Assembly (NCBI GenBank): GCA_017521605.1
Contig: JAFXCD010000009.1
Coordinates: 124,001 to 188,000 of the forward strand
Length of the DNA: 64,000 nt
Source of the DNA: Lachnospiraceae bacterium
GTDB taxonomy: Bacteria > Bacillota > Clostridia > Lachnospirales > Lachnospiraceae
Direction of reading: 5' to 3'
The notes under the pieces are model-generated. The model was given only the letters and a program-made list of their open reading frames with translations. It was not told the origin of the DNA and did not search any database. Each line of letters starts with the position of its first letter. Position 1 is the first letter of the stretch. Positions 1 through 64,000 of this stretch are shown here, in pieces. A program made the position numbers and the translations under genes.

Positions 1-740
1 CCATATACAAAATCCTTGGTAGGATTCTTACTGGTTGCATAGCAAAGCTCGTGCATTACCTCGGAAGAATATATGAAATAATAGGTGTCTCCCACCTTAC
101 GGATGGAAGGTGCCTCAAAAAATGCATGCTTTTCGAAGCCGGTACCTGCGGAATATTCATAACCCGGTGCCACAAAAACAGGCTCTTCGATAATAGTCAA
201 CATATCCGGACCAAGTACAGTAGCCATAGCACCATGTCTGGACTTGTCACCTCTGCCACAGAAACCGGTGTAAAGATAAGTTCTATCGCCCTCTGTTAAT
301 ACACCAGGGTCAAACTGAGGCTCATCTCCGGGTCTGTCACCCAGACGTGTACCGTCTTCATAATGTACATAACCATAGAATTCATAACGTCCGGCAGGTG
401 TATCACATACAGCTACGGATACCACAGATACATGGTCCAGTACATAATACAAATAATATCTGCCATCCGGACCTATGGTTACATCCGGTGCATAAAGACA
501 CATCTTGCCGTCCTTGTTAAGAGGATCCTCGTTACGGGGATAAATTACGCCTTCGTAGCGCCAGTTGCCCAAATCATCCACTGGTGCAGACCAGCATACA
601 TAATCACCCATACAGAATACATAACCATTGTAAAAATCATGGGAACCGTATACATATACTCTGTCTCCGAATACGTAAGGTTCTCCGTCGGGAATATACT
701 CCCATGATGGCAAATAAGGATTAAATGCCTGTTTCTTCAT
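1..740 (-). CDS. Glycoside hydrolase family 43 enzyme (partial, runs off left edge)
   Basis: I read 246 codons from an ATG at 740 with no stop before position 1, so the C-terminal part is missing. The fold is a five-bladed beta-propeller glycosidase of the beta-xylosidase/alpha-arabinofuranosidase type. Visible signatures are an N-terminal NPYLPSW, D86 in APDV, D144 in FDPGVL (the pKa-modulating Asp region of GH43) and E209 in FEAPS (general acid). There is no signal peptide, so it probably acts on imported oligosaccharides in the cytoplasm. Its start overlaps the end of the GH31 gene by 20 bp, indicating translational coupling in one operon. Family is confident; exact substrate is not. Confidence 0.85.
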   Translation of the reverse strand, partial: MKKQAFNPYLPSWEYIPDGEPYVFGDRVYVYGSHDFYNGYVFCMGDYVCWSAPVDDLGNWRYEGVIYPRNEDPLNKDGKMCLYAPDVTIGPDGRYYLYYVLDHVSVVSVAVCDTPAGRYEFYGYVHYEDGTRLGDRPGDEPQFDPGVLTEGDRTYLYTGFCGRGDKSRHGAMATVLGPDMLTIIEEPVFVAPGYEYSAGTGFEKHAFFEAPSIRKVGDTYYFIYSSEVMHELCYATSKNPTKDFVY

Positions 741-3129
741 ACTCTTTTACCTCCTGAATGGTACCTTCTTTTTTCACCAGTGTCACTGCTTTTATACGAT
801 ATCCATTCTCTTTCTTATATTTATTTACTTCTCTTTTCACCGTCAACTTCTGCTTCTGCTGTTCCCAGGCAAGTCTCGTTACACAGTGCCTTCCTTCTTC
901 ATAACCGTAGCCGTCGTCCTCATCCTCATACAAAGTAAAGGAACCATCTGCACCTTCATAAAAGAAAATCTGTAACTGACTGCCCAGCAACTTGGTTGAA
1001 CGGGCAAATTCTACTTTTGGTAGTATTGCACCCTCCTTTACGAAAAGGGGCATCCTCTCTATGGTGGCTTCTGTGATAATCCACTGACCACCCTGATAAT
1101 AGGTGTTGGTATAAAAATCATACCAACCATTTCCCTCCGGCAGGTAAACCTTACGTACCCTGTCCACACCGGAAAGCTTCACAGAACCGGACTTATAATA
1201 CATCGGCTCCGTTACGGGACATACCATCAGACTCGGTCCAAACAGATACTGATCCATAATGCTCCATGTATTTTTATCCTTCTGATAAGCAAAGGCAAGA
1301 GGCATCATCATGGAAGCATCCTCCAGATAGCACTGCCCTGCCAGGGAATAAATATAGGGCATCAGCTCATAACGTAGGCGGTTTGCCGCCACCAGTGCGT
1401 CATAAAAAGGAACATCTGTATTTTCTATCTGCCACAGTTCCCGTCTGCAATCCGTACCATGTCCGCGAAAGACCGGTAAAAAAGCTGCCCACTGGAACCA
1501 TCTCACAAACAACTCCCGAAATCCTAAATCTTCGTTGGTTTTGTCATAATCGCCCTTCCAGTACCACATATTTCCGCGCTTTACAAAAAAGGCTCCGACA
1601 TCCACCGTCCAATAAGGTAATCCACTGGCGCTAAAGTGTAATCCTGCTGCAATCTGCTTACGCAAAGTTTCCCAGGTGGCATTGATATCTCCTGACCACA
1701 TAATAGTACCATATCTTTGCTGTCCTGTATAGGCACTACGTGTCAAATTGACAACTCGTTTTTCACTATTTTCTTTGCGCTGCCCTTCATAAATACCCAT
1801 AGCATGATATAAACCATAAGCATTAGTTTCCTCTGCCGGCAAATGTAACTCAGCAGTCTTGCAATACTCCTCATACATTTTCCCGGGTTCCATCCGCTCT
1901 CTGTGATTCCACTCCGGAGTAAAGGGCTCGCTGTTGTCGCACCACCAGGCATCGATACCATGAATAAACAACTCTCTGCTTACCTGTTCCCAGTAAATAT
2001 CCCGTCCCTTCCTGGACAGAGCATTGTAGATATTGCAGCCCGGCAGCAGTTCCTTATTTTCTTTAAATTCTTTATAATTATTTGTGCATTCTTCCATATT
2101 AGGCCATATGGACAACATGAAATGCACTTGATACTCATTATGTAGGGCTTCTATCATTTCAGATGGTTTGGGGAAACGTTTTCTATCCAAGCTCTTTTGC
2201 CCCCACTGATTCCCCTCCCAGGAACACCAGTCCAGTACCACGCAATCCAATCCTAAGTTCCTTCTGCGGTACTCCTCTGCCACCTGTAGGATTTCCTCCT
2301 GAGTCTCATATCGCTCCTGAGACTGGATATAACCGAAGGCCCATTTGGGTAGCATGGCAGCCTTTCCGGTCAGCAGGCGATAACCTTGGATAACCTCCTC
2401 CATACTACAGCCTGCCAGTACATAAAAATCTATACTGCTGTCTGCCTCTGTATAAAGATAGGTTCCGTAAATACTGTCACTGAAAATCATGGGACTATAG
2501 GTATCCATTAGGATGCCATAACCCTTAGTGGACACCAGCATGGGTATAGCAATCTTACGATTAGCCTGATGAAGATAAACGGTTTGGCCCCGCAGGGAAC
2601 CAAATCCCTCTTCATGTTGCCCCAGGCCATATAGAGCTTCCTCCCCGAAACGACAATGGATTCGGGTATGATAGCTTTTTCCCATAGGCACTTTTACTGC
2701 CTCCCTTACCACATCCTTCACACCATCGGCAGTGGATACTTTCTCCACCTGCAAATCCTCTTCCAGAATCCGGTATGTAGTAAACTCCTCCATGGTAGGG
2801 TCATAGGTTTCCAACAGCTTTGTGCCATCTTCATTCCAGTATGTAATTTCGGCGGTTTCTCTATGAATAATTAGGCAAATCTTCTTCATACGAAGGAAAA
2901 TCTGCTCATCTCTTTCCTCATAAGTCCAGTCCCCATCCACCCGGTTGTAAATAACTCCCGGCTTGGCCTGCCGATTGGTTACTCCATCCTGCGTATATGT
3001 CACTCGGATAATGCCCTTTGCCTTAGGTTCTAAGCAGTATATTCCGGCTTCGGCGTACAGATACAGTCTGTCATCCATACGTTCCACCCGGACAATTCGC
3101 CTGCTCTTTTCTGCAAAAGCCTGTAGCAT
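721..3129 (-). CDS. Glycoside hydrolase family 31 (alpha-xylosidase/alpha-glucosidase type)
   Basis: Cytoplasmic retaining alpha-glycosidase of about 802 residues. The nucleophile is D398 in WWCDNSEP, matching the family motif WxDxxEP, and the probable acid/base is D481 in WSGDINATWE. An N-terminal beta-sandwich precedes the barrel (FGYIQSQERYETQEEI onward) and beta domains follow. The reading frame is open to an ATG at 3213, but the ATG at 3129 follows AAAGGAGAAG at ideal distance while 3213 has no good site, so I chose 3129. With GH43 and the upstream esterase it suggests intracellular breakdown of xylo- or arabino-oligosaccharides. Whether it prefers xylose or glucose cannot be read directly. 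Confidence 0.9.
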   Translation of the reverse strand: MLQAFAEKSRRIVRVERMDDRLYLYAEAGIYCLEPKAKGIIRVTYTQDGVTNRQAKPGVIYNRVDGDWTYEERDEQIFLRMKKICLIIHRETAEITYWNEDGTKLLETYDPTMEEFTTYRILEEDLQVEKVSTADGVKDVVREAVKVPMGKSYHTRIHCRFGEEALYGLGQHEEGFGSLRGQTVYLHQANRKIAIPMLVSTKGYGILMDTYSPMIFSDSIYGTYLYTEADSSIDFYVLAGCSMEEVIQGYRLLTGKAAMLPKWAFGYIQSQERYETQEEILQVAEEYRRRNLGLDCVVLDWCSWEGNQWGQKSLDRKRFPKPSEMIEALHNEYQVHFMLSIWPNMEECTNNYKEFKENKELLPGCNIYNALSRKGRDIYWEQVSRELFIHGIDAWWCDNSEPFTPEWNHRERMEPGKMYEEYCKTAELHLPAEETNAYGLYHAMGIYEGQRKENSEKRVVNLTRSAYTGQQRYGTIMWSGDINATWETLRKQIAAGLHFSASGLPYWTVDVGAFFVKRGNMWYWKGDYDKTNEDLGFRELFVRWFQWAAFLPVFRGHGTDCRRELWQIENTDVPFYDALVAANRLRYELMPYIYSLAGQCYLEDASMMMPLAFAYQKDKNTWSIMDQYLFGPSLMVCPVTEPMYYKSGSVKLSGVDRVRKVYLPEGNGWYDFYTNTYYQGGQWIITEATIERMPLFVKEGAILPKVEFARSTKLLGSQLQIFFYEGADGSFTLYEDEDDGYGYEEGRHCVTRLAWEQQKQKLTVKREVNKYKKENGYRIKAVTLVKKEGTIQEVKEYEETGI

Positions 3130-3276
3130 AATTGCTTCTCCTTTTACTTCTGCTGCATTTTTTGTATATCCTGAATAGAACAATCCGTTCTTTTCCCATG
3201 CTTCTTCCCACACCGCCGACCTCGCCGGTCTTTGTTGTGGGTGCCTACATGGTGAAGGTTATCTTTCCGTTGTCTG

Positions 3277-4809
3277 CTACTTGAACTGTTCCATAATCTT
3301 GTCAGTCACCATCTTCTCAAACTTGCTTGCCTGAGAGAAATCTGCCACCGGACCATCTCCGGTAAACACCATCTCGCAGGGCTTTTCGTTGGTATATGGC
3401 TCCCACTTAGGCATAGGTGTGCCGTCTGCATCCTCGCCGTTGGGGTCTCCTGTCTTAATAAAGTTTGCCCAGTAATTACACATCTGACGAGACAAATCAT
3501 AATGTCTGCCTACGAAAGGTCTCCAGCATTTTGCCAGAGTTTCAAAGAAGAACCACAAGTCCACAGAATGGAAGGTTCCCGGATTATCCCATCCCGGAAT
3601 ATCAGGATCAAACTTATAGCAATAGTGATTCTTGGTATCTGCGCTTGCTTTCTTTGCTCCCAAGATACCCTTTACGGTACAATCAATACCGTTTACCTTA
3701 GCATAGAATTCATTATTTTCACAAACATTTGCCTCCGGAAGTGCCAGGAACTCCTCTGCCCTGTCACCAAAAATCTCTTTCACCTTCTGCTCAAATTCTT
3801 CACGGGATTTCGCAGGAAGCATACTGGGGAACTCTCCACCGGTACAGCCTGCCATAATCTGTACATCCGCACACTTACCTTCTACAATCAGCTTCATAGG
3901 GTCGCCTACATTGAAAATATTATCCTGCGCACCCATAAAACGGTTAGCGAAGCCGCCATCACCGGCAAATTTATTATAGGTTTCCAATACAAACTTGGCA
4001 TCCAGCTTTCTTGCTTCTTCCAAAGTAGAAACACCCATCATTTCAAATAATTTTTCGCCTTTTCTTTCTGCCTCTTCCATAGACATGGGCCCACCTATGG
4101 AATGTCCGCCATAGGGACTACGAATCATGGCACTCATAACCACTGCCTTCTGGAACAATCCCTTGTTGGCAGGGCATGTCATCTGACTCATAACACTACC
4201 GCCACCTGCAGACTGACCGGCAATGGTAATATTGTCCGGATCACCACCAAAGGCTGCAATATTTCTCTTCACCCACTTTAAACCTGCCTGCTGGTCCAAA
4301 CTACCGAAGTTGGTAGGTGCATCCGGCTGTTCCTTGGTAATCTGTGGATGTGCCATAAATCCAAATATGTTAATACGATAATTTACGGTTACTACTACAA
4401 TACCTCTACGGGCCAGACGCTCTCCGTCAAACTCCATCTCTGCAGGATACCCCCACTGCAGACCGCCACCATAATACCAAACAAGTACGGGCAGCTTCTC
4501 ATCTGCATTCTTGGCATTCGTCCATACATTTAAATATAAACAGTCCTCACCCATGGGGATTTCCGGATCCACATGCCATTCACGGCAATAGATATCGGTA
4601 CCAAGTCCCGGTGTATCCTGCATGGAAATAGGTGCAAATCTGCATGCATCCAGCTCTCCTTCCCAGTCTGCACAGGGCTGTGGCGCACGCCATCTGTTCT
4701 CGCCTACCGGCGGTGCTGCAAAAGGAATCCCCTTAAATGCTGTAATTCTGGGGTCAGCGGCTTCAATACCTCTTACCCATCCGTTTTCTGTTTTTACTCT
4801 TCTGATCAT
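3277..4809 (-). CDS. Type B carboxylesterase (alpha/beta hydrolase)
   Basis: 510 residues, the usual length of bacterial para-nitrobenzyl-esterase-like enzymes. The nucleophile elbow GQSAGG places the catalytic Ser at residue 200, with the conserved FGGDPDNITIAG just before it. The oxyanion-hole strand is WYYGGGLQWG, and the probable catalytic His lies in GTFHSVD. No signal peptide is seen, so it is cytoplasmic. The start is supported by AAGGAGAGGG just upstream. As first gene of the glycosidase operon it may remove acetyl or feruloyl esters from imported glycan fragments; that substrate is inference. A 147-bp gap with a GTGGG/CCCAC hairpin separates it from the GH31 gene. Confidence 0.88.
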   Translation of the reverse strand: MIRRVKTENGWVRGIEAADPRITAFKGIPFAAPPVGENRWRAPQPCADWEGELDACRFAPISMQDTPGLGTDIYCREWHVDPEIPMGEDCLYLNVWTNAKNADEKLPVLVWYYGGGLQWGYPAEMEFDGERLARRGIVVVTVNYRINIFGFMAHPQITKEQPDAPTNFGSLDQQAGLKWVKRNIAAFGGDPDNITIAGQSAGGGSVMSQMTCPANKGLFQKAVVMSAMIRSPYGGHSIGGPMSMEEAERKGEKLFEMMGVSTLEEARKLDAKFVLETYNKFAGDGGFANRFMGAQDNIFNVGDPMKLIVEGKCADVQIMAGCTGGEFPSMLPAKSREEFEQKVKEIFGDRAEEFLALPEANVCENNEFYAKVNGIDCTVKGILGAKKASADTKNHYCYKFDPDIPGWDNPGTFHSVDLWFFFETLAKCWRPFVGRHYDLSRQMCNYWANFIKTGDPNGEDADGTPMPKWEPYTNEKPCEMVFTGDGPVADFSQASKFEKMVTDKIMEQFK

Positions 4810-4900
4810 AGTTCCCTCTCCTTCACATAGTCTAATTTTGCACTCTATGGGCCTTCTCTTTCCCTATAGTGTCCACCCCAAGTCTCACTCAATATAATTA

Positions 4901-4922
4901 TTTAGTGAAACGTTTTACTAAA
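4901..4922. promoter_or_regulatory. LacI/CcpA-type operator
   Basis: A 22-bp near-perfect palindrome centred on CG (half-site TTTAGTGAAAC, 20 of 22 positions symmetric). This is the shape of LacI-family operators, including cre sites. It starts at the -10 element of the esterase-operon promoter and covers the transcription start, so a bound repressor would block initiation. Confidence 0.7.
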
Positions 4923-4950
4923 TGTTACCACTTTATTCTTATATAGTCAA
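4922..4950 (-). promoter_or_regulatory. Sigma-A-type promoter of the glycosidase operon
   Basis: On the minus strand TTGACT (4945-4950) and TAACAT (4922-4927) are separated by exactly 17 bp, about 110 bp before the esterase start. The -10 abuts the LacI-type palindrome. Confidence 0.75.
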
Positions 4951-4973
4951 TAAAATCGTCTGACAAAATAGAA

Positions 4974-5018
4974 AAATACCACATATGGAGAGTTTTTTTC
5001 TTCTCCTATGTGGTATTT
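4974..5018 (-). terminator. Intrinsic terminator after the CPBP/ABC gene group
   Basis: Twelve-bp arms AAATACCACATA / TATGTGGTATTT plus an inner GGAGA/TCTCC pairing, followed on the minus strand by TTTTTC. It lies 34 bp beyond the stop of the CPBP gene at 5052. Confidence 0.75.
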
Positions 5019-5051
5019 AAATTTTTAATATTTTATTTCTAAAAATTTCCC

Positions 5052-5882
5052 TTATGCGGCTACTTCTTCCTTTACTGACTCTTCCTTGTGGAATTTCACT
5101 ATGCGCATACCGACTATCATTACAACCAAACCAGCCACCATTAAAAGCACATAGATTATTGTATTTTCAGGTAATGCTGTTCCGATAGGCTCCATCAACA
5201 CCAGCTGTGAAACATTATATATCATATGGATAAGAATTGGTACTAAAATAGTATTGCTCTTATAAGCCATATAACCGATTAACATACCCAACACTGTAGC
5301 GTACATTCCCTGGTAAAGATTCATATGGAAGGCACCAAAACAAACTGCCTGAATCAGATTTACTACCCAGAAAAGTACCTTTTCATTCTTTGTTCCCCTG
5401 ATTACCTTCATTAAGAAATACAACATCAAACCTCTGAAAATCAGTTCTTCTCCAATAGGAGCCAGAAAACACCCTGCCAAATTAGTAAGCAAGCTCTCTC
5501 CCAACTGGGCATTTTCCATAATCTTCATATATTCTTCCACAATAGCTTCCGGAATCAACGGATCTGCTATTGCCAATCCATAACTCATGAAAAAGGATAA
5601 TCCCAGGGATAATACCAGAAGTCCGCCTAAGTTTCGGGGTGTTGCTACCTTCTTGATACTCCTCTTAGCATATCTGGATTTCAGAATACCATACCATAAA
5701 CCAAATACCACTATAAATCCCACATGTCCTGCAAAAACTGCTAAGGGAGTACTTTCCTCCAAGGGCATTCCAAAATTTATGGCAGCAAAAATTACAACTG
5801 CATTCTGTATAACGACCAATACTAAAAAGGAAACCACAAAAACCAATAATGCCAACAAAAAATTACCAAATCTTTTTAACAT
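5052..5882 (-). CDS. CPBP family intramembrane glutamic protease
   Basis: 276 residues with about seven to eight hydrophobic segments. CPBP (CAAX protease/bacteriocin-processing) motifs are visible: the double Glu motif in GEELIFRGLM, the FGAFHMN motif with His, and a late IYN motif. Members are membrane-embedded proteases, some linked to bacteriocin immunity or peptide processing; the substrate here is unknown. The start has AAAGAGG upstream. It follows a second, different CPBP gene and an ABC exporter/GntR set in one orientation, suggesting a joint role in membrane-stress or peptide response (inference). Confidence 0.85.
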   Translation of the reverse strand: MLKRFGNFLLALLVFVVSFLVLVVIQNAVVIFAAINFGMPLEESTPLAVFAGHVGFIVVFGLWYGILKSRYAKRSIKKVATPRNLGGLLVLSLGLSFFMSYGLAIADPLIPEAIVEEYMKIMENAQLGESLLTNLAGCFLAPIGEELIFRGLMLYFLMKVIRGTKNEKVLFWVVNLIQAVCFGAFHMNLYQGMYATVLGMLIGYMAYKSNTILVPILIHMIYNVSQLVLMEPIGTALPENTIIYVLLMVAGLVVMIVGMRIVKFHKEESVKEEVAA

Positions 5883-5912
5883 AATCTACCTCTTTCTTTT
5901 GCAGCAAAAAGC

Positions 5913-6809
5913 TTATGCTTCCCTTGCCACATCCTTTTGTTTTGTAAACAACATTATAAGGGTTCCTACTATCATTACAATAGTCACCAGAAGTCCACCC
6001 TCTAAACCAAAATCACCACCATTAACCAAAGACATGCTCCCTTCAATCTCTGATATGAATATAGTCGTTCCAAAGTCATTACCACTTACCAAAATTCCAA
6101 AAATATTACCCTGTGCAAAATTCCAAATAGAATGAATTGCTGCAATTCCCCAGATATTGCCACGCTTCACAAAATATACACTGGCAAAAACACCAAATAA
6201 AATCAGGTTTATAAAAGCAAGTGGAGTAATTCCGGCATTCCTCAGATGTAATGCCGCAAATGCTACGGAATTCACAATCACAGCCATCCAAATATTTCCT
6301 TTTTTACGTGCCAGGGATACCAGAAAATAACCTCTGCAAAGTACTTCTTCCGACATACCCTGAAATACAAAACCGAAGAATAACAGCACCAGCATACCTA
6401 TACCGGCTCCTGTTACTGCTTCCGGATTAAACTCCAGCGCCAGAGAGCCTGTAGCCACTCCTCCTAATACAACTGCTGCCATCATACCCAAGCCAATTAT
6501 CAATCCAATGCCATATTCCTTCCACATACCGGATTTTTTAAATCCCAGGGTACGCATCTTACGTTTCTGGACTACCTTACAAAACAACATGGCTATTGCC
6601 GTCATAATAATGGTAGAAAACAACGCAAGTGCCATATAACCGTCATAGCTGATAGGAAACATGTACACTATGATTTTTGCCGGAATAGCTTGCACATAGG
6701 AAGCTGCTATAAAAACACCAACAAACATCAATATTTCCAAAACCACATTTTGGCCACCGGTTTGTGCAGCCTCCTGCACCATATCCGGCTTTTTCAGATT
6801 CCACTTCAT
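5913..6809 (-). CDS. CPBP family intramembrane glutamic protease
   Basis: 298 residues, eight or so membrane segments. Motif 1 is SEEVLCRGYF, with the family's paired Glu and Arg; motif 2 is FAALHLRN with His; motif 3 is HSIWNF. It lies 30 bp upstream of the other CPBP gene, and the two share little sequence beyond the motifs, so they are a tandem of distinct members rather than a recent duplication. GAGGAGGAGAG precedes the ATG. Substrate unknown; likely cotranscribed with the ABC transporter genes above it. Confidence 0.85.
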   Translation of the reverse strand: MKWNLKKPDMVQEAAQTGGQNVVLEILMFVGVFIAASYVQAIPAKIIVYMFPISYDGYMALALFSTIIMTAIAMLFCKVVQKRKMRTLGFKKSGMWKEYGIGLIIGLGMMAAVVLGGVATGSLALEFNPEAVTGAGIGMLVLLFFGFVFQGMSEEVLCRGYFLVSLARKKGNIWMAVIVNSVAFAALHLRNAGITPLAFINLILFGVFASVYFVKRGNIWGIAAIHSIWNFAQGNIFGILVSGNDFGTTIFISEIEGSMSLVNGGDFGLEGGLLVTIVMIVGTLIMLFTKQKDVAREA

Positions 6810-6877
6810 CTTTTGTCTCTCCTCCTCAACATTATTTACTTTATTAATTTATCACTTCTCTTTACTAAAATCAAGTA

Positions 6878-7555
6878 TTACACCTGCATGGCCTTCTGTA
6901 ATTCACCGCTGGTACTGAATCGTGAATAGGACTTTTTGTATACCAGTCTGCGTCCCAACATAGCTAACAAAAAACCAATTACTACCAGACTAAGACCGAT
7001 TACAAAAGCAGAGGCCTTGTTTAAATGTAATCGTCCGCTTGCTTCCAAATCCACTATGGCTGAACTACAGAATCCATTGCAGAATCCCATCACAAAATAT
7101 GTAATTAATCCGGCCCAAAAGGTTTTGTTAATCAAAGCATAGCCTGTGGCCATAGCTCCTATACAAAATCCGGCCGAAACTAAAAGAGTTGTCAGCGTTC
7201 CCCCCGTAAAAGCATCTTCTTTATAAAATGACAATAATAATACTCCATGTATCATATAAGCAATTATACTTGAGAAGAACGCATAAATATCTCCAAAACC
7301 AATTTCAAAGAAGCGACGGAATCCACTGGATGCAAGCATCTGTGAATGCAGTAAATCCTCCCGAATCTGGGATGGTATACTAATAGCCACATAAAGTAAA
7401 ACGAAATTCAAAAGAAATAAATCTGCACTTAATACAAAGGTAAGTGTATAAAGTATGGCAACTATTACCAGAATCACCACATTTATTGCTATATTATACT
7501 TAAATTTATATCCGTATTTTAATAATTTAAGACTCTTTTTCAGATTCGTTATCAT
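6878..7555 (-). CDS. ABC transporter membrane subunit-like protein
   Basis: 225 residues, about six hydrophobic helices and no extracytoplasmic domain. I do not recognise a named family, but its place directly downstream of an ABC ATPase and another integral membrane protein argues for a permease half or transporter partner. The start overlaps the end of the preceding gene by 29 bp and has GAGGAGAG just upstream, so the two are translationally coupled. Confidence 0.7.
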   Translation of the reverse strand: MITNLKKSLKLLKYGYKFKYNIAINVVILVIVAILYTLTFVLSADLFLLNFVLLYVAISIPSQIREDLLHSQMLASSGFRRFFEIGFGDIYAFFSSIIAYMIHGVLLLSFYKEDAFTGGTLTTLLVSAGFCIGAMATGYALINKTFWAGLITYFVMGFCNGFCSSAIVDLEASGRLHLNKASAFVIGLSLVVIGFLLAMLGRRLVYKKSYSRFSTSGELQKAMQV

Positions 7556-8171
7556 AATACACTCTCCTCGCCCTCTTCATAATGTGTGCGTTACTCCAAA
7601 TAAAAACTCCCACATAAGCTACCATATATAAAAACATAAGGTGACCTGTTGTCAAGATGGCCAATAAAATAAATACAGGTCCTACTAGGTATATCACATA
7701 GGACAATGCCAGCACTGTACTGGCTGCATCAAAATGTCTGGAAACCAGCAAACTAAGCTCCAACACCATGGCGGTAGCAAAAATACCACTCACCAATTGC
7801 CCCATACTCATTCCTTCATGGCAGATAAGATATGCACCACTTAAAATAAATGCTGTAGTTATTAATCTTCTAATCTTATCTGCCCATAGGCTTTTATGAA
7901 CAATCTCCATCCCCCTGTGTGAAAGCTTCAGGTAATCCAGCTTGCCTGTTCCCTTTTGCAGGATTCCTCCAAACGCAAATACATCCAGAACCAGTTCTGC
8001 AAAAATCATCACACTGGCTGCTACTATCTGATGAAATATTCCATACAAATCACTGAACAACACCAGAAACCTGCAAATACCCACTGTTGCCAACGGATAG
8101 ACCAGATACAACAAAACTTTAACCCACTTATCGGATACAAATACCCGATAGCTTTTGATATATTCCCTCAT
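7527..8171 (-). CDS. ABC transporter membrane subunit-like protein
   Basis: 214 residues, about six membrane helices, basic C-terminus (MKRARRVYYDNESEKES). It lies 18 bp after the ABC ATPase and overlaps the next membrane gene. Together they look like the two membrane subunits of a YtrBC-type exporter, though sequence alone gives no substrate. TTGAGGAAC precedes the ATG. Confidence 0.7.
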   Translation of the reverse strand: MREYIKSYRVFVSDKWVKVLLYLVYPLATVGICRFLVLFSDLYGIFHQIVAASVMIFAELVLDVFAFGGILQKGTGKLDYLKLSHRGMEIVHKSLWADKIRRLITTAFILSGAYLICHEGMSMGQLVSGIFATAMVLELSLLVSRHFDAASTVLALSYVIYLVGPVFILLAILTTGHLMFLYMVAYVGVFIWSNAHIMKRARRVYYDNESEKES

Positions 8172-8189
8172 CGTCAGTTCCTCAACTTT

Positions 8190-9065
8190 CTAGGCCTTCA
8201 AAGTAGAATACTGCTGCATTACGCCTACACTAATTTGTGAAAGAGTCGGTGTTTCCACGGCAATATCCAATCCTGCCAGCTTATCCAAATCCTCTGCCTT
8301 ACACAATCCCTCATAACCGTAGCTATTGGTGCGAAAACCAATCAATATTTTTTCTGCTTTGGCAGCGTCCTCCGCTTCACCCTTTACTACTACATATTTT
8401 TCCTTCAGTTCTTCCACAAAGCCCTGCTCAACCACTCGACCCTTTTCCATGATTACGCAATAATCTGTCACATTCTCCATATCTGCAATATTGTGGGTGG
8501 AGAAAAATACGGTCTTCTCACCATTTCCCTCATCTAGATATTCTCTAATCATGCCGCAAAGCTTATCTCTCATCAGCGGATCCAGAGGCGATGCAGGCTC
8601 ATCCAGAAGCAGGCACCTGGTCTCTCTTGCAAAAACTGCTGCCAGCGCTGTTTTCATACGCATACCATCAGACATCTTGCCTACTGCCTTATTCTCCTTG
8701 CTGATATCCAAATCTTCGCAAAGCTGTTTGTACTTATCCTTCCTAAAACCGTCAAATAAAAGCTCACTGACTTCACCTACCGCTTTAATGGTCCACTGAG
8801 GCATAAAATAACCTGTGGCACTGGTGTATCCCACATTCTCTCGGATATCCTTCTCCACCATATCACCCTCAAAGTAGGTTACCTTACCCTTGTAGTCCAG
8901 TCTGGTTCCTGCCAGGATGTTCATAAGGGTACTCTTACCGGCACCGTTTTCACCAATCAATGCTGTGGCAAATCCCTTTGGAATCTTAAGCTCCGGAATA
9001 TCCAGCTGAAATCCTTTATATTTTTTCTTTACTTCTTCTAAACGAAATACGCTTTCTGTGTTCAT
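8190..9065 (-). CDS. ABC transporter ATP-binding protein (YtrB-like)
   Basis: 291 residues. Walker A is GENGAGKST near residue 37, Walker B is RCLLLDEP, and the H-loop His lies in FFSTHNIADM. The signature region reads MSDGMRMKTALAA, an LSGGQ variant in which Asp replaces the first Gly, as is common in YtrB/YxdL-like ATPases. The roughly 75-residue C-terminal extension is typical of the group. It is followed by two membrane proteins and preceded by a YtrA-type GntR repressor gene (gap 36 bp), the classical arrangement for envelope-stress-inducible exporters. Substrate not determined. Confidence 0.88.
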   Translation of the reverse strand: MNTESVFRLEEVKKKYKGFQLDIPELKIPKGFATALIGENGAGKSTLMNILAGTRLDYKGKVTYFEGDMVEKDIRENVGYTSATGYFMPQWTIKAVGEVSELLFDGFRKDKYKQLCEDLDISKENKAVGKMSDGMRMKTALAAVFARETRCLLLDEPASPLDPLMRDKLCGMIREYLDEGNGEKTVFFSTHNIADMENVTDYCVIMEKGRVVEQGFVEELKEKYVVVKGEAEDAAKAEKILIGFRTNSYGYEGLCKAEDLDKLAGLDIAVETPTLSQISVGVMQQYSTLKA

Positions 9066-9101
9066 AGTCCCCTCGATTCTTACGCTTTGTAGCGCTTATG
9101 C

Positions 9102-9473
9102 TTATTCTCTGTCTGATAACAGCATTTCCAGTATCTGCAGTACTTCCGAATCCGGTATGCCGGCAATTCGTGCCGCGGATATGGCATTGAGCAGATGTTC
9201 TTCCATCTTCCGCAAATGCTGTTCATGTAGCATCTCCGTATCCTGGGCATTGACATAATAGCCTTTGCCCTGCATGGCGGTAACCAATCCCTGGCTTGCC
9301 AGTTCCTCATAGGCCTTCATGGTAGTAATAACACTGATACGAAGATCCTTGGCCAGTCCCCGGATGGATGGCAGGTATTCACCCTGCTTAAGCTTTCCGG
9401 AAAGAATATCTTCCTTAAACTGATTGGCTATCTGCTGGTAAATGGGGATGTCTGAGTTTTGCAAAATTTTCAT
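9102..9473 (-). CDS. GntR family regulator, YtrA subfamily
   Basis: 123 residues: an N-terminal GntR winged helix (IYQQIANQFKEDILSGKLKQ, then LPSIRGLAKDLRIS and TTMKAYEELASQGL) with a short C-terminal dimerisation tail. That length is the hallmark of the YtrA subfamily, which lacks a large ligand domain. It is the first gene of the ABC/CPBP group and probably represses its own operon through the palindrome just downstream of its promoter. AAGGTGAG precedes the start. Confidence 0.9.
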   Translation of the reverse strand: MKILQNSDIPIYQQIANQFKEDILSGKLKQGEYLPSIRGLAKDLRISVITTMKAYEELASQGLVTAMQGKGYYVNAQDTEMLHEQHLRKMEEHLLNAISAARIAGIPDSEVLQILEMLLSDRE

Positions 9474-9504
9474 ATGACTCTCACCTTACCTTTAACTGTA
9501 TATT

Positions 9505-9518
9505 AGTTGCTTGCAACT
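9505..9518. promoter_or_regulatory. Putative YtrA-type operator
   Basis: Perfect 6-bp inverted repeat AGTTGC-TT-GCAACT, with flanking AACTGT/AACAGTT half-sites. It lies just downstream of the expected transcription start, 32 bp before the GntR gene, where a repressor would block transcription. Confidence 0.65.
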
Positions 9519-9530
9519 GTTTATATGTTA

Positions 9531-9559
9531 TATATACACCATAGACAGTTGGATGTCAA
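9531..9559 (-). promoter_or_regulatory. Sigma-A-type promoter of the GntR/ABC operon
   Basis: On the minus strand TTGACA (9554-9559) and TATATA (9531-9536), 17 bp apart. The GntR gene starts 58 bp downstream, with the AGTTGC palindrome in between. Confidence 0.75.
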
Positions 9560-9634
9560 CAGTTTTTTTGAAAAATTTAAATATAAAAGCACTGAAGCTT
9601 TTACACTTCAATGCCTTTCAATAATCTTATTTCT

Positions 9635-10165
9635 TTATTCCCGTTCCTTTGTCTTCTCCAAAGCCATAATCAAAATCGGAATCAGCACAATCTGAATGAT
9701 AATACCCGGTATGGCATTAGTTACTGCTCCTGCCAGGAATGCTTTTAAGCCAAACTCACCTCCGGAAAGACCCATACAGATAAACATGGCCGTTCCCCAT
9801 ACCACTCTTCCCATCATCATGGCTCCTATCAGAGCAACATAAATGGAGGTTTTCTTCTTCGGCAATATCTTATACAATATGCCCGCCATCATACCATATG
9901 TAGCCAGTTCGAAAGCCATGCAGATTGCTTTTGGGAAGAATGGTGGCATGCCCAGCATCATCGAACGAAGCAATGGAGCAGCAAATCCTACTAAAAGCCC
10001 CCATGGCCATCCACAAATAAAGCCACATAACAATACCGGTATGTGCATAGGACAGAGCATGGAACCAATCTCCGGTATCTGTCCTGTTAAAAACGGCAAC
10101 ACGTAAGCAAGAGCTAAAAACATAGCTGCCCAAACCATTTTAAGTACTTTACTTTGTCTCTTCAT
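9635..10165 (-). CDS. ECF transporter S component (substrate-binding membrane subunit)
   Basis: 176 residues, about six membrane helices, with the small soluble-loop pattern of energy-coupling-factor S proteins: PEIGSMLCPMHIPVLLCGF, the internal FPKAICMAFELATYG and a terminal IPGIIIQIVLIP. S components capture a vitamin or related micronutrient and dock on a shared EcfA/A'/T module encoded elsewhere. I chose ATG 10165, nine codons inside the longest frame, because GAAAGGGG precedes it. The substrate is unknown; the regulated leader upstream may hold the answer. Confidence 0.8.
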   Translation of the reverse strand: MKRQSKVLKMVWAAMFLALAYVLPFLTGQIPEIGSMLCPMHIPVLLCGFICGWPWGLLVGFAAPLLRSMMLGMPPFFPKAICMAFELATYGMMAGILYKILPKKKTSIYVALIGAMMMGRVVWGTAMFICMGLSGGEFGLKAFLAGAVTNAIPGIIIQIVLIPILIMALEKTKERE

Positions 10166-10192
10166 AAAGAAACCCCTTTCACTTTTGTACAT

Positions 10193-10229
10193 AAAAAGGC
10201 ATCATCTTCCCTTCTGGGAAAACAACACC
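10193..10229 (-). terminator. Intrinsic terminator in the leader of the ECF S gene (attenuator)
   Basis: Fourteen uninterrupted RNA base pairs (with G-U pairs) between GGTGTTGTTTTCCC and GGGAAGATGATGCC, loop AGAA, followed by TTTTT on the minus strand. It ends about 30 bp before the start codon, so it must control expression of the ECF gene. Confidence 0.75.
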
Positions 10230-10300
10230 TTCCTAGTGTCTATTATAATCATTAAAAATATAATCGGGACTTCTGTCACCCTGCTGTCCTTCTGAACAAC
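10230..10300 (-). promoter_or_regulatory. Leader RNA, candidate riboswitch aptamer
   Basis: About 70 nt between the transcription start and the attenuator hairpin. It contains GGACAGCAGGG...GTCCC, which can pair as GGAC/GTCC, and an ATTATA/TATAAT stem. I do not recognise TPP, THF, preQ1, FMN or cobalamin consensus by eye. Length and position fit a small ligand-binding RNA controlling vitamin-precursor uptake (inference). Confidence 0.4.
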
Positions 10301-10306
10301 ATCTAC

Positions 10307-10335
10307 ATTGTAGCAAATATATATACCATTTGCAA
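10307..10335 (-). promoter_or_regulatory. Promoter of the ECF S-component gene
   Basis: TTGCAA (10330-10335), 17 bp, TACAAT (10307-10312) on the minus strand, giving a leader of about 135 nt. Confidence 0.65.
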
Positions 10336-10341
10336 GAGTTC

Positions 10342-10746
10342 TTATAGGAGTTTTGCCAATTTTGCAAGTGTATCCTCTATCATTGCAGACATGGAAGCAT
10401 CACTAACACCTGCAACCAGATTCTCGCATTTATTAATGGGTATCAGTATACGTGTGGCATCTGCTTGTCCTACCGCAACCGCCATCCTCTCTGTAACCTC
10501 TCCAAACATAGCATCCGCAATGACAATACCTATAGGTCCGATAATCACATCTGCCTTTCGACTGGCTACTATAACCGGATTCTCACCTGTTGCAGCCCGA
10601 TTTGCTCCGGCTTTTAGCATAGCTGCTGTTGCAGTGGCATTCGTTCCCACCGCCATAATTTTGATGTCTGAAAAACGAGACATAATTGCCTTAATCAGTT
10701 GAGCACCTAATTGGCCTCCCTGACCATCAATTATCAAGATATTCAT
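10342..10746 (-). CDS. DUF3842 family protein
   Basis: 134 residues that I recognise as the DUF3842 family of Clostridia. The N-terminus (MNILIIDGQGGQLGAQLI) has a Rossmann-like beta-alpha start with a glycine-rich turn. Later motifs include GANRAATGENPV and IIGPIGIVIADAMFGE. Biochemical role unknown; nucleotide or dinucleotide binding is only suggested by the fold-like start. CGGGAGGC precedes the ATG at optimal distance. It is the last chromosomal gene before the tRNA/att site. Confidence 0.85.
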   Translation of the reverse strand: MNILIIDGQGGQLGAQLIKAIMSRFSDIKIMAVGTNATATAAMLKAGANRAATGENPVIVASRKADVIIGPIGIVIADAMFGEVTERMAVAVGQADATRILIPINKCENLVAGVSDASMSAMIEDTLAKLAKLL

Positions 10747-10767
10747 AAATGCCTCCCGGATTATTAC

Positions 10768-10800
10768 TAAAAAACACCGAAAATAGTATTTTCAGTGTTT
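10768..10800 (-). terminator. Terminator of the tRNA-Arg gene
   Basis: Thirteen-bp arms AAACACTGAAAAT / ATTTTCGGTGTTT around a 3-nt loop, followed by T residues on the minus strand, directly after the tRNA 3' end. Confidence 0.75.
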
Positions 10801-10805
10801 TCAAA

Positions 10806-10846
10806 CGTTCCCTGCGAGAATCGAACTCACAACTAGCGCTTAGGAG
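10806..10846 (-). other. Element attachment site: 3' fragment of tRNA-Arg (anticodon CCU)
   Basis: On the minus strand this holds an anticodon loop CTCCTAA (anticodon CCT at 10844-10842), the 3' anticodon arm GCGCT, a T-arm GTGAG-TTCGAAT-CTCGC and the acceptor strand AGGGAAC plus discriminator G. Upstream of the loop the sequence no longer pairs (TTAAA instead of AGCGC), and no GTTCCCT acceptor strand exists at the expected place. It is therefore a truncated copy, as left when a tyrosine recombinase inserts an element into a tRNA 3' end. The intact gene should be at the element's right end, outside the window. Confidence 0.7.
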
Positions 10847-11171
10847 TTTAACCAACCGTTTCCATAGAGTCCGCTGAGTACTCTGTAGTCCATATTTTCC
10901 ATGTATTTTGGTGAAATATGGTGGCAGTTGTCCATCTAGTATCATCTTTTCCATCCAGTACTGTGTAGTCTTGCTCCGTCCAATTAGCAAGCTATTAGCA
11001 GATGGGAAAAACGAACTGGGGATGACTGCCTTTTTATTAGCAACTCTTGTCGGTAAGTTCAATCCGCAAGAAACAATCTTTTTCAATGTTACTCAAATAT
11101 TATAGCACGGGTAACTATGTATCACAACTGATATTTAATAAACCCATAATTAAAGAAGGAGGTTTCTCTTC
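10847..11171. other. 325-bp non-coding left end of the element
   Basis: Between the att site and the first plus-strand gene I see no convincing gene. It holds a minus-strand promoter pointing at the att site and a weak open frame on the minus strand that runs from about 11086 through the tRNA fragment into the DUF3842 gene; I do not accept that frame as coding. Confidence 0.5.
11101..11129 (-). promoter_or_regulatory. Outward-facing promoter at the element's left end
   Basis: TTGTGA (11124-11129), 17 bp, TATAAT (11101-11106), with an extended TGC before the -10. It fires toward the att site about 255 bp away. In an excised circle it would read into the other end of the element. Confidence 0.55.
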
Positions 11172-12344
11172 ATGCTTTACCAATTAGAAATTAAGCAAGT
11201 GGTTGATTATCCGCGATGTCGTATATATCGTGATTTTCTTCGCACCTTTATGAATGATAGGGACATTCGTACAAACGGAAGTTCCTATCTATTTTATTAT
11301 ATGACACTTTGCTCCTATGCTAACTTCCGCACATCCTACCGCAGGATAGAAGGAGTATCCTATTTGATTGGTCCCGGAGAATGGATATGTACTACCGAAG
11401 AATTATCCGAATGGTTCCGCACCCGGTTTCATCACCAGGCAGTATCCATTCTGGACTTTCTTCAAAAACAGCATTACCTTACCTATGTCAGATTAGGAAG
11501 AGGGAATCTTATCAAGTTTCAAATTAGCGGATGGAATAACAATAATACTTCTTTGAATTACAATTACCCATGTCTGAAAGATGTGGGCTTTTTCTTTTTC
11601 CCTGTATCAGCCGTGCACGAGCTTATCAGTATGGGTAAATGTTCAGAGATGGATATAGTATTGGACTTATGGATTCATGCAATTTACAACGACGAGCAGG
11701 TGCAAGGTTCTGATATAGGACCAGTCGTATATTTCCGTAATTGTACTGGCAATCCATTAATAAGTTATGCTGAGCTGTCACTGCGTTGGGGCATCTCCAA
11801 AGCCACTGTCAGTCGCATACTCAACAAGCTTCAAAACAAAGAATATTTATCGCTGGTATCTTTCACCGGCAGGCATGGTAGTGTCATTTATCTGTGCAAC
11901 TATCTGTCCACCATGTTTAATGTCAGCGATGTAATGATTGATAAAGAGGAGGTTTCTATGATATTCCAGGTTCCTGTTAACCTTCCGGGTAACTTATCCC
12001 AGGAAGATAGTCCTATTAAGGACGAACAAATAACGATTGAAGCTAATAATGATATCGTTTCATCAAAGACCGCTTGCGTTTCAAAATCGCACATTCGCAT
12101 GGTGGTCCGAAAAATCGCCAAAATCCTTGCAGCACAAGGGGTTTCGTGTTGTGAATGCCCCCAATCACAATATAAGTTATATAGCTTATCCGACTGCGAG
12201 GATGGTAAATTAAAGTATTCTCTAAGGATAGACTGTCCCGATGGGCAGAACTCATATCAGTTTAAACTGACAATGATACCAACAGAAACCATTGAGAAAA
12301 CAAATATGTCTGAAACAAGAAAGGTGGGTACATGCAATGAGTAA
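11172..12344 (+). CDS. Winged-helix DNA-binding protein, first gene of the element
   Basis: 390 residues, no membrane segment. A helix-turn-helix is visible around residues 205-235 (ELSLRWGISKATVSRILNKL, then NKEYLSL), and the N-terminal half has a second HTH-like stretch near WICTTEELSEWF. This resembles the replication/regulatory proteins often carried near the ends of Gram-positive conjugative elements, but I cannot name the family. GAAGGAGG precedes the ATG. The next gene overlaps it by 8 bp, so the two form an operon. A role in element replication or regulation is inference. Confidence 0.65.
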   Translation: MLYQLEIKQVVDYPRCRIYRDFLRTFMNDRDIRTNGSSYLFYYMTLCSYANFRTSYRRIEGVSYLIGPGEWICTTEELSEWFRTRFHHQAVSILDFLQKQHYLTYVRLGRGNLIKFQISGWNNNNTSLNYNYPCLKDVGFFFFPVSAVHELISMGKCSEMDIVLDLWIHAIYNDEQVQGSDIGPVVYFRNCTGNPLISYAELSLRWGISKATVSRILNKLQNKEYLSLVSFTGRHGSVIYLCNYLSTMFNVSDVMIDKEEVSMIFQVPVNLPGNLSQEDSPIKDEQITIEANNDIVSSKTACVSKSHIRMVVRKIAKILAAQGVSCCECPQSQYKLYSLSDCEDGKLKYSLRIDCPDGQNSYQFKLTMIPTETIEKTNMSETRKVGTCNE

Positions 12345-12873
12345 AAAAAGAATGGACAACACACCCTCTGCAGAGGAAAATCCTCTCTTTCACGATACAT
12401 GGAAACTGCTAAAGAATTATCGTGATGTGGTATGGAATCTTGAATTAGCAGTTCAGCAGGTAAAAAACCAATTTGAGATTGAGTACGGAAGCAGCATTGA
12501 AGAATTTCTAGACTCCATCTATCTTGCCGGTGCTGATATAGGTGGTTCCAAATTAGAAAACTATGCACGTAGCATTGAGCGAAGCAACAAAATGCTCAAT
12601 TTGCTTAATTCTGCAGTTGATATTCTACGCAGTAAACACAAGCACGGAGAACAATACTACTGGATTTTGTACTACAGCTACCTTTCTCCCCAGCAGCTCC
12701 AGAATACAGATGAGATAATTGAAAATCTTATACCACACATTGCAAATATATCCAAACGAACTTATTATCGAAGGCGACCGGAAGCTGTACAGGCACTTAG
12801 TTCAATACTTTGGGGATATACTTCCAAGGAGTGTATAAAAATACTAGATAAACTATTTCCTGAAACGGAATAA
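12337..12873 (+). CDS. Sigma-like/ArpU-like regulatory protein
   Basis: 178 residues, mostly helical. The C-terminus contains ISKRTYYRRRPEAVQALSS, a helix-turn-helix resembling sigma region 4 and the ArpU family of phage late-gene regulators. The N-terminal part (NYRDVVWNLELAVQQVKNQF) may form a coiled coil. The longest frame starts at 12292, but AAGGTGGG stands in front of ATG 12337, giving an 8-bp overlap with the preceding gene and translational coupling. Probably controls element genes; target promoters are unknown. Confidence 0.6.
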   Translation: MSKKRMDNTPSAEENPLFHDTWKLLKNYRDVVWNLELAVQQVKNQFEIEYGSSIEEFLDSIYLAGADIGGSKLENYARSIERSNKMLNLLNSAVDILRSKHKHGEQYYWILYYSYLSPQQLQNTDEIIENLIPHIANISKRTYYRRRPEAVQALSSILWGYTSKECIKILDKLFPETE

Positions 12874-12972
12874 ATAGGCACTTGTCAAAAATCTGGAATT
12901 TCTTGGACATAGTACGATTAGTACAACCATAAAAAGAATCAATGATAAAAATAATTTGTTTTTTACTTTATT

Positions 12973-13021
12973 GTTTACAAATCATCAACTTTTTACTTTA
13001 TATAATATAGATTTGCAAATC
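12973..13021 (+). promoter_or_regulatory. Regulon promoter/operator, copy 1
   Basis: GTTTACA at 12973-12979, then 30 bp including TATAAT (13001-13006), then the perfect 12-bp palindrome GATTTGCAAATC at 13010-13021. The palindrome sits immediately after the -10, an ideal repressor position. The same layout precedes the genes at 22577 and 59788 and, with a different palindrome, 13718. Confidence 0.75.
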
Positions 13022-13047
13022 AATAACAAAAGAAAGGAGGAGCTTAT

Positions 13048-13596
13048 ATGTCAGCACCATGGATGATTAATCTTACAGGTAACAATATTCCGGTATATAC
13101 TGAAGATGGTAGCGGACCTATATTACCCCAACTTGGTAATATAACCAGAAATGAATGCTTTATAGAAGGTGTTCTTTCTGGAAATCCTTTTGAGGGTGAA
13201 GGTTGTCCCGTCATTTTTCTTAATGCCAATCACGTATTTACATTTGGCTTAGCTAGAAACGAGGACTGTGTTGGTGGAAATGGTTTTGTACCATTTACTG
13301 CATATGCATCAAATGGTACAGCATGGGTCTCTGTTGATACACTTGAACGAAAAGTTCAGTATGCAACAAAGTGTTATGATCGTAATGGTAGTTTCTATTG
13401 TGATCTACCTGCCGGTTCACGTGTCTGGTTAAAATCAAGCGGAGCAGCTGGGGATACACAGAGAAATTACATTGCTGTAACAAGTGTAGAAACCGCTTCT
13501 GGTCAAAGATATGACTTTAATGGTCATGGCTACATCGACCTGACCTATAATAATCGCTGGATTAATGTTGGAAGTATTTTATTAAGAAAGGCATAA
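13048..13596 (+). CDS. Small beta-rich protein, paralogue of the 22577-23107 product
   Basis: 182 residues, no signal peptide or membrane helix, rich in W, Y, G and N and probably all-beta. It is clearly paralogous to the 176-residue protein at 22577-23107: both begin with WMINL(S/T)GN(N/S)IPVY and end with (N/G)RW(I/V)NVGSILLRK, with a conserved FTFG/NTFG core. I do not recognise the family. It precedes a DUF1906 protein and shares its promoter design, so partner, wall-binding or protective roles are all possible. AAAGGAGG precedes the start. It ends at its own terminator. Confidence 0.8.
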   Translation: MSAPWMINLTGNNIPVYTEDGSGPILPQLGNITRNECFIEGVLSGNPFEGEGCPVIFLNANHVFTFGLARNEDCVGGNGFVPFTAYASNGTAWVSVDTLERKVQYATKCYDRNGSFYCDLPAGSRVWLKSSGAAGDTQRNYIAVTSVETASGQRYDFNGHGYIDLTYNNRWINVGSILLRKA

Positions 13597-13600
13597 GTTA

Positions 13601-13645
13601 AACGGTCACCTTACCGAAACAAAATTAGATAAGGTGGCCGTTTTT
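13601..13645 (+). terminator. Intrinsic terminator
   Basis: AACGGTCACCTTA / TAAGGTGGCCGTT, 13 bp including one G-U pair, followed by TTTTT. It separates the small beta-rich gene from the next regulon promoter, which starts 2 bp later. Confidence 0.85.
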
Positions 13646-13646
13646 A

Positions 13647-13693
13647 GTTTACAAATTTAAATAATATTCTTTCTTAAATTATGTAAGCTTACA
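13647..13693 (+). promoter_or_regulatory. Regulon promoter/operator, copy 2 (variant palindrome)
   Basis: GTTTACA at 13647-13653, then 28 bp, then the perfect 12-bp palindrome TGTAAGCTTACA at 13682-13693. It has the same layout as the three GATTTGCAAATC copies but a different palindrome sequence; the likely -10 (TTAAATTAT) overlaps its left edge. Confidence 0.6.
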
Positions 13694-13717
13694 AAAAATA
13701 ATAAAGGAGAAACTCAA

Positions 13718-15949
13718 ATGGATGAAGCAGTTTTACGAGCCCAAAAATGGGTAAATGAAAATTATCTTAGCAAGAATGGTTTTGCAACAATTTCAGAAGA
13801 TGGTATTACGGGTCAGAATACAGTTAAAGCACTCATTATTGCTTTACAAATTGAAATTGGTGTTAGCAGCCCAAATGGAACTTTTGGTCCCACAACCACT
13901 TCCCTATGCCCTACCCTGTCCAAAAATGTAAATGCAGCAGCATCTAACATTGTTAAAATATTGCAGCATGGTATGTTTTGTAAAGGATATAGCACACAAT
14001 CCGTTACTGGAATATTTGGCGATAACACTGAAAATGCAGTAAAATCTGTTCAGTCTGATGCTGGATTGAACGCAGATGGCATTGTAACTCCACTAATTTT
14101 CAAAACTGTATTAAACACCGACCCCCTGACACTTGCTTCTGATGGTGATACCCAAATCAGATATATTCAGCAGCAACTAAACAACAGGTATAACCAGTAT
14201 TTTGGCATAATTCCTTGCAATGGAAAATATGAGAGAAATACAAACAAAGCATTGATTTATGCTTTGCAAGCTGAGGAGGGATTAAATACTAACACTGCTA
14301 ATGGTTCCTTTGGACCAACAACACAGAGATTATGCCCTACTATATCAATTGATAATGCATCATCATATCCTGAGTTTGTAAAAATTCTAAAATATGCACT
14401 AAAGTGTAATGGCATGAATCTTACCTCATTAGATGATACATTTAATGAAGAGGTTAAAAACTCTATTATCAGTTTTCAAAATTTTGTATCCCTTCCTGAC
14501 AATGGCGGAATTGCTGATTTAAATGTCTGGATGTCCCTATTGACAAGTAAGGGGAATCCCGATCGCCAAGTAAGTGGCTGTGATTGTGCAACAGTAATTA
14601 CAAATCAGAATGTATCTGTATTGGTAAATAATGGTTATAGATTCATTGGCCGCTATTTAACTGGTCGATATAAACTGACTCAACAAGAAATTGCGATCCT
14701 AACACAAAACAGTATTCGCATTTTTCCAATATTTCAACGCTCTGGCGAAGGGATTTCAGCGACTAGCGTAGGATATTTTACATTATCTCGAGCTGTTGCT
14801 GATGCTCGAGACGCTATACAGGCTGCATTACGATTAGGATTCCGCTCTGGCACTATCATCTATTTTGCTGTTGACTATGATGCTTATGACGCACAGGTAA
14901 CTAATGTATTGCTCCCCTTTTTCCGTACATTATCTCGTGAATTTCGGAATATGAACTATGCAGGCTTTAAAATTGGAATCTATGGTCCCAGAAATGTCTG
15001 TACTCGTATTTCACAAGCCGGTTATGCCGTTGCAAGTTTTGTTTCAGATATGTCAACAGGATATAGTGGAAATCTTGGCTACCCTATGCCATATAACTGG
15101 ACATTTGATCAGATTGTTACTACAGTAATAACAGACCCTACAACCAATGTATCTATTGAAATAGACAAAGATGTAGTTAGAGGTGTGGATGCTGGTGCAC
15201 AGTTCCAAAACGATTATGAAAACAAAATCCGTTTTGAAGATGCACATACTCGTGCATTAATGTTGACTGCGCAATTTGAAGGTAGCGGAGATGGCTATAA
15301 GACTATTGCTGGTGACTTTGATGGTGCTGGTCTTTCATTGGGTATTATCCAGTTTAATATTGGTCAAGAAACATTACAACCCTTATTATCGGATATTTTA
15401 TCAAATAATAGAAATCTTGTGCTATCAATTTTTGGTCATGAAAAAACTGAAGAATTGGAAGATATGCTTAACAGCAGTTTAACAGAACAGCTTGCATGGG
15501 CACGTAGTATTAATGATGCTTCAGGTGAATCAATTAATGCTGAATGGACAGCATTATTTGAGGCACTTTGCGAAACCTCTGAATTTCAAGCAATTCAGAA
15601 TGAGTACATCGAGCCTTATAAAGAACGTGCTATCGCAAAATGTGCTTTGTTTGGTGGTTTTTCGACAAATCGGGCTTATGCATTTATGTTTGATTGTTCA
15701 GTACAGTGCGGTGGTTTCGAACAAACTGAAGTAGATGAAATTCGTACATTAATTATTGATGATATGTCTGAAGTTGAACGTTTACAAGTTATTGCAAATG
15801 TTATGCGATCAACGCGTGGCGAAGATCCTTATATTCGAAGAACATGCATCATTAATGGAACCGGCACAGTTCATGGTGCAGAAATTGACCTTTCTGACTA
15901 TGGTATTGATGATAAAGAAATAATCGATATGCCTTCGGAAGCAAACTAA
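13718..15949 (+). CDS. Multidomain wall-active protein: peptidoglycan-binding repeats, DUF1906, lysozyme-like domain
   Basis: 743 residues without a Sec signal peptide. Residues 1-280 hold four peptidoglycan-binding-1-like repeats (for example GIFGDNTENAVKSVQ and NGSFGPTTQRL). Residues 286-490 are a DUF1906 (Rv2525c-type glycoside-hydrolase-like) barrel with GYRFIGRYLTG, IYFAVDYDAY and GFKIGIYGPRNVC. Residues 510-743 resemble a lysozyme/chitosanase-like domain: LTAQFEGSGDG, then GDFDGAGLSLGIIQFNIGQ, where E and D would be catalytic. The paralogue at 59788-62232 shares the first two parts but not the last. Probably targets cell walls; whether it helps DNA transfer or attacks competitors is open, and the export route is unclear. 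Confidence 0.8.
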   Translation: MDEAVLRAQKWVNENYLSKNGFATISEDGITGQNTVKALIIALQIEIGVSSPNGTFGPTTTSLCPTLSKNVNAAASNIVKILQHGMFCKGYSTQSVTGIFGDNTENAVKSVQSDAGLNADGIVTPLIFKTVLNTDPLTLASDGDTQIRYIQQQLNNRYNQYFGIIPCNGKYERNTNKALIYALQAEEGLNTNTANGSFGPTTQRLCPTISIDNASSYPEFVKILKYALKCNGMNLTSLDDTFNEEVKNSIISFQNFVSLPDNGGIADLNVWMSLLTSKGNPDRQVSGCDCATVITNQNVSVLVNNGYRFIGRYLTGRYKLTQQEIAILTQNSIRIFPIFQRSGEGISATSVGYFTLSRAVADARDAIQAALRLGFRSGTIIYFAVDYDAYDAQVTNVLLPFFRTLSREFRNMNYAGFKIGIYGPRNVCTRISQAGYAVASFVSDMSTGYSGNLGYPMPYNWTFDQIVTTVITDPTTNVSIEIDKDVVRGVDAGAQFQNDYENKIRFEDAHTRALMLTAQFEGSGDGYKTIAGDFDGAGLSLGIIQFNIGQETLQPLLSDILSNNRNLVLSIFGHEKTEELEDMLNSSLTEQLAWARSINDASGESINAEWTALFEALCETSEFQAIQNEYIEPYKERAIAKCALFGGFSTNRAYAFMFDCSVQCGGFEQTEVDEIRTLIIDDMSEVERLQVIANVMRSTRGEDPYIRRTCIINGTGTVHGAEIDLSDYGIDDKEIIDMPSEAN

Positions 15950-15969
15950 AAAATTTGTAATCTCCCCAA

Positions 15970-16016
15970 AAAAGGGAAATGACTCTTTGGCATTTAAATG
16001 GAGTCATTTCCCTTTT
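15970..16016. terminator. Bidirectional terminator between convergent genes
   Basis: Sixteen-bp perfect arms AAAAGGGAAATGACTC / GAGTCATTTCCCTTTT with A and T tracts on both sides, between the stops at 15949 and 16024. Confidence 0.9.
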
Positions 16017-16023
16017 CGACTAA

Positions 16024-16875
16024 TCAATATGGATTTTGCCTTCTCTTTCCTGTAAAATAATCATAATATGCTACTCTTTCACAATAACTGTCTTGAACTT
16101 CCCCATTACAATAATATATCCTACTTTGTGAAATTGCACATGTTGTCTGGTAGTCCTTGTCAAAATATAGCCCATCATAATAAATAATTTTCTCGTAATA
16201 AATTTGATCCTCTAAGTAATTATTTTTGTAACCACTCTCAACTAAAATTGCTTGGCGCCCATTGTAACTAAATATATCATCTTGTTCAAATTCACCATAT
16301 AGATATTCTTTCGTAAATGAAATTAAAATATCATTAATAGAAATTTTATTTAACTCTTCACTTTTGTTAATTATTTTTCCAATTGTTATAAATAATTCGT
16401 CACTTGCCATTTCATAAAAATCACTGTGATTTATACAAATATATCTGTCCCAGACTTCAATTAAATATGTCGCTGTATTATTTTTATCACGAAAAAGAAG
16501 GTAATAGTCCGCATATGGAATCATATCACTAACTTTTTTTACTTGTAAATTCTGTAAAAGACTTATTACTATATTTGTATCATTCACATTCGTTTTATAA
16601 ATCCGACCTTCTAAAGTTATTTCTTCTGTCACCAAAAAATGATATCCTTTTGACGAAAAATTTTTATCACTAAATAGCCCTATATCCATATATTCATACC
16701 CTGTTTGTAACCCTTCCATGGTCGAGGGTATATTATTCTCACTACTATATTCTGTCTTGATTATACTACTTTTTTCATTCTGCTCTATTGCTGCTTCTTC
16801 CCCATTATTCAAACCACATGTGCAGAAACTAACTAAAAATAACACATAAAAAGACCATAATAAACATTTCTTCAT
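16024..16875 (-). CDS. Putative exported protein of the BlaI/BlaR1-RCC1 cluster
   Basis: 283 residues. The N-terminus MKKCLLWSFYVLFLVSFCTC is a signal peptide; cysteines follow the core but no orthodox lipobox is present, so lipid attachment is uncertain. The remainder has no domain I recognise. The start at 16875 is preferred over an in-frame TTG at 16890 because AAAGG stands 9 bp before it. It is last in a run of minus-strand genes for envelope proteins and faces the DUF1906 gene across a shared terminator. Function unknown. Confidence 0.65.
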   Translation of the reverse strand: MKKCLLWSFYVLFLVSFCTCGLNNGEEAAIEQNEKSSIIKTEYSSENNIPSTMEGLQTGYEYMDIGLFSDKNFSSKGYHFLVTEEITLEGRIYKTNVNDTNIVISLLQNLQVKKVSDMIPYADYYLLFRDKNNTATYLIEVWDRYICINHSDFYEMASDELFITIGKIINKSEELNKISINDILISFTKEYLYGEFEQDDIFSYNGRQAILVESGYKNNYLEDQIYYEKIIYYDGLYFDKDYQTTCAISQSRIYYCNGEVQDSYCERVAYYDYFTGKRRQNPY

Positions 16876-16993
16876 AGACCAACCTTTCAATATCCTATAC
16901 TTAAAACAAGCAGTTTTTAGATTTTATTTTACTAATTTGAAGGAAGGGAATAGAACATACTATGAATTATTATTAATTATTATTCAGCACTCC

Positions 16994-18565
16994 CTACTTT
17001 AATCTACTGGATTCCCTCACAATAATTAAAGTTTTCTTTGTATTATCAAAAACAAAGGTATAATAAGTTCCTTCAATAGGTTCGGAAGTTCTATACACCT
17101 GGCTTTGAGCATATACATCTGGTTCATAAATTAACTTACAATCCAGTAATGCCTGTACTTCTTCTAACGTCATTCCTAGAGAAAACCGTCCGTTTCGACT
17201 CCCTCCCTCTTGCAAGTCTATCTGATACAACCCTTTGTTTTTATCAAAATACAACAAGTAACTATTTGCATTGACAGATATTGATTGTGCAACCCGTTCA
17301 TCATCTATTCTTTCTCCTGGAAACAAGGTCTCAAAATAATCCATATTCTGCTGATCCAATATTACTTCTGCCTCTGATATCGTCATTTCCCATTGTAATT
17401 CATTCAACGTTTCACGACAACTCTCTTCAGAATATTCTTCTACCATAATAGGAACAAAACTGTCCGAATAAGTTTCTGTACCGGGCTGAAAAATATCTCC
17501 TGTAACTTCAATCGTTTTTTGCATATTACCCAAGTCTTTCCCTGCCGCTAGGAATGTACCATCCTTTAACTGTACAAACACATTAAAATTATACTTATTT
17601 CTGTGTTTACTAGTATCATAGACTCCTTGCTCGAATCCCCGGTTGTTTATTCTTTCAACCCACACCATACTAACGCCATCTAATACCTTAGTAGGAATAC
17701 GAACATAATCATCATCTCCGACTTTTACTCCACATTCTCCTAAAATATTTAATCCCCAAGTATACAACTCTCCATCTGCTGTAATAGCTGCTCCATGCCA
17801 ATCACCTGTTACAGCATAAATACAATCTTCCAGAATCATTTTAGGAGTAGTATATAAAATTTTTGTAGGGTTTTTCTCATCCTCCTCGTCCTGCCAATAA
17901 TATTGATAGTTATACCCTTTGGCTTCAGTCAAATATGTGGAACTGTATTCTCCCCACCACCATACGGTTCCATCTTGTTTTAATGCTAGAATAGATTTCA
18001 TTCCCGCACTTGCATAAACTACATCCTGCATAAGCAACACCGGTTCTGTTATCTTACTGTAATCATGATCAGAATAACACACCTCGTATGGTTGTCCCAA
18101 AAGTCCCAGTCTATTGGAACCCATTCCATACAAATTTCCATCTTCTGTTAAATAAATGGCAAAATATCCATTGCCGGAAGCATCAACCGATACCACATTT
18201 TCCGCAATTTTTACTGGTTCTGTGTAATGATATTCGAAATCTACCCGTCCTATTCCAAGTTGCCCAAACTCATTATTCCCATATCCCCATAATACTTGTT
18301 CTTCATCAATAATATATTGATTACCCACTGTTTTACGATTCTTACAATATAAAGAACTAATCAAAAAATTTTCTTCTATATCTGCCGTTTCTAAAGAATC
18401 CGCAAAAAACACTGGTAAGTTCTCTACTAAATTTTCTTTCTCTAGCGTATTCACAGTTACCTCTTCTACTTCCGTTGAAATCTCATCTATTTCTTCAGAT
18501 AACGGTTCTTTCATTTGACATCCAGTAAGCAAAAGACACATTAAAACAATAATCACTTTTTTCAT
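16994..18565 (-). CDS. Lipoprotein with RCC1-type beta-propeller repeats
   Basis: 523 residues. The signal peptide MKKVIIVLMCLLLTGC ends in a clean lipobox (LTGC), so it is anchored outside the membrane. Residues about 95-310 carry RCC1-like blades (VLWGYGNNEFGQLGIG, NLYGMGSNRLGLLG, LYTWGLNILGECG). The C-terminus contains GMTLEEVQALLDCKL, resembling a small beta-lactamase-inhibitor-like/SmpA fold. Start 18565 has AAAGGAGG upstream. The same RCC1 blades are fused to the BlaR1-like protease in this cluster, suggesting they bind the same or related ligands (inference). Confidence 0.8.
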   Translation of the reverse strand: MKKVIIVLMCLLLTGCQMKEPLSEEIDEISTEVEEVTVNTLEKENLVENLPVFFADSLETADIEENFLISSLYCKNRKTVGNQYIIDEEQVLWGYGNNEFGQLGIGRVDFEYHYTEPVKIAENVVSVDASGNGYFAIYLTEDGNLYGMGSNRLGLLGQPYEVCYSDHDYSKITEPVLLMQDVVYASAGMKSILALKQDGTVWWWGEYSSTYLTEAKGYNYQYYWQDEEDEKNPTKILYTTPKMILEDCIYAVTGDWHGAAITADGELYTWGLNILGECGVKVGDDDYVRIPTKVLDGVSMVWVERINNRGFEQGVYDTSKHRNKYNFNVFVQLKDGTFLAAGKDLGNMQKTIEVTGDIFQPGTETYSDSFVPIMVEEYSEESCRETLNELQWEMTISEAEVILDQQNMDYFETLFPGERIDDERVAQSISVNANSYLLYFDKNKGLYQIDLQEGGSRNGRFSLGMTLEEVQALLDCKLIYEPDVYAQSQVYRTSEPIEGTYYTFVFDNTKKTLIIVRESSRLK

Positions 18566-18627
18566 ATATATTTCCTCCTTTAACTTGCTTTTCCACAACT
18601 AATCAGCATCGAATAACCAAAATACTT

Positions 18628-18664
18628 GTGTGGTACGGCGTCCTAAGACGCCCCCACACTTTTT
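18628..18664 (+). terminator. Hairpin between two minus-strand lipoprotein genes
   Basis: GTGTGG/CCACAC plus GGCGTC/GACGCC stem with loop CTAA. The T-run (TTTTT) is on the plus strand, so it would stop antisense rather than gene transcription; on the minus strand it may stabilise or space the mRNA. Confidence 0.45.
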
Positions 18665-18690
18665 AGAACTCTACTAAATCAGTCACCTTT

Positions 18691-19597
18691 TCATAGAATT
18701 TCCATCATATTTTCAAAGTATATCTCATAATCTGAATTATCAATATATACAATCCAATGTTCTAATATATCAACATATTGCATTCGTAAATCTAATATCG
18801 TAACTTTTCTCTTCTCATCAAGGCTAATAATCAAAGTCTGATATTCTATACCATCTTTACATAATTCCAAAACAACATAGTTTTCATTATAGTTCTTTAT
18901 AAATACTTCATTATTCTCATGTTCCACTTGGTATAGGATTTCTTCACCTAATAATACTTTTTTGCTATCATCTGTACTAATTACATAATCTAATCTATCA
19001 TTTTTACTTATAGTAATATCATACTTATCGATTAAATTTTCATCTATGGAATCCTCTGTAATATTTAATTCATAAAGTGCATCTAGCATTCCCTCTATTG
19101 TATAAGTCCTTACAAATAAAATGTCCTCACTTACGTCTAAAAAGGAGGCATCAGTCTCATTAATAACTTTATAACCTTCTCCTGAAGAACTCACTTTGCT
19201 CAAAAAATAGGGTAATCCTCTGATACCTTGAGCATCTTCTAGGAAATATATCCATCCTTCATATACCGTAATTCCTAATATTGTACTATTTCCTTTGAAA
19301 ATTTGCTCTTTTTCAAAATTATTCTTATTAATTCTCCAGAGCCCCTTCTCTTTAATATAGTATATATAATTCTCATCCATATCTGAGATTAAATTATTAA
19401 AGTTAGGTTCTAAAATACTTTTTGCTAAATCACTTTCTATTCCACCTAATCGAACAAGCTCCTCATTATCAACCTTTGATTCAGAAACAGTATATGTCTT
19501 ATCTGTCATCATACCCTTTTCTATATCTTTTTCACCACATCCGTTCAATACTATGGATAGAAAAAAACAGAGTCATAATAATTTTTGTCTTTTGCAT
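18691..19597 (-). pseudogene. Lipoprotein (DUF5050-like) with a frameshift in its signal peptide
   Basis: The open frame starting at a TTG (19548) begins NGCGEKDIEKG, i.e. at a lipobox with no signal peptide before it. In the next frame upstream an ATG at 19597 encodes MQKTKIIMTLFF. Removing one T from the run of seven at 19561-19567 joins them into MQKTKIIMTLFFLSIVLNGC, a perfect lipoprotein signal. About 280 residues follow, with short YIYYI/GLWRIN/GWIYFLE repeats like DUF5050 propeller blades. It is either a real homopolymer frameshift (possibly phase-variable) or an assembly error. It belongs to the BlaR1-RCC1 cluster. Confidence 0.65.
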
Positions 19598-19625
19598 TTT
19601 TACTTTATTCATCATCTTCACATAT

Positions 19626-20108
19626 TTACCTTTCTATGATAAGTACCAAAATAAATACTAAGAAGCCTCCTATATTGTACCAAATATCAGCCAGACACCA
19701 AATAACTATACTGCTTACAATAATAATTAAGCTCTTAATGACTTTTGAAATTGACACCCTGGTACTGATAACCTTCATCAAAATAACTATACCCCAATAA
19801 AAGAGTGAAAATATCAATCCGTAGGATATACCAAATAATAAATATGGAAGTAATGCACTAAAATATTCTTGTAGATGAGGGATTATTTCCCCATAACACC
19901 TAAAAAGATCGGGATGTGCTCTATCATGATATTCAAACCATGATATACTTACTAACAAAAGTATTGCCAAAATTTTAAAATTTCTAACATATTTTCCAGG
20001 TCTTGTTAAAACTGCAACCATAACAGTTGTTATAGTACATATTAAAAAAAAGATGCCTTCTGCTTCGCACAACCATTCAATACAAAATTTTAACCATCCC
20101 ATAAACAT
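19626..20108 (-). CDS. Integral membrane protein of unknown function
   Basis: 160 residues with about four hydrophobic helices (for example IFFLICTITTVMVAVL and LLPYLLFGISYGLIFSLFYW). I recognise no family. It lies 44 bp downstream of the BlaR1-RCC1 gene, same strand, and 28 bp before the lipoprotein pseudogene, so it is probably cotranscribed. AGAAGGA precedes the first of two ATGs. Confidence 0.6.
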   Translation of the reverse strand: MFMGWLKFCIEWLCEAEGIFFLICTITTVMVAVLTRPGKYVRNFKILAILLLVSISWFEYHDRAHPDLFRCYGEIIPHLQEYFSALLPYLLFGISYGLIFSLFYWGIVILMKVISTRVSISKVIKSLIIIVSSIVIWCLADIWYNIGGFLVFILVLIIER

Positions 20109-20152
20109 TAATCCTTCTTAACAAAACCTACTATTTGCATAATTGACAGGCC

Positions 20153-22087
20153 CTAATCCATATCTATTTCATCTGGCAATTCCATAAACTTATCTGTACA
20201 TGTAACAGAATAATCATAGATTTCCCAATATCGCTGTAAAACTTTTTCTTCACCAATTCCTATTCCACATGCCCAATATGTGCCATCATTTTTTAATATA
20301 ATTGTATTCTCTAACATTCTTTCATATATGCCTTCAAAATCTGCAATATTTTTACAGTCTACATTATATTCTATTCTACCAGTCCAAACCATTTGAACAC
20401 CATCTGCAACTTTTTGAGGTTCCGATACTACTACACCTTCTGTACCACAGTTACCTGCATAATTATATCCCCAAGTCCAGACACTTCCATCTGTTAATAA
20501 TGCTGCATGATTAAACCATCCACCTGTAATCAACGCAACATTTTCTAATATCAATCGTGGCGTAGCTATATAGTAACTTTCTCTTGCATCTCTCCAAACA
20601 GTACCCCAAGTCCAAGCACTTCCATCATCTAACAGACACACTATATCATCTTTTCCACATCTTGCATAAATCACATTTTCCATTAATAATTTGGGACTAG
20701 TAACTACGTAATTACCTCTATTCCATACCATTTTATCTGTAATATTTTCATACTCCAATAACGCTCCGGTTCCCGCACATCCCATTCCATAAAGTTTACC
20801 ATCAGCCGTTAAATAAATAGTAAACCCTTGTTGTGAAAAATCAACATGCACTACATTTTCTGCAATCTTAATGAATTCATTGTGGAAATCACTATCTTGT
20901 TTACCTAATCCTAATTGGCCATAATCATTCCTTCCTGTTCCCCACAATATACCCGAGTCATCAATATAATAAAGATTGCTTGGATCCCCAATATTTGTTG
21001 AATAAAACTCTTCAATATTTAGTGCTATTGATTTATTCTCTTCAATGGTGTCTTCAATAATATCCATCGATGGAGTTTGTTCTACTATAGCATCTTTAGG
21101 CATAGTAACTGCATCTATACTATTTGCTTTTACAATACTAAGCACATTCGTACTAGTTATTCCTAAAATCGTCACTAGTAATGTTGTTAATAAAACCTTT
21201 CTCCTCTTTTGATACTTCATAATTAATTCAATTCGTTCTTTTAACATCTTCATTCCACCACTCATTGATGTAGCCAGTAACATTTCATGTCGAAATTGAC
21301 CAATACTTTCAACAACAGATAATAAAGACTGACCATATTGATATCTTTCTGTCTCTGACAAATTACTTATAACTCTTGCATCACAAGCAAGTTCTCCGTC
21401 TTCTTTAGATTTGTAATACGCCCACCATACTAAAGGATTGTGCCATTGCAAAATCAAACAAGCAGTTCTAAATAATTGCCATATATTATCTCTTACTCTA
21501 TAATGTTGATATTCATGTTTTATGATATAATCAATTACTTTTTTATCTTTTAGTTTCTCCGTATCTACATAAATTATAGGGCGTAATATACCAACCAAAC
21601 AATTATAATCTGATAAACTATAAACCGCTACACGTCCATTACATTTACCAATTATCTTTCTATTTCTTCTCATATCTGAATACAACCTAATATTTACTAC
21701 TACAATAAATACAGAAAATATTGCTGTCACCACTATCCAAATAATGTCTAGAATTTTATATAAAGAGACTTCATTGGCTTGCTCTGACACATTCGAATTG
21801 GTTTCAACATTAATATTTCCCTTATATATACCCTGTAATAAATTACTATCTGGTGGCATTACCTGTTCTATAAATGACACATTAGAGACCACCTCTTGAG
21901 CTTTTTGCGGCATCTCAATATCTATCTTTAGACGAATAGGGATAATAATGCATATTACTGCAAATATCCACAAAAAGTACAATGTATTAGGGTTTAAATA
22001 TTTTTTAAAGATTTTCCTAATTATTGCAATCAGAACAATTAATATAGATACATCTATTGTTACTTCCCATATACTTCTAAAACTCAT
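20153..22087 (-). CDS. BlaR1-like M56 metalloprotease fused to an RCC1 beta-propeller
   Basis: 644 residues. Residues 1-320 are a BlaR1/MecR1-type membrane protease with four membrane helices, zinc motif HEYQH at 191-195 and the downstream EDGELACDARVI typical of M56. The last helix is near 298-318. In place of the beta-lactam-binding sensor, residues about 365-600 carry RCC1 blades (ILWGTGRNDYGQLGLG, LYGMGCAGTGALL, VWTWGYNYAGNCG) outside the cell. By analogy, ligand binding would activate cleavage of the BlaI-type repressor. The ATG overlaps the repressor stop by 4 bp. The sensor swap is the unusual feature. Confidence 0.88.
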   Translation of the reverse strand: MSFRSIWEVTIDVSILIVLIAIIRKIFKKYLNPNTLYFLWIFAVICIIIPIRLKIDIEMPQKAQEVVSNVSFIEQVMPPDSNLLQGIYKGNINVETNSNVSEQANEVSLYKILDIIWIVVTAIFSVFIVVVNIRLYSDMRRNRKIIGKCNGRVAVYSLSDYNCLVGILRPIIYVDTEKLKDKKVIDYIIKHEYQHYRVRDNIWQLFRTACLILQWHNPLVWWAYYKSKEDGELACDARVISNLSETERYQYGQSLLSVVESIGQFRHEMLLATSMSGGMKMLKERIELIMKYQKRRKVLLTTLLVTILGITSTNVLSIVKANSIDAVTMPKDAIVEQTPSMDIIEDTIEENKSIALNIEEFYSTNIGDPSNLYYIDDSGILWGTGRNDYGQLGLGKQDSDFHNEFIKIAENVVHVDFSQQGFTIYLTADGKLYGMGCAGTGALLEYENITDKMVWNRGNYVVTSPKLLMENVIYARCGKDDIVCLLDDGSAWTWGTVWRDARESYYIATPRLILENVALITGGWFNHAALLTDGSVWTWGYNYAGNCGTEGVVVSEPQKVADGVQMVWTGRIEYNVDCKNIADFEGIYERMLENTIILKNDGTYWACGIGIGEEKVLQRYWEIYDYSVTCTDKFMELPDEIDMD

Positions 22088-22458
22088 TCTTTTCCCTCTT
22101 TATACAAATTGTCTAAAATCTCATGTAATTCCTTCAACTCGCCATCTGATAGTGATTTTTCACTAACCATCTCAGAAATCATCAATCCTATTTTACCTTG
22201 ATAAAATGTATTTAATAAAAATCCTCTTTGTTTTTTTGCAACGACATCTTTCGTTATGGTTGCTGAATATAGTTTAGCTCTCCCTTTTTCCACGTACTTT
22301 ACTATCCCTTTTGTTTCCATTCTACGCAAAAACGAGATTACTGCTTGCTTACTCCAATTTGTTTCTCCTTCGAGTTTCTTATATATCTCCATGGTAGAAA
22401 GACTTCCCTCTTCCCATAATATAGACAATATCTTTTGTTCTGAATCCGTAATATTCAT
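22084..22458 (-). CDS. BlaI/MecI/CopY family repressor
   Basis: 124 residues with the winged helix LTxSEQ-like ITDSEQKILSILWEEGSLST and the recognition region WSKQAVISFLRRMETKGIV. Length is typical of BlaI, which dimerises and is inactivated by its partner protease. The ATG at 22458 with GGAGGAAATT is preferred over longer in-frame starts, which would place the promoter and operator inside the gene. It is translationally coupled to the BlaR1-like protease. Confidence 0.9.
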   Translation of the reverse strand: MNITDSEQKILSILWEEGSLSTMEIYKKLEGETNWSKQAVISFLRRMETKGIVKYVEKGRAKLYSATITKDVVAKKQRGFLLNTFYQGKIGLMISEMVSEKSLSDGELKELHEILDNLYKEGKE

Positions 22459-22468
22459 AATTTCCTCC

Positions 22469-22492
22469 ATTGGTAACAATATTGTTACCAAT
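22469..22492. promoter_or_regulatory. BlaI operator
   Basis: A perfect 24-bp palindrome with half-site ATTGGTAACAAT, immediately downstream of the -10 and 10 bp before the BlaI start. Position and dyad shape fit autorepression by BlaI. Confidence 0.8.
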
Positions 22493-22521
22493 AGCATAGC
22501 ATACCATTCTGCCTGTGTCAA
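22493..22521 (-). promoter_or_regulatory. Promoter of the BlaI / BlaR1-RCC1 operon
   Basis: TTGACA (22516-22521), 17 bp, TATGCT (22493-22498) on the minus strand, abutting the 24-bp operator. Confidence 0.8.
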
Positions 22522-22528
22522 TAGAATA

Positions 22529-22565
22529 AAAGTGGTCCCAAGTCAAAGTATCTTGGAACCACTTT
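22529..22565 (-). terminator. Terminator of the small beta-rich gene
   Basis: AAAGTGGTTCCAAG / CTTGGGACCACTTT on the minus strand, followed by TATT; it stops transcription from the gene ending at 22577 just before the BlaI promoter. Confidence 0.75.
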
Positions 22566-22576
22566 TGTTATTATAA

Positions 22577-23107
22577 TTATACTTTTCTTAAAAGAATGCT
22601 GCCAACATTTACCCAACGTCCACCATAGGTCAAATCAACAAATCCATTTCCGGAAAATGTATATGTTCTACCTGTAGATGTCTGGACCTTTGTTACTGCC
22701 ACATAATTCGGATTATTCTGTCCACGAGTACAATCCTCTGTCAGCCACACATAAGATCCTGCAGCCAAATCACAGCACCTGCTACCATCTGCGTAATAAG
22801 CTACGGTAGGATACTGTACTCTTCTCTGTAAAGTATTAACAGCAACCCAAGAAGTTCCATCCGATGCATAATCCGCAAAATCTACGCAATTAAAATTATT
22901 ATCCACCATTCCAAAAGTGTTTTCGTGAGCCGAATTTAAGAAAAAGACTGGCATACCCCAACCTTCCCATCCTGCTCCAAACGAAGCACCATCAGCAAAA
23001 CATTCATTTGGAGTAAGAGTTCCAATTCTAGTTACCGGAATAGTACCTTGATCATAAACAGGAATTGAATTTCCTGAAAGATTAATCATCCATCCATGAT
23101 CTGCCAT
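22577..23107 (-). CDS. Small beta-rich protein, paralogue of the 13048-13596 product
   Basis: 176 residues, no signal peptide, likely all-beta. Shared landmarks with the 13048 protein: WMINLSGNSIPVY at the start, ANGTAWVSV/SDGTSWVAV, RRVQYPT/RKVQYAT, GYIDLTY/GFVDLTY and NVGSILLRK at the end. Identity is roughly half, so this is an old duplication. It is monocistronic, with its own terminator and regulon promoter. AAAGGAGG precedes the ATG. Function unknown; see the regulon finding. Confidence 0.8.
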   Translation of the reverse strand: MADHGWMINLSGNSIPVYDQGTIPVTRIGTLTPNECFADGASFGAGWEGWGMPVFFLNSAHENTFGMVDNNFNCVDFADYASDGTSWVAVNTLQRRVQYPTVAYYADGSRCCDLAAGSYVWLTEDCTRGQNNPNYVAVTKVQTSTGRTYTFSGNGFVDLTYGGRWVNVGSILLRKV

Positions 23108-23138
23108 TATTATTTCCTCCTTTGATAAAGTTTTTAGT

Positions 23139-23187
23139 GATTTGCAAATCTATATAATATAAAGATTTTTAGGAGGTAAATGTAAAC
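23139..23187 (-). promoter_or_regulatory. Regulon promoter/operator, copy 3
   Basis: On the minus strand GTTTACA (23181-23187), 30 bp, then the palindrome GATTTGCAAATC (23139-23150) preceded by TATATTATATA. Spacing is identical to copy 1. Confidence 0.75.
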
Positions 23188-23205
23188 TAATTTTTTTTAT
23201 ATCGC

Positions 23206-23283
23206 TTGGCACTACATTAACACAACCATTGAATTAATTGGCACTGTAATGCGATTTACATGTAATTTTACCCATGCTATAAT
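23206..23283 (+). promoter_or_regulatory. Promoter P1 of transfer operon 1
   Basis: TTGGCACT at 23206-23213 and again at 23238-23245; then GCGATTTACA, whose TTTACA (23255-23260) is the -35, 17 bp, and TATAAT (23278-23283) with an extended TG. From the second TTGGCACT onward the layout is the same base for base in spacing as P2 at 37784-37829. Confidence 0.8.
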
Positions 23284-23368
23284 GTTCATGCTCCAAGTTA
23301 TGCCCACAACTAAATATCCATTCCAACTTAGGAACATCTGCACACCTGCAGGTGCTTTTTTATGTCTT

Positions 23369-23397
23369 AGCCAGTAATCATAAAATGATTGCTGGCT
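23369..23397 (+). terminator. Leader hairpin (possible attenuator) of transfer operon 1
   Basis: AGCCAGTAATCAT / ATGATTGCTGGCT, 13 pairs with one G-U and a 3-nt loop, followed by ATTCTATTTTAATTT and then the ribosome binding site. A weaker GCAC/GTGC hairpin with six T residues lies just upstream at 23340-23361. Confidence 0.55.
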
Positions 23398-23427
23398 ATT
23401 CTATTTTAATTTACAGGAGGTAAAAAA

Positions 23428-23823
23428 TTGAAAAACAAAGAATCACTACTACAAACCGGGAGTAAATCTCCCACTAAAAAGAAACTGAACATTCCGTATC
23501 AGCATATTGCGATTGGTGCAGCTGCATTTGCTTATTTCTTCTTTCTGCAGACTGAACCGGTACTTGCTACTGATATGTGGACCAAAGCAGAGGCCATCAT
23601 GAAAGACGTATATGGCAAAATTCTTGGTATTTCTACGATTGCCGCTATCGTCACTTCATCTGTAGCACTCTTACTTATGAACTTCAGCAAGTCCGGTAAG
23701 ACAGTAGACGAGTCAAGGGCATGGTTAAAGCGAATTATCATCTCTTGGGTTATTTTGAACAGTTTAGGATTTATCATGGCATACATCACGCCATTCTTCT
23801 CAGGTGGTAAGTGGACCGGTTAA
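23428..23823 (+). CDS. VirB2/TrbC-like conjugation membrane protein
   Basis: 131 residues: a basic N-terminus, a signal-like helix ending TEPVLATDMW (likely cleaved after VLA), then two membrane helices (ILGISTIAAIVTSSVALLLM and IIISWVILNSLGFIMAYI) separated by a basic loop. This is the layout of VirB2-type pilin or channel subunits. The TTG start at 23428 follows AGGAGG. First gene of the T4SS operon; 19 bp separate it from the VirB6-like gene. Confidence 0.7.
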   Translation: MKNKESLLQTGSKSPTKKKLNIPYQHIAIGAAAFAYFFFLQTEPVLATDMWTKAEAIMKDVYGKILGISTIAAIVTSSVALLLMNFSKSGKTVDESRAWLKRIIISWVILNSLGFIMAYITPFFSGGKWTG

Positions 23824-23842
23824 CATACAGGAGGAATAAACT

Positions 23843-24553
23843 ATGGGAATACTTGATGGCATCGTGGAATGGATTGCCGAACAGGTAATGAATGTTCTTG
23901 ACTTGATTACCACATCAGTACTTGGAGCATTGGGCTGTAACATGGACACCTTTGTGCATTATTTTCCTGCTGCGGAATCCATGTATCACATTTTTGTGGC
24001 AACGGGTATGGGACTTGTTTTGCTTAACTGGGTTTGGCAGTTATTCAAAAACTTTGGTGCCGCAACAGGTTCCGAGGCAGAGGATCCCTTTAAGCTCAGT
24101 ATCCATTCCATTATATTTATGTTACTGATTTATTACTGTGATGATATTACCGAATTGGTTTTAGATATTGGTGGTACTCCATATTCATGGATTTTATCAT
24201 CAAATCTACCATCACTTAACTTCGGCAGTTTTAATTCCGTACTGATATCCATTCTAAGCGTTATCGCAAATGGCTCTGTAGCCCTGATTGCCTTAATCCT
24301 TGTTATGATATTAGCCTGGAACTACATTAAGTTGCTTTTTGAAGCAGCAGAACGCTATATCCTTCTTGGTGTGATTGTGTTTACTGCACCCGTGGCCTTT
24401 GCTACCGGCGCTTCACAGAGTACATCAAACATCTTCAAATCCTGGTGTCGTATGTTTGCAGGACAGGTCTTCCTGCTTATTATGAATGCCTGGTGCTTGA
24501 AATTATTTAATTCAATGGTCGGCACGTTCTTAGCCAATCCATTATCATTTTAA
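23843..24553 (+). CDS. VirB6/TrbL-like conjugal transfer membrane protein
   Basis: 236 residues, five or so membrane helices. The N-terminus GIVEWIAEQVMNVLDLITTSVLGALG and the RYILLGVIVFTAPVAFATGAS segment are typical of TrbL-like proteins in Gram-positive T4SSs, which form the inner channel. AGGAGGAA precedes the ATG. It sits between the VirB2-like gene and a signal-peptide-bearing partner. Confidence 0.78.
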   Translation: MGILDGIVEWIAEQVMNVLDLITTSVLGALGCNMDTFVHYFPAAESMYHIFVATGMGLVLLNWVWQLFKNFGAATGSEAEDPFKLSIHSIIFMLLIYYCDDITELVLDIGGTPYSWILSSNLPSLNFGSFNSVLISILSVIANGSVALIALILVMILAWNYIKLLFEAAERYILLGVIVFTAPVAFATGASQSTSNIFKSWCRMFAGQVFLLIMNAWCLKLFNSMVGTFLANPLSF

Positions 24554-24565
24554 GAGGAGGCAGAT

Positions 24566-25456
24566 ATGAAAAAGAGAATTATTTTTTTATTGATTGCCCT
24601 TAGCTTACTCTTTGCACATTCCCTTACCGTACTTGCAGTATTACCGGAAGAGGTCGAAGCAGCCGGTACGAAAGAGGAAGTGGCCGGAAACCTTGTTGTA
24701 TGGTTTTTATGTGCCATTGCTTTCCTAAAAGTAAGCCAGAAAATCGACAGTTTTATGTCCAGTCTTGGCATCAATGTAGGAAACACCGGTGGATCCATGA
24801 TGGCTGAGATGCTGATTGCCGCAAGAGGATTATCTTCCGTCAAATCCGTAACCGGCGGCTCCTTTAACAGAGGCGGTTCCTATCGTGGAGGTGGCAGTAC
24901 CAACAATACCTCCGTTATGGCCGGGGGACTAGCCGGAATGGTAAGCAGGCGTTTCAGCAATGGTGCCATCAATGCCATGACCGGGCAGGGAAGCAATCCC
25001 ATAAGCAGAAAGGCTTATGAGTCCTCTTTGAAAAAGGGTGGCGAATTTGCCAATAATGTTACCGGTGCCATTGCCCAGGGAAATATAAACTACACGGGAA
25101 TGATGACTGGTCCCCAGGCTTCTCAAGCACTATCCTCTTATCTAAACGAAACCGGTATGCCGGATGCACCCGAATACAGTAATGTTGAAATCGGTGGCGG
25201 ACGTATCATGGGAACCGAAACATCCATAGCTTATCCGGATGGTTCTGCCTTTGGGATGTATAACGCAGATCAGTATATGGCTCCTGATGGTGAATACGAA
25301 ACTATCACTGCCGCGGATAATTCCACATGGTACCGTCAGTATGCTACGGATACCGTGGAACGTACTCCATATATGACCAGCGAAGGCAAGATTGCATATA
25401 ACGAAGACATCGTTAAGAAGCTTCCGCCGGTTCCCAGAAGAAAGGATAGGATATAA
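24566..25456 (+). CDS. T4SS-associated membrane/exported protein
   Basis: 296 residues. Signal-type helix at residues 1-25 (IIFLLIALSLLFAHSLTVLA), a second hydrophobic segment around 45-57, then a long Gly/Ser/Asn-rich low-complexity region (FNRGGSYRGGGSTNN). No catalytic motif. Similar proteins sit beside TrbL in clostridial conjugative elements, but I cannot assign a component name. The stop overlaps the next ATG by one base (TAATG), indicating coupling. Confidence 0.65.
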   Translation: MKKRIIFLLIALSLLFAHSLTVLAVLPEEVEAAGTKEEVAGNLVVWFLCAIAFLKVSQKIDSFMSSLGINVGNTGGSMMAEMLIAARGLSSVKSVTGGSFNRGGSYRGGGSTNNTSVMAGGLAGMVSRRFSNGAINAMTGQGSNPISRKAYESSLKKGGEFANNVTGAIAQGNINYTGMMTGPQASQALSSYLNETGMPDAPEYSNVEIGGGRIMGTETSIAYPDGSAFGMYNADQYMAPDGEYETITAADNSTWYRQYATDTVERTPYMTSEGKIAYNEDIVKKLPPVPRRKDRI

Positions 25457-26670
25457 TGACTGATGACAGACAGAACAATAACAACTCTTCACTTTCCACC
25501 GCAGCTAATGCGGCGGGATTTGCAAAGGGTGCAATCAAAACCGGCAAGCTAGTTTCCGGAGCTGCCAAAGGTGCTGCAGCCGGTCCGTATGGAATGTTAG
25601 CTGCCGGTCTATGGGAAAACCGAAACTTAGTCGGAAGGATTATTGTTGTAGGCTGTGTCTTATTCATGTTACCTGTATTGTTCCTAGCAATGCTGCCATC
25701 CCTAATATTTGGAACGGACGGCATAGAGAATGCTTCAAAAGATACCCTCAACAATCCTGACGTTATCATGGAAAATCTTACCTTAACTGAAGGAAGCATT
25801 GAAGAAATCCTGCGGGAAAAACATGATGCTGTAATTGAGAGTATTCTTTCAGAAGCAGACAAACTGGGGGATAACTGCGAGTATAGTATTACGGATGAGT
25901 TTGCAGACAGTATTATACATGAAAGCACTATGATTATCTCACAGTTTTGTGCTTCCCAGAACGACTATAAAGAAGTAAAGCTTTCCAAATTGGAACGTAC
26001 TCTACGCAGAAACCTGGATAAACTCTTCTCCTATTCTGTAAATACATCCACTTACGTAAAAGAGAATGAAGTCACTAAGGAGATAGCAGTTATTACCCAT
26101 TATGAATACGTTGTTGAATACGCAGGAAGCGACTACTTTACCAATGAGGTGTTCTCACTTACCAGTGAACAGCAGGCTCTGGCTGAAGACTATGCACTTA
26201 ACATGCAACGGTTCTTATACAGTAATGTTTATCAGATTAAACCTAACTGGAGTCTTATCCCCGGTGATACCGGAAAAATTGCAGTTGGTTATGGAATCCT
26301 TATGCTGGATACTCCATACAGTCAGGAAAGACGTAACGAGGAAGGTTACTTCGATTGCAGTTCCTTCACCTACTATGTATATGGCAGGCTCGGTATCTAT
26401 CTGCAATTTGATGGTGCCAATACCGCTGCAGCCCAGGGAAGATATATTGTGGAAAACAATCTGGTTGTAGATATTACGAAGCTGGCTCCCGGTGACCTGA
26501 TATTCTATTCTTATGAGTCAAATGACCGTTTCCTGAATATCGGCCATGTGGCAATCTATGCCGGAGAGGGTTTTGTAATAGATGCTTCCTACTCACAGGG
26601 AAAAGTAGTCTACCGCAAAATCTACGATACTGACAAAATCGTGCTGTGTGGACGGCCATATACAGAATAA
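25456..26670 (+). CDS. NlpC/P60 peptidoglycan hydrolase of the T4SS (VirB1-like)
   Basis: 404 residues. The N-terminus is Ala/Gly-rich, followed by one membrane helix (IIVVGCVLFMLPVLFLAML, residues about 69-90). A helical stalk region precedes the NlpC/P60 domain. Catalytic Cys lies in GYFDCSSF (near residue 299) and His in NIGHVAIYAG (near 362). It would cut stem peptides to open the wall for the conjugation channel, the role of VirB1 proteins, although by peptidase rather than glycosidase chemistry. Confidence 0.88.
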   Translation: MTDDRQNNNNSSLSTAANAAGFAKGAIKTGKLVSGAAKGAAAGPYGMLAAGLWENRNLVGRIIVVGCVLFMLPVLFLAMLPSLIFGTDGIENASKDTLNNPDVIMENLTLTEGSIEEILREKHDAVIESILSEADKLGDNCEYSITDEFADSIIHESTMIISQFCASQNDYKEVKLSKLERTLRRNLDKLFSYSVNTSTYVKENEVTKEIAVITHYEYVVEYAGSDYFTNEVFSLTSEQQALAEDYALNMQRFLYSNVYQIKPNWSLIPGDTGKIAVGYGILMLDTPYSQERRNEEGYFDCSSFTYYVYGRLGIYLQFDGANTAAAQGRYIVENNLVVDITKLAPGDLIFYSYESNDRFLNIGHVAIYAGEGFVIDASYSQGKVVYRKIYDTDKIVLCGRPYTE

Positions 26671-26724
26671 TTTCGATGGGCAGAATGTATCTGCCCTATA
26701 TTTATACCAAGGAGGTGTATAGAA

Positions 26725-29697
26725 ATGTCCCCGAAAATATCGCAAGGACAAGATGATAATGATGTTTATATTATTCCACCTAATTTTATTGATACTGGCA
26801 CTATATTCGGCGGTACCATAAAATTGCGGAATGCCCTGGAAGCATTGATACTCGGTATCCTGATTAGTTATCCCGTTTTTCATCTTCCACTCACATTAAC
26901 AGTACGTATAATAATTGCATGTTTAACCGTATTACCGTTGGTCATTTTTGCTCTCATCGGTATCGGTGGAGAGAGTTTGTCTTCCTTTGTACTGAACTTC
27001 TTTGTCTTTTTGAAGAATCGTAGAATAGTAGGCATTAAAGAAGATACTTCTTCTGTTTCCACGGGTACGAAAGAAAGAAAACCAACCACCAATAAACATG
27101 CTGCCAAAGTAAAACCTAAGAAAGAAAACTTTGCTGAAGAGTTTGGACAACGAAAAGAACGTATGCAGTCTAAACAGAATCTTTCCGATACGGATACTCT
27201 GGCTCCCCCTAAAAATGCCAGAGTAAATGCCAACTACTCAATGATAAATCCGGTAGCCTCTTATCTTCCCATAAAGAAGATAGAGAATGGCATCATCTAT
27301 ACCAAAGACCACCGGTATGTAAAGCTGGTTGAGATTATACCCATTAACTTCCTGCTTCGTAGTGCAAGGGAGCAGCGTAATATCATCTACTCTTTCATCA
27401 GCTATTTGAAAATCAGTCCCATAAAACTACAGTTTAAGATTCTTACCAAACGGGCTGATATTAACAAACACTTGGATTCCATTCGTGAAGAAATGAAATA
27501 CGAAACAGATGAAAGGTGTCTGGCACTGCAAAAAGATTATGAAAACCTGATTCGCCGTATTGGTTCTAAAGAAGCAATAACCCGGCGTTTTTTTATTGCA
27601 TTTGAATACGAACCGGTAACAATGAATCGCGGAAACGAAGAAACAGATGCCATAAATACACTGACTACTGCTGTACGTACAGCCAAAGCATATCTTCAGC
27701 AATGTGGCAATGAACTTCTGATTGCAGACAATGCCAGCGAGATGGCTACTGAAGTTTTCTATAACATCCTTAACCGTAAAACCAGTACCATAAAACCTTT
27801 GAGTGTCAGGGTAAACGAAGTGATTGGGCAGTATATCAATGCAGGAAGACGTGATGAGATTGATGATATACCTGCCATGGAGTTTATGGCTCCGGATTCC
27901 ATTGACTATGTGCATGGTAACTATGTCGTAATGGATGGCGTGTATCATTCATACCTTATCATTCCTTCGTATGGATATCGTGCTCAGGTATATGCCGGAT
28001 GGATTTCCCTCTTAATAAATGCCGGCGATGGAATTGATGTTGATTTGTTCTTTCACAGACAACCCAAGGACCGTATTTCACAAAAGCTTGGACAACAGCT
28101 TAGAATCAACCGTTCTAAAATCAAAGATACCTCTGATACCAACTCGGACTTTGATGATTTGGACAGTGCCATCCGCTCCGGCTACTTCTTAAAGGAAGGA
28201 CTTGCTGCCAATGAGGACTTCTACTACATGAATATCCTCATTACCATTACTGCAGATACTCTGGAGGAACTAGAGTGGCGGACTGCTGAAATGCAGAAAC
28301 TTCTTTTATCACAGGACATGGAAGCCATTCCCTGTCACTTCCGGGAAGAACAGGCTCTGCTCTCTTCTCTCCCTCTGGTATCGATTGATAAAAGTCTTTT
28401 TGAACGTTCCAAAAGAAACCTGCTAACAAGTAGTGTGGCAAGCTGTTATCCATTCACATCTTTTGAAATGTGTGATGATAACGGCATCCTTTTAGGTGTA
28501 AACAAGCATAACAACTCGTTAATTATTGTTGATATTTTCAATTCCCGCGTTTACAAGAATGCCAATATGGCTATCCTTGGAACCTCCGGTGCCGGTAAAA
28601 CCTTTACCATGCAGCTGATGGCACTTCGTATGAGAAGAAAGAACATACAGGTATTTATCATTGCTCCGTTAAAGGGCCATGAGTTCCATAGAGCCTGCAG
28701 TAATATTGGCGGTGAGTTTATTTCCATTTCCCCTGCATCCAAAAGCTGTATCAATATAATGGAAATCAGAAAGATTGACTCCTCTTCCAATGAGCTTTTA
28801 GACGGTGCCCAGACAGATAAATCACTACTTGCTTCCAAAATCCAGCGTCTGCATATTTTCTTCTCCCTGCTAATTCCTGATATGACACATGAGGAACGGC
28901 AGTTGTTGGATGAAGCTTTAATCCAGACATACAATAAAAAAGGAATTACACACAACAATGAAAGTCTCTACGATCCTGCAAATCCGGATTCCTACAGAGA
29001 GATGCCTATTTTGGAAGATGTGTTTAACATCCTGAAGGGAAGTCCTGATACCAGACGACTGGCCAACATTATGAACCGTTTGGTTCACGGCTCTGCTTCT
29101 ACCTTTAACCAGCAGACCAATGTAAATCTGGATAACAAATACACCGTACTTGATATTTCAGAACTTACCGGTGACTTACTGACTGTTGGTATGTTTGTGG
29201 CTCTTGACTATGTCTGGGATAAAGCTAAGGAAGACCGTACCAAAGAGAAGGCAATCTTTATTGATGAGATATGGCATCTTATCGGTGCTGCTTCCAACAG
29301 GCTTGCTGCCGAATTTGTTTTGGAAATTTTCAAAATCATCCGTGGTTATGGTGGTTCCGCTATCTGTGCCACTCAGGACTTAAATGACTTCTTTGCTCTG
29401 GAGGACGGCAAGTATGGTAAGGGTATTATCAACAACTCAAAGACCAAGATTGTATTAAACCTTGAGGATGAGGAAGCAGAACGTGTGCAGTCCATTCTTC
29501 ATTTATCAGAAGCGGAAACTATGGCGATTACCCACTTCGAGCGTGGTAATGCTCTGATTTCCACCAACAACAATAACGTAACTGTTGAGTTTAAGGCATC
29601 TGAGTTGGAAAAGGAACTGATTACCACAGACCGTATGGAACTGAAGCTTATCTTGGAAAAAGAAAGAGAACGCCAACGGATATCGGAAGCTGTCTAA
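26725..29697 (+). CDS. VirB4-family T4SS ATPase with N-terminal PrgI-like membrane domain
   Basis: 990 residues. Residues 1-110 hold two membrane helices and resemble PrgI, which is a separate protein in many Gram-positive systems. The VirB4 ATPase follows: Walker A LGTSGAGKT near 618, Walker B KAIFIDEIWHL near 843, then ICATQDLNDFF and the arginine-rich DEEAERVQSILHLSEAE end. It energises assembly and substrate transfer. AAGGAGG precedes the ATG. The stop lies inside the left arm of a large inverted repeat. Confidence 0.93.
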   Translation: MSPKISQGQDDNDVYIIPPNFIDTGTIFGGTIKLRNALEALILGILISYPVFHLPLTLTVRIIIACLTVLPLVIFALIGIGGESLSSFVLNFFVFLKNRRIVGIKEDTSSVSTGTKERKPTTNKHAAKVKPKKENFAEEFGQRKERMQSKQNLSDTDTLAPPKNARVNANYSMINPVASYLPIKKIENGIIYTKDHRYVKLVEIIPINFLLRSAREQRNIIYSFISYLKISPIKLQFKILTKRADINKHLDSIREEMKYETDERCLALQKDYENLIRRIGSKEAITRRFFIAFEYEPVTMNRGNEETDAINTLTTAVRTAKAYLQQCGNELLIADNASEMATEVFYNILNRKTSTIKPLSVRVNEVIGQYINAGRRDEIDDIPAMEFMAPDSIDYVHGNYVVMDGVYHSYLIIPSYGYRAQVYAGWISLLINAGDGIDVDLFFHRQPKDRISQKLGQQLRINRSKIKDTSDTNSDFDDLDSAIRSGYFLKEGLAANEDFYYMNILITITADTLEELEWRTAEMQKLLLSQDMEAIPCHFREEQALLSSLPLVSIDKSLFERSKRNLLTSSVASCYPFTSFEMCDDNGILLGVNKHNNSLIIVDIFNSRVYKNANMAILGTSGAGKTFTMQLMALRMRRKNIQVFIIAPLKGHEFHRACSNIGGEFISISPASKSCINIMEIRKIDSSSNELLDGAQTDKSLLASKIQRLHIFFSLLIPDMTHEERQLLDEALIQTYNKKGITHNNESLYDPANPDSYREMPILEDVFNILKGSPDTRRLANIMNRLVHGSASTFNQQTNVNLDNKYTVLDISELTGDLLTVGMFVALDYVWDKAKEDRTKEKAIFIDEIWHLIGAASNRLAAEFVLEIFKIIRGYGGSAICATQDLNDFFALEDGKYGKGIINNSKTKIVLNLEDEEAERVQSILHLSEAETMAITHFERGNALISTNNNNVTVEFKASELEKELITTDRMELKLILEKERERQRISEAV

Positions 29698-29777
29698 TAC
29701 GTACTTAATACATATACATTACTTAAAAGGTTCCCTTAAAACTTCTAAGTAATGTATATGTAGAGATTACGTATTAG
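29694..29777. repeat. Large interrupted inverted repeat after virB4
   Basis: An outer pair CTAATACGTA (29694-29703) / TACGTATTAG (29768-29777) and an inner 16-bp perfect pair ACATATACATTACTTA (29710-29725) / TAAGTAATGTATATGT (29746-29761) around a 20-nt loop. The VirB4 stop codon lies in the outer left arm. It could act as an mRNA-processing or stability hairpin, or a protein site such as an origin of transfer. Confidence 0.7.
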
Positions 29778-29809
29778 TGATGTTTCTTCTTATTATAAAG
29801 GAGTAAGAC

Positions 29810-30349
29810 ATGAACCACATTAATCAAATGCAAAAAAAGCATCTGTCGGAGATCATCCGAATAATATCCATGTACCAGGTTCTTTCTTTCAAACAGCTTT
29901 TAGGGACATTTCCTGAACTGGGAGTCAATAAGCTTCAGACAATACTAAAACAGCTGCAAAAAAGCGGAAGGCTTATCTTTGAACAGGATACCGGCTTGGT
30001 ATTCTGTTCAAAAGACTGTAGCTTTAATGCTTCCACTTTCGCAGCCTACTGGATATTACTGGATTTCATTTCAGACATAACCTATCACACCATCAGCGAA
30101 TTTCCGGTTTCGCTTACCTTTTATACCTATACGGATTGCTATGATGTAATCCATGTACCGGAAGAAAAAGAGATACTGATTAACCATGCCCTTTCCACCT
30201 ACGATACGGAAGCTCCCAAACGACTTGTTGTAGTAGACAATACCGAACAGATTTCACATCTGCACTTCCCCGGAATCGCAGCCTTCTGTATGGTTGATAC
30301 GGATGGAAGGGTAAGATATTTCAAGAAACAAGGAGTAACTGACAATTAG
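29810..30349 (+). CDS. DUF5697-like protein
   Basis: 179 residues, cytoplasmic. Residues 10-55 look like a winged helix (EIIRIISMYQVLSFKQLL, then NKLQTILKQLQKSGRL); the rest is alpha/beta with no catalytic motif I recognise. I assign DUF5697 from memory of such proteins in clostridial conjugative elements; this needs a profile search. AAAGGAG precedes the ATG; the stop TAG is immediately followed by the next ATG. Confidence 0.6.
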   Translation: MNHINQMQKKHLSEIIRIISMYQVLSFKQLLGTFPELGVNKLQTILKQLQKSGRLIFEQDTGLVFCSKDCSFNASTFAAYWILLDFISDITYHTISEFPVSLTFYTYTDCYDVIHVPEEKEILINHALSTYDTEAPKRLVVVDNTEQISHLHFPGIAAFCMVDTDGRVRYFKKQGVTDN

Positions 30350-31012
30350 ATGGACCGATTTACACTCTCCTCCCGTTTGTCTCGTATTGAGGAGGAAATA
30401 CCCAAACTTAAAAATACCATAAGTGCCATGAAGATTACCAACACAGGTGTATATGGAAAGAACTATGAAGAATTGAGTTTAGATGCAGCACTTCGTGCAG
30501 AACGGATAGCCTGTTCTTTGCGTAATCTCATCTATGCCACCAACCTGATAAATAAATCGAAATTAATGGATGCCGTTTCCAAGGAACATGGTATTGAAAT
30601 CTCTCATAGTAATGACCGGGTGGTAATCACACTTCCCGGCCTTTTACCCAAGCGGACGAAAAGAACCAATACCACCTTCTTAACAGACCCGCTGCATGCA
30701 AGCTTAGAATCATATGTTAAGGAACACACATTACCACATTTCACAGATTGTGTTGTATGTTTCAACCATATATTTGACGAGAATCTGTCTACAAGGCGTA
30801 TACGCGATTATGACAACCTCGAATGCAAGCAGATATTGGATACTGTAGCAGGCTTTGTAATGACGGATGATGGCGGTTTGTTCTGTGACGCATATCACAC
30901 AACCAAACTTAGCGACAGGGACTGCACCATGCTTACGATTATGGATAAGAGTTCCTTTACAAGCTGGCTAAATGATACGGAAAACCGCTCCAAAACCATG
31001 TCGGATTTTTAG
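30350..31012 (+). CDS. Conserved element protein of unknown function (DUF6100-like)
   Basis: 220 residues, no signal or membrane segment. The N-terminal third is helical (LSRIEEEIPKLKNTISAMK), the rest mixed, with an acidic DDGGLFCDAYHTTKLSDRDC region. It is paired without gap with the DUF5697-like gene between virB4 and the coupling-protein genes, so a role in DNA processing or transfer regulation is plausible but unproven. Confidence 0.55.
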   Translation: MDRFTLSSRLSRIEEEIPKLKNTISAMKITNTGVYGKNYEELSLDAALRAERIACSLRNLIYATNLINKSKLMDAVSKEHGIEISHSNDRVVITLPGLLPKRTKRTNTTFLTDPLHASLESYVKEHTLPHFTDCVVCFNHIFDENLSTRRIRDYDNLECKQILDTVAGFVMTDDGGLFCDAYHTTKLSDRDCTMLTIMDKSSFTSWLNDTENRSKTMSDF

Positions 31013-31187
31013 CTGATTTTTTTCAAAATAAATCCGACTATGGTAAAAAGTGCAATAACCCGCGTATTTTCAAGCATTTACGCCGCTTCACCTTAGCAAG
31101 ATTTTACCTGAGTTTCAGGCGAGTATGGTAAAAAATAACTTTTTTATCCATGTCAATGAATAATATCAAAAAGGGAGGTATATACCA
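31013..31187 (+). other. Non-coding spacer with GAxTATGGTAAAAA direct repeats
   Basis: Two 14-bp direct repeats, GACTATGGTAAAAA (31036-31049) and GAGTATGGTAAAAA (31121-31134), differ by one base, with an inverted TTTTACC at 31102-31108 between them. Both face the coupling-protein gene pair. Candidate binding site for a DNA-processing protein, or an origin; no gene seen. Confidence 0.45.
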
Positions 31188-32303
31188 TTGGATACATCAA
31201 GCAGTGCTTTCCGATTACTATCTCTCATTGCTCTTTCCGGAGAGTGCGGCACTGAATTTTTGTCCTATATGGGCATTAGTGAAAGCTATGGTGAAAAGCT
31301 TATCACAAAACTAAAGGATGATAACTACATAAAATCACATTACCGGGACCGGCTTAGAGGGTACAGACTTACCAACAGAGGCAAAAAGCTTCTGCTTGAG
31401 ATAAACCCTGACCGGTTCGGGTTTTACTTAAGTGGCAACAGTGACACGAACCGTCCGCGAAGCGATGTCCCCAGAAGGATGCGTCTTCAACAGACATCCA
31501 TTGTCTACGCCACACTACTTAATGCCGGAGTAACTATATTCCGTGATGAGAAACCTCTGCTATTTCAACCGGGGAATCAAAAGCATTGCACTCTTCCACT
31601 TCCTGTATTCTATCAGTCAAGAGAAATAAAGGAACTGGGTGCAGATGCTATCAAAATAAATAATTCCCGAACAATAGGGGTTCTCTTCACCGAAGAATGT
31701 ATTTATGCAGTCTTCTATACCGGGGACTCACTGATGAGATGGGAATACAGAACAGAGTTAAAGGTAAAAACCATGATCCAGTATCATATCACCCGCGGCA
31801 TATTATCCAAGGAATACATTACTCCCTGGTATCATCCGGACACTCCGGTTAAAGCAATGCTTATCGGCAAAGATATGGGTACCGCCCTAAAACTACTAAC
31901 CAGCACAGGTGGATTTCAAAAAAGCTACTTCTATTTGGATACCAGCTTTGACTATTTCCACTACCTGCCTTCAACACCTGCAGGTGAAACCCTGCTAAAG
32001 CTACTCTGCTCTCCGAAGCTTCGTAGCGATTTGCGTACCCTTTTACTATCAGACCTGCAGCCACCCTGTCCAGATTATGGATTGGAACATGATGCAACAC
32101 TGGATGGTATTCCTGTGCTGCTTGGCTTTGACTTTGATATGTTACGACTCTCCAGGTACCGAACTGCACTTTCCCTTCAAGGATTATCCGGGCACCTGAT
32201 ATGCTTCGATTTCCAAAAAGAAGTATTGGCACAGTTTTTCGGAGACCTTGTAACCATTGAAACCATTGATTTAGAAAAATTTGAAAGGAGGTTTTTACAT
32301 TGA
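31188..32303 (+). CDS. Winged-helix protein, possibly replication-relaxation family
   Basis: 371 residues. The N-terminus is a clear winged helix (AFRLLSLIALSGECGTEFLS, KLITKLKDDNYI, YRLTNRGKKLLLEINP). The C-terminal two thirds are alpha/beta. This layout, directly before a TraG/VirD4 gene, is that of Replic_Relax-type proteins of Gram-positive elements; I do not see relaxase histidine motifs. TTG start with GGGAGG. Four-bp overlap with the next gene. Confidence 0.6.
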   Translation: MDTSSSAFRLLSLIALSGECGTEFLSYMGISESYGEKLITKLKDDNYIKSHYRDRLRGYRLTNRGKKLLLEINPDRFGFYLSGNSDTNRPRSDVPRRMRLQQTSIVYATLLNAGVTIFRDEKPLLFQPGNQKHCTLPLPVFYQSREIKELGADAIKINNSRTIGVLFTEECIYAVFYTGDSLMRWEYRTELKVKTMIQYHITRGILSKEYITPWYHPDTPVKAMLIGKDMGTALKLLTSTGGFQKSYFYLDTSFDYFHYLPSTPAGETLLKLLCSPKLRSDLRTLLLSDLQPPCPDYGLEHDATLDGIPVLLGFDFDMLRLSRYRTALSLQGLSGHLICFDFQKEVLAQFFGDLVTIETIDLEKFERRFLH

Positions 32304-34252
32304 AACTGCTACAAGATAAGAAAAAACTTATCTGCTTATGCCTGGTCCTGCCCCTGATGATGATGTGCCTTGCCTATGCAGGCGGATATATTGCCCAGTT
32401 TATTTACAATTATCAGATATGGACCTCCTCTGGTGGCACTCCCGGAAATGGTACCGCCCCCTTACTCCCTTCCGCTTCCATATCCTCATGCTTCAAGGCA
32501 TTAACCGTCTTCCCGTACAGCTTGTATGGGATTTTTTTGTGTCTGTTAGCATTTGGACTTCTCATTATTTTGGTAATGCGTATGGGAATCGGCAAGAAAG
32601 GAACCTTTGATAAGGAACGTAACCTTACCTATTCTGACAAGGGAACCTATGGTACCTCCGGATTTATGAACGATTCCGAATTTCATAATGTACTGGAATT
32701 AGTATCAAATATTGCAGGCAACCGTGGTGTCATTCTAGGAATGCTCTATGGTAAAGCCGTGTGTCTACCTGAAGATACCAGAATGAATCGTAATGTTGCA
32801 GTCTTTGGTGCTTCAGGATCCATGAAAAGCCGTGCTTATGCCAGAAATGTTGCTTTCCAGTGCGTCAAAAGAGGAGAAAGCCTGATTATTACAGATCCTA
32901 AATCCGAACTGTATGGCGACCTACACAATTATCTGATTGAAAACGGTTATATCGTCCGAGTATTCAATCTGATTAATCCGGAAAACTCAGACAGCTGGAA
33001 CTGCCTTGCTGAGATTGAGGGACAGGAAATCATGGCGCAGCTTTTCTCGGATGTAATCATTAAAAATACCGGCTCTGCCAAAGGGGACCACTTCTGGGAC
33101 AATGCCGAAATGAACCTGCTAAAAGCACTTGTTCTGTATGTGGACCAGGGATTTCCACCGGAAGGCAAGAATATCGGACAGGTCTATAAGCTCCTCACCA
33201 TGAACTCTGAGAAGGAATTAAACAGCTTGTTTGATATGCTACCGGTTACTCATCCGGCAAAAGCTCCCTACAATATCTTCAAGCAGGCATCCGATACCGT
33301 GCGAAGCGGCGTTATCATCGGACTTGGTACCAGGCTTCAGGTATTCCAGAACAAACTAATTCGTCAAATCACCAGCTATAATGAAATCAACCTGACACAA
33401 CCGGGAAAGGAAAAGTGTGCTTACTTCTGCATCACTTCGGATCAGGATTCCACCTTTGACTTCCTCTCCTCCCTGTTTATGTCCTTTGTCTTCATTAAGC
33501 TGGTTCGGTATGCGGACAAATACGGGGATAAAGGAAGACTCCCGGTACCGGTGCACATTCTTGCAGACGAGTTGGCAAACGGTGGTTGTACCATTGCTGA
33601 TCTAACCAAGAAAATCAGTACCATCCGTTCCAGGGCACTATCCATCAGCTGTATCTTCCAAAACCTGCCCCAGATGCAGAACCGTTACCCGGATAACCAG
33701 TGGCAGGAAATCATAGGTAACTGTGATACCCAGCTGTTCCTTGGCTGTACGGATGAAATGACAGCAGAGTTTATTTCCAACCGAACCGGTGAAGTCAGTG
33801 TTGCGGTATCCAGTGAGGCAAAGCAGCTGAATACCTGGCGCATAACGGACTATACCCCTGAATACCGGGAAACAAGTTCCATAGGCAAACGTAAACTGAT
33901 GACTCCGGATGAAGTCTTACGCCTTCCCTTAGACCAGGCACTCATTATTCTACGAGGCCAAAAGGTTTTAAAGGTTGGAAAGTATGATTATACTCTTCAC
34001 CCGGAAAGCAAAAAGCTTACTACCTGCAGAGCCAGTGACCATGTTCCAGAATGGAGAAAGAAACCCGAAACTTCAGAACCGGATTTTACAAACCTAATGA
34101 AACCAAAGAAATCACCCAAACCTAAAGTTCCAAGGAAGCAGTCCTCTTCCACTATTAAGATACCGGATACTCCTAATGATTGGCCGGAGTATATCCCACC
34201 GGATGCGGACTGTGCCATTGTAGCTACCGACAAACAATCCATTATGTCATGA
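32300..34252 (+). CDS. VirD4/TraG type IV coupling protein
   Basis: 650 residues. Two membrane helices at 8-40 and 68-92, then the TraG-type ATPase: Walker-A region VFGASGSMKSR near 169-179, where Met stands at the usual last Gly, then IITDPKSELYGD, PVHILADELAN (Walker B) and a conserved FLGCTDEMTAEFISNRTG. It recruits the relaxosome to the channel. A Lys/Pro-rich C-terminal tail follows. TTG start at 32300 after AAAGGAGG, overlapping the previous gene by 4 bp. No relaxase gene is in this window. Confidence 0.92.
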   Translation: MKLLQDKKKLICLCLVLPLMMMCLAYAGGYIAQFIYNYQIWTSSGGTPGNGTAPLLPSASISSCFKALTVFPYSLYGIFLCLLAFGLLIILVMRMGIGKKGTFDKERNLTYSDKGTYGTSGFMNDSEFHNVLELVSNIAGNRGVILGMLYGKAVCLPEDTRMNRNVAVFGASGSMKSRAYARNVAFQCVKRGESLIITDPKSELYGDLHNYLIENGYIVRVFNLINPENSDSWNCLAEIEGQEIMAQLFSDVIIKNTGSAKGDHFWDNAEMNLLKALVLYVDQGFPPEGKNIGQVYKLLTMNSEKELNSLFDMLPVTHPAKAPYNIFKQASDTVRSGVIIGLGTRLQVFQNKLIRQITSYNEINLTQPGKEKCAYFCITSDQDSTFDFLSSLFMSFVFIKLVRYADKYGDKGRLPVPVHILADELANGGCTIADLTKKISTIRSRALSISCIFQNLPQMQNRYPDNQWQEIIGNCDTQLFLGCTDEMTAEFISNRTGEVSVAVSSEAKQLNTWRITDYTPEYRETSSIGKRKLMTPDEVLRLPLDQALIILRGQKVLKVGKYDYTLHPESKKLTTCRASDHVPEWRKKPETSEPDFTNLMKPKKSPKPKVPRKQSSSTIKIPDTPNDWPEYIPPDADCAIVATDKQSIMS

Positions 34253-34280
34253 CAAAAATATTTTAAAGGAGACTAAAGAA

Positions 34281-35297
34281 ATGCCAAGAACAAAGAATGA
34301 TGAAATAATGATTATTGAAGAAACTATTGAAGTGCAGTCTGAAAATGCTGTGCCTTCCGTCACATCTAAAGCTGCAGCTACTAAGAAAACCTCGCCCTCT
34401 TCCATTCTTACTTTAAATGCAGATAGTGAAGTAGAAACGCAGGAAAGTAAAGAAGATACCATCTGGCATGAACTGCAGAATGCATATCGTTCCCGAAAAA
34501 TCCTAACCGGTACCCTTGGTGGTATTGAGAAGATGGAAGGTGGCGGTACCATTGCTGTTATCTATTACAAAGAGATGCGTGTAGTAATCCCTCTTACTGA
34601 AATGATGATTAACCTTGCTGAAGATGAAGCTCATGATTATGGTGAAATTGTGCAGCGACAGAACAAAATTCTTGGTAATATGCTGGGATGTGAAATTGAC
34701 TTTATGATTAAGGGAATTGATAACGGAAGCCGCAGCGTAGTTGCCAGCAGGAAAGATGCCATGTATAAGAAGCGCCAGATTTTCTACCTCCCTGATGCCA
34801 ATGGTGTCTCCCGCGTATACGAAGACCGTATTGTGCAGGCCAGAGTAATTGCTGTTGCCGAGAAGGTTGTCCGTGTAGAGATCTTCGGTGTGGAATGTTC
34901 TATTCTGGCCCGCGATTTATCCTGGGACTGGCTTGGCGATGCTACCGAAACTTTTCATGTAGGTGATCAGATTCTAGTCCGCATCCTAAATGTTACCGTC
35001 AACTCTCTGGAAAATATTACTGTAAAAGCCGATGTAAAAAGTGTCAGTGGTAACACCAGCAAGGCCAACCTAAGCAAATGTAAGATTCAGGGCAAGTATG
35101 CCGGAGTTGTCACCGATATCCATAAGGGCACCGTCTTCGTCCGCCTCCATATCGGTGTAAATGCTGTAGCTCACAGCTGCTACGACAACCGCATGCCCGG
35201 CAAAAAGGACGAAGTAAGCTTTGTTGTCACTCGAATTGATGACGACCGCAATGTTGCAGTCGGATTGATTTCAAGGATTATTAAGCAGAATATCTAA
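34281..35297 (+). CDS. S1-like RNA-binding domain protein
   Basis: 338 residues, cytoplasmic. The first 60 are low complexity (Thr/Ser/Lys/Glu). OB/S1-like units follow: GTLGGIEKMEGGGTIAVIY, VQARVIAVAEKVVRVEIFGV, and a third ending GKYAGVVTDIHKGTVFVRLH. It closes transfer operon 1. S1-like proteins at this place are common in clostridial elements, but the RNA target is unknown. A terminator follows within 10 bp. Confidence 0.75.
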   Translation: MPRTKNDEIMIIEETIEVQSENAVPSVTSKAAATKKTSPSSILTLNADSEVETQESKEDTIWHELQNAYRSRKILTGTLGGIEKMEGGGTIAVIYYKEMRVVIPLTEMMINLAEDEAHDYGEIVQRQNKILGNMLGCEIDFMIKGIDNGSRSVVASRKDAMYKKRQIFYLPDANGVSRVYEDRIVQARVIAVAEKVVRVEIFGVECSILARDLSWDWLGDATETFHVGDQILVRILNVTVNSLENITVKADVKSVSGNTSKANLSKCKIQGKYAGVVTDIHKGTVFVRLHIGVNAVAHSCYDNRMPGKKDEVSFVVTRIDDDRNVAVGLISRIIKQNI

Positions 35298-35304
35298 ATT
35301 ATAA

Positions 35305-35357
35305 TAAGAGCCTGTTCTACAAGCGGAATAAGTAATTCCACTTAAGACAGGCTCTTA
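35305..35357 (+). terminator. Terminator of transfer operon 1
   Basis: Outer arms TAAGAGCCTGT / ACAGGCTCTTA with an inner AGCGGAAT/ATTCCACT pairing; 8 bp past the S1-like gene. Confidence 0.8.
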
Positions 35358-35468
35358 TATACATATCATCAGACCCACATTACATATTCTCTAACTATAT
35401 GAATAGTTTCCCGTCACTTATTCATACAACAATTAGAAACAATTTAAAAAGCTTTTGAATTGTAAGCT

Positions 35469-36068
35469 CTACATTTTTTCGTAGTTTTGGTTACTATAGA
35501 AACTTCTATTACGTTCTCTCCTTAGTTCCATAACAACCTCTGCAAAATAATTACTCTCTTCTTCTCTATTACCATCTTCATCGATAATTCCCTCTTCATC
35601 GATATAGTCTGTGTGCAGAAGAATATGACCTAATTCATGGGCCATTAGAGTTCTCAAATTTTTCATTTTAATATAATCAAACTCTCCATCACATTTTCGA
35701 ATATGTTCCAATTCTTTTGGTAACGAAATAATAAAAGAATTCTTATATGTTCCAACTCTAGTTGTAGTAGCATTAAACCCTGTTAATGTATCAATATATC
35801 GAATAGAAATATTAATCCTTGTTCTTCTATTTTCCAATTCAAGTTCTTTCTTTTTCTGAAGTATCTTCTCAACTTCATCACTATCTAAATCTTCTTTTAG
35901 CAAACGCTCACGTAAATCACTGAACTTATCTTGAAACGAACGATTAATATGTTCATTTATTATTTTTTGTACTGCAAAGCAAGCATGAATCAGTTGATAT
36001 CCTTCTGCTACACTATTTACTCTTTTTGCCTGTTCTAATATTTCTTCTTTTCTTTCAGGGGATAGCAT
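35469..36068 (-). CDS. ImmA/IrrE-family zinc metallopeptidase
   Basis: 199 residues. Zinc motif MAHELGHILLH (HExxH) near residue 152, with an acidic C-terminal region that can supply the third ligand (EEESNYFAEVV). An N-terminal coiled-coil stretch (SDEVEKILQKKKELELENR) precedes it. ImmA-type peptidases relieve repression by cleaving a partner regulator. ATG 36068 preceded by GGGAGG is preferred over one 5 codons earlier. Last of three tightly spaced minus-strand genes with a DUF4062 protein. Confidence 0.82.
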   Translation of the reverse strand: MLSPERKEEILEQAKRVNSVAEGYQLIHACFAVQKIINEHINRSFQDKFSDLRERLLKEDLDSDEVEKILQKKKELELENRRTRINISIRYIDTLTGFNATTTRVGTYKNSFIISLPKELEHIRKCDGEFDYIKMKNLRTLMAHELGHILLHTDYIDEEGIIDEDGNREEESNYFAEVVMELRRERNRSFYSNQNYEKM

Positions 36069-36070
36069 AA

Positions 36071-36310
36071 TCAAGCCTCCCATTTTGCATTAATAATTGC
36101 ACTTAAAATAGAATAATAATCCATCTTATCACGTTCCTCTTCACTTAATGTATCTTCTCTATGTCTTCCTATAAGCGTAAAATCAAACATTCCTTTTAGA
36201 AATGCAATCTTTTCTTTAACAGCTATAAAACCTTCTCTAACAATAATTTCATCAGCCTGTTCAACACTATTAGAAAGTTCTATTAAAGCCTTCACTCGTT
36301 CTCTTATCAT
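36071..36310 (-). CDS. Small helical protein of the DUF4062/ImmA operon
   Basis: 79 residues, no recognised domain: IRERVKALIELSNSVEQADE followed by a helix-turn region and a LSEEERDKMDYYSILSAI tail. The ATG at 36310 has AAGGAG at good spacing; an upstream in-frame ATG at 36370 would overlap the DUF4062 gene by 4 bp but lacks a ribosome site. It sits 2 bp before the ImmA-like gene, so a partner or substrate role is possible. Confidence 0.6.
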   Translation of the reverse strand: MIRERVKALIELSNSVEQADEIIVREGFIAVKEKIAFLKGMFDFTLIGRHREDTLSEEERDKMDYYSILSAIINAKWEA

Positions 36311-36366
36311 AACTCTTCTCTCCTTAGTAACAACACAGCAAAAAGTGTAACCGTTTATCAAGTATA

Positions 36367-37431
36367 TCATATCTTATTAATTGTTTCAACATTTTTTTCT
36401 GTCCAAATTCTATTATCCGATAAGAGCTCTTGTATTACATTCTCTTGCACAATTTCACTTTGAAGTTCCTTAACATACTCTCTTAACTCTATCTCTGTTC
36501 CCAACTTTATATTTTCTACTATTGCTTTTTCAAATTTAAATATCGCAAAAAATTTATTTTGATCTTCCAATTCATGCGATGCATATAAACAAAAAGTTCT
36601 ATCTGCCATCATAGATGCTACTCTCTTAACTAAATTTGTTACAAAATCCTTCCTTTCTTCTGCTGTTTGATAAAAAGGTAAAACAGTAAACGAATGGATA
36701 AAAATATTTTTTATATTAGAAACTACCTGTTTGAATTTTACATCCTCATAATCACTTGTTTCTCTTTCTGTTAATAACTTTTTACCCACCTCATCTACCA
36801 TAAGGTTTATTTGATCAATGTTTCTTTTAAGTAAGCTCAAGCTATTTTCTATCTCTTTGTTCTTCTTATTTTCCCTCCGTAGTTCTAAATAATTCAGAAA
36901 ATATCCTGCCCACTGATTAGCCAAATATTCTTTAATATCTGATGTTCTCTTAAATGTATTAATTACTACGTTAGAATATCTTCGAATGGAACGTATAAAA
37001 CGAAAAACGTTAATATTTTTTGTAGCACTAAACACTATATCCATCTTCTTATTTTCTATATCTTCATAATTTTTGCTATACACAGCATATTCTGCATCCA
37101 CATCGGAATCAATAAAAACAAATATTGGTATATCAGCTTCTTTGGCCGCATTAAACTCTTTCCTTGTTATTGATAGATATTCATTAAATTTATCTTGTAT
37201 TTCTCCTGTCGCCGGACTACCATACAATCCTCCCACCACCAATATTACCATATCTGACTTACTTATATAATGATAGCACGATTCATCCAATGCTTTTCCT
37301 GGTTCATATCCGATATCTCCATTCTCAAACATAATGGTTTCAAATTTATATCCTCTAACAAATGCATCAAGGTCTTCCCTAATATATTTTAGATCATAAT
37401 ATGTAGAACTAATAAAAACCTTGGGTCCCAT
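36367..37431 (-). CDS. DUF4062 domain protein, putative defence or stress sensor
   Basis: 354 residues. The N-terminus KVFISSTYYDLKYIREDLD is the DUF4062 signature (TIR-like alpha/beta domain), followed by MFENGDIGYEPGKALDESC and ILVVGGLYGSPATGEI. The C-terminal half is helical with charged segments and no NACHT or other ATPase motif. DUF4062 domains often head NLR-like or other conflict proteins; here it is paired with a small protein and an ImmA/IrrE peptidase. AAGGAGGAG precedes the ATG. Confidence 0.8.
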   Translation of the reverse strand: MGPKVFISSTYYDLKYIREDLDAFVRGYKFETIMFENGDIGYEPGKALDESCYHYISKSDMVILVVGGLYGSPATGEIQDKFNEYLSITRKEFNAAKEADIPIFVFIDSDVDAEYAVYSKNYEDIENKKMDIVFSATKNINVFRFIRSIRRYSNVVINTFKRTSDIKEYLANQWAGYFLNYLELRRENKKNKEIENSLSLLKRNIDQINLMVDEVGKKLLTERETSDYEDVKFKQVVSNIKNIFIHSFTVLPFYQTAEERKDFVTNLVKRVASMMADRTFCLYASHELEDQNKFFAIFKFEKAIVENIKLGTEIELREYVKELQSEIVQENVIQELLSDNRIWTEKNVETINKI

Positions 37432-37762
37432 TAAATCTCCTCCTTCACAAAATCTTTATTAATCTTATTTTAAAGTATTATTCCTATTAAATCAACGTTA
37501 ATTTTCTTTATTCACCGCATTCTTCGACATATACCAAACAACTAACACAACTACGTCGTATCTTCTGATGAGTTCTTCAGCTATTAATCCTTAAACAAGA
37601 ATGCTAAAGTTCTTATTAGAAGTCTAACTCTCTTGTATATAAACGACCGAACCAATTCAGATAATTGATAATCTAAAGACATCTATTTACTTAATAATAG
37701 TATCACTGCTTCCTCTCCCACATATAGATAACCTAATATATTAAAGAACTTGCCTCTATAAA

Positions 37763-37829
37763 TTGGCACTTCAAATTCCTAACTTGGCACTGTTTTGCGA
37801 TTTACACGGTAAATCCCCTATGCTAAAAT
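37763..37829 (+). promoter_or_regulatory. Promoter P2 of the Tad-pilus operon
   Basis: TTGGCACT at 37763-37770 and 37784-37791, GCGATTTACA at 37797-37806 (-35 TTTACA), 17 bp, TAAAAT (37824-37829) with extended TG. From the second TTGGCACT the spacing equals that in P1 exactly, so both operons are probably controlled by one factor. Confidence 0.8.
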
Positions 37830-37857
37830 GAATATCGTGAAAAAATATATCTCAAAA

Positions 37858-37897
37858 ACGCAGGAATGAGGAACGCCTCTTCTCCTGCGTCTTTTAT
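37858..37897 (+). terminator. Leader hairpin (possible attenuator) of the Tad operon
   Basis: ACGCAGGA / TCCTGCGT with an inner GAGG-AACG-CCTC stem, followed by CTTTTATTTT, just before the first ribosome binding site. Shaped like an intrinsic terminator in the leader. Confidence 0.65.
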
Positions 37898-37914
37898 TTT
37901 CGGGAGGTGACAAA

Positions 37915-38340
37915 TTGAAAAAGAAAATACGACATCTGCTACTGGACGAAAGAGGTGACTCCTCTTATATCAGTACCTCTATATACATCTTGGTCGTGGT
38001 GATTATGATTGTATTCATCCTTAGCGTGTTCCACATCATATCTGTCAAACAGGAAATGGACCACATTGCAGATCAGATGGTAAAACAAATCCAACTAAGT
38101 GGCGGAGTTACAGCAGACACTACTGCTCTATTCAACGCACTGGCAAGCCAACTAAACGAAGTGGACAACTTGAATTATCAAGTGACATGCTCAGTTAATA
38201 GTAGCCGCATTCAGATTGGCACACCATTTTATGTAACAATTGAAGGCCGTTGCTATCTTGGCGGAATGTGGAACTTTAACCTAGTACCGGTTGATATCCG
38301 TTCCCACGGAGCCGGTGTCAGCGAGCACTACTGGAAATAG
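37915..38340 (+). CDS. TadE-like/DUF4320 pilus-associated protein
   Basis: 141 residues: short basic N-terminus with DERGDSSY, a single membrane helix (IYILVVVIMIVFILSVFHII) and an extracytoplasmic domain. The ERG(D/E) before the helix resembles a class III prepilin cleavage region, as in TadE and Flp. I assign DUF4320 from memory. TTG start after GGGAGG. First gene of the pilus operon. Confidence 0.7.
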   Translation: MKKKIRHLLLDERGDSSYISTSIYILVVVIMIVFILSVFHIISVKQEMDHIADQMVKQIQLSGGVTADTTALFNALASQLNEVDNLNYQVTCSVNSSRIQIGTPFYVTIEGRCYLGGMWNFNLVPVDIRSHGAGVSEHYWK

Positions 38341-38350
38341 GAGGAGGCTT

Positions 38351-38833
38351 ATGCGAAAGAAATATATCTCAAATGAACAAGGCGATTTATCCTTTCTCAG
38401 CATCTTCATTATAGTTGCCATCAACATGCTACTTGCGTTTATGCTTCTGTTTGCTTCTGTGAAGATAAACTGCATTAACATTCGTAACGCAGCAAAGATG
38501 GAACTGAATAATGTAAGTGCCAGAATATATGCAGATACATTCCATTCCCAAAGAGAAGCCAACTTAGGCTCCTACATGGCAGACCTGCATTTAAGTGCTG
38601 CTTATCAGAATGCACTGGAGGCTGGGTTTATTAATGGAATGGAATCACGTATTGCACTGGATACAGAGGATTATACCATCTCTAACATTAACCTCAGCTT
38701 CAATCAGCACCCAGGCAAAATAGAATATGTAGTAACCTGTGAAGCATCTTTCAGAATACGAATGTTTGGCAATCTGTTTCCCCCAATTACACAACAGATT
38801 ACACTAACCGGTTCACACAATACAAAATATTAA
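38351..38833 (+). CDS. Second TadE-like minor pseudopilin
   Basis: 160 residues with NEQGDLSF before a membrane helix (LSIFIIVAINMLLAFMLLF), echoing the first gene's ERGD arrangement, then a roughly 120-residue exported domain. ATG 38351 after GAGGAGG is chosen over upstream in-frame ATGs. Likely a minor pilin of the Tad machinery. Confidence 0.68.
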   Translation: MRKKYISNEQGDLSFLSIFIIVAINMLLAFMLLFASVKINCINIRNAAKMELNNVSARIYADTFHSQREANLGSYMADLHLSAAYQNALEAGFINGMESRIALDTEDYTISNINLSFNQHPGKIEYVVTCEASFRIRMFGNLFPPITQQITLTGSHNTKY

Positions 38834-38843
38834 TGCATATGTG

Positions 38844-38885
38844 TTGACTTTTAAAATGCTCCTGCGTATATAATATCAGCAGGAG
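38844..38885 (+). promoter_or_regulatory. Internal promoter with operator-like inverted repeat
   Basis: TTGACT (38844-38849), 17 bp, TATATA (38867-38872). A 7-bp inverted repeat CTCCTGC (38859-38865) / GCAGGAG (38879-38885) brackets the -10, so a dimeric regulator could control the middle of the pilus operon; it could also be a leader hairpin. Confidence 0.55.
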
Positions 38886-38909
38886 AACAGACGAAAGGAG
38901 TTCTTTATT

Positions 38910-39503
38910 ATGAAAAAAACAAAAACAGATAACAAACTTGCCATTACCATCGGCGGACTGCTTATCTTATGTGCGGCAGTCCTTGCCGGGGTATACTTTA
39001 TTACAAAAGAACCGGAAGCGGAATTTACACCCACTTCCTCACCTGAGCCCACAGCTGAAGCTGTTACCTGGAAGGAAAACACTTCTGACTCTTACATAGC
39101 TACTACTGTAAAAGAGGAAGAAAATCAGGTGCCCGGTGAAATCACTGATGACACTCAAATAATTATTTCTGAAGATGAAAATGGTAGCGTGACGGACCTT
39201 TCCGGAAGCACTACAAAAGAAGATGCTGAAGTAACAAAACCCTCAGCACCTCCTCATACAGATGATGACACAACTAATCCGGATAAAAAGCCGGAATATG
39301 TTGATCCCGTTGTTCCCACACCCACACCGGAACCATCCAAACCGGATAACGAACCTCCTGCACCTACACCTACTCCGGCAAATACAAAACCCGGTCAGGT
39401 TTATGACCCAGTATTTGGCTGGGTTACTACCGGTGATACCATTCAGGATAATGTAGACAATGACGGTGACATCAACAAACAGCTTGGCACCATGGGTAAC
39501 TAA
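38910..39503 (+). CDS. Membrane-anchored Pro/Thr-rich protein (DUF6550-like)
   Basis: 197 residues: one N-terminal membrane helix (LAITIGGLLILCAAVLAGVYF), then an extended acidic, Pro/Thr-rich region (TPTPEPSKPDNEPPAPTPTP) ending in GQVYDPVFGWV. The low-complexity linker can span the wall. DUF6550 is from memory. Located inside the pilus operon behind its own promoter. Confidence 0.6.
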   Translation: MKKTKTDNKLAITIGGLLILCAAVLAGVYFITKEPEAEFTPTSSPEPTAEAVTWKENTSDSYIATTVKEEENQVPGEITDDTQIIISEDENGSVTDLSGSTTKEDAEVTKPSAPPHTDDDTTNPDKKPEYVDPVVPTPTPEPSKPDNEPPAPTPTPANTKPGQVYDPVFGWVTTGDTIQDNVDNDGDINKQLGTMGN

Positions 39504-39572
39504 ATAAGAAAGCAGATAAGGCATGGATATATTCCATGTCTTTTTCTATGCCTTAAAGGAGGACATATATCA

Positions 39573-41447
39573 ATGAAACGCACTAAAAAACACATTCTTT
39601 TATTGCTGCTGTGTATGACTTTGATTTTATCTACCTGCATCACTGCATTTGCTGAAGGGGAAGGTAATATTGACAGCGGTAGCGGAAACATGGGTGAAGG
39701 TACTGCCACAGATGTATGGAATAACAAAGACGGTGTACGTATAACTGTTGTTACTACAGATGGCACAGTGGTATCTACCCCATTTGACTTAACAAATTTC
39801 AATATAGCGAATGATACTCTTCACTTCGGTAAGGTGTGTAAGTTAGAATACACTGCCGGGGCAAGTCTGTCTCCCGGAACCGGTTCCTATGTCTGTTCCA
39901 AGCCCGGCACCGCTCTCCCACGAATTATCAGTGGTGGAACAAACAAAGCAAGCATTGATGCAATCAAACGGTATTTCTGCTCCGAATACGCTGCGCAGCT
40001 GGTTGCCGACAAAAGCGGAATACCTTTCCAGGATCTAATCTCTGGTTCCTATAAGCTGATAATCGAACCCATAGCTTATTTCGTCCACGGTGGTGTCAAT
40101 TATGCCATGACCGCAACAGAAGCAGCTCTGTATAACCAACTATCCTCCGGAAATCTGCGAAGAAAGCTGGCAAGCTTGACTCACCAGAACCTTCCTCTTG
40201 CATTATTTCTGGAAAGAGACGACTTAGGTTATCCGGCATGGACAGGAACTACCAACAGTAAAGTACCCGACGACCAGATCCTTGCAGCTCTTGGCATCGG
40301 TATCGTAAGTTATGCCGACGTACCGGAAGCAGATTTACAGGCACCGGACTATACATACCGGGTAAACACGGATGTTATTACCAGTATCACATTAAGCAGT
40401 GCTACGGAAGTAAATCCGGATAATCCCGCCAGTGTAACCTTCCACATTAATGGTGGTACATACACTGTCAACAATATTGTTATGCCTGCAGGCAGTTCTC
40501 AGCTTGTCTGGGTAAAGTGGCACACACCTTCCCAACCAGTTTCCATTCCAATTGAGGTTACCGTAACCGGTGCAACAACTGCCAAAACCAACTTTATTGC
40601 ACGTATTGTCTCTTTGGAAGAAAATACACCTCCGGATCCGCTGGCAACCGATACAAATCCTCGTTTCAGTGTGTCTTCCCTTCCCGCTACGCCTCAAAAT
40701 ACACAAGCAAGCTGGAGTGTGTGGAGTGCTGAGTGGGAACCCAAATGGGAATGGGTAGAAAACTGGACATGGAAAGAAAATTTACAATGGAAAGAAAACT
40801 GGGTTGATGAGCCGTTTTGGTATTCCGTACCAAAGGAATGTTATCCTCGATGTGATGCAAGCGGCCAAAAGGAATGTGCTGAGATTCATAGAGAATGGCT
40901 GGAATCTACCCATCAAGTAGACAAAGGCGAATGGGTGGATAACGGATCCTGGGTTGATAATGGTAGATGGGTGGACAACGGGCATTATGTATTTACCTCC
41001 ACTTCCTATGCAGCTTCTATAAATGCCAGCATGGAAATTCACCCTGATGATATTGTTCCCACCGCGGTTGGTGATACCATGAAAAGTGGTTATGGAATTA
41101 AGGAAACCGCTACCGCTCAGTTTCTGTCTAATTCTCCTTCCAGTCACTATACACCGGTGCAGACAGCCATCACTTACTTCCCGGAATTTGAATACCAGAC
41201 ATACTGGCGCCTTCTTGCCGGGGATGGAGGCAACCCTGCCACCTTTACCTTTAAACCAAATGTGTATTCCACTTATGGCCGCAGCGTTCACTTTACTCCG
41301 GTCTGGTATCCGGACAACACCTCCTATACAGTGTATACCCATGTAATTGATGCATGGACTCCTGCCGGAATGTTGTCTGTAAACATTAATGATTCCATCT
41401 ATATCCAGGGCAGTATGTTTGACGATTGGTATTCCAAGCGTGAATAA
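39573..41447 (+). CDS. Large secreted protein with Trp-rich repeats, pilus/adhesin candidate
   Basis: 624 residues, Sec signal peptide MKRTKKHILLLLLCMTLILS ending ITAFA. The body is beta-rich; residues about 380-475 form a striking Trp-rich stretch (WEPKWEWVENWTWKENLQW and later three WVDNG copies) with a CYPRC...C cluster that could bind metal or form disulfides. It may be the DUF5704 family (memory, unsure). Position among pilus genes suggests a tip or surface protein involved in mating contact. Confidence 0.7.
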   Translation: MKRTKKHILLLLLCMTLILSTCITAFAEGEGNIDSGSGNMGEGTATDVWNNKDGVRITVVTTDGTVVSTPFDLTNFNIANDTLHFGKVCKLEYTAGASLSPGTGSYVCSKPGTALPRIISGGTNKASIDAIKRYFCSEYAAQLVADKSGIPFQDLISGSYKLIIEPIAYFVHGGVNYAMTATEAALYNQLSSGNLRRKLASLTHQNLPLALFLERDDLGYPAWTGTTNSKVPDDQILAALGIGIVSYADVPEADLQAPDYTYRVNTDVITSITLSSATEVNPDNPASVTFHINGGTYTVNNIVMPAGSSQLVWVKWHTPSQPVSIPIEVTVTGATTAKTNFIARIVSLEENTPPDPLATDTNPRFSVSSLPATPQNTQASWSVWSAEWEPKWEWVENWTWKENLQWKENWVDEPFWYSVPKECYPRCDASGQKECAEIHREWLESTHQVDKGEWVDNGSWVDNGRWVDNGHYVFTSTSYAASINASMEIHPDDIVPTAVGDTMKSGYGIKETATAQFLSNSPSSHYTPVQTAITYFPEFEYQTYWRLLAGDGGNPATFTFKPNVYSTYGRSVHFTPVWYPDNTSYTVYTHVIDAWTPAGMLSVNINDSIYIQGSMFDDWYSKRE

Positions 41448-41901
41448 CCTGTTTTTACTTTATCAGATACTTACTCTGATATTCATGCTTCTATTTGCTG
41501 TATATGACCAAAAGCATCACGTAATCCGCAATGATGCCCTGGCTCTGTTCTTGCTATGGTGCTTTTTGTCCATACCGATAGAGATAATGTGTTCAAATGT
41601 CTCACCGTGGTACCAGCCGCTACTAAAAAGCGGGCTGGGCTTTATTGCCGGCTTCTCCATTTTGTTCTGTGTAGCACTGGTATCACATGGGGGAGTCGGC
41701 GGAGGGGATATTAAACTTGTCTCTGTACTGGGAATCCCCTATGGTGCCTTTGGTTTACTATGCATCCTTTTTATAGCAAGCATTATGGCAACTATTATTT
41801 CATCCATCTTAAGCCGCATGAACAAACTTGATACAGAACATATACCATTTGCTCCTTATCTGTTTTTAGGGAGCCTTTTTTATACCCTTTTATCTATTTA
41901 A
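41440..41901 (+). CDS. Prepilin peptidase, A24 family (TadV/CpaA-like)
   Basis: 153 residues, about five membrane helices. The two catalytic Asp residues of A24 aspartic peptidases are visible in AVYDQKHHVIRN and GGGDIKLVS. It would process the Flp-like pilin and TadE-like proteins of this operon. I chose GTG 41440, overlapping the previous stop by 8 bp, because the protein then starts NNLFLLYQ at the first helix; an ATG at 41389 is an alternative without a ribosome site. Confidence 0.8.
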   Translation: MNNLFLLYQILTLIFMLLFAVYDQKHHVIRNDALALFLLWCFLSIPIEIMCSNVSPWYQPLLKSGLGFIAGFSILFCVALVSHGGVGGGDIKLVSVLGIPYGAFGLLCILFIASIMATIISSILSRMNKLDTEHIPFAPYLFLGSLFYTLLSI

Positions 41902-41922
41902 AACAATCAGGAGGCATCTTAC

Positions 41923-42720
41923 ATGAAAATGAATAACCGTTTTATATATGGCATCTTTAGTATTATACTGGCTGCCATCATTGCTTTTATTGCAATTCCT
42001 GCCGTCACCAGTAAAACCAGCAGGACCTGCGAAGTAGTACGTATAAAAACCTTTATAAGCAGGGGGGAACCCATTACGGAAGAGAACGTAGAGCTCGTGG
42101 AAGTTGGCGAATACAATATGCCACTCAATGTAGCACGTACTCTTCAGGATGTTATCGGCACCTATGCTGCTTCTGACCTCTATCCAGGAGATTATATCCT
42201 CTCCGACAAGGTAAGCAGCAAACCATTATCTTCAGACTTAGCTCTTAATTCCATTCCGGATGGTAAACTGGCTATCTCCATTACCACACAGACACTGGCC
42301 ACTGCCCTGTCTGATAAGCTGCAGCGTGGCGATATTATCCGCCTATACCATTATGACCAGCAGAATGTGTTAGAACCGGTAACCGATATTCCGGAACTAC
42401 GTTTCCTCAAAGTTTTATCCGTTACGGATGCAGATGGTCTGGATATTGATTACACCACTCCACCTGAAGAAGATGAACAACGCCAGCAGACCGCTACCAT
42501 TACTGTCCTTGCATCTCCCGAGCAGGCAATGTTACTTACCAGATACGAAAATGAAGGAGTTTTGCATGTAGCCCTCATTAACCGCGGTAATGATACTCTT
42601 TCTAATGAACTTCTTAAGAGACAGGACGAAATTCTTACTGCTCTTTATGCGGAAGTACCGGAAGAGGACCTGGGTGAAACTGAAGATGGCACTGCAGCCG
42701 GTACGGAAACATCAGAATAG
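41923..42720 (+). CDS. CpaB/RcpC-like pilus assembly protein (SAF domain)
   Basis: 265 residues. One N-terminal membrane helix, then an SAF domain (RIKTFISRGEPITEENVELV ... VIGTYAASDLYPGDYIL) and a periplasmic-type C-terminal domain as in CpaB. An acidic tail follows. In Tad systems CpaB/RcpC handles the pilus exit path. AGGAGG precedes the ATG. Confidence 0.82.
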   Translation: MKMNNRFIYGIFSIILAAIIAFIAIPAVTSKTSRTCEVVRIKTFISRGEPITEENVELVEVGEYNMPLNVARTLQDVIGTYAASDLYPGDYILSDKVSSKPLSSDLALNSIPDGKLAISITTQTLATALSDKLQRGDIIRLYHYDQQNVLEPVTDIPELRFLKVLSVTDADGLDIDYTTPPEEDEQRQQTATITVLASPEQAMLLTRYENEGVLHVALINRGNDTLSNELLKRQDEILTALYAEVPEEDLGETEDGTAAGTETSE

Positions 42721-42731
42721 GAGGTGCACTC

Positions 42732-43598
42732 ATGTCAAAAATCATTACCGTATGGGGCAATCCCGGATGCGGAAAATCCCTGTTTTGCTGTAACCTTGCC
42801 AAAGTACTTACTGCAGATAAGAAGAAAGCCATCATTATAAATGCTGACTCCAGTACTCCCATGCTCCCGGTGTGGATGCCGGAACGAATCCTTGAAACCC
42901 ATGCATCTATTGGAAATGTTCTTACCGGTCTTGAAATTAACAATGCCCTGATTGCAGAACGGGTAATCATCCTGAAGGAATATCCCTTTATCGGTGTCAT
43001 GGGCTTTGTTGCGGGAGAAAATCCATTCTCCTACCCGGAATTAAAGTACGACAAAATAAAACTGTTTATCACGGAAGCTTCCAAGCTGGTAGACTACATC
43101 ATCCTGGACTGCAGCTCCAATATGCTTAATTTCTTCACACCAACTGCTATTGAATCAGCAGATCTTGTTGTAAGAATATTAACACCGGACCTGCGTGGCT
43201 TAAACTACCTGAAGGCGCACAGGCCTCTGCTTACGGATGAGAAGTTCCATTATGATAAGCATCTAACCTTTGCAGGGCTTGCACGTCCCTTCCACGCCAT
43301 TGACGAAATGGAACACTTAATTGGTGGTTTTGATGGTCTGCTTCCCTATGCCAAGGAAATTGAACGCTGCGGTACCAGTGGCCAGATGTTTAAGGCCCTG
43401 TCTTACTGTAACCAGAGATACATTAACTCCTTAAAGCTTGTAAAGGAACGATTAAATCGTGAATATACCGAAACGGAATCTGCACCCATTATACCGGATG
43501 AACCGGAAGCATTCGGAGATGAGTATGCTGATGATACTGATACAGGTGCCACCAAAACTGTAATAAAGGAGAAGAAACGCCATGAAATCTTTAAATGA
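42732..43598 (+). CDS. CpaE/TadZ-like ParA-family ATPase
   Basis: 288 residues. Walker A WGNPGCGKSLF near residue 9, and a switch region DYIILDCSSNM. ParA/MinD-like ATPases of the CpaE/TadZ group localise the Tad machine. The usual N-terminal receiver-like domain of TadZ is absent. Overlaps the CpaF gene by 17 bp. Confidence 0.8.
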   Translation: MSKIITVWGNPGCGKSLFCCNLAKVLTADKKKAIIINADSSTPMLPVWMPERILETHASIGNVLTGLEINNALIAERVIILKEYPFIGVMGFVAGENPFSYPELKYDKIKLFITEASKLVDYIILDCSSNMLNFFTPTAIESADLVVRILTPDLRGLNYLKAHRPLLTDEKFHYDKHLTFAGLARPFHAIDEMEHLIGGFDGLLPYAKEIERCGTSGQMFKALSYCNQRYINSLKLVKERLNREYTETESAPIIPDEPEAFGDEYADDTDTGATKTVIKEKKRHEIFK

Positions 43599-45012
43599 TA
43601 TGTTTTTTACCTCCGCCACCCAGGAAGTTACCACCTATGAACAGATTCTGGAGGATGTGCAGAAATACTGTACCACCAAGCATTCTGACAAGCTTACTAC
43701 AGAAGGAAACCAGGAGGAAGCAAGAAAGCTTCTACGTGAATTTATCAAACAGTACGTCATCAGCCGTTCTTATCATATTGATGGTCTGTCAACAGATGAA
43801 TTGTGTGACAACCTGTATGAAGACATGGCAGGTATTTCCTTCTTAAAGAAATGGATTTACAAACCCGGCATCGAAGAGGTAAACATCAATGCCTATGACG
43901 ACATTGAAGTAATCATGAGTGGCGGCCGTTCCATGAAGATCCCGGACCGGTTCCAGTCTCCTCAGCATGCCGTGGATGTTACCCGCAGACTCTTGAATAG
44001 CTGCGGAATGGTTATTGATGATACCATGCCTTCGGTCATCGGATTCCTTGATAAAAATATCCGTATCTCCGTGGACAAAACACCCATTGTGGATGCTGAA
44101 GTTGGTATTAACGCTTCCATCCGTATTGTTAACCAGCAATCCGTGTCCATGGAAAAACTGATTGACTCCGGCTCTGCCACAGAGGAAATGCTGGATTTGC
44201 TTACCTGCTGTATCCGCTATGGAGTTTCTGTATGCATTGCCGGCAGTACCGGATCCGGTAAAACCACGGTTATGAGCTGGCTACTCTCCATGGTTCCGGA
44301 TAACAGACGACTGATTACCATCGAGGAGGGAAGCCGCGAGTTTGACCTAATCAAGCGCGATACTGAGGGCCATGCCATTAACAGTGTAGTACATCTTCTC
44401 ACCAGACCACATGAAAATCCGTCCTTAGACATTGACCAGGACTTACTTTTGGAAAGAGTCTTACGTAAGCATCCGGATGTTATCGGCGTTGGTGAAATGC
44501 GTTCTGCCAAGGAAGCTTTATCCGTAGCAGAAAGCTCCAGAACCGGTCACACCGTAGTAACCACCATCCACTCCAACTCCTCTGAGTCCACCTATCGACG
44601 TATGATGACTCTTGCCAAGCGTAAATACAATATGGCAGATGACATCCTGATGCAGATTATGGTAGAAGCTTACCCTATTGTAGTGTTTACCAAGCAGCTT
44701 GAGGATGGTTCCCGTAAGATTATGCAGATTATCGAAGGTGAGGATTACCGAAACGGCAAGCTCTACTACCGCCCTCTTTACCAGTATGATGTAGCGGACA
44801 ACAAAACAGATGCCAGTGGTAAGATTACCGTCATTGGTAAGCACAAACGCCTTGGTGGCATCTCTGATACTTTAAAGAAACGAATGCTGGACAACGGTAT
44901 CCCTGCCGGTAAGCTCCAGCCTTTTTTAATGGATCCGATTCCGCACAAACCACAGAAAGGAGGTCCCAACAATGCTATGGGTCAAAATAATCATATTCCT
45001 GCTAATAGCTAA
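43582..45012 (+). CDS. CpaF/TadA type secretion ATPase
   Basis: 476 residues. Walker A AGSTGSGKTTVM near 220, Asp box IEEGSREFDL, Walker B HPDVIGVGEMRS, and the His box TGHTVVTTIHSNS. It powers pilus extension (and in archaellum-like relatives retraction). The C-terminal 40 residues overlap the start of the TadB gene by 41 bp, indicating tight coupling. Confidence 0.93.
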   Translation: MKSLNDMFFTSATQEVTTYEQILEDVQKYCTTKHSDKLTTEGNQEEARKLLREFIKQYVISRSYHIDGLSTDELCDNLYEDMAGISFLKKWIYKPGIEEVNINAYDDIEVIMSGGRSMKIPDRFQSPQHAVDVTRRLLNSCGMVIDDTMPSVIGFLDKNIRISVDKTPIVDAEVGINASIRIVNQQSVSMEKLIDSGSATEEMLDLLTCCIRYGVSVCIAGSTGSGKTTVMSWLLSMVPDNRRLITIEEGSREFDLIKRDTEGHAINSVVHLLTRPHENPSLDIDQDLLLERVLRKHPDVIGVGEMRSAKEALSVAESSRTGHTVVTTIHSNSSESTYRRMMTLAKRKYNMADDILMQIMVEAYPIVVFTKQLEDGSRKIMQIIEGEDYRNGKLYYRPLYQYDVADNKTDASGKITVIGKHKRLGGISDTLKKRMLDNGIPAGKLQPFLMDPIPHKPQKGGPNNAMGQNNHIPANS

Positions 45013-45892
45013 TGGTTTATTCGCCCTATTCCACGTGCAGTTCACTGATTTTATTCACCTGCTTGCTCCTTCAAACAAGAGCACTCTGCAGGATGATGTG
45101 GATGTACTGCTTGGCAAACCGGCAAAAGGCTTCTTTAACAGGGAAACCATGGAAATCGAACAGCTCCTTGCTGCTACCGGTCGTGAAGGAAGGTTTAATC
45201 TGGTAAAACGCTCCTCCTTAATCCTGTTTGCAGTGGGTGCCGTCCTTGCTCTGCTGCTTAATAATCCTTTTTTAATTCCAATCTTAGGAGCCGGATTTGC
45301 ATTTGTACCTGTTTGGTACCTGCGTTCCACAGCTGCAGCTTACAAAAAGCACTTAAACGAGGAACTGGAAACTGCTATTTCCGTCATAACCACCTCTTAC
45401 TTAAGAAGCGGAGATCTGCTAAAGGCAGTAAAGGAAAACATTCCTTACCTGAATCCACCCATTAAGTCACACTTTGAAGCTTTTATTGTGGAGTCTGAAA
45501 TGTTAAATGCCAATATGATTTCCACCATCAACACTCTGAAGATGAAGATTCCAAACCGTGTCTTCCATGAGTGGTGCAACACCTTAATCCAGTGCCAGAG
45601 TGACCGAAGCATGAAGAATACACTTACCTTTACGGTGCAGAAATTCTCTGACATGCGTATTATCCAGTCAGAACTTGAGGCTATTATCAATGAACCCAAG
45701 AAAGAAGCATTCGCCATGATGTTTCTTGTAGCAGCCAATGTACCCATCCTGTACGTACTCAACCGTACCTGGTTTGAAACATTGATTTTCTCCCTACCGG
45801 GCAAAATCACTCTTGCCATCTGTGCTGCCATTATTCTTTTTTCCTATACCAGAATTATGCAGCTCAGTAAGCCCATTGAGTATAACACGTAG
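44972..45892 (+). CDS. TadB-like inner-membrane platform protein
   Basis: 306 residues with an N-terminal helix, a pair near 75-110 and two at the C-terminus around a type II secretion F-like cytoplasmic domain (LNEELETAISVITTSYLRSG). Partner of TadC in the Tad platform. AAAGGAGG precedes the ATG, which lies inside the cpaF reading frame. Confidence 0.85.
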   Translation: MLWVKIIIFLLIANGLFALFHVQFTDFIHLLAPSNKSTLQDDVDVLLGKPAKGFFNRETMEIEQLLAATGREGRFNLVKRSSLILFAVGAVLALLLNNPFLIPILGAGFAFVPVWYLRSTAAAYKKHLNEELETAISVITTSYLRSGDLLKAVKENIPYLNPPIKSHFEAFIVESEMLNANMISTINTLKMKIPNRVFHEWCNTLIQCQSDRSMKNTLTFTVQKFSDMRIIQSELEAIINEPKKEAFAMMFLVAANVPILYVLNRTWFETLIFSLPGKITLAICAAIILFSYTRIMQLSKPIEYNT

Positions 45893-45910
45893 AAATGAGG
45901 TGAACATATT

Positions 45911-46789
45911 ATGACTACCCTGCTTATTTTACTGGCCGCAGTCCTTTTAGGTATCGGAGCATACAACCTATCCTGTGCTTTTGTGGATGTGCCCACGGCA
46001 CGTACCTCCCGAATGATGATGATAGCCAAGAAGCAAACCGGCGAAGCCAGTGAAAAGCTTTCTGATGTATACCTGACAAGGATTGCAGAAAAGTTAAGCC
46101 CCTTGCTTAAGTTGGATCCCATCAAAAAGAGCAAATTAGAACTTGCACTGAATATTGCAGAAATTCCACTCACACCGGAATCGTATACCATGAAGGCAAT
46201 TCTCACTGCCTTACTTACGGCTCTGTTGGGGCTCTTTTTATTATTATTTATTCCATTGGTTGGATTTCTGGTTATGGCATCATCCATCCTTATGTGGTTT
46301 TCCACCTATCAGAAGGCATTTGATATCGTTAAAAAACGAAAAAAACTGATTGAAGCTGAGCTTCCAAGATTTGCTGTTAGTATCCAACAGGGACTATCCA
46401 CTGACAGGGATGTCCTCAAGCTTCTAATCTCTTACCGCCGTATCGCCGGTCCTCATCTGGGAAAAGAACTGGACACAACCATTGCAGATATGAAAACCGG
46501 CAACTATGAAAATGCTCTGTTGCACTTACAGAACCGTGTCGGAAGCACCATGCTATCAGACATTGTCCGAGGTCTGATTGGAACCTTACGTGGTGACGAC
46601 CAGCAGATGTACTTCAAGATGCTGGTATTTGATATGCGCCAGATTGAACAGAACAATCTAAAGAAAGAAGCTGCCAAACGTCCGAAACAGATGCAGAAAT
46701 ACTCCATGATGATGTTATTCTGCATCCTGCTCATTTACGTTGTGGTGCTGTCTGTCGAAGTTGTAAGTTCCATCGGTTCCTTTTTCTAA
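45911..46789 (+). CDS. TadC-like inner-membrane platform protein
   Basis: 292 residues, membrane helices at the N-terminus, around 95-135, and at the C-terminus, with a GspF-like core (AELPRFAVSIQQGLSTDRDVL). Completes the TadBC pair. GAGGTG precedes the start. Followed by the putative pilin. Confidence 0.85.
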   Translation: MTTLLILLAAVLLGIGAYNLSCAFVDVPTARTSRMMMIAKKQTGEASEKLSDVYLTRIAEKLSPLLKLDPIKKSKLELALNIAEIPLTPESYTMKAILTALLTALLGLFLLLFIPLVGFLVMASSILMWFSTYQKAFDIVKKRKKLIEAELPRFAVSIQQGLSTDRDVLKLLISYRRIAGPHLGKELDTTIADMKTGNYENALLHLQNRVGSTMLSDIVRGLIGTLRGDDQQMYFKMLVFDMRQIEQNNLKKEAAKRPKQMQKYSMMMLFCILLIYVVVLSVEVVSSIGSFF

Positions 46790-46880
46790 TACCGCAAGGC
46801 AACGTGCTTGGGAGGTGAGAACCATGTAAAATGAAATCTTTAGTAACTATCAATTTATCAAATATGAAGGAGATTAAAAA

Positions 46881-47099
46881 ATGAAAAAATTAATGCTTAC
46901 CGCAAAGGTAAAAACAATTGTAGCTATTAACCGTGCAAAAGCTGTACTTAAGAACGAAAGAGGTGACTTCTACATCTCTGACGGTGTGAAAATTATTATT
47001 GCCGTAGTTCTTGGTGCATTGTTACTGGCAGCTCTCACTGCACTGTTCAATAACGTGGTTATTCCCCGTATTAATACGGAAATCACCAACATGTTCTAA
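46881..47099 (+). CDS. Flp-like major pilin candidate (DUF6133-like)
   Basis: 72 residues: basic leader, NERGDFYISDG motif, then one hydrophobic helix (IIIAVVLGALLLAALTALF) and a short tail. Size, position after TadC and the motif shared with the TadE-like proteins argue for a Flp-type pilin cleaved by the operon's A24 peptidase near the ERGD motif. AAGGAG precedes the ATG. Confidence 0.7.
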   Translation: MKKLMLTAKVKTIVAINRAKAVLKNERGDFYISDGVKIIIAVVLGALLLAALTALFNNVVIPRINTEITNMF

Positions 47100-47132
47100 T
47101 GAACCGGTCTAATTGAAGAGGAGGTGAAATCC

Positions 47133-47477
47133 ATGGACCGTATTCTTGGAGTCAGCTATGCTACCGTAGCATCTTTTATGGAATCTGCACAGGGCAATTA
47201 CCGTAATGCTTTCTATGTTACTTGCAGTTGTGATTATACAAGGGAATCCGGATGCGGTGACTTTTTATTCATCCCCGGATTTGATTGCAAACCAATCATA
47301 CTGCCGGTTACGGATGCGGAAGCTTTCCTGAACAAACAGATAGACAAAAATGAATGTGCCGGGGTTATGAGTAGCCGCACTTTCATTCGTTTCTTCCACA
47401 AGTGGATTGAGCTAACCACCTCCTCCGCAAAAGACTGCCCTATACAGCAACTATTGCACCAGATGAATCAACCATAA
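47133..47477 (+). CDS. Conserved element protein of unknown function
   Basis: 114 residues, no membrane helix; four Cys in the first half (CSCDYTRESGCGDF and FDCKP). ATG 47133 with GAGGAGGTG is preferred over an earlier in-frame GTG. Function unknown; it ends the pilus block and is followed by a 142-bp spacer. Confidence 0.6.
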   Translation: MDRILGVSYATVASFMESAQGNYRNAFYVTCSCDYTRESGCGDFLFIPGFDCKPIILPVTDAEAFLNKQIDKNECAGVMSSRTFIRFFHKWIELTTSSAKDCPIQQLLHQMNQP

Positions 47478-47584
47478 TACCAGAATCTGCCATAATACAA
47501 GAAATCTATATAAGTATCCTTTGGACACTTGTATAAATCGCATGGCATTTTTTCTAAAATGTACTTACAGGAATACTTAATGAT

Positions 47585-47601
47585 TATGTACACCGTACAT
47601 A
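47585..47601. promoter_or_regulatory. Operator-like inverted repeat
   Basis: Perfect 7-bp arms TATGTAC-ACC-GTACATA, 18 bp before the DUF3268-like start, in the spacer after the pilus genes. A dimeric regulator site is plausible; no convincing -35/-10 pair was assigned. Confidence 0.45.
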
Positions 47602-47619
47602 GAAGGGCGGATAACAGCC

Positions 47620-48033
47620 ATGAAACAAAAAATGAAACAACCCAACATTAAATGTCCTTATTGTGGACGAACTGCAATTCTTCGGGATGCAGCCTATGTA
47701 TACAAAGAGAATGCTCTGGATAAACATCTGTATGTTTGCAGCGGTTATCCAGAATGTGATTCCTATGTAGGCGTACACGCTGGTACCGTAAGACCAAAAG
47801 GTACTTTGGCAAATGGCGATTTACGTCATAAGCGAATTGAAACCCATCGTCTGTTTGATGCCATCTGGAAAAACGGAATCCTTTCCCGGAAGGAAGCATA
47901 TCGCTGGATGCAGGATATCTTCTGTCTTTCCAGCAGTCAGGCACATATTGCGGAGTTTTCTGATTACCGTTGCGATTATCTAATGAAAGAGTGCCGCAAA
48001 GTACTGAAAAACAACCATGTAAAAATCGCATAA
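47620..48033 (+). CDS. Zinc-finger protein (DUF3268-like)
   Basis: 137 residues. One zinc ribbon of topoisomerase type: CPYCG near residue 13 and CSGYPECDSYVG near 47, giving four Cys. The rest is helical. Topoisomerase-type zinc fingers bind single-stranded DNA, suggesting a DNA-transfer or replication role. No strong ribosome site beyond AGAAGGG. Confidence 0.72.
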   Translation: MKQKMKQPNIKCPYCGRTAILRDAAYVYKENALDKHLYVCSGYPECDSYVGVHAGTVRPKGTLANGDLRHKRIETHRLFDAIWKNGILSRKEAYRWMQDIFCLSSSQAHIAEFSDYRCDYLMKECRKVLKNNHVKIA

Positions 48034-48069
48034 CCAACTACAGACAAAGCAAGGAAGCGAGGTGAGACC

Positions 48070-48639
48070 ATGTCTGTAATGAATAAAGCACAACAGGAAT
48101 TAGTGGAAAAACATCTTTATCTGGTACGTAATATTGTACTTAGCACCATTACAATCAATGAAAGCATTCAAGGCCTGGGATACGAAGATTTATACCAGAC
48201 CGGCTGCGAAGCATTATGCCATGCTGCAATTAATTATCATGCAGAACGTGGGGCTTCCTTCGCTACCTTCGCTGATGTAGTGATAAAAAATAAATTAATC
48301 TCACACTGCAGGAAAATCACCCGCGTTCAAAGCCTTACCTGCTATCTGGATGCACCTATAACAGAAGAATCCGGCTTAACTTACGCGGATACCATGTGTG
48401 ATGAGAACAATCACAGCTTAACCGACACCGAAACCTTCCTCATGCTCTCTGAAGCTGAAAAGCGTTTCACCGGTGTCACTAAAAAAGGCGTGAATGCCCT
48501 GAAACTAAAATACATGGGACATACCGGCGTGGAAATTGCCAAATTCTACAATGTAAAACCCAATCACGTAGCTGCCTGGATAACGAAAGCTGTCCATAAG
48601 CTTCGTACCGATTTCTATCTATCCTGCATGACAAACTAA
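48070..48639 (+). CDS. Sigma-70 family RNA polymerase sigma factor
   Basis: 189 residues. Region 2 is visible in YEDLYQTGCEALCHAAINY and GASFATFADVVIKNKLI, and region 4 helix-turn-helix in GHTGVEIAKFYNVKPNHVAA. It probably directs transcription of element genes; the shared P1/P2 promoters have sigma-A-like -10s, so a different target set is possible. GAGGTGAG precedes the start. Confidence 0.8.
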   Translation: MSVMNKAQQELVEKHLYLVRNIVLSTITINESIQGLGYEDLYQTGCEALCHAAINYHAERGASFATFADVVIKNKLISHCRKITRVQSLTCYLDAPITEESGLTYADTMCDENNHSLTDTETFLMLSEAEKRFTGVTKKGVNALKLKYMGHTGVEIAKFYNVKPNHVAAWITKAVHKLRTDFYLSCMTN

Positions 48640-48656
48640 AAAGGAGGAGTAATATT

Positions 48657-49334
48657 ATGATGAACTTATATACTGCCATTGGCACATACAAACTGAATAC
48701 TCGCAGACTCCCCACTGTTGTATGCGGGAATAGAGAATATGGCATGGATGCCCATGAACTGTTACTTTGGACCAGTCTTTCTTTCCGGATACTGACCTAC
48801 CAGGAGCTTCGTGCTGAATTTTATGAACGGGAACGTGAGCTGCACATCCTTGGGGAGTTGGATTTTGACCATTACCTTAACCGGCTGATTATGAGAAGAC
48901 TGGTTGCTGTTGGCAAGGACTGTACCGGCGTGGATGCCTTATATGATTTATTAGGCCATCTGCATGTACAGTCTATTCCCGACAATGCTTTCATTAAGGC
49001 CATCACATTCTGCAAGCTGGTGCTGTTTAGAAAAATTCCTTTTCATAAGGCCGCGTCCATCTTCCGGTCCGTTTCCCTCGAACCTATGGAAGAATGTATC
49101 CTTTCTTTAGTAAAGACCCAGACGCTTTCCACTGCAGAGCTTATACTGTGTACGGAAAACGGAATATCCAAGCTAAAGGATAACGATGCATTAATGGAAG
49201 CCTTGTATGCAGACGAAGAAACGGACTGCAATACCATCATTTCTGAATGCCGGGTAAGCGAAACCCGTTTCAGCGTACTGTCTGCGATTGCCAATCTTTA
49301 CTTAAAGCAGCGCATCACATTTCAAATTGTATAA
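48657..49334 (+). CDS. Conserved element protein of unknown function
   Basis: 225 residues, cytoplasmic, helical. No motif recognised; the C-terminal part may be a winged helix. It follows the sigma factor by 17 bp with GGAGGAG before a double ATG. Confidence 0.55.
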   Translation: MMNLYTAIGTYKLNTRRLPTVVCGNREYGMDAHELLLWTSLSFRILTYQELRAEFYERERELHILGELDFDHYLNRLIMRRLVAVGKDCTGVDALYDLLGHLHVQSIPDNAFIKAITFCKLVLFRKIPFHKAASIFRSVSLEPMEECILSLVKTQTLSTAELILCTENGISKLKDNDALMEALYADEETDCNTIISECRVSETRFSVLSAIANLYLKQRITFQIV

Positions 49335-49347
49335 GGAGGGACTTTTA

Positions 49348-49824
49348 TTGGAACCAATGCCTAAGCCCCTACTAAAGCAGCTGATACTTACCACTCTGGT
49401 AGGTACCGGCTGTTTTATTGTAGGAAGTGCTTTTTATTTCACAAACAAAGATACCTTATTCTTAGCCTTAAGTGCGCTTATCTTCCTATTCTCTCTTTGC
49501 AAAACTGCTTCCCTATATTATCAAATCAAAAGACATTGCTACATAATACTGGAAGGCAGATGCCTTGGTATACAGCCCAAATTATTGGGCAGATGCAAGC
49601 AGGTACTTATCGAGGATGCACATGGCTGTGAAATCCAACTCATATTAGATAAGGATCTGAAAATGCAGTTGGGGGATTGCTACCGGTTCTATTTCAAAGC
49701 TGATCCCGGTAACCATAAGGAAAAACAACTTCATACAGATAATCAGCTCATTTCAAACAGTCTGCTTGGAATGGAATCCATTAATGAAACCGAACTTAGT
49801 ACCAATTCTACTATTCAATCATAA
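49348..49824 (+). CDS. Small membrane protein of unknown function
   Basis: 158 residues with two N-terminal membrane helices and a cytoplasmic tail. The TTG at 49348 follows AAGGAGGG at good distance. Same operon as the preceding gene (gap 13 bp). Function unknown. Confidence 0.6.
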   Translation: MEPMPKPLLKQLILTTLVGTGCFIVGSAFYFTNKDTLFLALSALIFLFSLCKTASLYYQIKRHCYIILEGRCLGIQPKLLGRCKQVLIEDAHGCEIQLILDKDLKMQLGDCYRFYFKADPGNHKEKQLHTDNQLISNSLLGMESINETELSTNSTIQS

Positions 49825-49851
49825 ATAACACTATATATTGTGTTTAATCAT

Positions 49852-49880
49852 TTGACATATTCTATATTTTGTGTTAATAT
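49852..49880 (+). promoter_or_regulatory. Promoter of the ssb/MoxR operon
   Basis: TTGACA (49852-49857), 17 bp, TAATAT (49875-49880). Leader of about 160 nt to the SSB start. Confidence 0.75.
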
Positions 49881-49958
49881 GCTTATGTAATTGATTTTTG
49901 TGCTATCCTTTAAAGGACATACCTACGTATGACGCACACGTTGTTTATGATTGAAATT

Positions 49959-50011
49959 AGTGTCAGAGAAATAACCATTTATAAAAATGGCAGTCTTTTG
50001 GCACTTTTTTT
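49959..50011 (+). terminator. Attenuator-like hairpin in the ssb leader
   Basis: Outer arms AGTGTCAG / TTGGCACT (8 pairs, two G-U) enclose an inner CCATTT/AAATGG hairpin and are followed by seven T residues, 37 bp before the SSB start. The third strong hairpin-in-leader case in this element. Confidence 0.6.
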
Positions 50012-50048
50012 GATACAAAAAAATATTTCACACAGAAGGGAGAAATGA

Positions 50049-50474
50049 ATGATGAACGATCCAGTAACAATTATTGCAACAGGAAGAGTTACACAGGACC
50101 TGGAACTGAAGACAAGTCAGAACGGTAAGAATACCAAATACGTCCAGTTCGGTTTTGCTGTAAACAAGGGGTATGGGGAAAACACTCATCCCAACTTCTA
50201 CAGCTGTGTCACCTATGGTGAGAATGCACAACGAATGATTGATGCAAAGGTCAAGAAAGGCAGCTTAATCCAGATTATCGGAGACCAGGAAATAGTTGGG
50301 TTCACCCGCAAGGATAATTCGAGTGGTCTGATGGCAAAAATCCAGTTACTTTCATGGAATTATGCACCAACCAACCGCCCGAAAGAATCTAATGCAGATG
50401 AGGACAACCTACCTGCAGATGATGGGTTCATGGCTATCGAAGACTGTGGACAAGAAGGATTACCATTTAACTGA
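50049..50474 (+). CDS. ssb: Single-stranded DNA-binding protein
   Basis: 141 residues. OB fold: IIATGRVTQDLELKTSQNGK, then VQFGFAVNKGYG and FYSCVTYGENAQRM, KKGSLIQIIGDQEIV. The C-terminus ends in EDCGQEGLPFN, not the canonical DDDIPF tip, so partner recruitment may differ. It would coat transferred single strands. First gene of operon 3; a terminator follows. Confidence 0.88.
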   Translation: MMNDPVTIIATGRVTQDLELKTSQNGKNTKYVQFGFAVNKGYGENTHPNFYSCVTYGENAQRMIDAKVKKGSLIQIIGDQEIVGFTRKDNSSGLMAKIQLLSWNYAPTNRPKESNADEDNLPADDGFMAIEDCGQEGLPFN

Positions 50475-50496
50475 TGTACCATCAGTACAATGGCAT

Positions 50497-50549
50497 AAGA
50501 GGAATTGCAACTCGGAGTAATACACTTCGACTGTAATTCCTCTTTTTTT
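50497..50549 (+). terminator. Intrinsic terminator after ssb
   Basis: AAGAGGAATT / AATTCCTCTT with a 28-nt loop, followed by TTTTT. The next gene starts 26 bp further, so some read-through probably feeds it. Confidence 0.75.
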
Positions 50550-50574
50550 ATTTCAAAAGAAAGGACAAAAGAAG

Positions 50575-51417
50575 ATGAAAAAGAACATATTTACCTCAAG
50601 TATCAGAATTTTAATTGTAACCTTATTAGTGCTGGCAGTATATATGCCCAAAAAGTATTCAGAAACAGCAATGATGATTGCTATGGCTGTATGGCTTCTC
50701 ATTGTGGGAGGCTCTTTTATCTTAAAGCAGTTCAAAAAGCGTAAAGGTAAAAAGAAAACCATCCAGCTTATCAAAGTCAACAGGTCTACACCTTTACCAA
50801 GTGCTGAACCTGCACCGGTAATTACTCCAAAAGCATCTGTATCACCGGAGTTTGAACAGGATCAGGAATTAATGATGCAGCACATCTCGCTTCGCATTGC
50901 AGAGAAATTGAAATCAGCCTATCCGCAATCCACCTGGCAATGGATAAATAAGCCATCCATTCACGATTTACTTAATGGCACAACAGCCAGAATTAAAGTG
51001 GATGGAATGGATAAATTTACCCATGCCGACATTACCTTTGACCGTTTTGGACGTATTCATGTCACACCTATGGAAATCGGTCTTTTCGGTGCAGCTACTT
51101 CCGATACGGATAACGGCGAAACTGAAGATACTCCGAAAGAACCACCGGTAGTTGATGTGAAAGCCTGGTATGAACTGATTGGCCAGACCGTTCTGGAAAC
51201 TCAGATTACCAACTTAAACGCCAACGGTCACAGCAAGCTTACCATCAAGGAAAACGGTGATATCGTGATTAACCGTCAGAAGAAGGAAGTACTGGTAACC
51301 ACACTGGATGCATTCCCTGCTAAGAACTACTGGGAAGACCTTGTTAAGTTACTGGAAGAGAATGAGTTGAATGCCAAGATAGCGGGCAATAGTCTGCAGG
51401 TATCCTGGATCATGTAA
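50575..51417 (+). CDS. Membrane-anchored protein upstream of the MoxR ATPase
   Basis: 280 residues: two hydrophobic segments near the N-terminus (ILIVTLLVLAVYMP and MMIAMAVWLLIVGGSFIL), a basic linker KKRKGKKK, and a soluble C-terminal region. No known domain. It is in operon with the MoxR/VWA pair and may be its membrane anchor. Confidence 0.6.
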   Translation: MKKNIFTSSIRILIVTLLVLAVYMPKKYSETAMMIAMAVWLLIVGGSFILKQFKKRKGKKKTIQLIKVNRSTPLPSAEPAPVITPKASVSPEFEQDQELMMQHISLRIAEKLKSAYPQSTWQWINKPSIHDLLNGTTARIKVDGMDKFTHADITFDRFGRIHVTPMEIGLFGAATSDTDNGETEDTPKEPPVVDVKAWYELIGQTVLETQITNLNANGHSKLTIKENGDIVINRQKKEVLVTTLDAFPAKNYWEDLVKLLEENELNAKIAGNSLQVSWIM

Positions 51418-51432
51418 GGAAGGGGTGAGCAT

Positions 51433-53223
51433 ATGGCTAAGGTACAATTATTTGCAAACTGGACATGGAAAATGAGCTTACCTGCACCCTTCGATACGGT
51501 TGCAGATGTCGTAAGCAAAACATTCTATTCCAAATACTGCACGGTAGTAACAAAGAAAGCCACTCTGCACTCTCCCATTTTGAGTGCTGTACTTGCTTAT
51601 CTGGATATGGATACTTCATTTAATCCTGCTTCCACCTCAGAGTGTGCCATTGGTACCCAGGGGGATAAGATCATTTCAGAATATCAAAGCAGGACCACTG
51701 AGATTCATGCAGTTGTCTTCAACAAAAAGAATGGCAAGTTTAATGTGGGACGTTATGCTGATGCAACCTCCTCCCCCAAGGTCTATTCCCTAAAGGATGG
51801 AGGAAATACCGGAACAGCACTATTCTTCACGCTTATGCCGGAAGCATTACAGGATGATGAGTTCAAGGAATACTATGACATTCTTGGCAAATGCAAAAAT
51901 GATGGTTTTACGGATATGGATGAAGCCCAAAAAGCTGCCTTCATCCTGTGTGATAACTTATATCGCCGCATTGAAGGTGCCGGTACATTACCAACTGCAG
52001 GTATTCACTTAAATATCCCTTCCACCGGTAACATCGCTCCCCTGACTCCCATGAACCTCAATAAGAAAGCATATTCCCCAAGTAGTGTACTATATGGTAA
52101 CTTTACTATCCTTACCGGTACACCAGCTTCATCAGGAACAACTCTCACAACGGATAAGAACGACTTTATCAATCATTTTCCACTTTCGGAAAGAAACCTT
52201 TCCCCACAAGAACAATTACTGATACCACGAATTGAAGACTGGTACGTCATTCCACCGGAAGTAGTAACCATCTGTAAACACGCATATCAGACCACCAACA
52301 GTGTGCAGCCTATGCGTAACTTTATGATGCGTGGGCCTGCCGGTACCGGAAAAACAGAAGGTGCAAAGGCGATTGCTGCAGGTCTGGGTATTCCTTACCT
52401 TTATTACACCTGCTCTGCCAATACTGAGATCTACGATTTTCTTGGACAGATGCTTCCTGAAACAGATGAGAAGAACAATTCCTTTAAGGAATATCCGTCT
52501 CTTATGGACATTCAGATGGATCCGCCGACCGCTTACAAGAAGCTGACCGGAATCTATGATGAAGCCATTACTGATGCGGAAGTTTACAGCAAACTGTTAG
52601 AAGTCATGGAACAGGATGCCAAAGCACTTGCTGCCGAAAATGCTACCGGACAGAGATTCCGTTACGTGGAAACACCATTAATCACTGCAATCCGCAATGG
52701 TTATCTGATTGAGATTCAGGAACCTACTGTAATTGCAAATCCCGGTGTCTTAGTAGGATTAAATGCATTGCTTGACCGCTGTGCAAGTATCACACTTACC
52801 ACCGGAGAGGTAATTAAGCGTCATCCGGATACCGTCGTGGTTATCACAACCAACAATAACTATGCAGGGTGCCGTGACATGAATCAGTCTGTTATCTCCA
52901 GAATGAATCTGATTATGGATGTTGAAGCTCCTGATGTGGATACTCTGGCAGAACGAACCATGAAGGTTACCGGCTGCACAGATAAAACCATTGTTACTGA
53001 CATGGCAGTATCTATTCAGGAAATCAGTGAACGGTGTAAGGAAACAATGATTAATGACGGTAGCTGCGGGGTGCGTGAACTTATCAGCTGGGTGCAGTCC
53101 TACATGGTCTGTGGGGATGTACTGGAAGCTGCCAAGTACACTGTCTTATCCTCAGTATCCAGTGATCCTGAGAACCGTGCGGATATCCAATCCTCTTGCC
53201 TGGAGCAACGCTTTGCCGCATAA
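51433..53223 (+). CDS. MoxR-type AAA+ ATPase
   Basis: 596 residues. The C-terminal half is an AAA+ module: Walker A RGPAGTGKTEG near 300, sensor TTNNNYAGCRDM and SRMNLIMDVEAP. The N-terminal 250 residues are uncharacterised. With the HECGH/VWA protein two genes downstream it forms the classical MoxR-VWA chaperone-like pairing. GGGGTGAG precedes the ATG. Confidence 0.82.
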   Translation: MAKVQLFANWTWKMSLPAPFDTVADVVSKTFYSKYCTVVTKKATLHSPILSAVLAYLDMDTSFNPASTSECAIGTQGDKIISEYQSRTTEIHAVVFNKKNGKFNVGRYADATSSPKVYSLKDGGNTGTALFFTLMPEALQDDEFKEYYDILGKCKNDGFTDMDEAQKAAFILCDNLYRRIEGAGTLPTAGIHLNIPSTGNIAPLTPMNLNKKAYSPSSVLYGNFTILTGTPASSGTTLTTDKNDFINHFPLSERNLSPQEQLLIPRIEDWYVIPPEVVTICKHAYQTTNSVQPMRNFMMRGPAGTGKTEGAKAIAAGLGIPYLYYTCSANTEIYDFLGQMLPETDEKNNSFKEYPSLMDIQMDPPTAYKKLTGIYDEAITDAEVYSKLLEVMEQDAKALAAENATGQRFRYVETPLITAIRNGYLIEIQEPTVIANPGVLVGLNALLDRCASITLTTGEVIKRHPDTVVVITTNNNYAGCRDMNQSVISRMNLIMDVEAPDVDTLAERTMKVTGCTDKTIVTDMAVSIQEISERCKETMINDGSCGVRELISWVQSYMVCGDVLEAAKYTVLSSVSSDPENRADIQSSCLEQRFAA

Positions 53224-53234
53224 GGAGGTGTCCT

Positions 53235-53501
53235 ATGGTAACCGTTAATGAAGACTACCTGAAACAAAATCTCGCAAGAAATATGCGTTTTTTACGAATG
53301 AGTAATTCACCACGCATATCTCAGACAATGCTTGCAAATAAACTGGGCACCACTCAGGCAAGTATTTCTCTGTATGAAACTGCAATGCTTCTACCACCGG
53401 CACATATTCTCGTAGCCATGGCAGAGTGTTTTGGTTTTACCACAGACGAACTCTTGTCAGATAGCCTCCCAGATAAGAAAGGAATGAAGAAAAACGAATG
53501 A
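53235..53501 (+). CDS. XRE-family helix-turn-helix regulator
   Basis: 88 residues, a single HTH_3 domain: QNLARNMRFLRMSN, then SQTMLANKLGTTQASISLYE. Inserted between the MoxR and VWA genes (overlap of 4 bp with the latter); probably tunes this operon. ATG 53235 after GGAGGTG; an in-frame ATG at 53196 lies inside the ATPase gene. Confidence 0.82.
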   Translation: MVTVNEDYLKQNLARNMRFLRMSNSPRISQTMLANKLGTTQASISLYETAMLLPPAHILVAMAECFGFTTDELLSDSLPDKKGMKKNE

Positions 53502-55576
53502 GAACATCACATTTAGCAATCAGACGAATGATTGCAAACAAGAAAAGCAAGCTGACAGATGAGCAGATTTTTTCCTCCCATCAGTATGCTGCATATCTTA
53601 CAGATATTGCAGAGGGAGTAACGAAACGCTATGGCCGTTCCAGTAAGGTAAAAACTTACTGGGACATTTCGCCACAGGCTGACATTGCCCATACAGACAA
53701 CCGCATTGTGGTACTGAATGCCGGTAACTATCTTACCAGAAGTTTTCCCACCAGAGAACTTATGGCAGATAGTCTTCTTGGTATTGTTGGACACGAATGC
53801 GGTCATATCCTTTTTTCCGACTTTACCATGCTCGGCACCTATCATCAGACACTTTTAGGTGGACGCTTTTATCCAAAGGAACCTGCAGACTTATCTCCCA
53901 AACAGGAAAGAACCCTGAAGGAAATCCTTGAACGCTTTGAAGATAAGGACGAAGCCGTTATCTCTGCGGTAGCACAGGTGACGCATACGCTGGTAAACAT
54001 TATGGAAGATGTCTATATTGAAGGGCGTATGTGCGATGCCTTTCCCGGCGGAATCAAAACTGGTATCCTGCTTAACAACATGCGCTTTGCAGATGAAATG
54101 GATACCATCCGGCAGGAAATCGACAAATCACACCATGAAGTATTTATCATTATCAATCTGTTAATCCAATATGCCAAAGCCGGCGACTTGAACAACCTGG
54201 ATGGTTATAAGGGCCCTTATCTCGACGCAGTTTATGACTGTATCCCCTACATAGATGAAGGTGCCTATGATGATGACTCCAGAGTACGCTTCGATGCCGC
54301 CAACAAGATTCTGCTTCTTCTATGGCCTTTTATGAAAAGCTTTATTGATAAGGTTCGTGAAGACATCAAGAATGGGACCAATCATGCGGCAGAGGATCTA
54401 ATCGATCAGGTTGCACCTACAACTCCTCTCCCCGGCGGAAAAGGAAAACCGGCCCCCAAGGCTGGCAAATCCAAACACTCCCGTGAAGATGATGACGAGG
54501 ACCTTGAAAAGCTTCAGCAGGTCTTAGACTACGAAAGCGGCAGAATGGAACTGGAAAAGACGGATGATATTGATGAAGATGGTGATGGCGGAATAACCAA
54601 AAACTCCGACTTTGCCGGAAGCGGATATGTATCTCAGGCAGCTGCGGATATGGAACGTATTATGACGCAGCTTGCTGAAGATGCCGCTTACGAACAATAT
54701 GAGGAAGAACTTGCTGCAGAGTTACAACAGGAAGCTGACAAAATCCGTTACGGAAACGCACACCGTGGAATGCATGTTAATATACACCGTATGTCCTATG
54801 TGGACCCTGCATATATGGAAGCCTATCAAAAGATAGCTCCTCCACTTCTGTTAATTTCCAAACGGCTTCAGAAGCAGATTTCCCAGTTACTCAAAGATTA
54901 CAAAGAAGGCGGAAAGTTAGATAACCTTCCTATGGGTAAGCGTCTTAATGTACGTAATGCCTTTCGTAATGATGGGAAGGTTTTTTACAAGCTGAAGCTA
55001 CCCAATGAAAGAACTGATATTGCCATCGCAGTGCTTAATGATGAAAGCGGTTCTATGAGCAGTCATGACAGAATCACCTATGCCCGCTCTGCATCCATCA
55101 TTCTCCATGATTTCTGCAAGGGACTTGATATTCCCATTGCAATCTATGGTCATACCGAGTTTGATGATGTGGAACTCTATGCCTATGCGGAATTTGACTC
55201 CATTGATAACAAGGATCAGTACCGCATGATGGATATGAGTGCCCGCAGCGGCAACAGGGACGGTGCAGCTTTACGTTATGTGGCTGAACGACTGATGAGT
55301 CGTCCGGAAAGCATTAAGCTTCTGATTATTATCTCGGATGGACAACCTGCAGGTAGCGGTTATTATGGAACAGCTGCCGAAGCAGACCTTCGTGGTATTA
55401 AGAAGGAGTATTCTGCCAAGGGGATTCAGCTGTTTGCAGCCGCCATTGGTAGTGATAAGCCTAACATCCAGCGTATCTACGGAGATGGCTTTCTGGATAT
55501 TACCAATCTGGAAAAGCTTCCTATGAACCTGGGCAAGCTTATCATCCAGCAAGTAAAAAACAAATATGTAGCATAA
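53498..55576 (+). CDS. Metallopeptidase-like protein with C-terminal VWA domain
   Basis: 692 residues. Residues about 88-110 carry VGHECGHILFSDF (HExxH). A long acidic linker (DDDEDLEKLQQ...DIDEDGDGG) follows, then a VWA domain with MIDAS motif NDESGSMSS near 512-520 and the later ISDGQPAG. It resembles CobT-like/VWA partners of MoxR ATPases. Substrate unknown; maybe a remodelling factor for the transfer machine. Confidence 0.8.
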   Translation: MRTSHLAIRRMIANKKSKLTDEQIFSSHQYAAYLTDIAEGVTKRYGRSSKVKTYWDISPQADIAHTDNRIVVLNAGNYLTRSFPTRELMADSLLGIVGHECGHILFSDFTMLGTYHQTLLGGRFYPKEPADLSPKQERTLKEILERFEDKDEAVISAVAQVTHTLVNIMEDVYIEGRMCDAFPGGIKTGILLNNMRFADEMDTIRQEIDKSHHEVFIIINLLIQYAKAGDLNNLDGYKGPYLDAVYDCIPYIDEGAYDDDSRVRFDAANKILLLLWPFMKSFIDKVREDIKNGTNHAAEDLIDQVAPTTPLPGGKGKPAPKAGKSKHSREDDDEDLEKLQQVLDYESGRMELEKTDDIDEDGDGGITKNSDFAGSGYVSQAAADMERIMTQLAEDAAYEQYEEELAAELQQEADKIRYGNAHRGMHVNIHRMSYVDPAYMEAYQKIAPPLLLISKRLQKQISQLLKDYKEGGKLDNLPMGKRLNVRNAFRNDGKVFYKLKLPNERTDIAIAVLNDESGSMSSHDRITYARSASIILHDFCKGLDIPIAIYGHTEFDDVELYAYAEFDSIDNKDQYRMMDMSARSGNRDGAALRYVAERLMSRPESIKLLIIISDGQPAGSGYYGTAAEADLRGIKKEYSAKGIQLFAAAIGSDKPNIQRIYGDGFLDITNLEKLPMNLGKLIIQQVKNKYVA

Positions 55577-55595
55577 AAGAAAGAAGGGACAATAC

Positions 55596-56246
55596 ATGAG
55601 TGAAGAATATATCTCAAATCAGATAGCAGTATACAAAAACAGTAAAACTCTGGTGGAATTTCAGGACAAGCTGAAGGTCGCCAGTCTGGAATACTATGCA
55701 CACATCCACGCAGATGGGGAACCTACCGATAATGGTCCTAAGAAACACTCCTTAATCGGAATCCTGATGAAAGACTATTCCAATGGCACCGGAGAAAAGG
55801 CAGTCACAGTTACCGCCAATATCTCTCCGGAAGAGGCGAAATTTATCTTATCCCGCCTTACAGCCGGATTTCAGGAATACAGTTATGCGCAGGAAAAGAT
55901 TTTCGGGGAACAGGATGCCAAGGGGTATGCCAAAGTATCCAAAGTGCGTATTATACGTGCCACAAAGGATGCTAAAGGTGCTCCACGTAATCTTCCCTGG
56001 TACATTGAAGTGGAAAACGGCAAAGGCATTCCTTTGAAAAATGCTTCCGGCGGTACTTACATGAAGCCCAAGTCCTTTATTAGTGAAGGTAAGGTTTACG
56101 CCAACTTAAGTGACCTTGATTTATTCAAACTCTTAAGCCGCGTATCCTCCTATATTGATTCCTGGGAGAAAGCTATCGCACCGCCACTTATTAAGCAGGC
56201 CAAGAATACTCTTGCCAACCGTCAGAGTTCCAGAAACGCTGCATAA
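55596..56246 (+). CDS. Conserved element protein of unknown function
   Basis: 216 residues, cytoplasmic, basic C-terminus (KNTLANRQSSRNAA). No motif recognised. It immediately follows the VWA gene (19 bp) and ends at a terminator, so it probably belongs to the MoxR-VWA unit. Confidence 0.6.
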   Translation: MSEEYISNQIAVYKNSKTLVEFQDKLKVASLEYYAHIHADGEPTDNGPKKHSLIGILMKDYSNGTGEKAVTVTANISPEEAKFILSRLTAGFQEYSYAQEKIFGEQDAKGYAKVSKVRIIRATKDAKGAPRNLPWYIEVENGKGIPLKNASGGTYMKPKSFISEGKVYANLSDLDLFKLLSRVSSYIDSWEKAIAPPLIKQAKNTLANRQSSRNAA

Positions 56247-56264
56247 GAAATAATTATAGTTTAG

Positions 56265-56297
56265 GAAGGGAATGCCTTATGGTGTTCCCTTCTTTTT
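56265..56297 (+). terminator. Intrinsic terminator
   Basis: GAAGGGAA / TTCCCTTC with inner CC/GG, followed by TTTTT, just before the AbrB gene's ribosome site (AAAGGAGG). Confidence 0.7.
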
Positions 56298-56311
56298 GAA
56301 AGGAGGCAAGA

Positions 56312-56839
56312 ATGAAGAATGATACCAGATATGGTCTTATCCGCCATGTGGATGAGTTAGGAAGAGTTGTAGTCCCGAAGGAAATCCGTAAACAACTGAA
56401 CATCAGTGAAACGGATGCCGTGGAAATCAGTGTGTCCGGGAGAAGTATTGTTATTAAGAAATACCAACCTCTTCAGACACTGGCATCCCTTTGTGCAGAG
56501 TATTTATCCGCACTGGCAAGAAGTAGCAATGTAGCGTGTGCTATCTGCAGTACAGAATATGTGCTGACCTCCAGAGGCATCAATCTTTCTACGGATATTC
56601 CTCTGTCTGAAAAGGTTATGGAACATATCCGATTACAGATACCCTACAGCTATGATGAGGATGAGGTTTTAAACCTGTTTGACCATCAGAACTTCCTTGT
56701 GGATTCCCTATATCCCATCGGAACCAGAGAAAAACCCTGTGGCGCAGTTATTTATCTGCATTATCGCAACACAACTTCAGTTGAACAAGGCTGTGCAAAA
56801 CTGATTGCCGACATGCTTACAGAATTAACAAACAAATAA
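56312..56839 (+). CDS. AbrB/SpoVT-family transcriptional regulator
   Basis: 175 residues. N-terminal swapped-hairpin AbrB domain: RHVDELGRVVVPKEIRKQL, then SGRSIVIKKYQP. The C-terminal 110 residues look like a GAF/sensor domain as in SpoVT. May tie element expression to growth phase. Twelve bp before the methylase gene. Confidence 0.88.
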   Translation: MKNDTRYGLIRHVDELGRVVVPKEIRKQLNISETDAVEISVSGRSIVIKKYQPLQTLASLCAEYLSALARSSNVACAICSTEYVLTSRGINLSTDIPLSEKVMEHIRLQIPYSYDEDEVLNLFDHQNFLVDSLYPIGTREKPCGAVIYLHYRNTTSVEQGCAKLIADMLTELTNK

Positions 56840-56850
56840 GGAGGTGCACA

Positions 56851-57906
56851 ATGAATGAATCAGCAATAACACGGGCCGCTGCTCTTTTGGAAAGAGAGTT
56901 CGGACCGGACTGGCTTACCATAGCCCAACAACTGGGAACGGAAAATCTGAGGCAGCGTGTGGGAAAGGAACTGACTTCCTTTATGGCATTTCCGGACCGC
57001 GGTACCGGTGGTGATAACAAATGGCGGGGCAACTGCTCTCCGGAGGTTGTAACTGCGGTGTTACGTTATGTCCTGGATGCCAAGCGATACTATGGCAAGG
57101 ATATTTCACAGTTTACCCTGCTTGATCCCATGTCCGGTTCCGGTACCAGCAAAGCTGCAGCGGATAAATTGGGAGTAAAGTCCATCCTGTATGACTTAAA
57201 TCCTGCTCCTGCAGCCGGTATCGGTAACTGGAATGCTTTAAAGAATGATGTGGAAGATTCCGCGGATCTGATTTTCTTTCATCCGCCCTATCACGACATT
57301 ATTCACTATTCCGGGAATATGTGGGGCAAACCTCATCCCGATGATTTAAGCCGGTGTGAAAATTACAATGATTTCCTGGAGAAACTAAACCTGTGCATCC
57401 GTAAGTTCTACATGGCACTCAGAAAGGATGGTCGTCTGGCTGTTCTTGTGGGTGACATCCGCACGAAGGGACAGTTTTACTCCATACAACACGATATGAT
57501 GCGAATGGGTGATTTCGAGTCTTTTCTGGTAAAAGGACAGTTTAACTGTGTGTCTGACTCCAGACGCTACGAGAAACCGTTTATCCCGATTGTTACAGAA
57601 TATATGCTTCTCCTGCATAAAAAGGATTCTTTAATCATTCCTTTTCATTTCTCGCAGGACAGCCGCTTTTCTGTGGCAGATACAGATATTTCGGCTCTTA
57701 CCTGGCACCATCTGATTCGTATGACTCTTGAAAGTGCCGGTGGCAGAATGACATTAGTTGAACTGTACGCCAAGCTTCAACATCATCCAAAAGCAAAGAA
57801 AAACGCTCACTACAAAGAACGCATCCGTGCAACCATCTATGAGCATCGGACGCAGTACATATCCTGTGGGGACGGCACGTACCGCCTCTCCTATCAGGTC
57901 GCATAA
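56851..57906 (+). CDS. DNA methyltransferase, orphan
   Basis: 351 residues. SAM motif I LLDPMSGSGTS near 90-100; catalytic motif IV reads FFHPPYHDI near 143-151, a (D/N/S)PPY variant with His at the first place, which is unusual. The C-terminal 60 residues resemble a winged helix (TLVELYAKLQHHPKA). No restriction enzyme is nearby, so it may protect transferred DNA or regulate. GGAGGTG precedes the ATG. Confidence 0.75.
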   Translation: MNESAITRAAALLEREFGPDWLTIAQQLGTENLRQRVGKELTSFMAFPDRGTGGDNKWRGNCSPEVVTAVLRYVLDAKRYYGKDISQFTLLDPMSGSGTSKAAADKLGVKSILYDLNPAPAAGIGNWNALKNDVEDSADLIFFHPPYHDIIHYSGNMWGKPHPDDLSRCENYNDFLEKLNLCIRKFYMALRKDGRLAVLVGDIRTKGQFYSIQHDMMRMGDFESFLVKGQFNCVSDSRRYEKPFIPIVTEYMLLLHKKDSLIIPFHFSQDSRFSVADTDISALTWHHLIRMTLESAGGRMTLVELYAKLQHHPKAKKNAHYKERIRATIYEHRTQYISCGDGTYRLSYQVA

Positions 57907-57916
57907 GGAGGCTAAC

Positions 57917-58270
57917 ATGTTACCAATATTCAATAAGAAAGCAATGATGGAAACCAGAGAACCCAAGCGTTCAATCTATGTAACAGCAACACTTGCTCAC
58001 GTGCTTACTCCGGGTATGCCTGCAGTATATCTGTATCACGGAAATCTGATACGTACCTCTGCAGTAGAAGCCATACTGGAAGCGGCACCAAATCACGTAC
58101 GGTTTGAAACAAAGAACAGCATTTATACGCTGTCCTTCTACAACCAGCCTGATGAACAGCAAATAGCATTACAATTACCCAGGGACTGCCAACAAGGTAG
58201 TCCCTTATTGGAAGGAGGAATGTGTTATGGAATCTACTTTAAATCCGGAAGCTCTACGCTTAAGGGGTGA
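57917..58270 (+). CDS. Small conserved element protein
   Basis: 117 residues; no recognised motif. ATG 57917 with AAGGAGG is preferred over earlier in-frame starts inside the methylase. Its last 44 bp overlap the next gene. A GGGACTGCC hairpin at 58181-58207 lies within it. Confidence 0.55.
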   Translation: MLPIFNKKAMMETREPKRSIYVTATLAHVLTPGMPAVYLYHGNLIRTSAVEAILEAAPNHVRFETKNSIYTLSFYNQPDEQQIALQLPRDCQQGSPLLEGGMCYGIYFKSGSSTLKG

Positions 58271-58763
58271 ATTGGAAAAATCACTAAACACACTAAAGGT
58301 CAACCGGGACAAGGTACCGTTAAATGTGCTGAAGACCAAATATAAGAAGGGCTATGAAGAACTGTGTGTGAGTATCCGTAATACCACATCTGACTATGTA
58401 AAGCAGATCGTATTACATGAAATCCGTATCCACAAAGACTATCTGGACGAAGGTATTGCCATAATGGAAAAAGCCATTCAGGAATCCGGATTATTAAAAG
58501 AAATATCAAAGGCAGCCTTTTGTAAGCAAAACGTAACAGAAGTTACAAACCTGGCACTCAAACTGCGTAAAACCATTCTGGAAGCATTGGAACCTTTCTA
58601 TGGCAGCCATACCGGTCTGTATATCACACCGGAATGTCTGGAACATCCGGATATACTTCCTGAGTTTTACTGTTTTGCCAATGGATGTATCTGGAAAGAG
58701 AGACAGTGGATTCCGCTTGAGAAAGCCCACTTAACTACTCTTCCGCTTACTCAGTCAGCTTAA
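58227..58763 (+). CDS. Helical protein of unknown function
   Basis: 178 residues, coiled-coil-like N-terminal half and an EPFYGSHTGLYITPECL segment. GAAGGAGG precedes the ATG. A degraded tandem copy of its C-terminal part follows at 58785-59061, so the gene duplicated locally. Confidence 0.6.
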   Translation: MESTLNPEALRLRGELEKSLNTLKVNRDKVPLNVLKTKYKKGYEELCVSIRNTTSDYVKQIVLHEIRIHKDYLDEGIAIMEKAIQESGLLKEISKAAFCKQNVTEVTNLALKLRKTILEALEPFYGSHTGLYITPECLEHPDILPEFYCFANGCIWKERQWIPLEKAHLTTLPLTQSA

Positions 58764-58784
58764 TAAAAGGAGGGAAATCCCAAT

Positions 58785-59061
58785 ATGAATAGCATAATTA
58801 AGATTAAGAATCGTATTGCAGCACTTCTACAGAAACGTTACTCGACTTGCAGAGGAACTAGGCAAACAAATTATCTCCGTATTAGAGCTGGTATATTTGA
58901 CACATTTGGGGTTGTATTTTACCACGGAATCTCTATATAATTCAAACGCTTTACCTGTAATTTATTGCATAGTAAATAATAGCATTCTTAAAAAACAAAC
59001 AATGGATATCACTAAATCGTTCACCATAAATAAATTTACTATCAATTATACAATAGATTAA
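58785..59061 (+). pseudogene. Degraded tandem copy of the preceding gene
   Basis: AGGAGGG and an ATG at 58785 open MNSIIKIKNRIAALLQK, then the frame shifts by one base near 58830 and continues as NVTRLAEELGKQIISVLEL...HLGLYFTTESLYN, matching NVTEVTNLALKLRK...HTGLYITPECL of the 58227 product. The N-terminal two thirds are missing, and the tail is AT-rich and divergent. Confidence 0.65.
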
Positions 59062-59121
59062 TTGACAGCAATATTATAGTTGTTATAATAATTATATCCA
59101 TAGTTAGGAGTGTGCCTCTCA

Positions 59122-59706
59122 ATGAAGAATAAAATAATAGTTATCAGTGTGATATATTGGAGTATAGTATTCCTACTAACATGCATATTTATTTTTTATG
59201 TTATTTATACAGCAGAACATAACAGATACTATATCTCATCAAATCTTACTCGTAGCCAAAGTGAAGAAGTTAAGACATTAATTGGCTTTACTCAATTTTC
59301 AAGCTTAGACATAATAAATTACAAACATAAACGTGTATATGGTGATGATGCAATTGCACATTATACTTTTGATATAACCATTTCTAAAGATGAGCACCAT
59401 GCCCTTCTTGAGTATATAGATCAACAGGCAAATGAACTACTTGTATATATACAACCATGTATTAGAATCTATAAAGACGTCTTTGTATCAGACAAGTCAA
59501 AGTATGAAATGCAAATTGATTATATCGGTCAAGAGGGCAATGAAGGACCAATAAAAACATATGTATTGGATAATACCCATGAGGTCGTTTATGCAAATAA
59601 TGTCTACCTTCTTATTTCGTTATTGGTTTTATTTTCGTTATCATCCATTCTCCTATACGTAATAATTTTACGAATTTGTTTTAAGAAATCGATTAGTAGA
59701 AATTAA
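59122..59706 (+). CDS. Membrane protein with two terminal helices
   Basis: 194 residues: helices at the N-terminus (VISVIYWSIVFLLTCIFIFYV) and C-terminus (LLISLLVLFSLSSILLYVII) flank a roughly 130-residue domain, probably outside the cell. No family recognised. AT-rich composition unlike the transfer genes, suggesting separate origin. Ends at a terminator. Confidence 0.6.
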   Translation: MKNKIIVISVIYWSIVFLLTCIFIFYVIYTAEHNRYYISSNLTRSQSEEVKTLIGFTQFSSLDIINYKHKRVYGDDAIAHYTFDITISKDEHHALLEYIDQQANELLVYIQPCIRIYKDVFVSDKSKYEMQIDYIGQEGNEGPIKTYVLDNTHEVVYANNVYLLISLLVLFSLSSILLYVIILRICFKKSISRN

Positions 59707-59725
59707 CATATACCCTATAGATGAA

Positions 59726-59772
59726 AAGGGTGTCCCCAAACTATGACTGATTAAGGTTTGGGACACCCTCTT
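59726..59772. terminator. Bidirectional terminator
   Basis: AGGGTGTCCCCAAAC / GTTTGGGACACCCT with a one-base bulge, between the convergent genes ending at 59706 and 59788. Confidence 0.85.
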
Positions 59773-59787
59773 CATTCTTAACTGATT

Positions 59788-62232
59788 CTACAATAGTACA
59801 TTTACTTCTCCGGTAATATAATACTCTATTTTTTCAGAAAAAGCCGTCGCCATTACATCACCATATAAATCATGGTCATAGGATCCAAACATTGTTCCAA
59901 AAATGGCATTTAATGCGGTAATCGTTATCTGATCAGGTTTTGAAAATATTTCTGCTACTTCTTTCAATGTGTCTTTATCGAATTCATTTATCAAATTCGC
60001 TTTAAACAACTGAAATCTTCGCTTATATGATTTTAACGTAATATAATACTGCTCTAATATGTCGTATATGGGTGATGTTTCGAAAGAAAATCCACAAGAT
60101 AAGTTAAACGCGTCGACATCCTGTATCATATCCTGAAATTCAAAACCAGAATTACTCGTAATTACTTCTTCTCCATCATCTTCATATTTAAAAGTATAAT
60201 TAATGAGTTCTGTATCCATAAATCCAATTACTCGTTTCAGATCTTCTAAATTAAAATAGTTGTTCAAATCAAACTCGTCATAAGTGCTATATAAAACTCC
60301 TCCCACTTGGGCAAAATCTCCTGCCCATCCCGCAAAAGCAGCAACCTCCTTTGTTATTGCAGGATTATCGGACAGAAGAGCTAATAGAGTAGCTGCAAAA
60401 TGCTGTACTTCAATATCTCTTTTTGTAAAATCCTCATATATATATATATTCTCAGGTAATAAAGCCGTTGGTATGGCATTTTGATCATCAATCAGAAATT
60501 TTGAAGCTAAATATGTATCGAAACCACTATCATATGATCCTAATACTATTCCCCATGCCCAGTTATTATAGTTTCTTGAACTAAGGTATCGTAGAACTAA
60601 TGCGTTGATATCTTTAATACTTGGTGCAAGGAGAAGTCTCTCTGTTAGGTACTCCTGTGCATAATTATATAATAATCTGAATATATCAACATTCATATCC
60701 GTATCCGGGTAATTTGTTGTTTCATAAGTTATAAACTGAGATGGCAAAGTCGCTGTTTTTCGTGACGATGCAATAACTTTATCATAACCCATTCCTGGAA
60801 ATTCGGAATTGCTTGTTGAAATCTCATGAAATTGGTCATATGACCAATTATCCGGCATTTTCTGACCTATATTACACGTGTATCCAGAAGACATATCAGA
60901 AACAAAACTAAATGACGTAAGACCACTTTCATACAATTTACTGCAAATCAGTCTAGGTCCATATACTCCAATCTTAAAATATGGAGCAACTATGTTATTA
61001 ATACTTCTAAAATATGGCATAATATTCGAATCAATTTCTTTCATTAGGACGTCATAGTCTACTGCAAAATAAATAGTAGCTGTTGATGGAAAGCCAAACC
61101 ATTTGGCAGCTCGTACAGCCCTATAGCCATCTACAATACCTTGATATGCTGTAAAATATGATGCTGTTCCACCAGATGTTTGATATATTGGAAATATATT
61201 TAATCCAGCCTCTTTTAATATATCAATTTCATAAAGATATAATTCCTTATCAAATGAACTACCAGGTGTATTTGTCAAGTACCTGCCAATATCCCTATAT
61301 CCTCCTTGATATAATAACGCTGCATTCTCTTCCGTTATCTGTACGCTTGTATCCAAAGCTGTCGCCGTTCTATTTTTATCCCCTTTTGTCGAAAGTAATG
61401 ATGCCCATGTTTGTTTGCCACATATACCATCTGCTCCAAGGCAAAGAAAATCTTGAAAATTATAAAGTGCGTTATAGGTTGCATTTCCCCAAATTCCATC
61501 AGCAGTACCTGGATAAAATCCATTAATGGTTAGTGCCCACTGAAGAATTCTTTTTGAATTTGTATAACCAGCGGTGTTTTTTGAGATAATGGGAGCTTTA
61601 CTTAATGTATCATCTCCCCATTTTCCATCAACTGTCGCTCCCCACTCTATTTGTGCAGCTTTTATTAGGTTCGTTTGAGATTTTCTCTCCCAAACGCCAT
61701 TGGGTGCTATTAACCCGATTTGAGAACCATAATAATAGTTAAGGCCTTTTTGCACCTGATGACGATATGTGTCAAAAATATCATCTGTAGGAATAAACGA
61801 ATAACTGTCAGAATTCATAATTCCCTGTAAAATGTAAGGTCGAACAATCCCATCCTGAGCAATGCCTGCCATACTTTGAAATGAGCGTATTGCATTTGCT
61901 GTATTCGGGCCAAAAACACCTGTAAATCCCCCTGGATTAAGCCCTTTACACCATAACGATCCCTGAAGAATATAAATAATATTTTCTGGTGTTTCAGATT
62001 CTGGCGAACTACTTTCTTGCAATGTCGGATAATACTGATTTAGTGCACTAATAGTCCCATTACCAAATATTCCATCTGGTGCGGTAATATTTGCTTCATG
62101 TTGTAATGCCCAAATCAACGCACGAAACGTATTATATCCTGTAATTCCGTCTTCAGTTAGTATTGGGAAATTTGCCAATTGTCCATAAGTGTCATTCAGC
62201 CATTCTTGTGTCTGTAAAACTCTTTCATCCAT
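59788..62232 (-). CDS. Multidomain wall-active protein: peptidoglycan-binding repeats, DUF1906, distinct C-terminal domain
   Basis: 814 residues, no signal peptide. Residues 1-285 hold four peptidoglycan-binding repeats (GIFGNGTISALNQ, GVFGPNTANAIRSFQ, GVWERKSQTNLIKAAQ, GIWGNATYNALYNFQ). Residues about 292-490 are a DUF1906 barrel (GYRDIGRYLTN, IYFAVDYDVLM, FKIGVYGPRLIC). The 320-residue C-terminus differs from the 13718 paralogue and contains DIEVQHFAATLLALLSDNPA and AGWAGDFAQVGG; I do not recognise it. Same N-terminus with a swapped C-terminus is the pattern of modular effectors. GAAAGGTGC precedes the ATG. Confidence 0.78.
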   Translation of the reverse strand: MDERVLQTQEWLNDTYGQLANFPILTEDGITGYNTFRALIWALQHEANITAPDGIFGNGTISALNQYYPTLQESSSPESETPENIIYILQGSLWCKGLNPGGFTGVFGPNTANAIRSFQSMAGIAQDGIVRPYILQGIMNSDSYSFIPTDDIFDTYRHQVQKGLNYYYGSQIGLIAPNGVWERKSQTNLIKAAQIEWGATVDGKWGDDTLSKAPIISKNTAGYTNSKRILQWALTINGFYPGTADGIWGNATYNALYNFQDFLCLGADGICGKQTWASLLSTKGDKNRTATALDTSVQITEENAALLYQGGYRDIGRYLTNTPGSSFDKELYLYEIDILKEAGLNIFPIYQTSGGTASYFTAYQGIVDGYRAVRAAKWFGFPSTATIYFAVDYDVLMKEIDSNIMPYFRSINNIVAPYFKIGVYGPRLICSKLYESGLTSFSFVSDMSSGYTCNIGQKMPDNWSYDQFHEISTSNSEFPGMGYDKVIASSRKTATLPSQFITYETTNYPDTDMNVDIFRLLYNYAQEYLTERLLLAPSIKDINALVLRYLSSRNYNNWAWGIVLGSYDSGFDTYLASKFLIDDQNAIPTALLPENIYIYEDFTKRDIEVQHFAATLLALLSDNPAITKEVAAFAGWAGDFAQVGGVLYSTYDEFDLNNYFNLEDLKRVIGFMDTELINYTFKYEDDGEEVITSNSGFEFQDMIQDVDAFNLSCGFSFETSPIYDILEQYYITLKSYKRRFQLFKANLINEFDKDTLKEVAEIFSKPDQITITALNAIFGTMFGSYDHDLYGDVMATAFSEKIEYYITGEVNVLL

Positions 62233-62263
62233 AGTTTTGCACCTTTCATATAATTTATTATTA

Positions 62264-62311
62264 GATTTGCAAATCTATATATAAAAAGAAATAATAATGA
62301 CTTTTGTAAAC
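62264..62311 (-). promoter_or_regulatory. Regulon promoter/operator, copy 4
   Basis: On the minus strand GTTTACA (62305-62311), 29 bp, then palindrome GATTTGCAAATC (62264-62275) preceded by TATATATA. Same design as copies 1 and 3 at the other end of the element. Confidence 0.72.
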
Positions 62312-62622
62312 TTATGATATTACTTCTTCAAGAATACATCTGTAAAATGTCGAGCTTTCTTGGATTTGGAGCCACATATTCTGATACCATTCCACTGAAA
62401 ACCTCTCCTGTATGGTGCCCGAAAAAAGAAGCAATTATCCGAGCCGCCTATTATTACACATAGACGGCTCGGACAAATTATAAAAAGGAATAATAATTAA
62501 CATGCATTATTTAACACTGATTACCTCCGACATCCCCACACTTGAGGAAGACTTACAAGTAAATGCGGCTGTCAAAAAAGGAATCTATCATACGAAGCCA
62601 GTAAATTATGAGCATTAATTCT
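62312..62622. other. Intergenic region with probable gene debris
   Basis: Contains a CCGAGCCG/CGGCTCGG hairpin (62439-62472) without a T-run and two short plus-strand frames: 62347-62463 (MSSFLGFGATYSDTIPLK...) and 62502-62618. Neither has support beyond a start codon; they look like remnants of element genes. Confidence 0.4.
62502..62618 (+). CDS. Short open frame, possibly a truncated gene start
   Basis: 38 codons: MHYLTLITSDIPTLEEDLQ..., preceded by AAAGGAATAATAATTAAC. The start reads like the N-terminus of a longer protein that has been cut. I cannot say whether it is expressed. Confidence 0.3.
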   Translation: MHYLTLITSDIPTLEEDLQVNAAVKKGIYHTKPVNYEH

Positions 62623-63261
62623 CTAAAGTGAAGGATATATATTTCCTGCTCCTGCTCCATATCTAACATTTAAAGTGTATGCCACCGCATCTGTAACATA
62701 TTTTGATAAGTATTTTGTGCAGTTATATGTCACCCGTACTGTACGCATATCATCTGCGAATAATGTCGAGTAAGAAGTTGCTGCATATCCGGGATATACA
62801 GAGAGTAGATATCCGGCAGAATCAACATCCCCTGTATAAATGGTTATTCCACTTACAGTTGTTGTGTATGCTTTTAAATACAAGTAATTTGCATTTGCAG
62901 CATAAAAATATTTCTGTGTATCTAATGTCGAGCGCACAACTCCACCATTCATCAATGCATTTTCTAATGGAGCATCCATTACAGAATCAAACTCCACTTC
63001 TGCAATATAACATTCCATGATATACTCCTCAAATTCTTCTATTGACATTGCACTAAAGAATGCTACCATATCTTCATAGCTCTCACCTGCTGCAGGAGTC
63101 AATTGGTATGTTGTACCTAACTCAAGATTTAACTCTTCTAATCTTTCTTCATACATTTGCAAACTATCTATTCCCTCGCTTGCATACGCCATGGTTCCCT
63201 GATTAACAAGAATGGCAACTGCTAAAACCATTACTAATACTGTTTTAATCGTCTTTCTCAT
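62623..63261 (-). CDS. Secreted protein of unknown function
   Basis: 212 residues. Signal peptide VLVMVLAVAILVNQGTMAYA cleaves before SEG. The mature part has a helical N-terminal half (MYEERLEELNLELGTTYQL) and a beta-rich, Tyr-rich C-terminus ending YGAGAGNIYPSL. No family recognised. AAGGAGGAA precedes the ATG. Forms an operon with the truncated gene upstream of it (gap 37 bp). Confidence 0.7.
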   Translation of the reverse strand: MRKTIKTVLVMVLAVAILVNQGTMAYASEGIDSLQMYEERLEELNLELGTTYQLTPAAGESYEDMVAFFSAMSIEEFEEYIMECYIAEVEFDSVMDAPLENALMNGGVVRSTLDTQKYFYAANANYLYLKAYTTTVSGITIYTGDVDSAGYLLSVYPGYAATSYSTLFADDMRTVRVTYNCTKYLSKYVTDAVAYTLNVRYGAGAGNIYPSL

Positions 63262-63298
63262 CTTTCGATTCCTCCTTATTATCTACGGTTTGTAATTC

Positions 63299-64000
63299 TT
63301 AAAGTTCAAGTATTCCTGACGAGTTTTCTGCTTCATACTCTATTGTTAAATAATCTTTTAAATTAATTACCCCTCCTTCCTTTGTAATAGCATATACCGT
63401 ATATGCTCCTGGAACACTCACTTTATATATAGTATTTGTGCTATGCCCTACTTTGTTTTCCGTCTGCGTTTGGTGGTTATATACATATATTTCCTCTATA
63501 ATCGCTTCCCCATGATAATTAATAATAAATGTACATGCACCATCTACAACAACAACTTCTTCTCCAAAATTTTTATATATCAAATGTCTTGTTTCTGTTT
63601 GAACATTCCCGTCAAATATCATTACTGTATTCGATACATTCAAAACACACCAATAATATTTTCCTGTCTCATTGCTTAGAATTGTTTCTGACACTTTAGA
63701 AACCCTTATATTACTTATAAGTTCCTTATAGTTCCCCTCATGTATATACCCTACACTGTAACACAAATTTTCTCCACTCAGATTGCCGTATAAAACCGAC
63801 TCTTCTCCACTTAGCAAATCTGTTTCCGTACTAAAAATAACCATTTCTCCTGGTTCAATGACTACATTATTGATGCAGTATGTTTTTCCATCTCCCAAAA
63901 CCTGAATCTCTCTAACCGTTTCTAAATTTTCAACTTCCATTATTTCCTCTTTACTAATAAACTCACTCTCCCAAACTAGACTAACTATTCCCGACAACCA
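63299..64000 (-). CDS. Exported protein of unknown function (partial, runs off right edge)
   Basis: The frame is open through position 64000 (codon TGG at 64000-63998), so the N-terminus, probably a signal peptide or helix, lies outside. At least 233 residues: beta-rich, with GEMVIFSTET and VSVPGAYTVYAITKEGGV. No family recognised; in operon with the secreted protein downstream. Confidence 0.65.
   Translation of the reverse strand, partial: WLSGIVSLVWESEFISKEEIMEVENLETVREIQVLGDGKTYCINNVVIEPGEMVIFSTETDLLSGEESVLYGNLSGENLCYSVGYIHEGNYKELISNIRVSKVSETILSNETGKYYWCVLNVSNTVMIFDGNVQTETRHLIYKNFGEEVVVVDGACTFIINYHGEAIIEEIYVYNHQTQTENKVGHSTNTIYKVSVPGAYTVYAITKEGGVINLKDYLTIEYEAENSSGILEL

Follow-up and report, generated by a model that had tools for sequence, protein, structure and literature searches.

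The four genes that share a GTTTACA-type promoter in this DNA are, with a probability of about 85% as judged from sequence, the cargo of a regulon governed by a UviA/TcdR-type (group 5) sigma factor. The best candidate for their regulator would be a sigma factor that reads the −35/−10 core of the promoter, not a protein that binds the 12-bp palindrome downstream of it. The window (the whole 64,000-nucleotide stretch analyzed, part of contig C57 of genome G000) carries two genes for DUF1906 proteins and two for small paralogous proteins, which flank a block with conjugation genes. The original prediction held that one regulator, defined by GTTTACA plus the palindrome, co-expresses the four genes; co-expression by a single regulator is still probable, but the palindrome does not stand as its defining element.

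Table 1. Positions of genes and promoter elements (window coordinates unless a contig or locus is named).
Feature	Position	Strand	Remarks
Small cargo protein 1, 182 aa	13048..13596	+	By eye, no clear signal peptide
Small cargo protein 2, 176 aa	22577..23107	-	53% identical to protein 1
DUF1906 (Rv2525c-like glycoside hydrolase-like) + PG_binding_1 protein, 743 aa	13718..15949	+	
DUF1906 + PG_binding_1 protein, 814 aa	59788..62232	-	
Site before 13048 gene	GTTTACA 12973-12979, GATTTGCAAATC 13010-13021	+	Gap 30
Site before 13718 gene	GTTTACA 13647-13653, TGTAAGCTTACA 13682-13693	+	Gap 28
Site before 22577 gene	GTTTACA 23187-23181, GATTTGCAAATC 23150-23139	-	Gap 30
Site before 59788 gene	GTTTACA 62311-62305, GATTTGCAAATC core 62275-62264	-	Gap 29
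Promoter core, 13048 gene	12973..13002	+	GTTTACA, N16, CTTTATA 12996-13002
Promoter core, 13718 gene	13647..13675	+	GTTTACA, N15, CTTTCTT
Promoter core, 22577 gene	23158..23187	-	GTTTACA, N16, CTTTATA 23164-23158
Promoter core, 59788 gene	62282..62311	-	GTTTACA, N16, CTTTTTA 62288-62282
16-bp palindrome TAGATTTGCAAATCTA around GATTTGCAAATC core, 59788 gene	62262..62277		
BlaR1/RCC1 protease	Window 16994-22521; L040 6584-9577; L041 5361-7826	- (window)	By Pfam in window; by eye in L040 and L041
Candidate group 5 sigma factor	C57:205512-206051 = 81512-82051	-	17.5 kb beyond window, same contig

Re-reading of the window sequence confirmed all four sites exactly as predicted (Table 1). GTTTACA alone is unremarkable, with 12 occurrences in the window against 9.55 expected. 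The original prediction had proposed a search of the genome for the composite motif: GTTTACA-N28..32-GATTTGCAAATC occurs three times in its 3,806,430 bases, always inside the window, the reversed control gave 0, and no copy lies elsewhere. In 100 further genomes of the genus, the composite (pattern N26..32) has one match, 83 bases upstream of the start of a small-protein homologue that is 61% identical to protein 1. A composite built with the palindrome TGNAANNTTNCA gave no match, using a pattern that as written could not fit the 13718 site.

The conserved core, as derived from relatives, consists of GTTTACA, about 16 nt and CTTTNT, and is consistent with recognition by TcdR/UviA/BotR (group 5) sigma factors; the −10 of TcdR is CTCTTT. 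The −10 was originally placed at the TATA adjoining the palindrome, which is the less likely position; this TATA is not conserved between promoters. The likelier −10 elements are CTTTATA, CTTTATA, CTTTTTA and CTTTCTT, 15-16 nt after GTTTACA. The −35 element TTTACA is present in all four window promoters. C-T-T-T-N-T after GTTTACA was parsed in 42 of 48 collected promoters, a count that is partly circular in that the collecting pattern itself contains the −10, and the spacer in these 42 is 16 nt in 27, 15 nt in 10 and 13-14 nt in 5. The available part of one study gives TTTACA as the −35 for the TcdR/UviA/BotR group and describes its −10 as variable (PMC4885068), and that of another names SRQ in region 4.2 and a TTTACA −35 as the marks of group 5 sigma factors (PMC4031146).

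The same promoter is found at other loci. In L041, whose record is titled Lachnospiraceae, the small gene is preceded by the same site as in the window, and two further, divergent GTTTACA-N16-CTTT sites, one with a different palindrome and the other with an imperfect one, precede genes for a muramidase and a DUF1906-type protein. A scan of C57:104100-227000 retained one further fitting site, GTTTACG-N16-CTTTTTT before the sigma gene of G000 itself, whose changed −35 counts against the sigma reading; five other loose matches (window coordinates 745, 12346, 69671, 94367 and 102651) were dropped as lacking GTTTAC. Several other results also count against it. The core alone has 29 matches in the genus against 39 for the reversed control, which was summed by hand; no such promoter site precedes the homologues of the small gene in L042 and L043; G070, a genome 86% complete, has the full motif and the small gene yet lacks a strong sigma match; and promoter-like sites occur in G085 and G097, where the sigma profile has no strong match. 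The family search gave 20 loci of DUF1906 type other than those of G000, and the promoter was found at 4 of them (L309, L310, L315 and L316), a count in which L310 was scored by eye and several loci end before a gene start. Phages were rejected as a source of the promoter, which is missing from up to 260 bases upstream (only 59 in L046) of nine of nine viral small-gene homologues.

The cargo appears to be directed to the cell wall. The two DUF1906 proteins, both with peptidoglycan-binding domains, are 35% identical to each other and score 139.2 and 134.1 bits against the DUF1906 profile (PF08924; cut-off 27.2). Elsewhere the promoter precedes genes for muramidase, Amidase_5, glucosaminidase, Hydrolase_2, CHAP and VanY/M15 proteins, all over Pfam cut-offs, and several other scanned proteins behind it have no Pfam match over cut-off, which counts against the sigma reading. 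Small protein 1 is predicted to be all-beta, a prediction made for protein 1 alone, and Foldseek returned no match at E ≤ 0.001. Scanning genome contigs for homologues found nothing with two profile rows and 4 loci with five. Viral relatives of the DUF1906 proteins numbered 111, of which 80 were kept; residues 500-731 of the 13718-15949 protein are 30-32% identical to Thermus phage proteins (seven records), and some of its Thermus phage relatives are annotated as peptidoglycan-binding. Homologues of the small protein are encoded on phage contigs L034, L035 and L044-L050, and in L034 and L035 the homologue is flanked, as judged by eye, by terminase-like genes on one side and portal-like genes on the other. 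In three genomes a BlaR1-type protease with RCC1 repeats, an unusual sensor architecture, and a BlaI-like gene adjoin the small cargo gene (Table 1). In L285 a 117-aa ORF (12922-13272, minus strand) lies behind the same promoter; its start resembles, by eye, a double-glycine leader peptide, and it is possibly a peptide bacteriocin.

The sigma factor of G000 contains SRQ, as do sigma ORFs beside the DUF1906 gene of G027 (L081) and at L073 and L076, two loci found via the promoter pattern. A profile (A5) built from the sigma factors of L081, L073 and L076 and a partial one from L043 matched 5 of 138 genus genomes at E<1e-50, three of which had supplied profile rows; the other two are G077 and the genome of the window, where the match (C57:205530-206051) lies on the window's own contig. 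At the level of the genus the association of sigma factor with promoter has a circular component, since promoter-pattern loci supplied two rows of the first profile; a third Fisher comparison of sigma and promoter by genome gave 4/5 against 22/133 with a G027 match on another contig omitted, which when counted by genome becomes 5/5 against 21/133, and is not used as support. Sigma profiles matched 13 of 396 family genomes at E<=1e-20 and 29 of 392 order genomes at E<=1e-15, and [ST]RQ is present in 39 of 44 sigma-like ORFs. The promoter lies upstream of 11 of the 12 sigma ORFs scoring over 210 bits (with TTTACG in G000), a set in which five come from one genus and two are identical. By a loose pattern it precedes only 18 of the 44 sigma-like ORFs, which counts against the reading, as does the score of the G000 sigma factor against the BotR model TIGR03209 (23.6 bits, cut-off 138.35); against the general sigma70-ECF model it scores 48.8 bits, over the cut-off of 42.9.

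Directly after the G000 sigma gene lies a holin ORF that matches TIGR01593, 'toxin secretion/phage lysis holin' (58.0 bits, cut-off 40.2), and also PF05105; the ORF after the sigma gene passes TIGR01593 in all eight loci tested (G000 and seven further), and the BhlA ORF of L246 gave no match to this model. At a distance of 2-4 kb from the sigma gene of G000 there are genes for AgrB, a kinase resembling AgrC and a LytTR protein, AgrB and kinase genes stand by the sigma gene in G441 and kinase and LytTR regulator genes in G098; Agr-type genes are near the sigma gene in three of nine listed loci, and by eye none was found in the other six, which counts against the reading. The combination of promoter core, sigma, holin and, in part, agr genes with these cargo domains recurs. 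A sigma-70-like ORF inside the window (48070-48639, plus strand), which sits in a block with conjugation genes, was rejected as the regulator: it lacks SRQ and is not among the strong sigma-profile matches. No sigma relative was confirmed in viral contigs. Outside the window on C57, at window coordinates 96420-97808 and 100053-101336, integrase-like and seryl-tRNA-synthetase-like ORFs were noticed by eye, and a mobile element may have one of its ends here.

As described in the accessible part of PMC9527704, UviA-UviB-Bcn5 of Clostridium perfringens resembles the arrangement found here in its alternative sigma factor of the same group, its linked holin, its linked wall hydrolase and its cargo without signal peptide. 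Unlike that system, the holin next to the sigma gene is of the TcdE/TIGR01593 kind (8/8 loci), the cargo comprises DUF1906, putatively SH3-like and other wall proteins, and the window cargo and the sigma gene extend over about 69 kb, conjugation genes lying between them; the palindromes at the expected transcript starts may be a further difference. TcdR-TcdE of Clostridioides difficile, so far as the available sections report (PMC4885068, PMC4597214), likewise has a sigma factor of this group, a linked holin and a TTTACA −35, and its autoregulation and the influence of Agr on its output would have counterparts in those predicted here; it differs in that the cargo here is wall-targeted, no toxin genes being found among the cargo scanned. 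The Terrisporobacter plasmid pTVTCOM2 (L241) also brings together a sigma factor, a holin annotated as UviB and two genes for glycoside-hydrolase-domain (DUF1906-like) proteins, which match the 13718 protein; in the part of PMC11253131 that was available, its sigma and holin genes are named uviA and uviB. Unlike here, the holin of pTVTCOM2 is BhlA/UviB. Upstream of its sigma, holin and hydrolase genes the sites are a poor fit to the core, and the one good site precedes an ORF of 245 aa that matches SH3 weakly.

When an inverted repeat is counted at a score of at least 5 and with its centre 38-46 nt from the first base of GTTTACA, none of 15 promoters of sigma and TcdE-type holin genes (13 and 2, respectively) has one and 19 of 33 others do (Fisher p=8e-5); the same criterion at ten shifted positions gives 0-4 of 32-33, and without the six sites that were found via the palindrome or the small gene the split is 13/27 against 0/15 (p=0.001). 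These 33 and 15 promoters were hand-picked from pattern matches that precede an ORF with a ribosome-site-like stretch; for the 59788 gene and some others this was read by eye. Matches inside genes, matches without such an ORF and duplicates were dropped, as were the G000 sigma site (TTTACG), which has no repeat, and a holin site in L285 that lies 142 nt from its gene. The 33 include two ORFs of 70-72 aa, holin-like by eye and without palindrome (L248, L292), and one of the 19 palindrome promoters belongs to a BhlA-type holin gene (L246); therefore the split is not simply one of holin versus cargo.

The palindromes lie over the expected transcript start and vary in sequence (GATTTGCAAATC, TGTAAGCTTACA, TGTAACTAGTTACA, GATAATCGATTATC, TATAAGCGCTTATA, TAGCCGGCTA, TTGAATGCGCATTCAA, ATAACACGTGTTAT and others), unrelated ones occurring within one genome or locus in G000, G027, L041 and G212. 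Recurrence is also seen: TAGCCGGCTA is found again in G733, a genome of another family than that of the window, and the orthologous DUF1906 genes of G000 and G027 (L081/L223) share TGTAAGCTTACA at the same distance. The variant before the 13718 gene, which the original prediction had taken for a possibly drifted site, is thus not so explained; a second factor, its other suggestion, may act there. In the sequences compared, symmetry at a fixed place is kept while the sequence often is not, which argues against a single regulator that binds the palindrome. Between the cargo and sigma genes of L076/L224, away from any promoter start, a perfect palindrome of 30 bp with TTTGCAAA at its centre (TTAGTAATTAATTTGCAAATTAATTACTAA) was also noticed.

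Two roles for the palindrome are compatible with a sigma regulon; the odds between them are even, and each by itself falls somewhat short of probable. The palindrome might be an operator, the sigma factor activating transcription and repressors at the transcript start restraining single cargo genes. Its position over the expected start, the mostly perfect centres and the identical palindrome in the G000 and G027 orthologues agree with this, as do the weak RNA stems of the cargo leaders; several repressors would be needed for one small regulon, however, and the extra central 1-2 nt at G330 and G345 would turn the half-sites. The BlaI genes beside small genes in G000, G070 (L040) and L041 have no GATTTGCAAATC upstream, which also tells against an operator, and BlaI beside small gene 2 was rejected as the palindrome binder.

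The palindrome might just as well be an RNA element, a 5′-terminal self-complementary stretch altering the stability of the cargo mRNA or promoter escape. Self-complementarity persists while the sequence varies, some sites have wobble pairs (G284, TGAATTAGCTGATTCA; G782, TGAGTTAGCTAATTCA), and the extra central nucleotides of G330 and G345 and a bulge in G027 would be at home in such an element. Against this, the folds predicted for 24 cargo leaders are weak (0 to -4.1 kcal/mol), and the best fold is not the palindrome stem at window 59788, at the L041 DUF1906 gene and at both G212 sites. The wobble test, which alone included the later-found DUF1906 sites of G345 and G833, gave stem score gains of 25.6 for G-U and 15.2 for A-C, but of 47.8 for A-A, and mostly perfect centres are not needed by a hairpin. 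It is conceivable, if a little less readily than either role alone, that a self-complementary cargo-transcript start, its symmetry selected over its sequence and absent from sigma and TcdE-type holin genes, constitutes a new control layer, acting through RNA or promoter escape, of toxin/bacteriocin-type regulons; such a layer would perhaps hold back lytic cargo.

The original model, in which a dimeric DNA-binding protein reads the palindrome and defines the regulon and the remainder is an ordinary promoter, now looks improbable. Perfect dyads and the recurrence of the TTTGCAAA core before unrelated genes in G000, G070, L041, G098, G212 and G277 speak for it, but the unrelated palindromes within single genomes, the lack of a repeat in all 15 sigma and TcdE-type holin promoters and in 14 of the 33 others, and the absence of a TATAAT consensus among the promoters weigh against it. 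That these are ordinary sigma-A promoters copied along with their genes, alike by ancestry only, is more improbable still: two paralogue pairs do share the sites, but the same core stands before unrelated genes in many genomes, and TTTACA and TATAAT in the 13048 promoter are 21 nt apart, a distance unsuitable for sigma-A.

The favored sigma regulon could operate as follows. A signal, perhaps Agr, would raise the level of the sigma factor, the Agr genes near its gene supplying a density signal. RNA polymerase with this sigma factor, encoded on the same contig, would recognize GTTTACA-N15/16-CTTTNT and transcribe the genes for the two DUF1906/PG-binding proteins and the two small proteins together with the sigma gene itself and the following holin gene, so that the sigma factor would amplify its own holin operon while the wall-targeted cargo at dispersed sites is switched on. 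The cargo would leave through the holin, with or without lysis, and act on cell walls; its simplest role would be that of a bacteriolytic bacteriocin or release set. The palindrome would add a further layer on many cargo genes, acting as DNA or RNA. Holin-dependent export of proteins without signal peptide is discussed in the available part of PMC9527704, and holin linkage in that of PMC4597214.

Group 5 sigma factors, in the literature sections at hand, are described from pathogenic clostridia as regulators of toxins and of a bacteriocin. The portions of the open-licence literature consulted contain no description of this type of regulon in Lachnospiraceae and none of the palindromes. The regulon would be of a known kind, with the palindrome as an additional element at many cargo transcript starts; this symmetric element is concrete and testable. 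The same wiring, consisting of the sigma factor, a TcdE-type holin and at some loci Agr, appears to run wall-targeted proteins in what are probably Lachnospiraceae and their relatives. If this is true, a broader bacterium-against-bacterium or lysis-release module would include the pathogen systems as special cases, and holin-dependent export and Agr control could be studied in harmless hosts.
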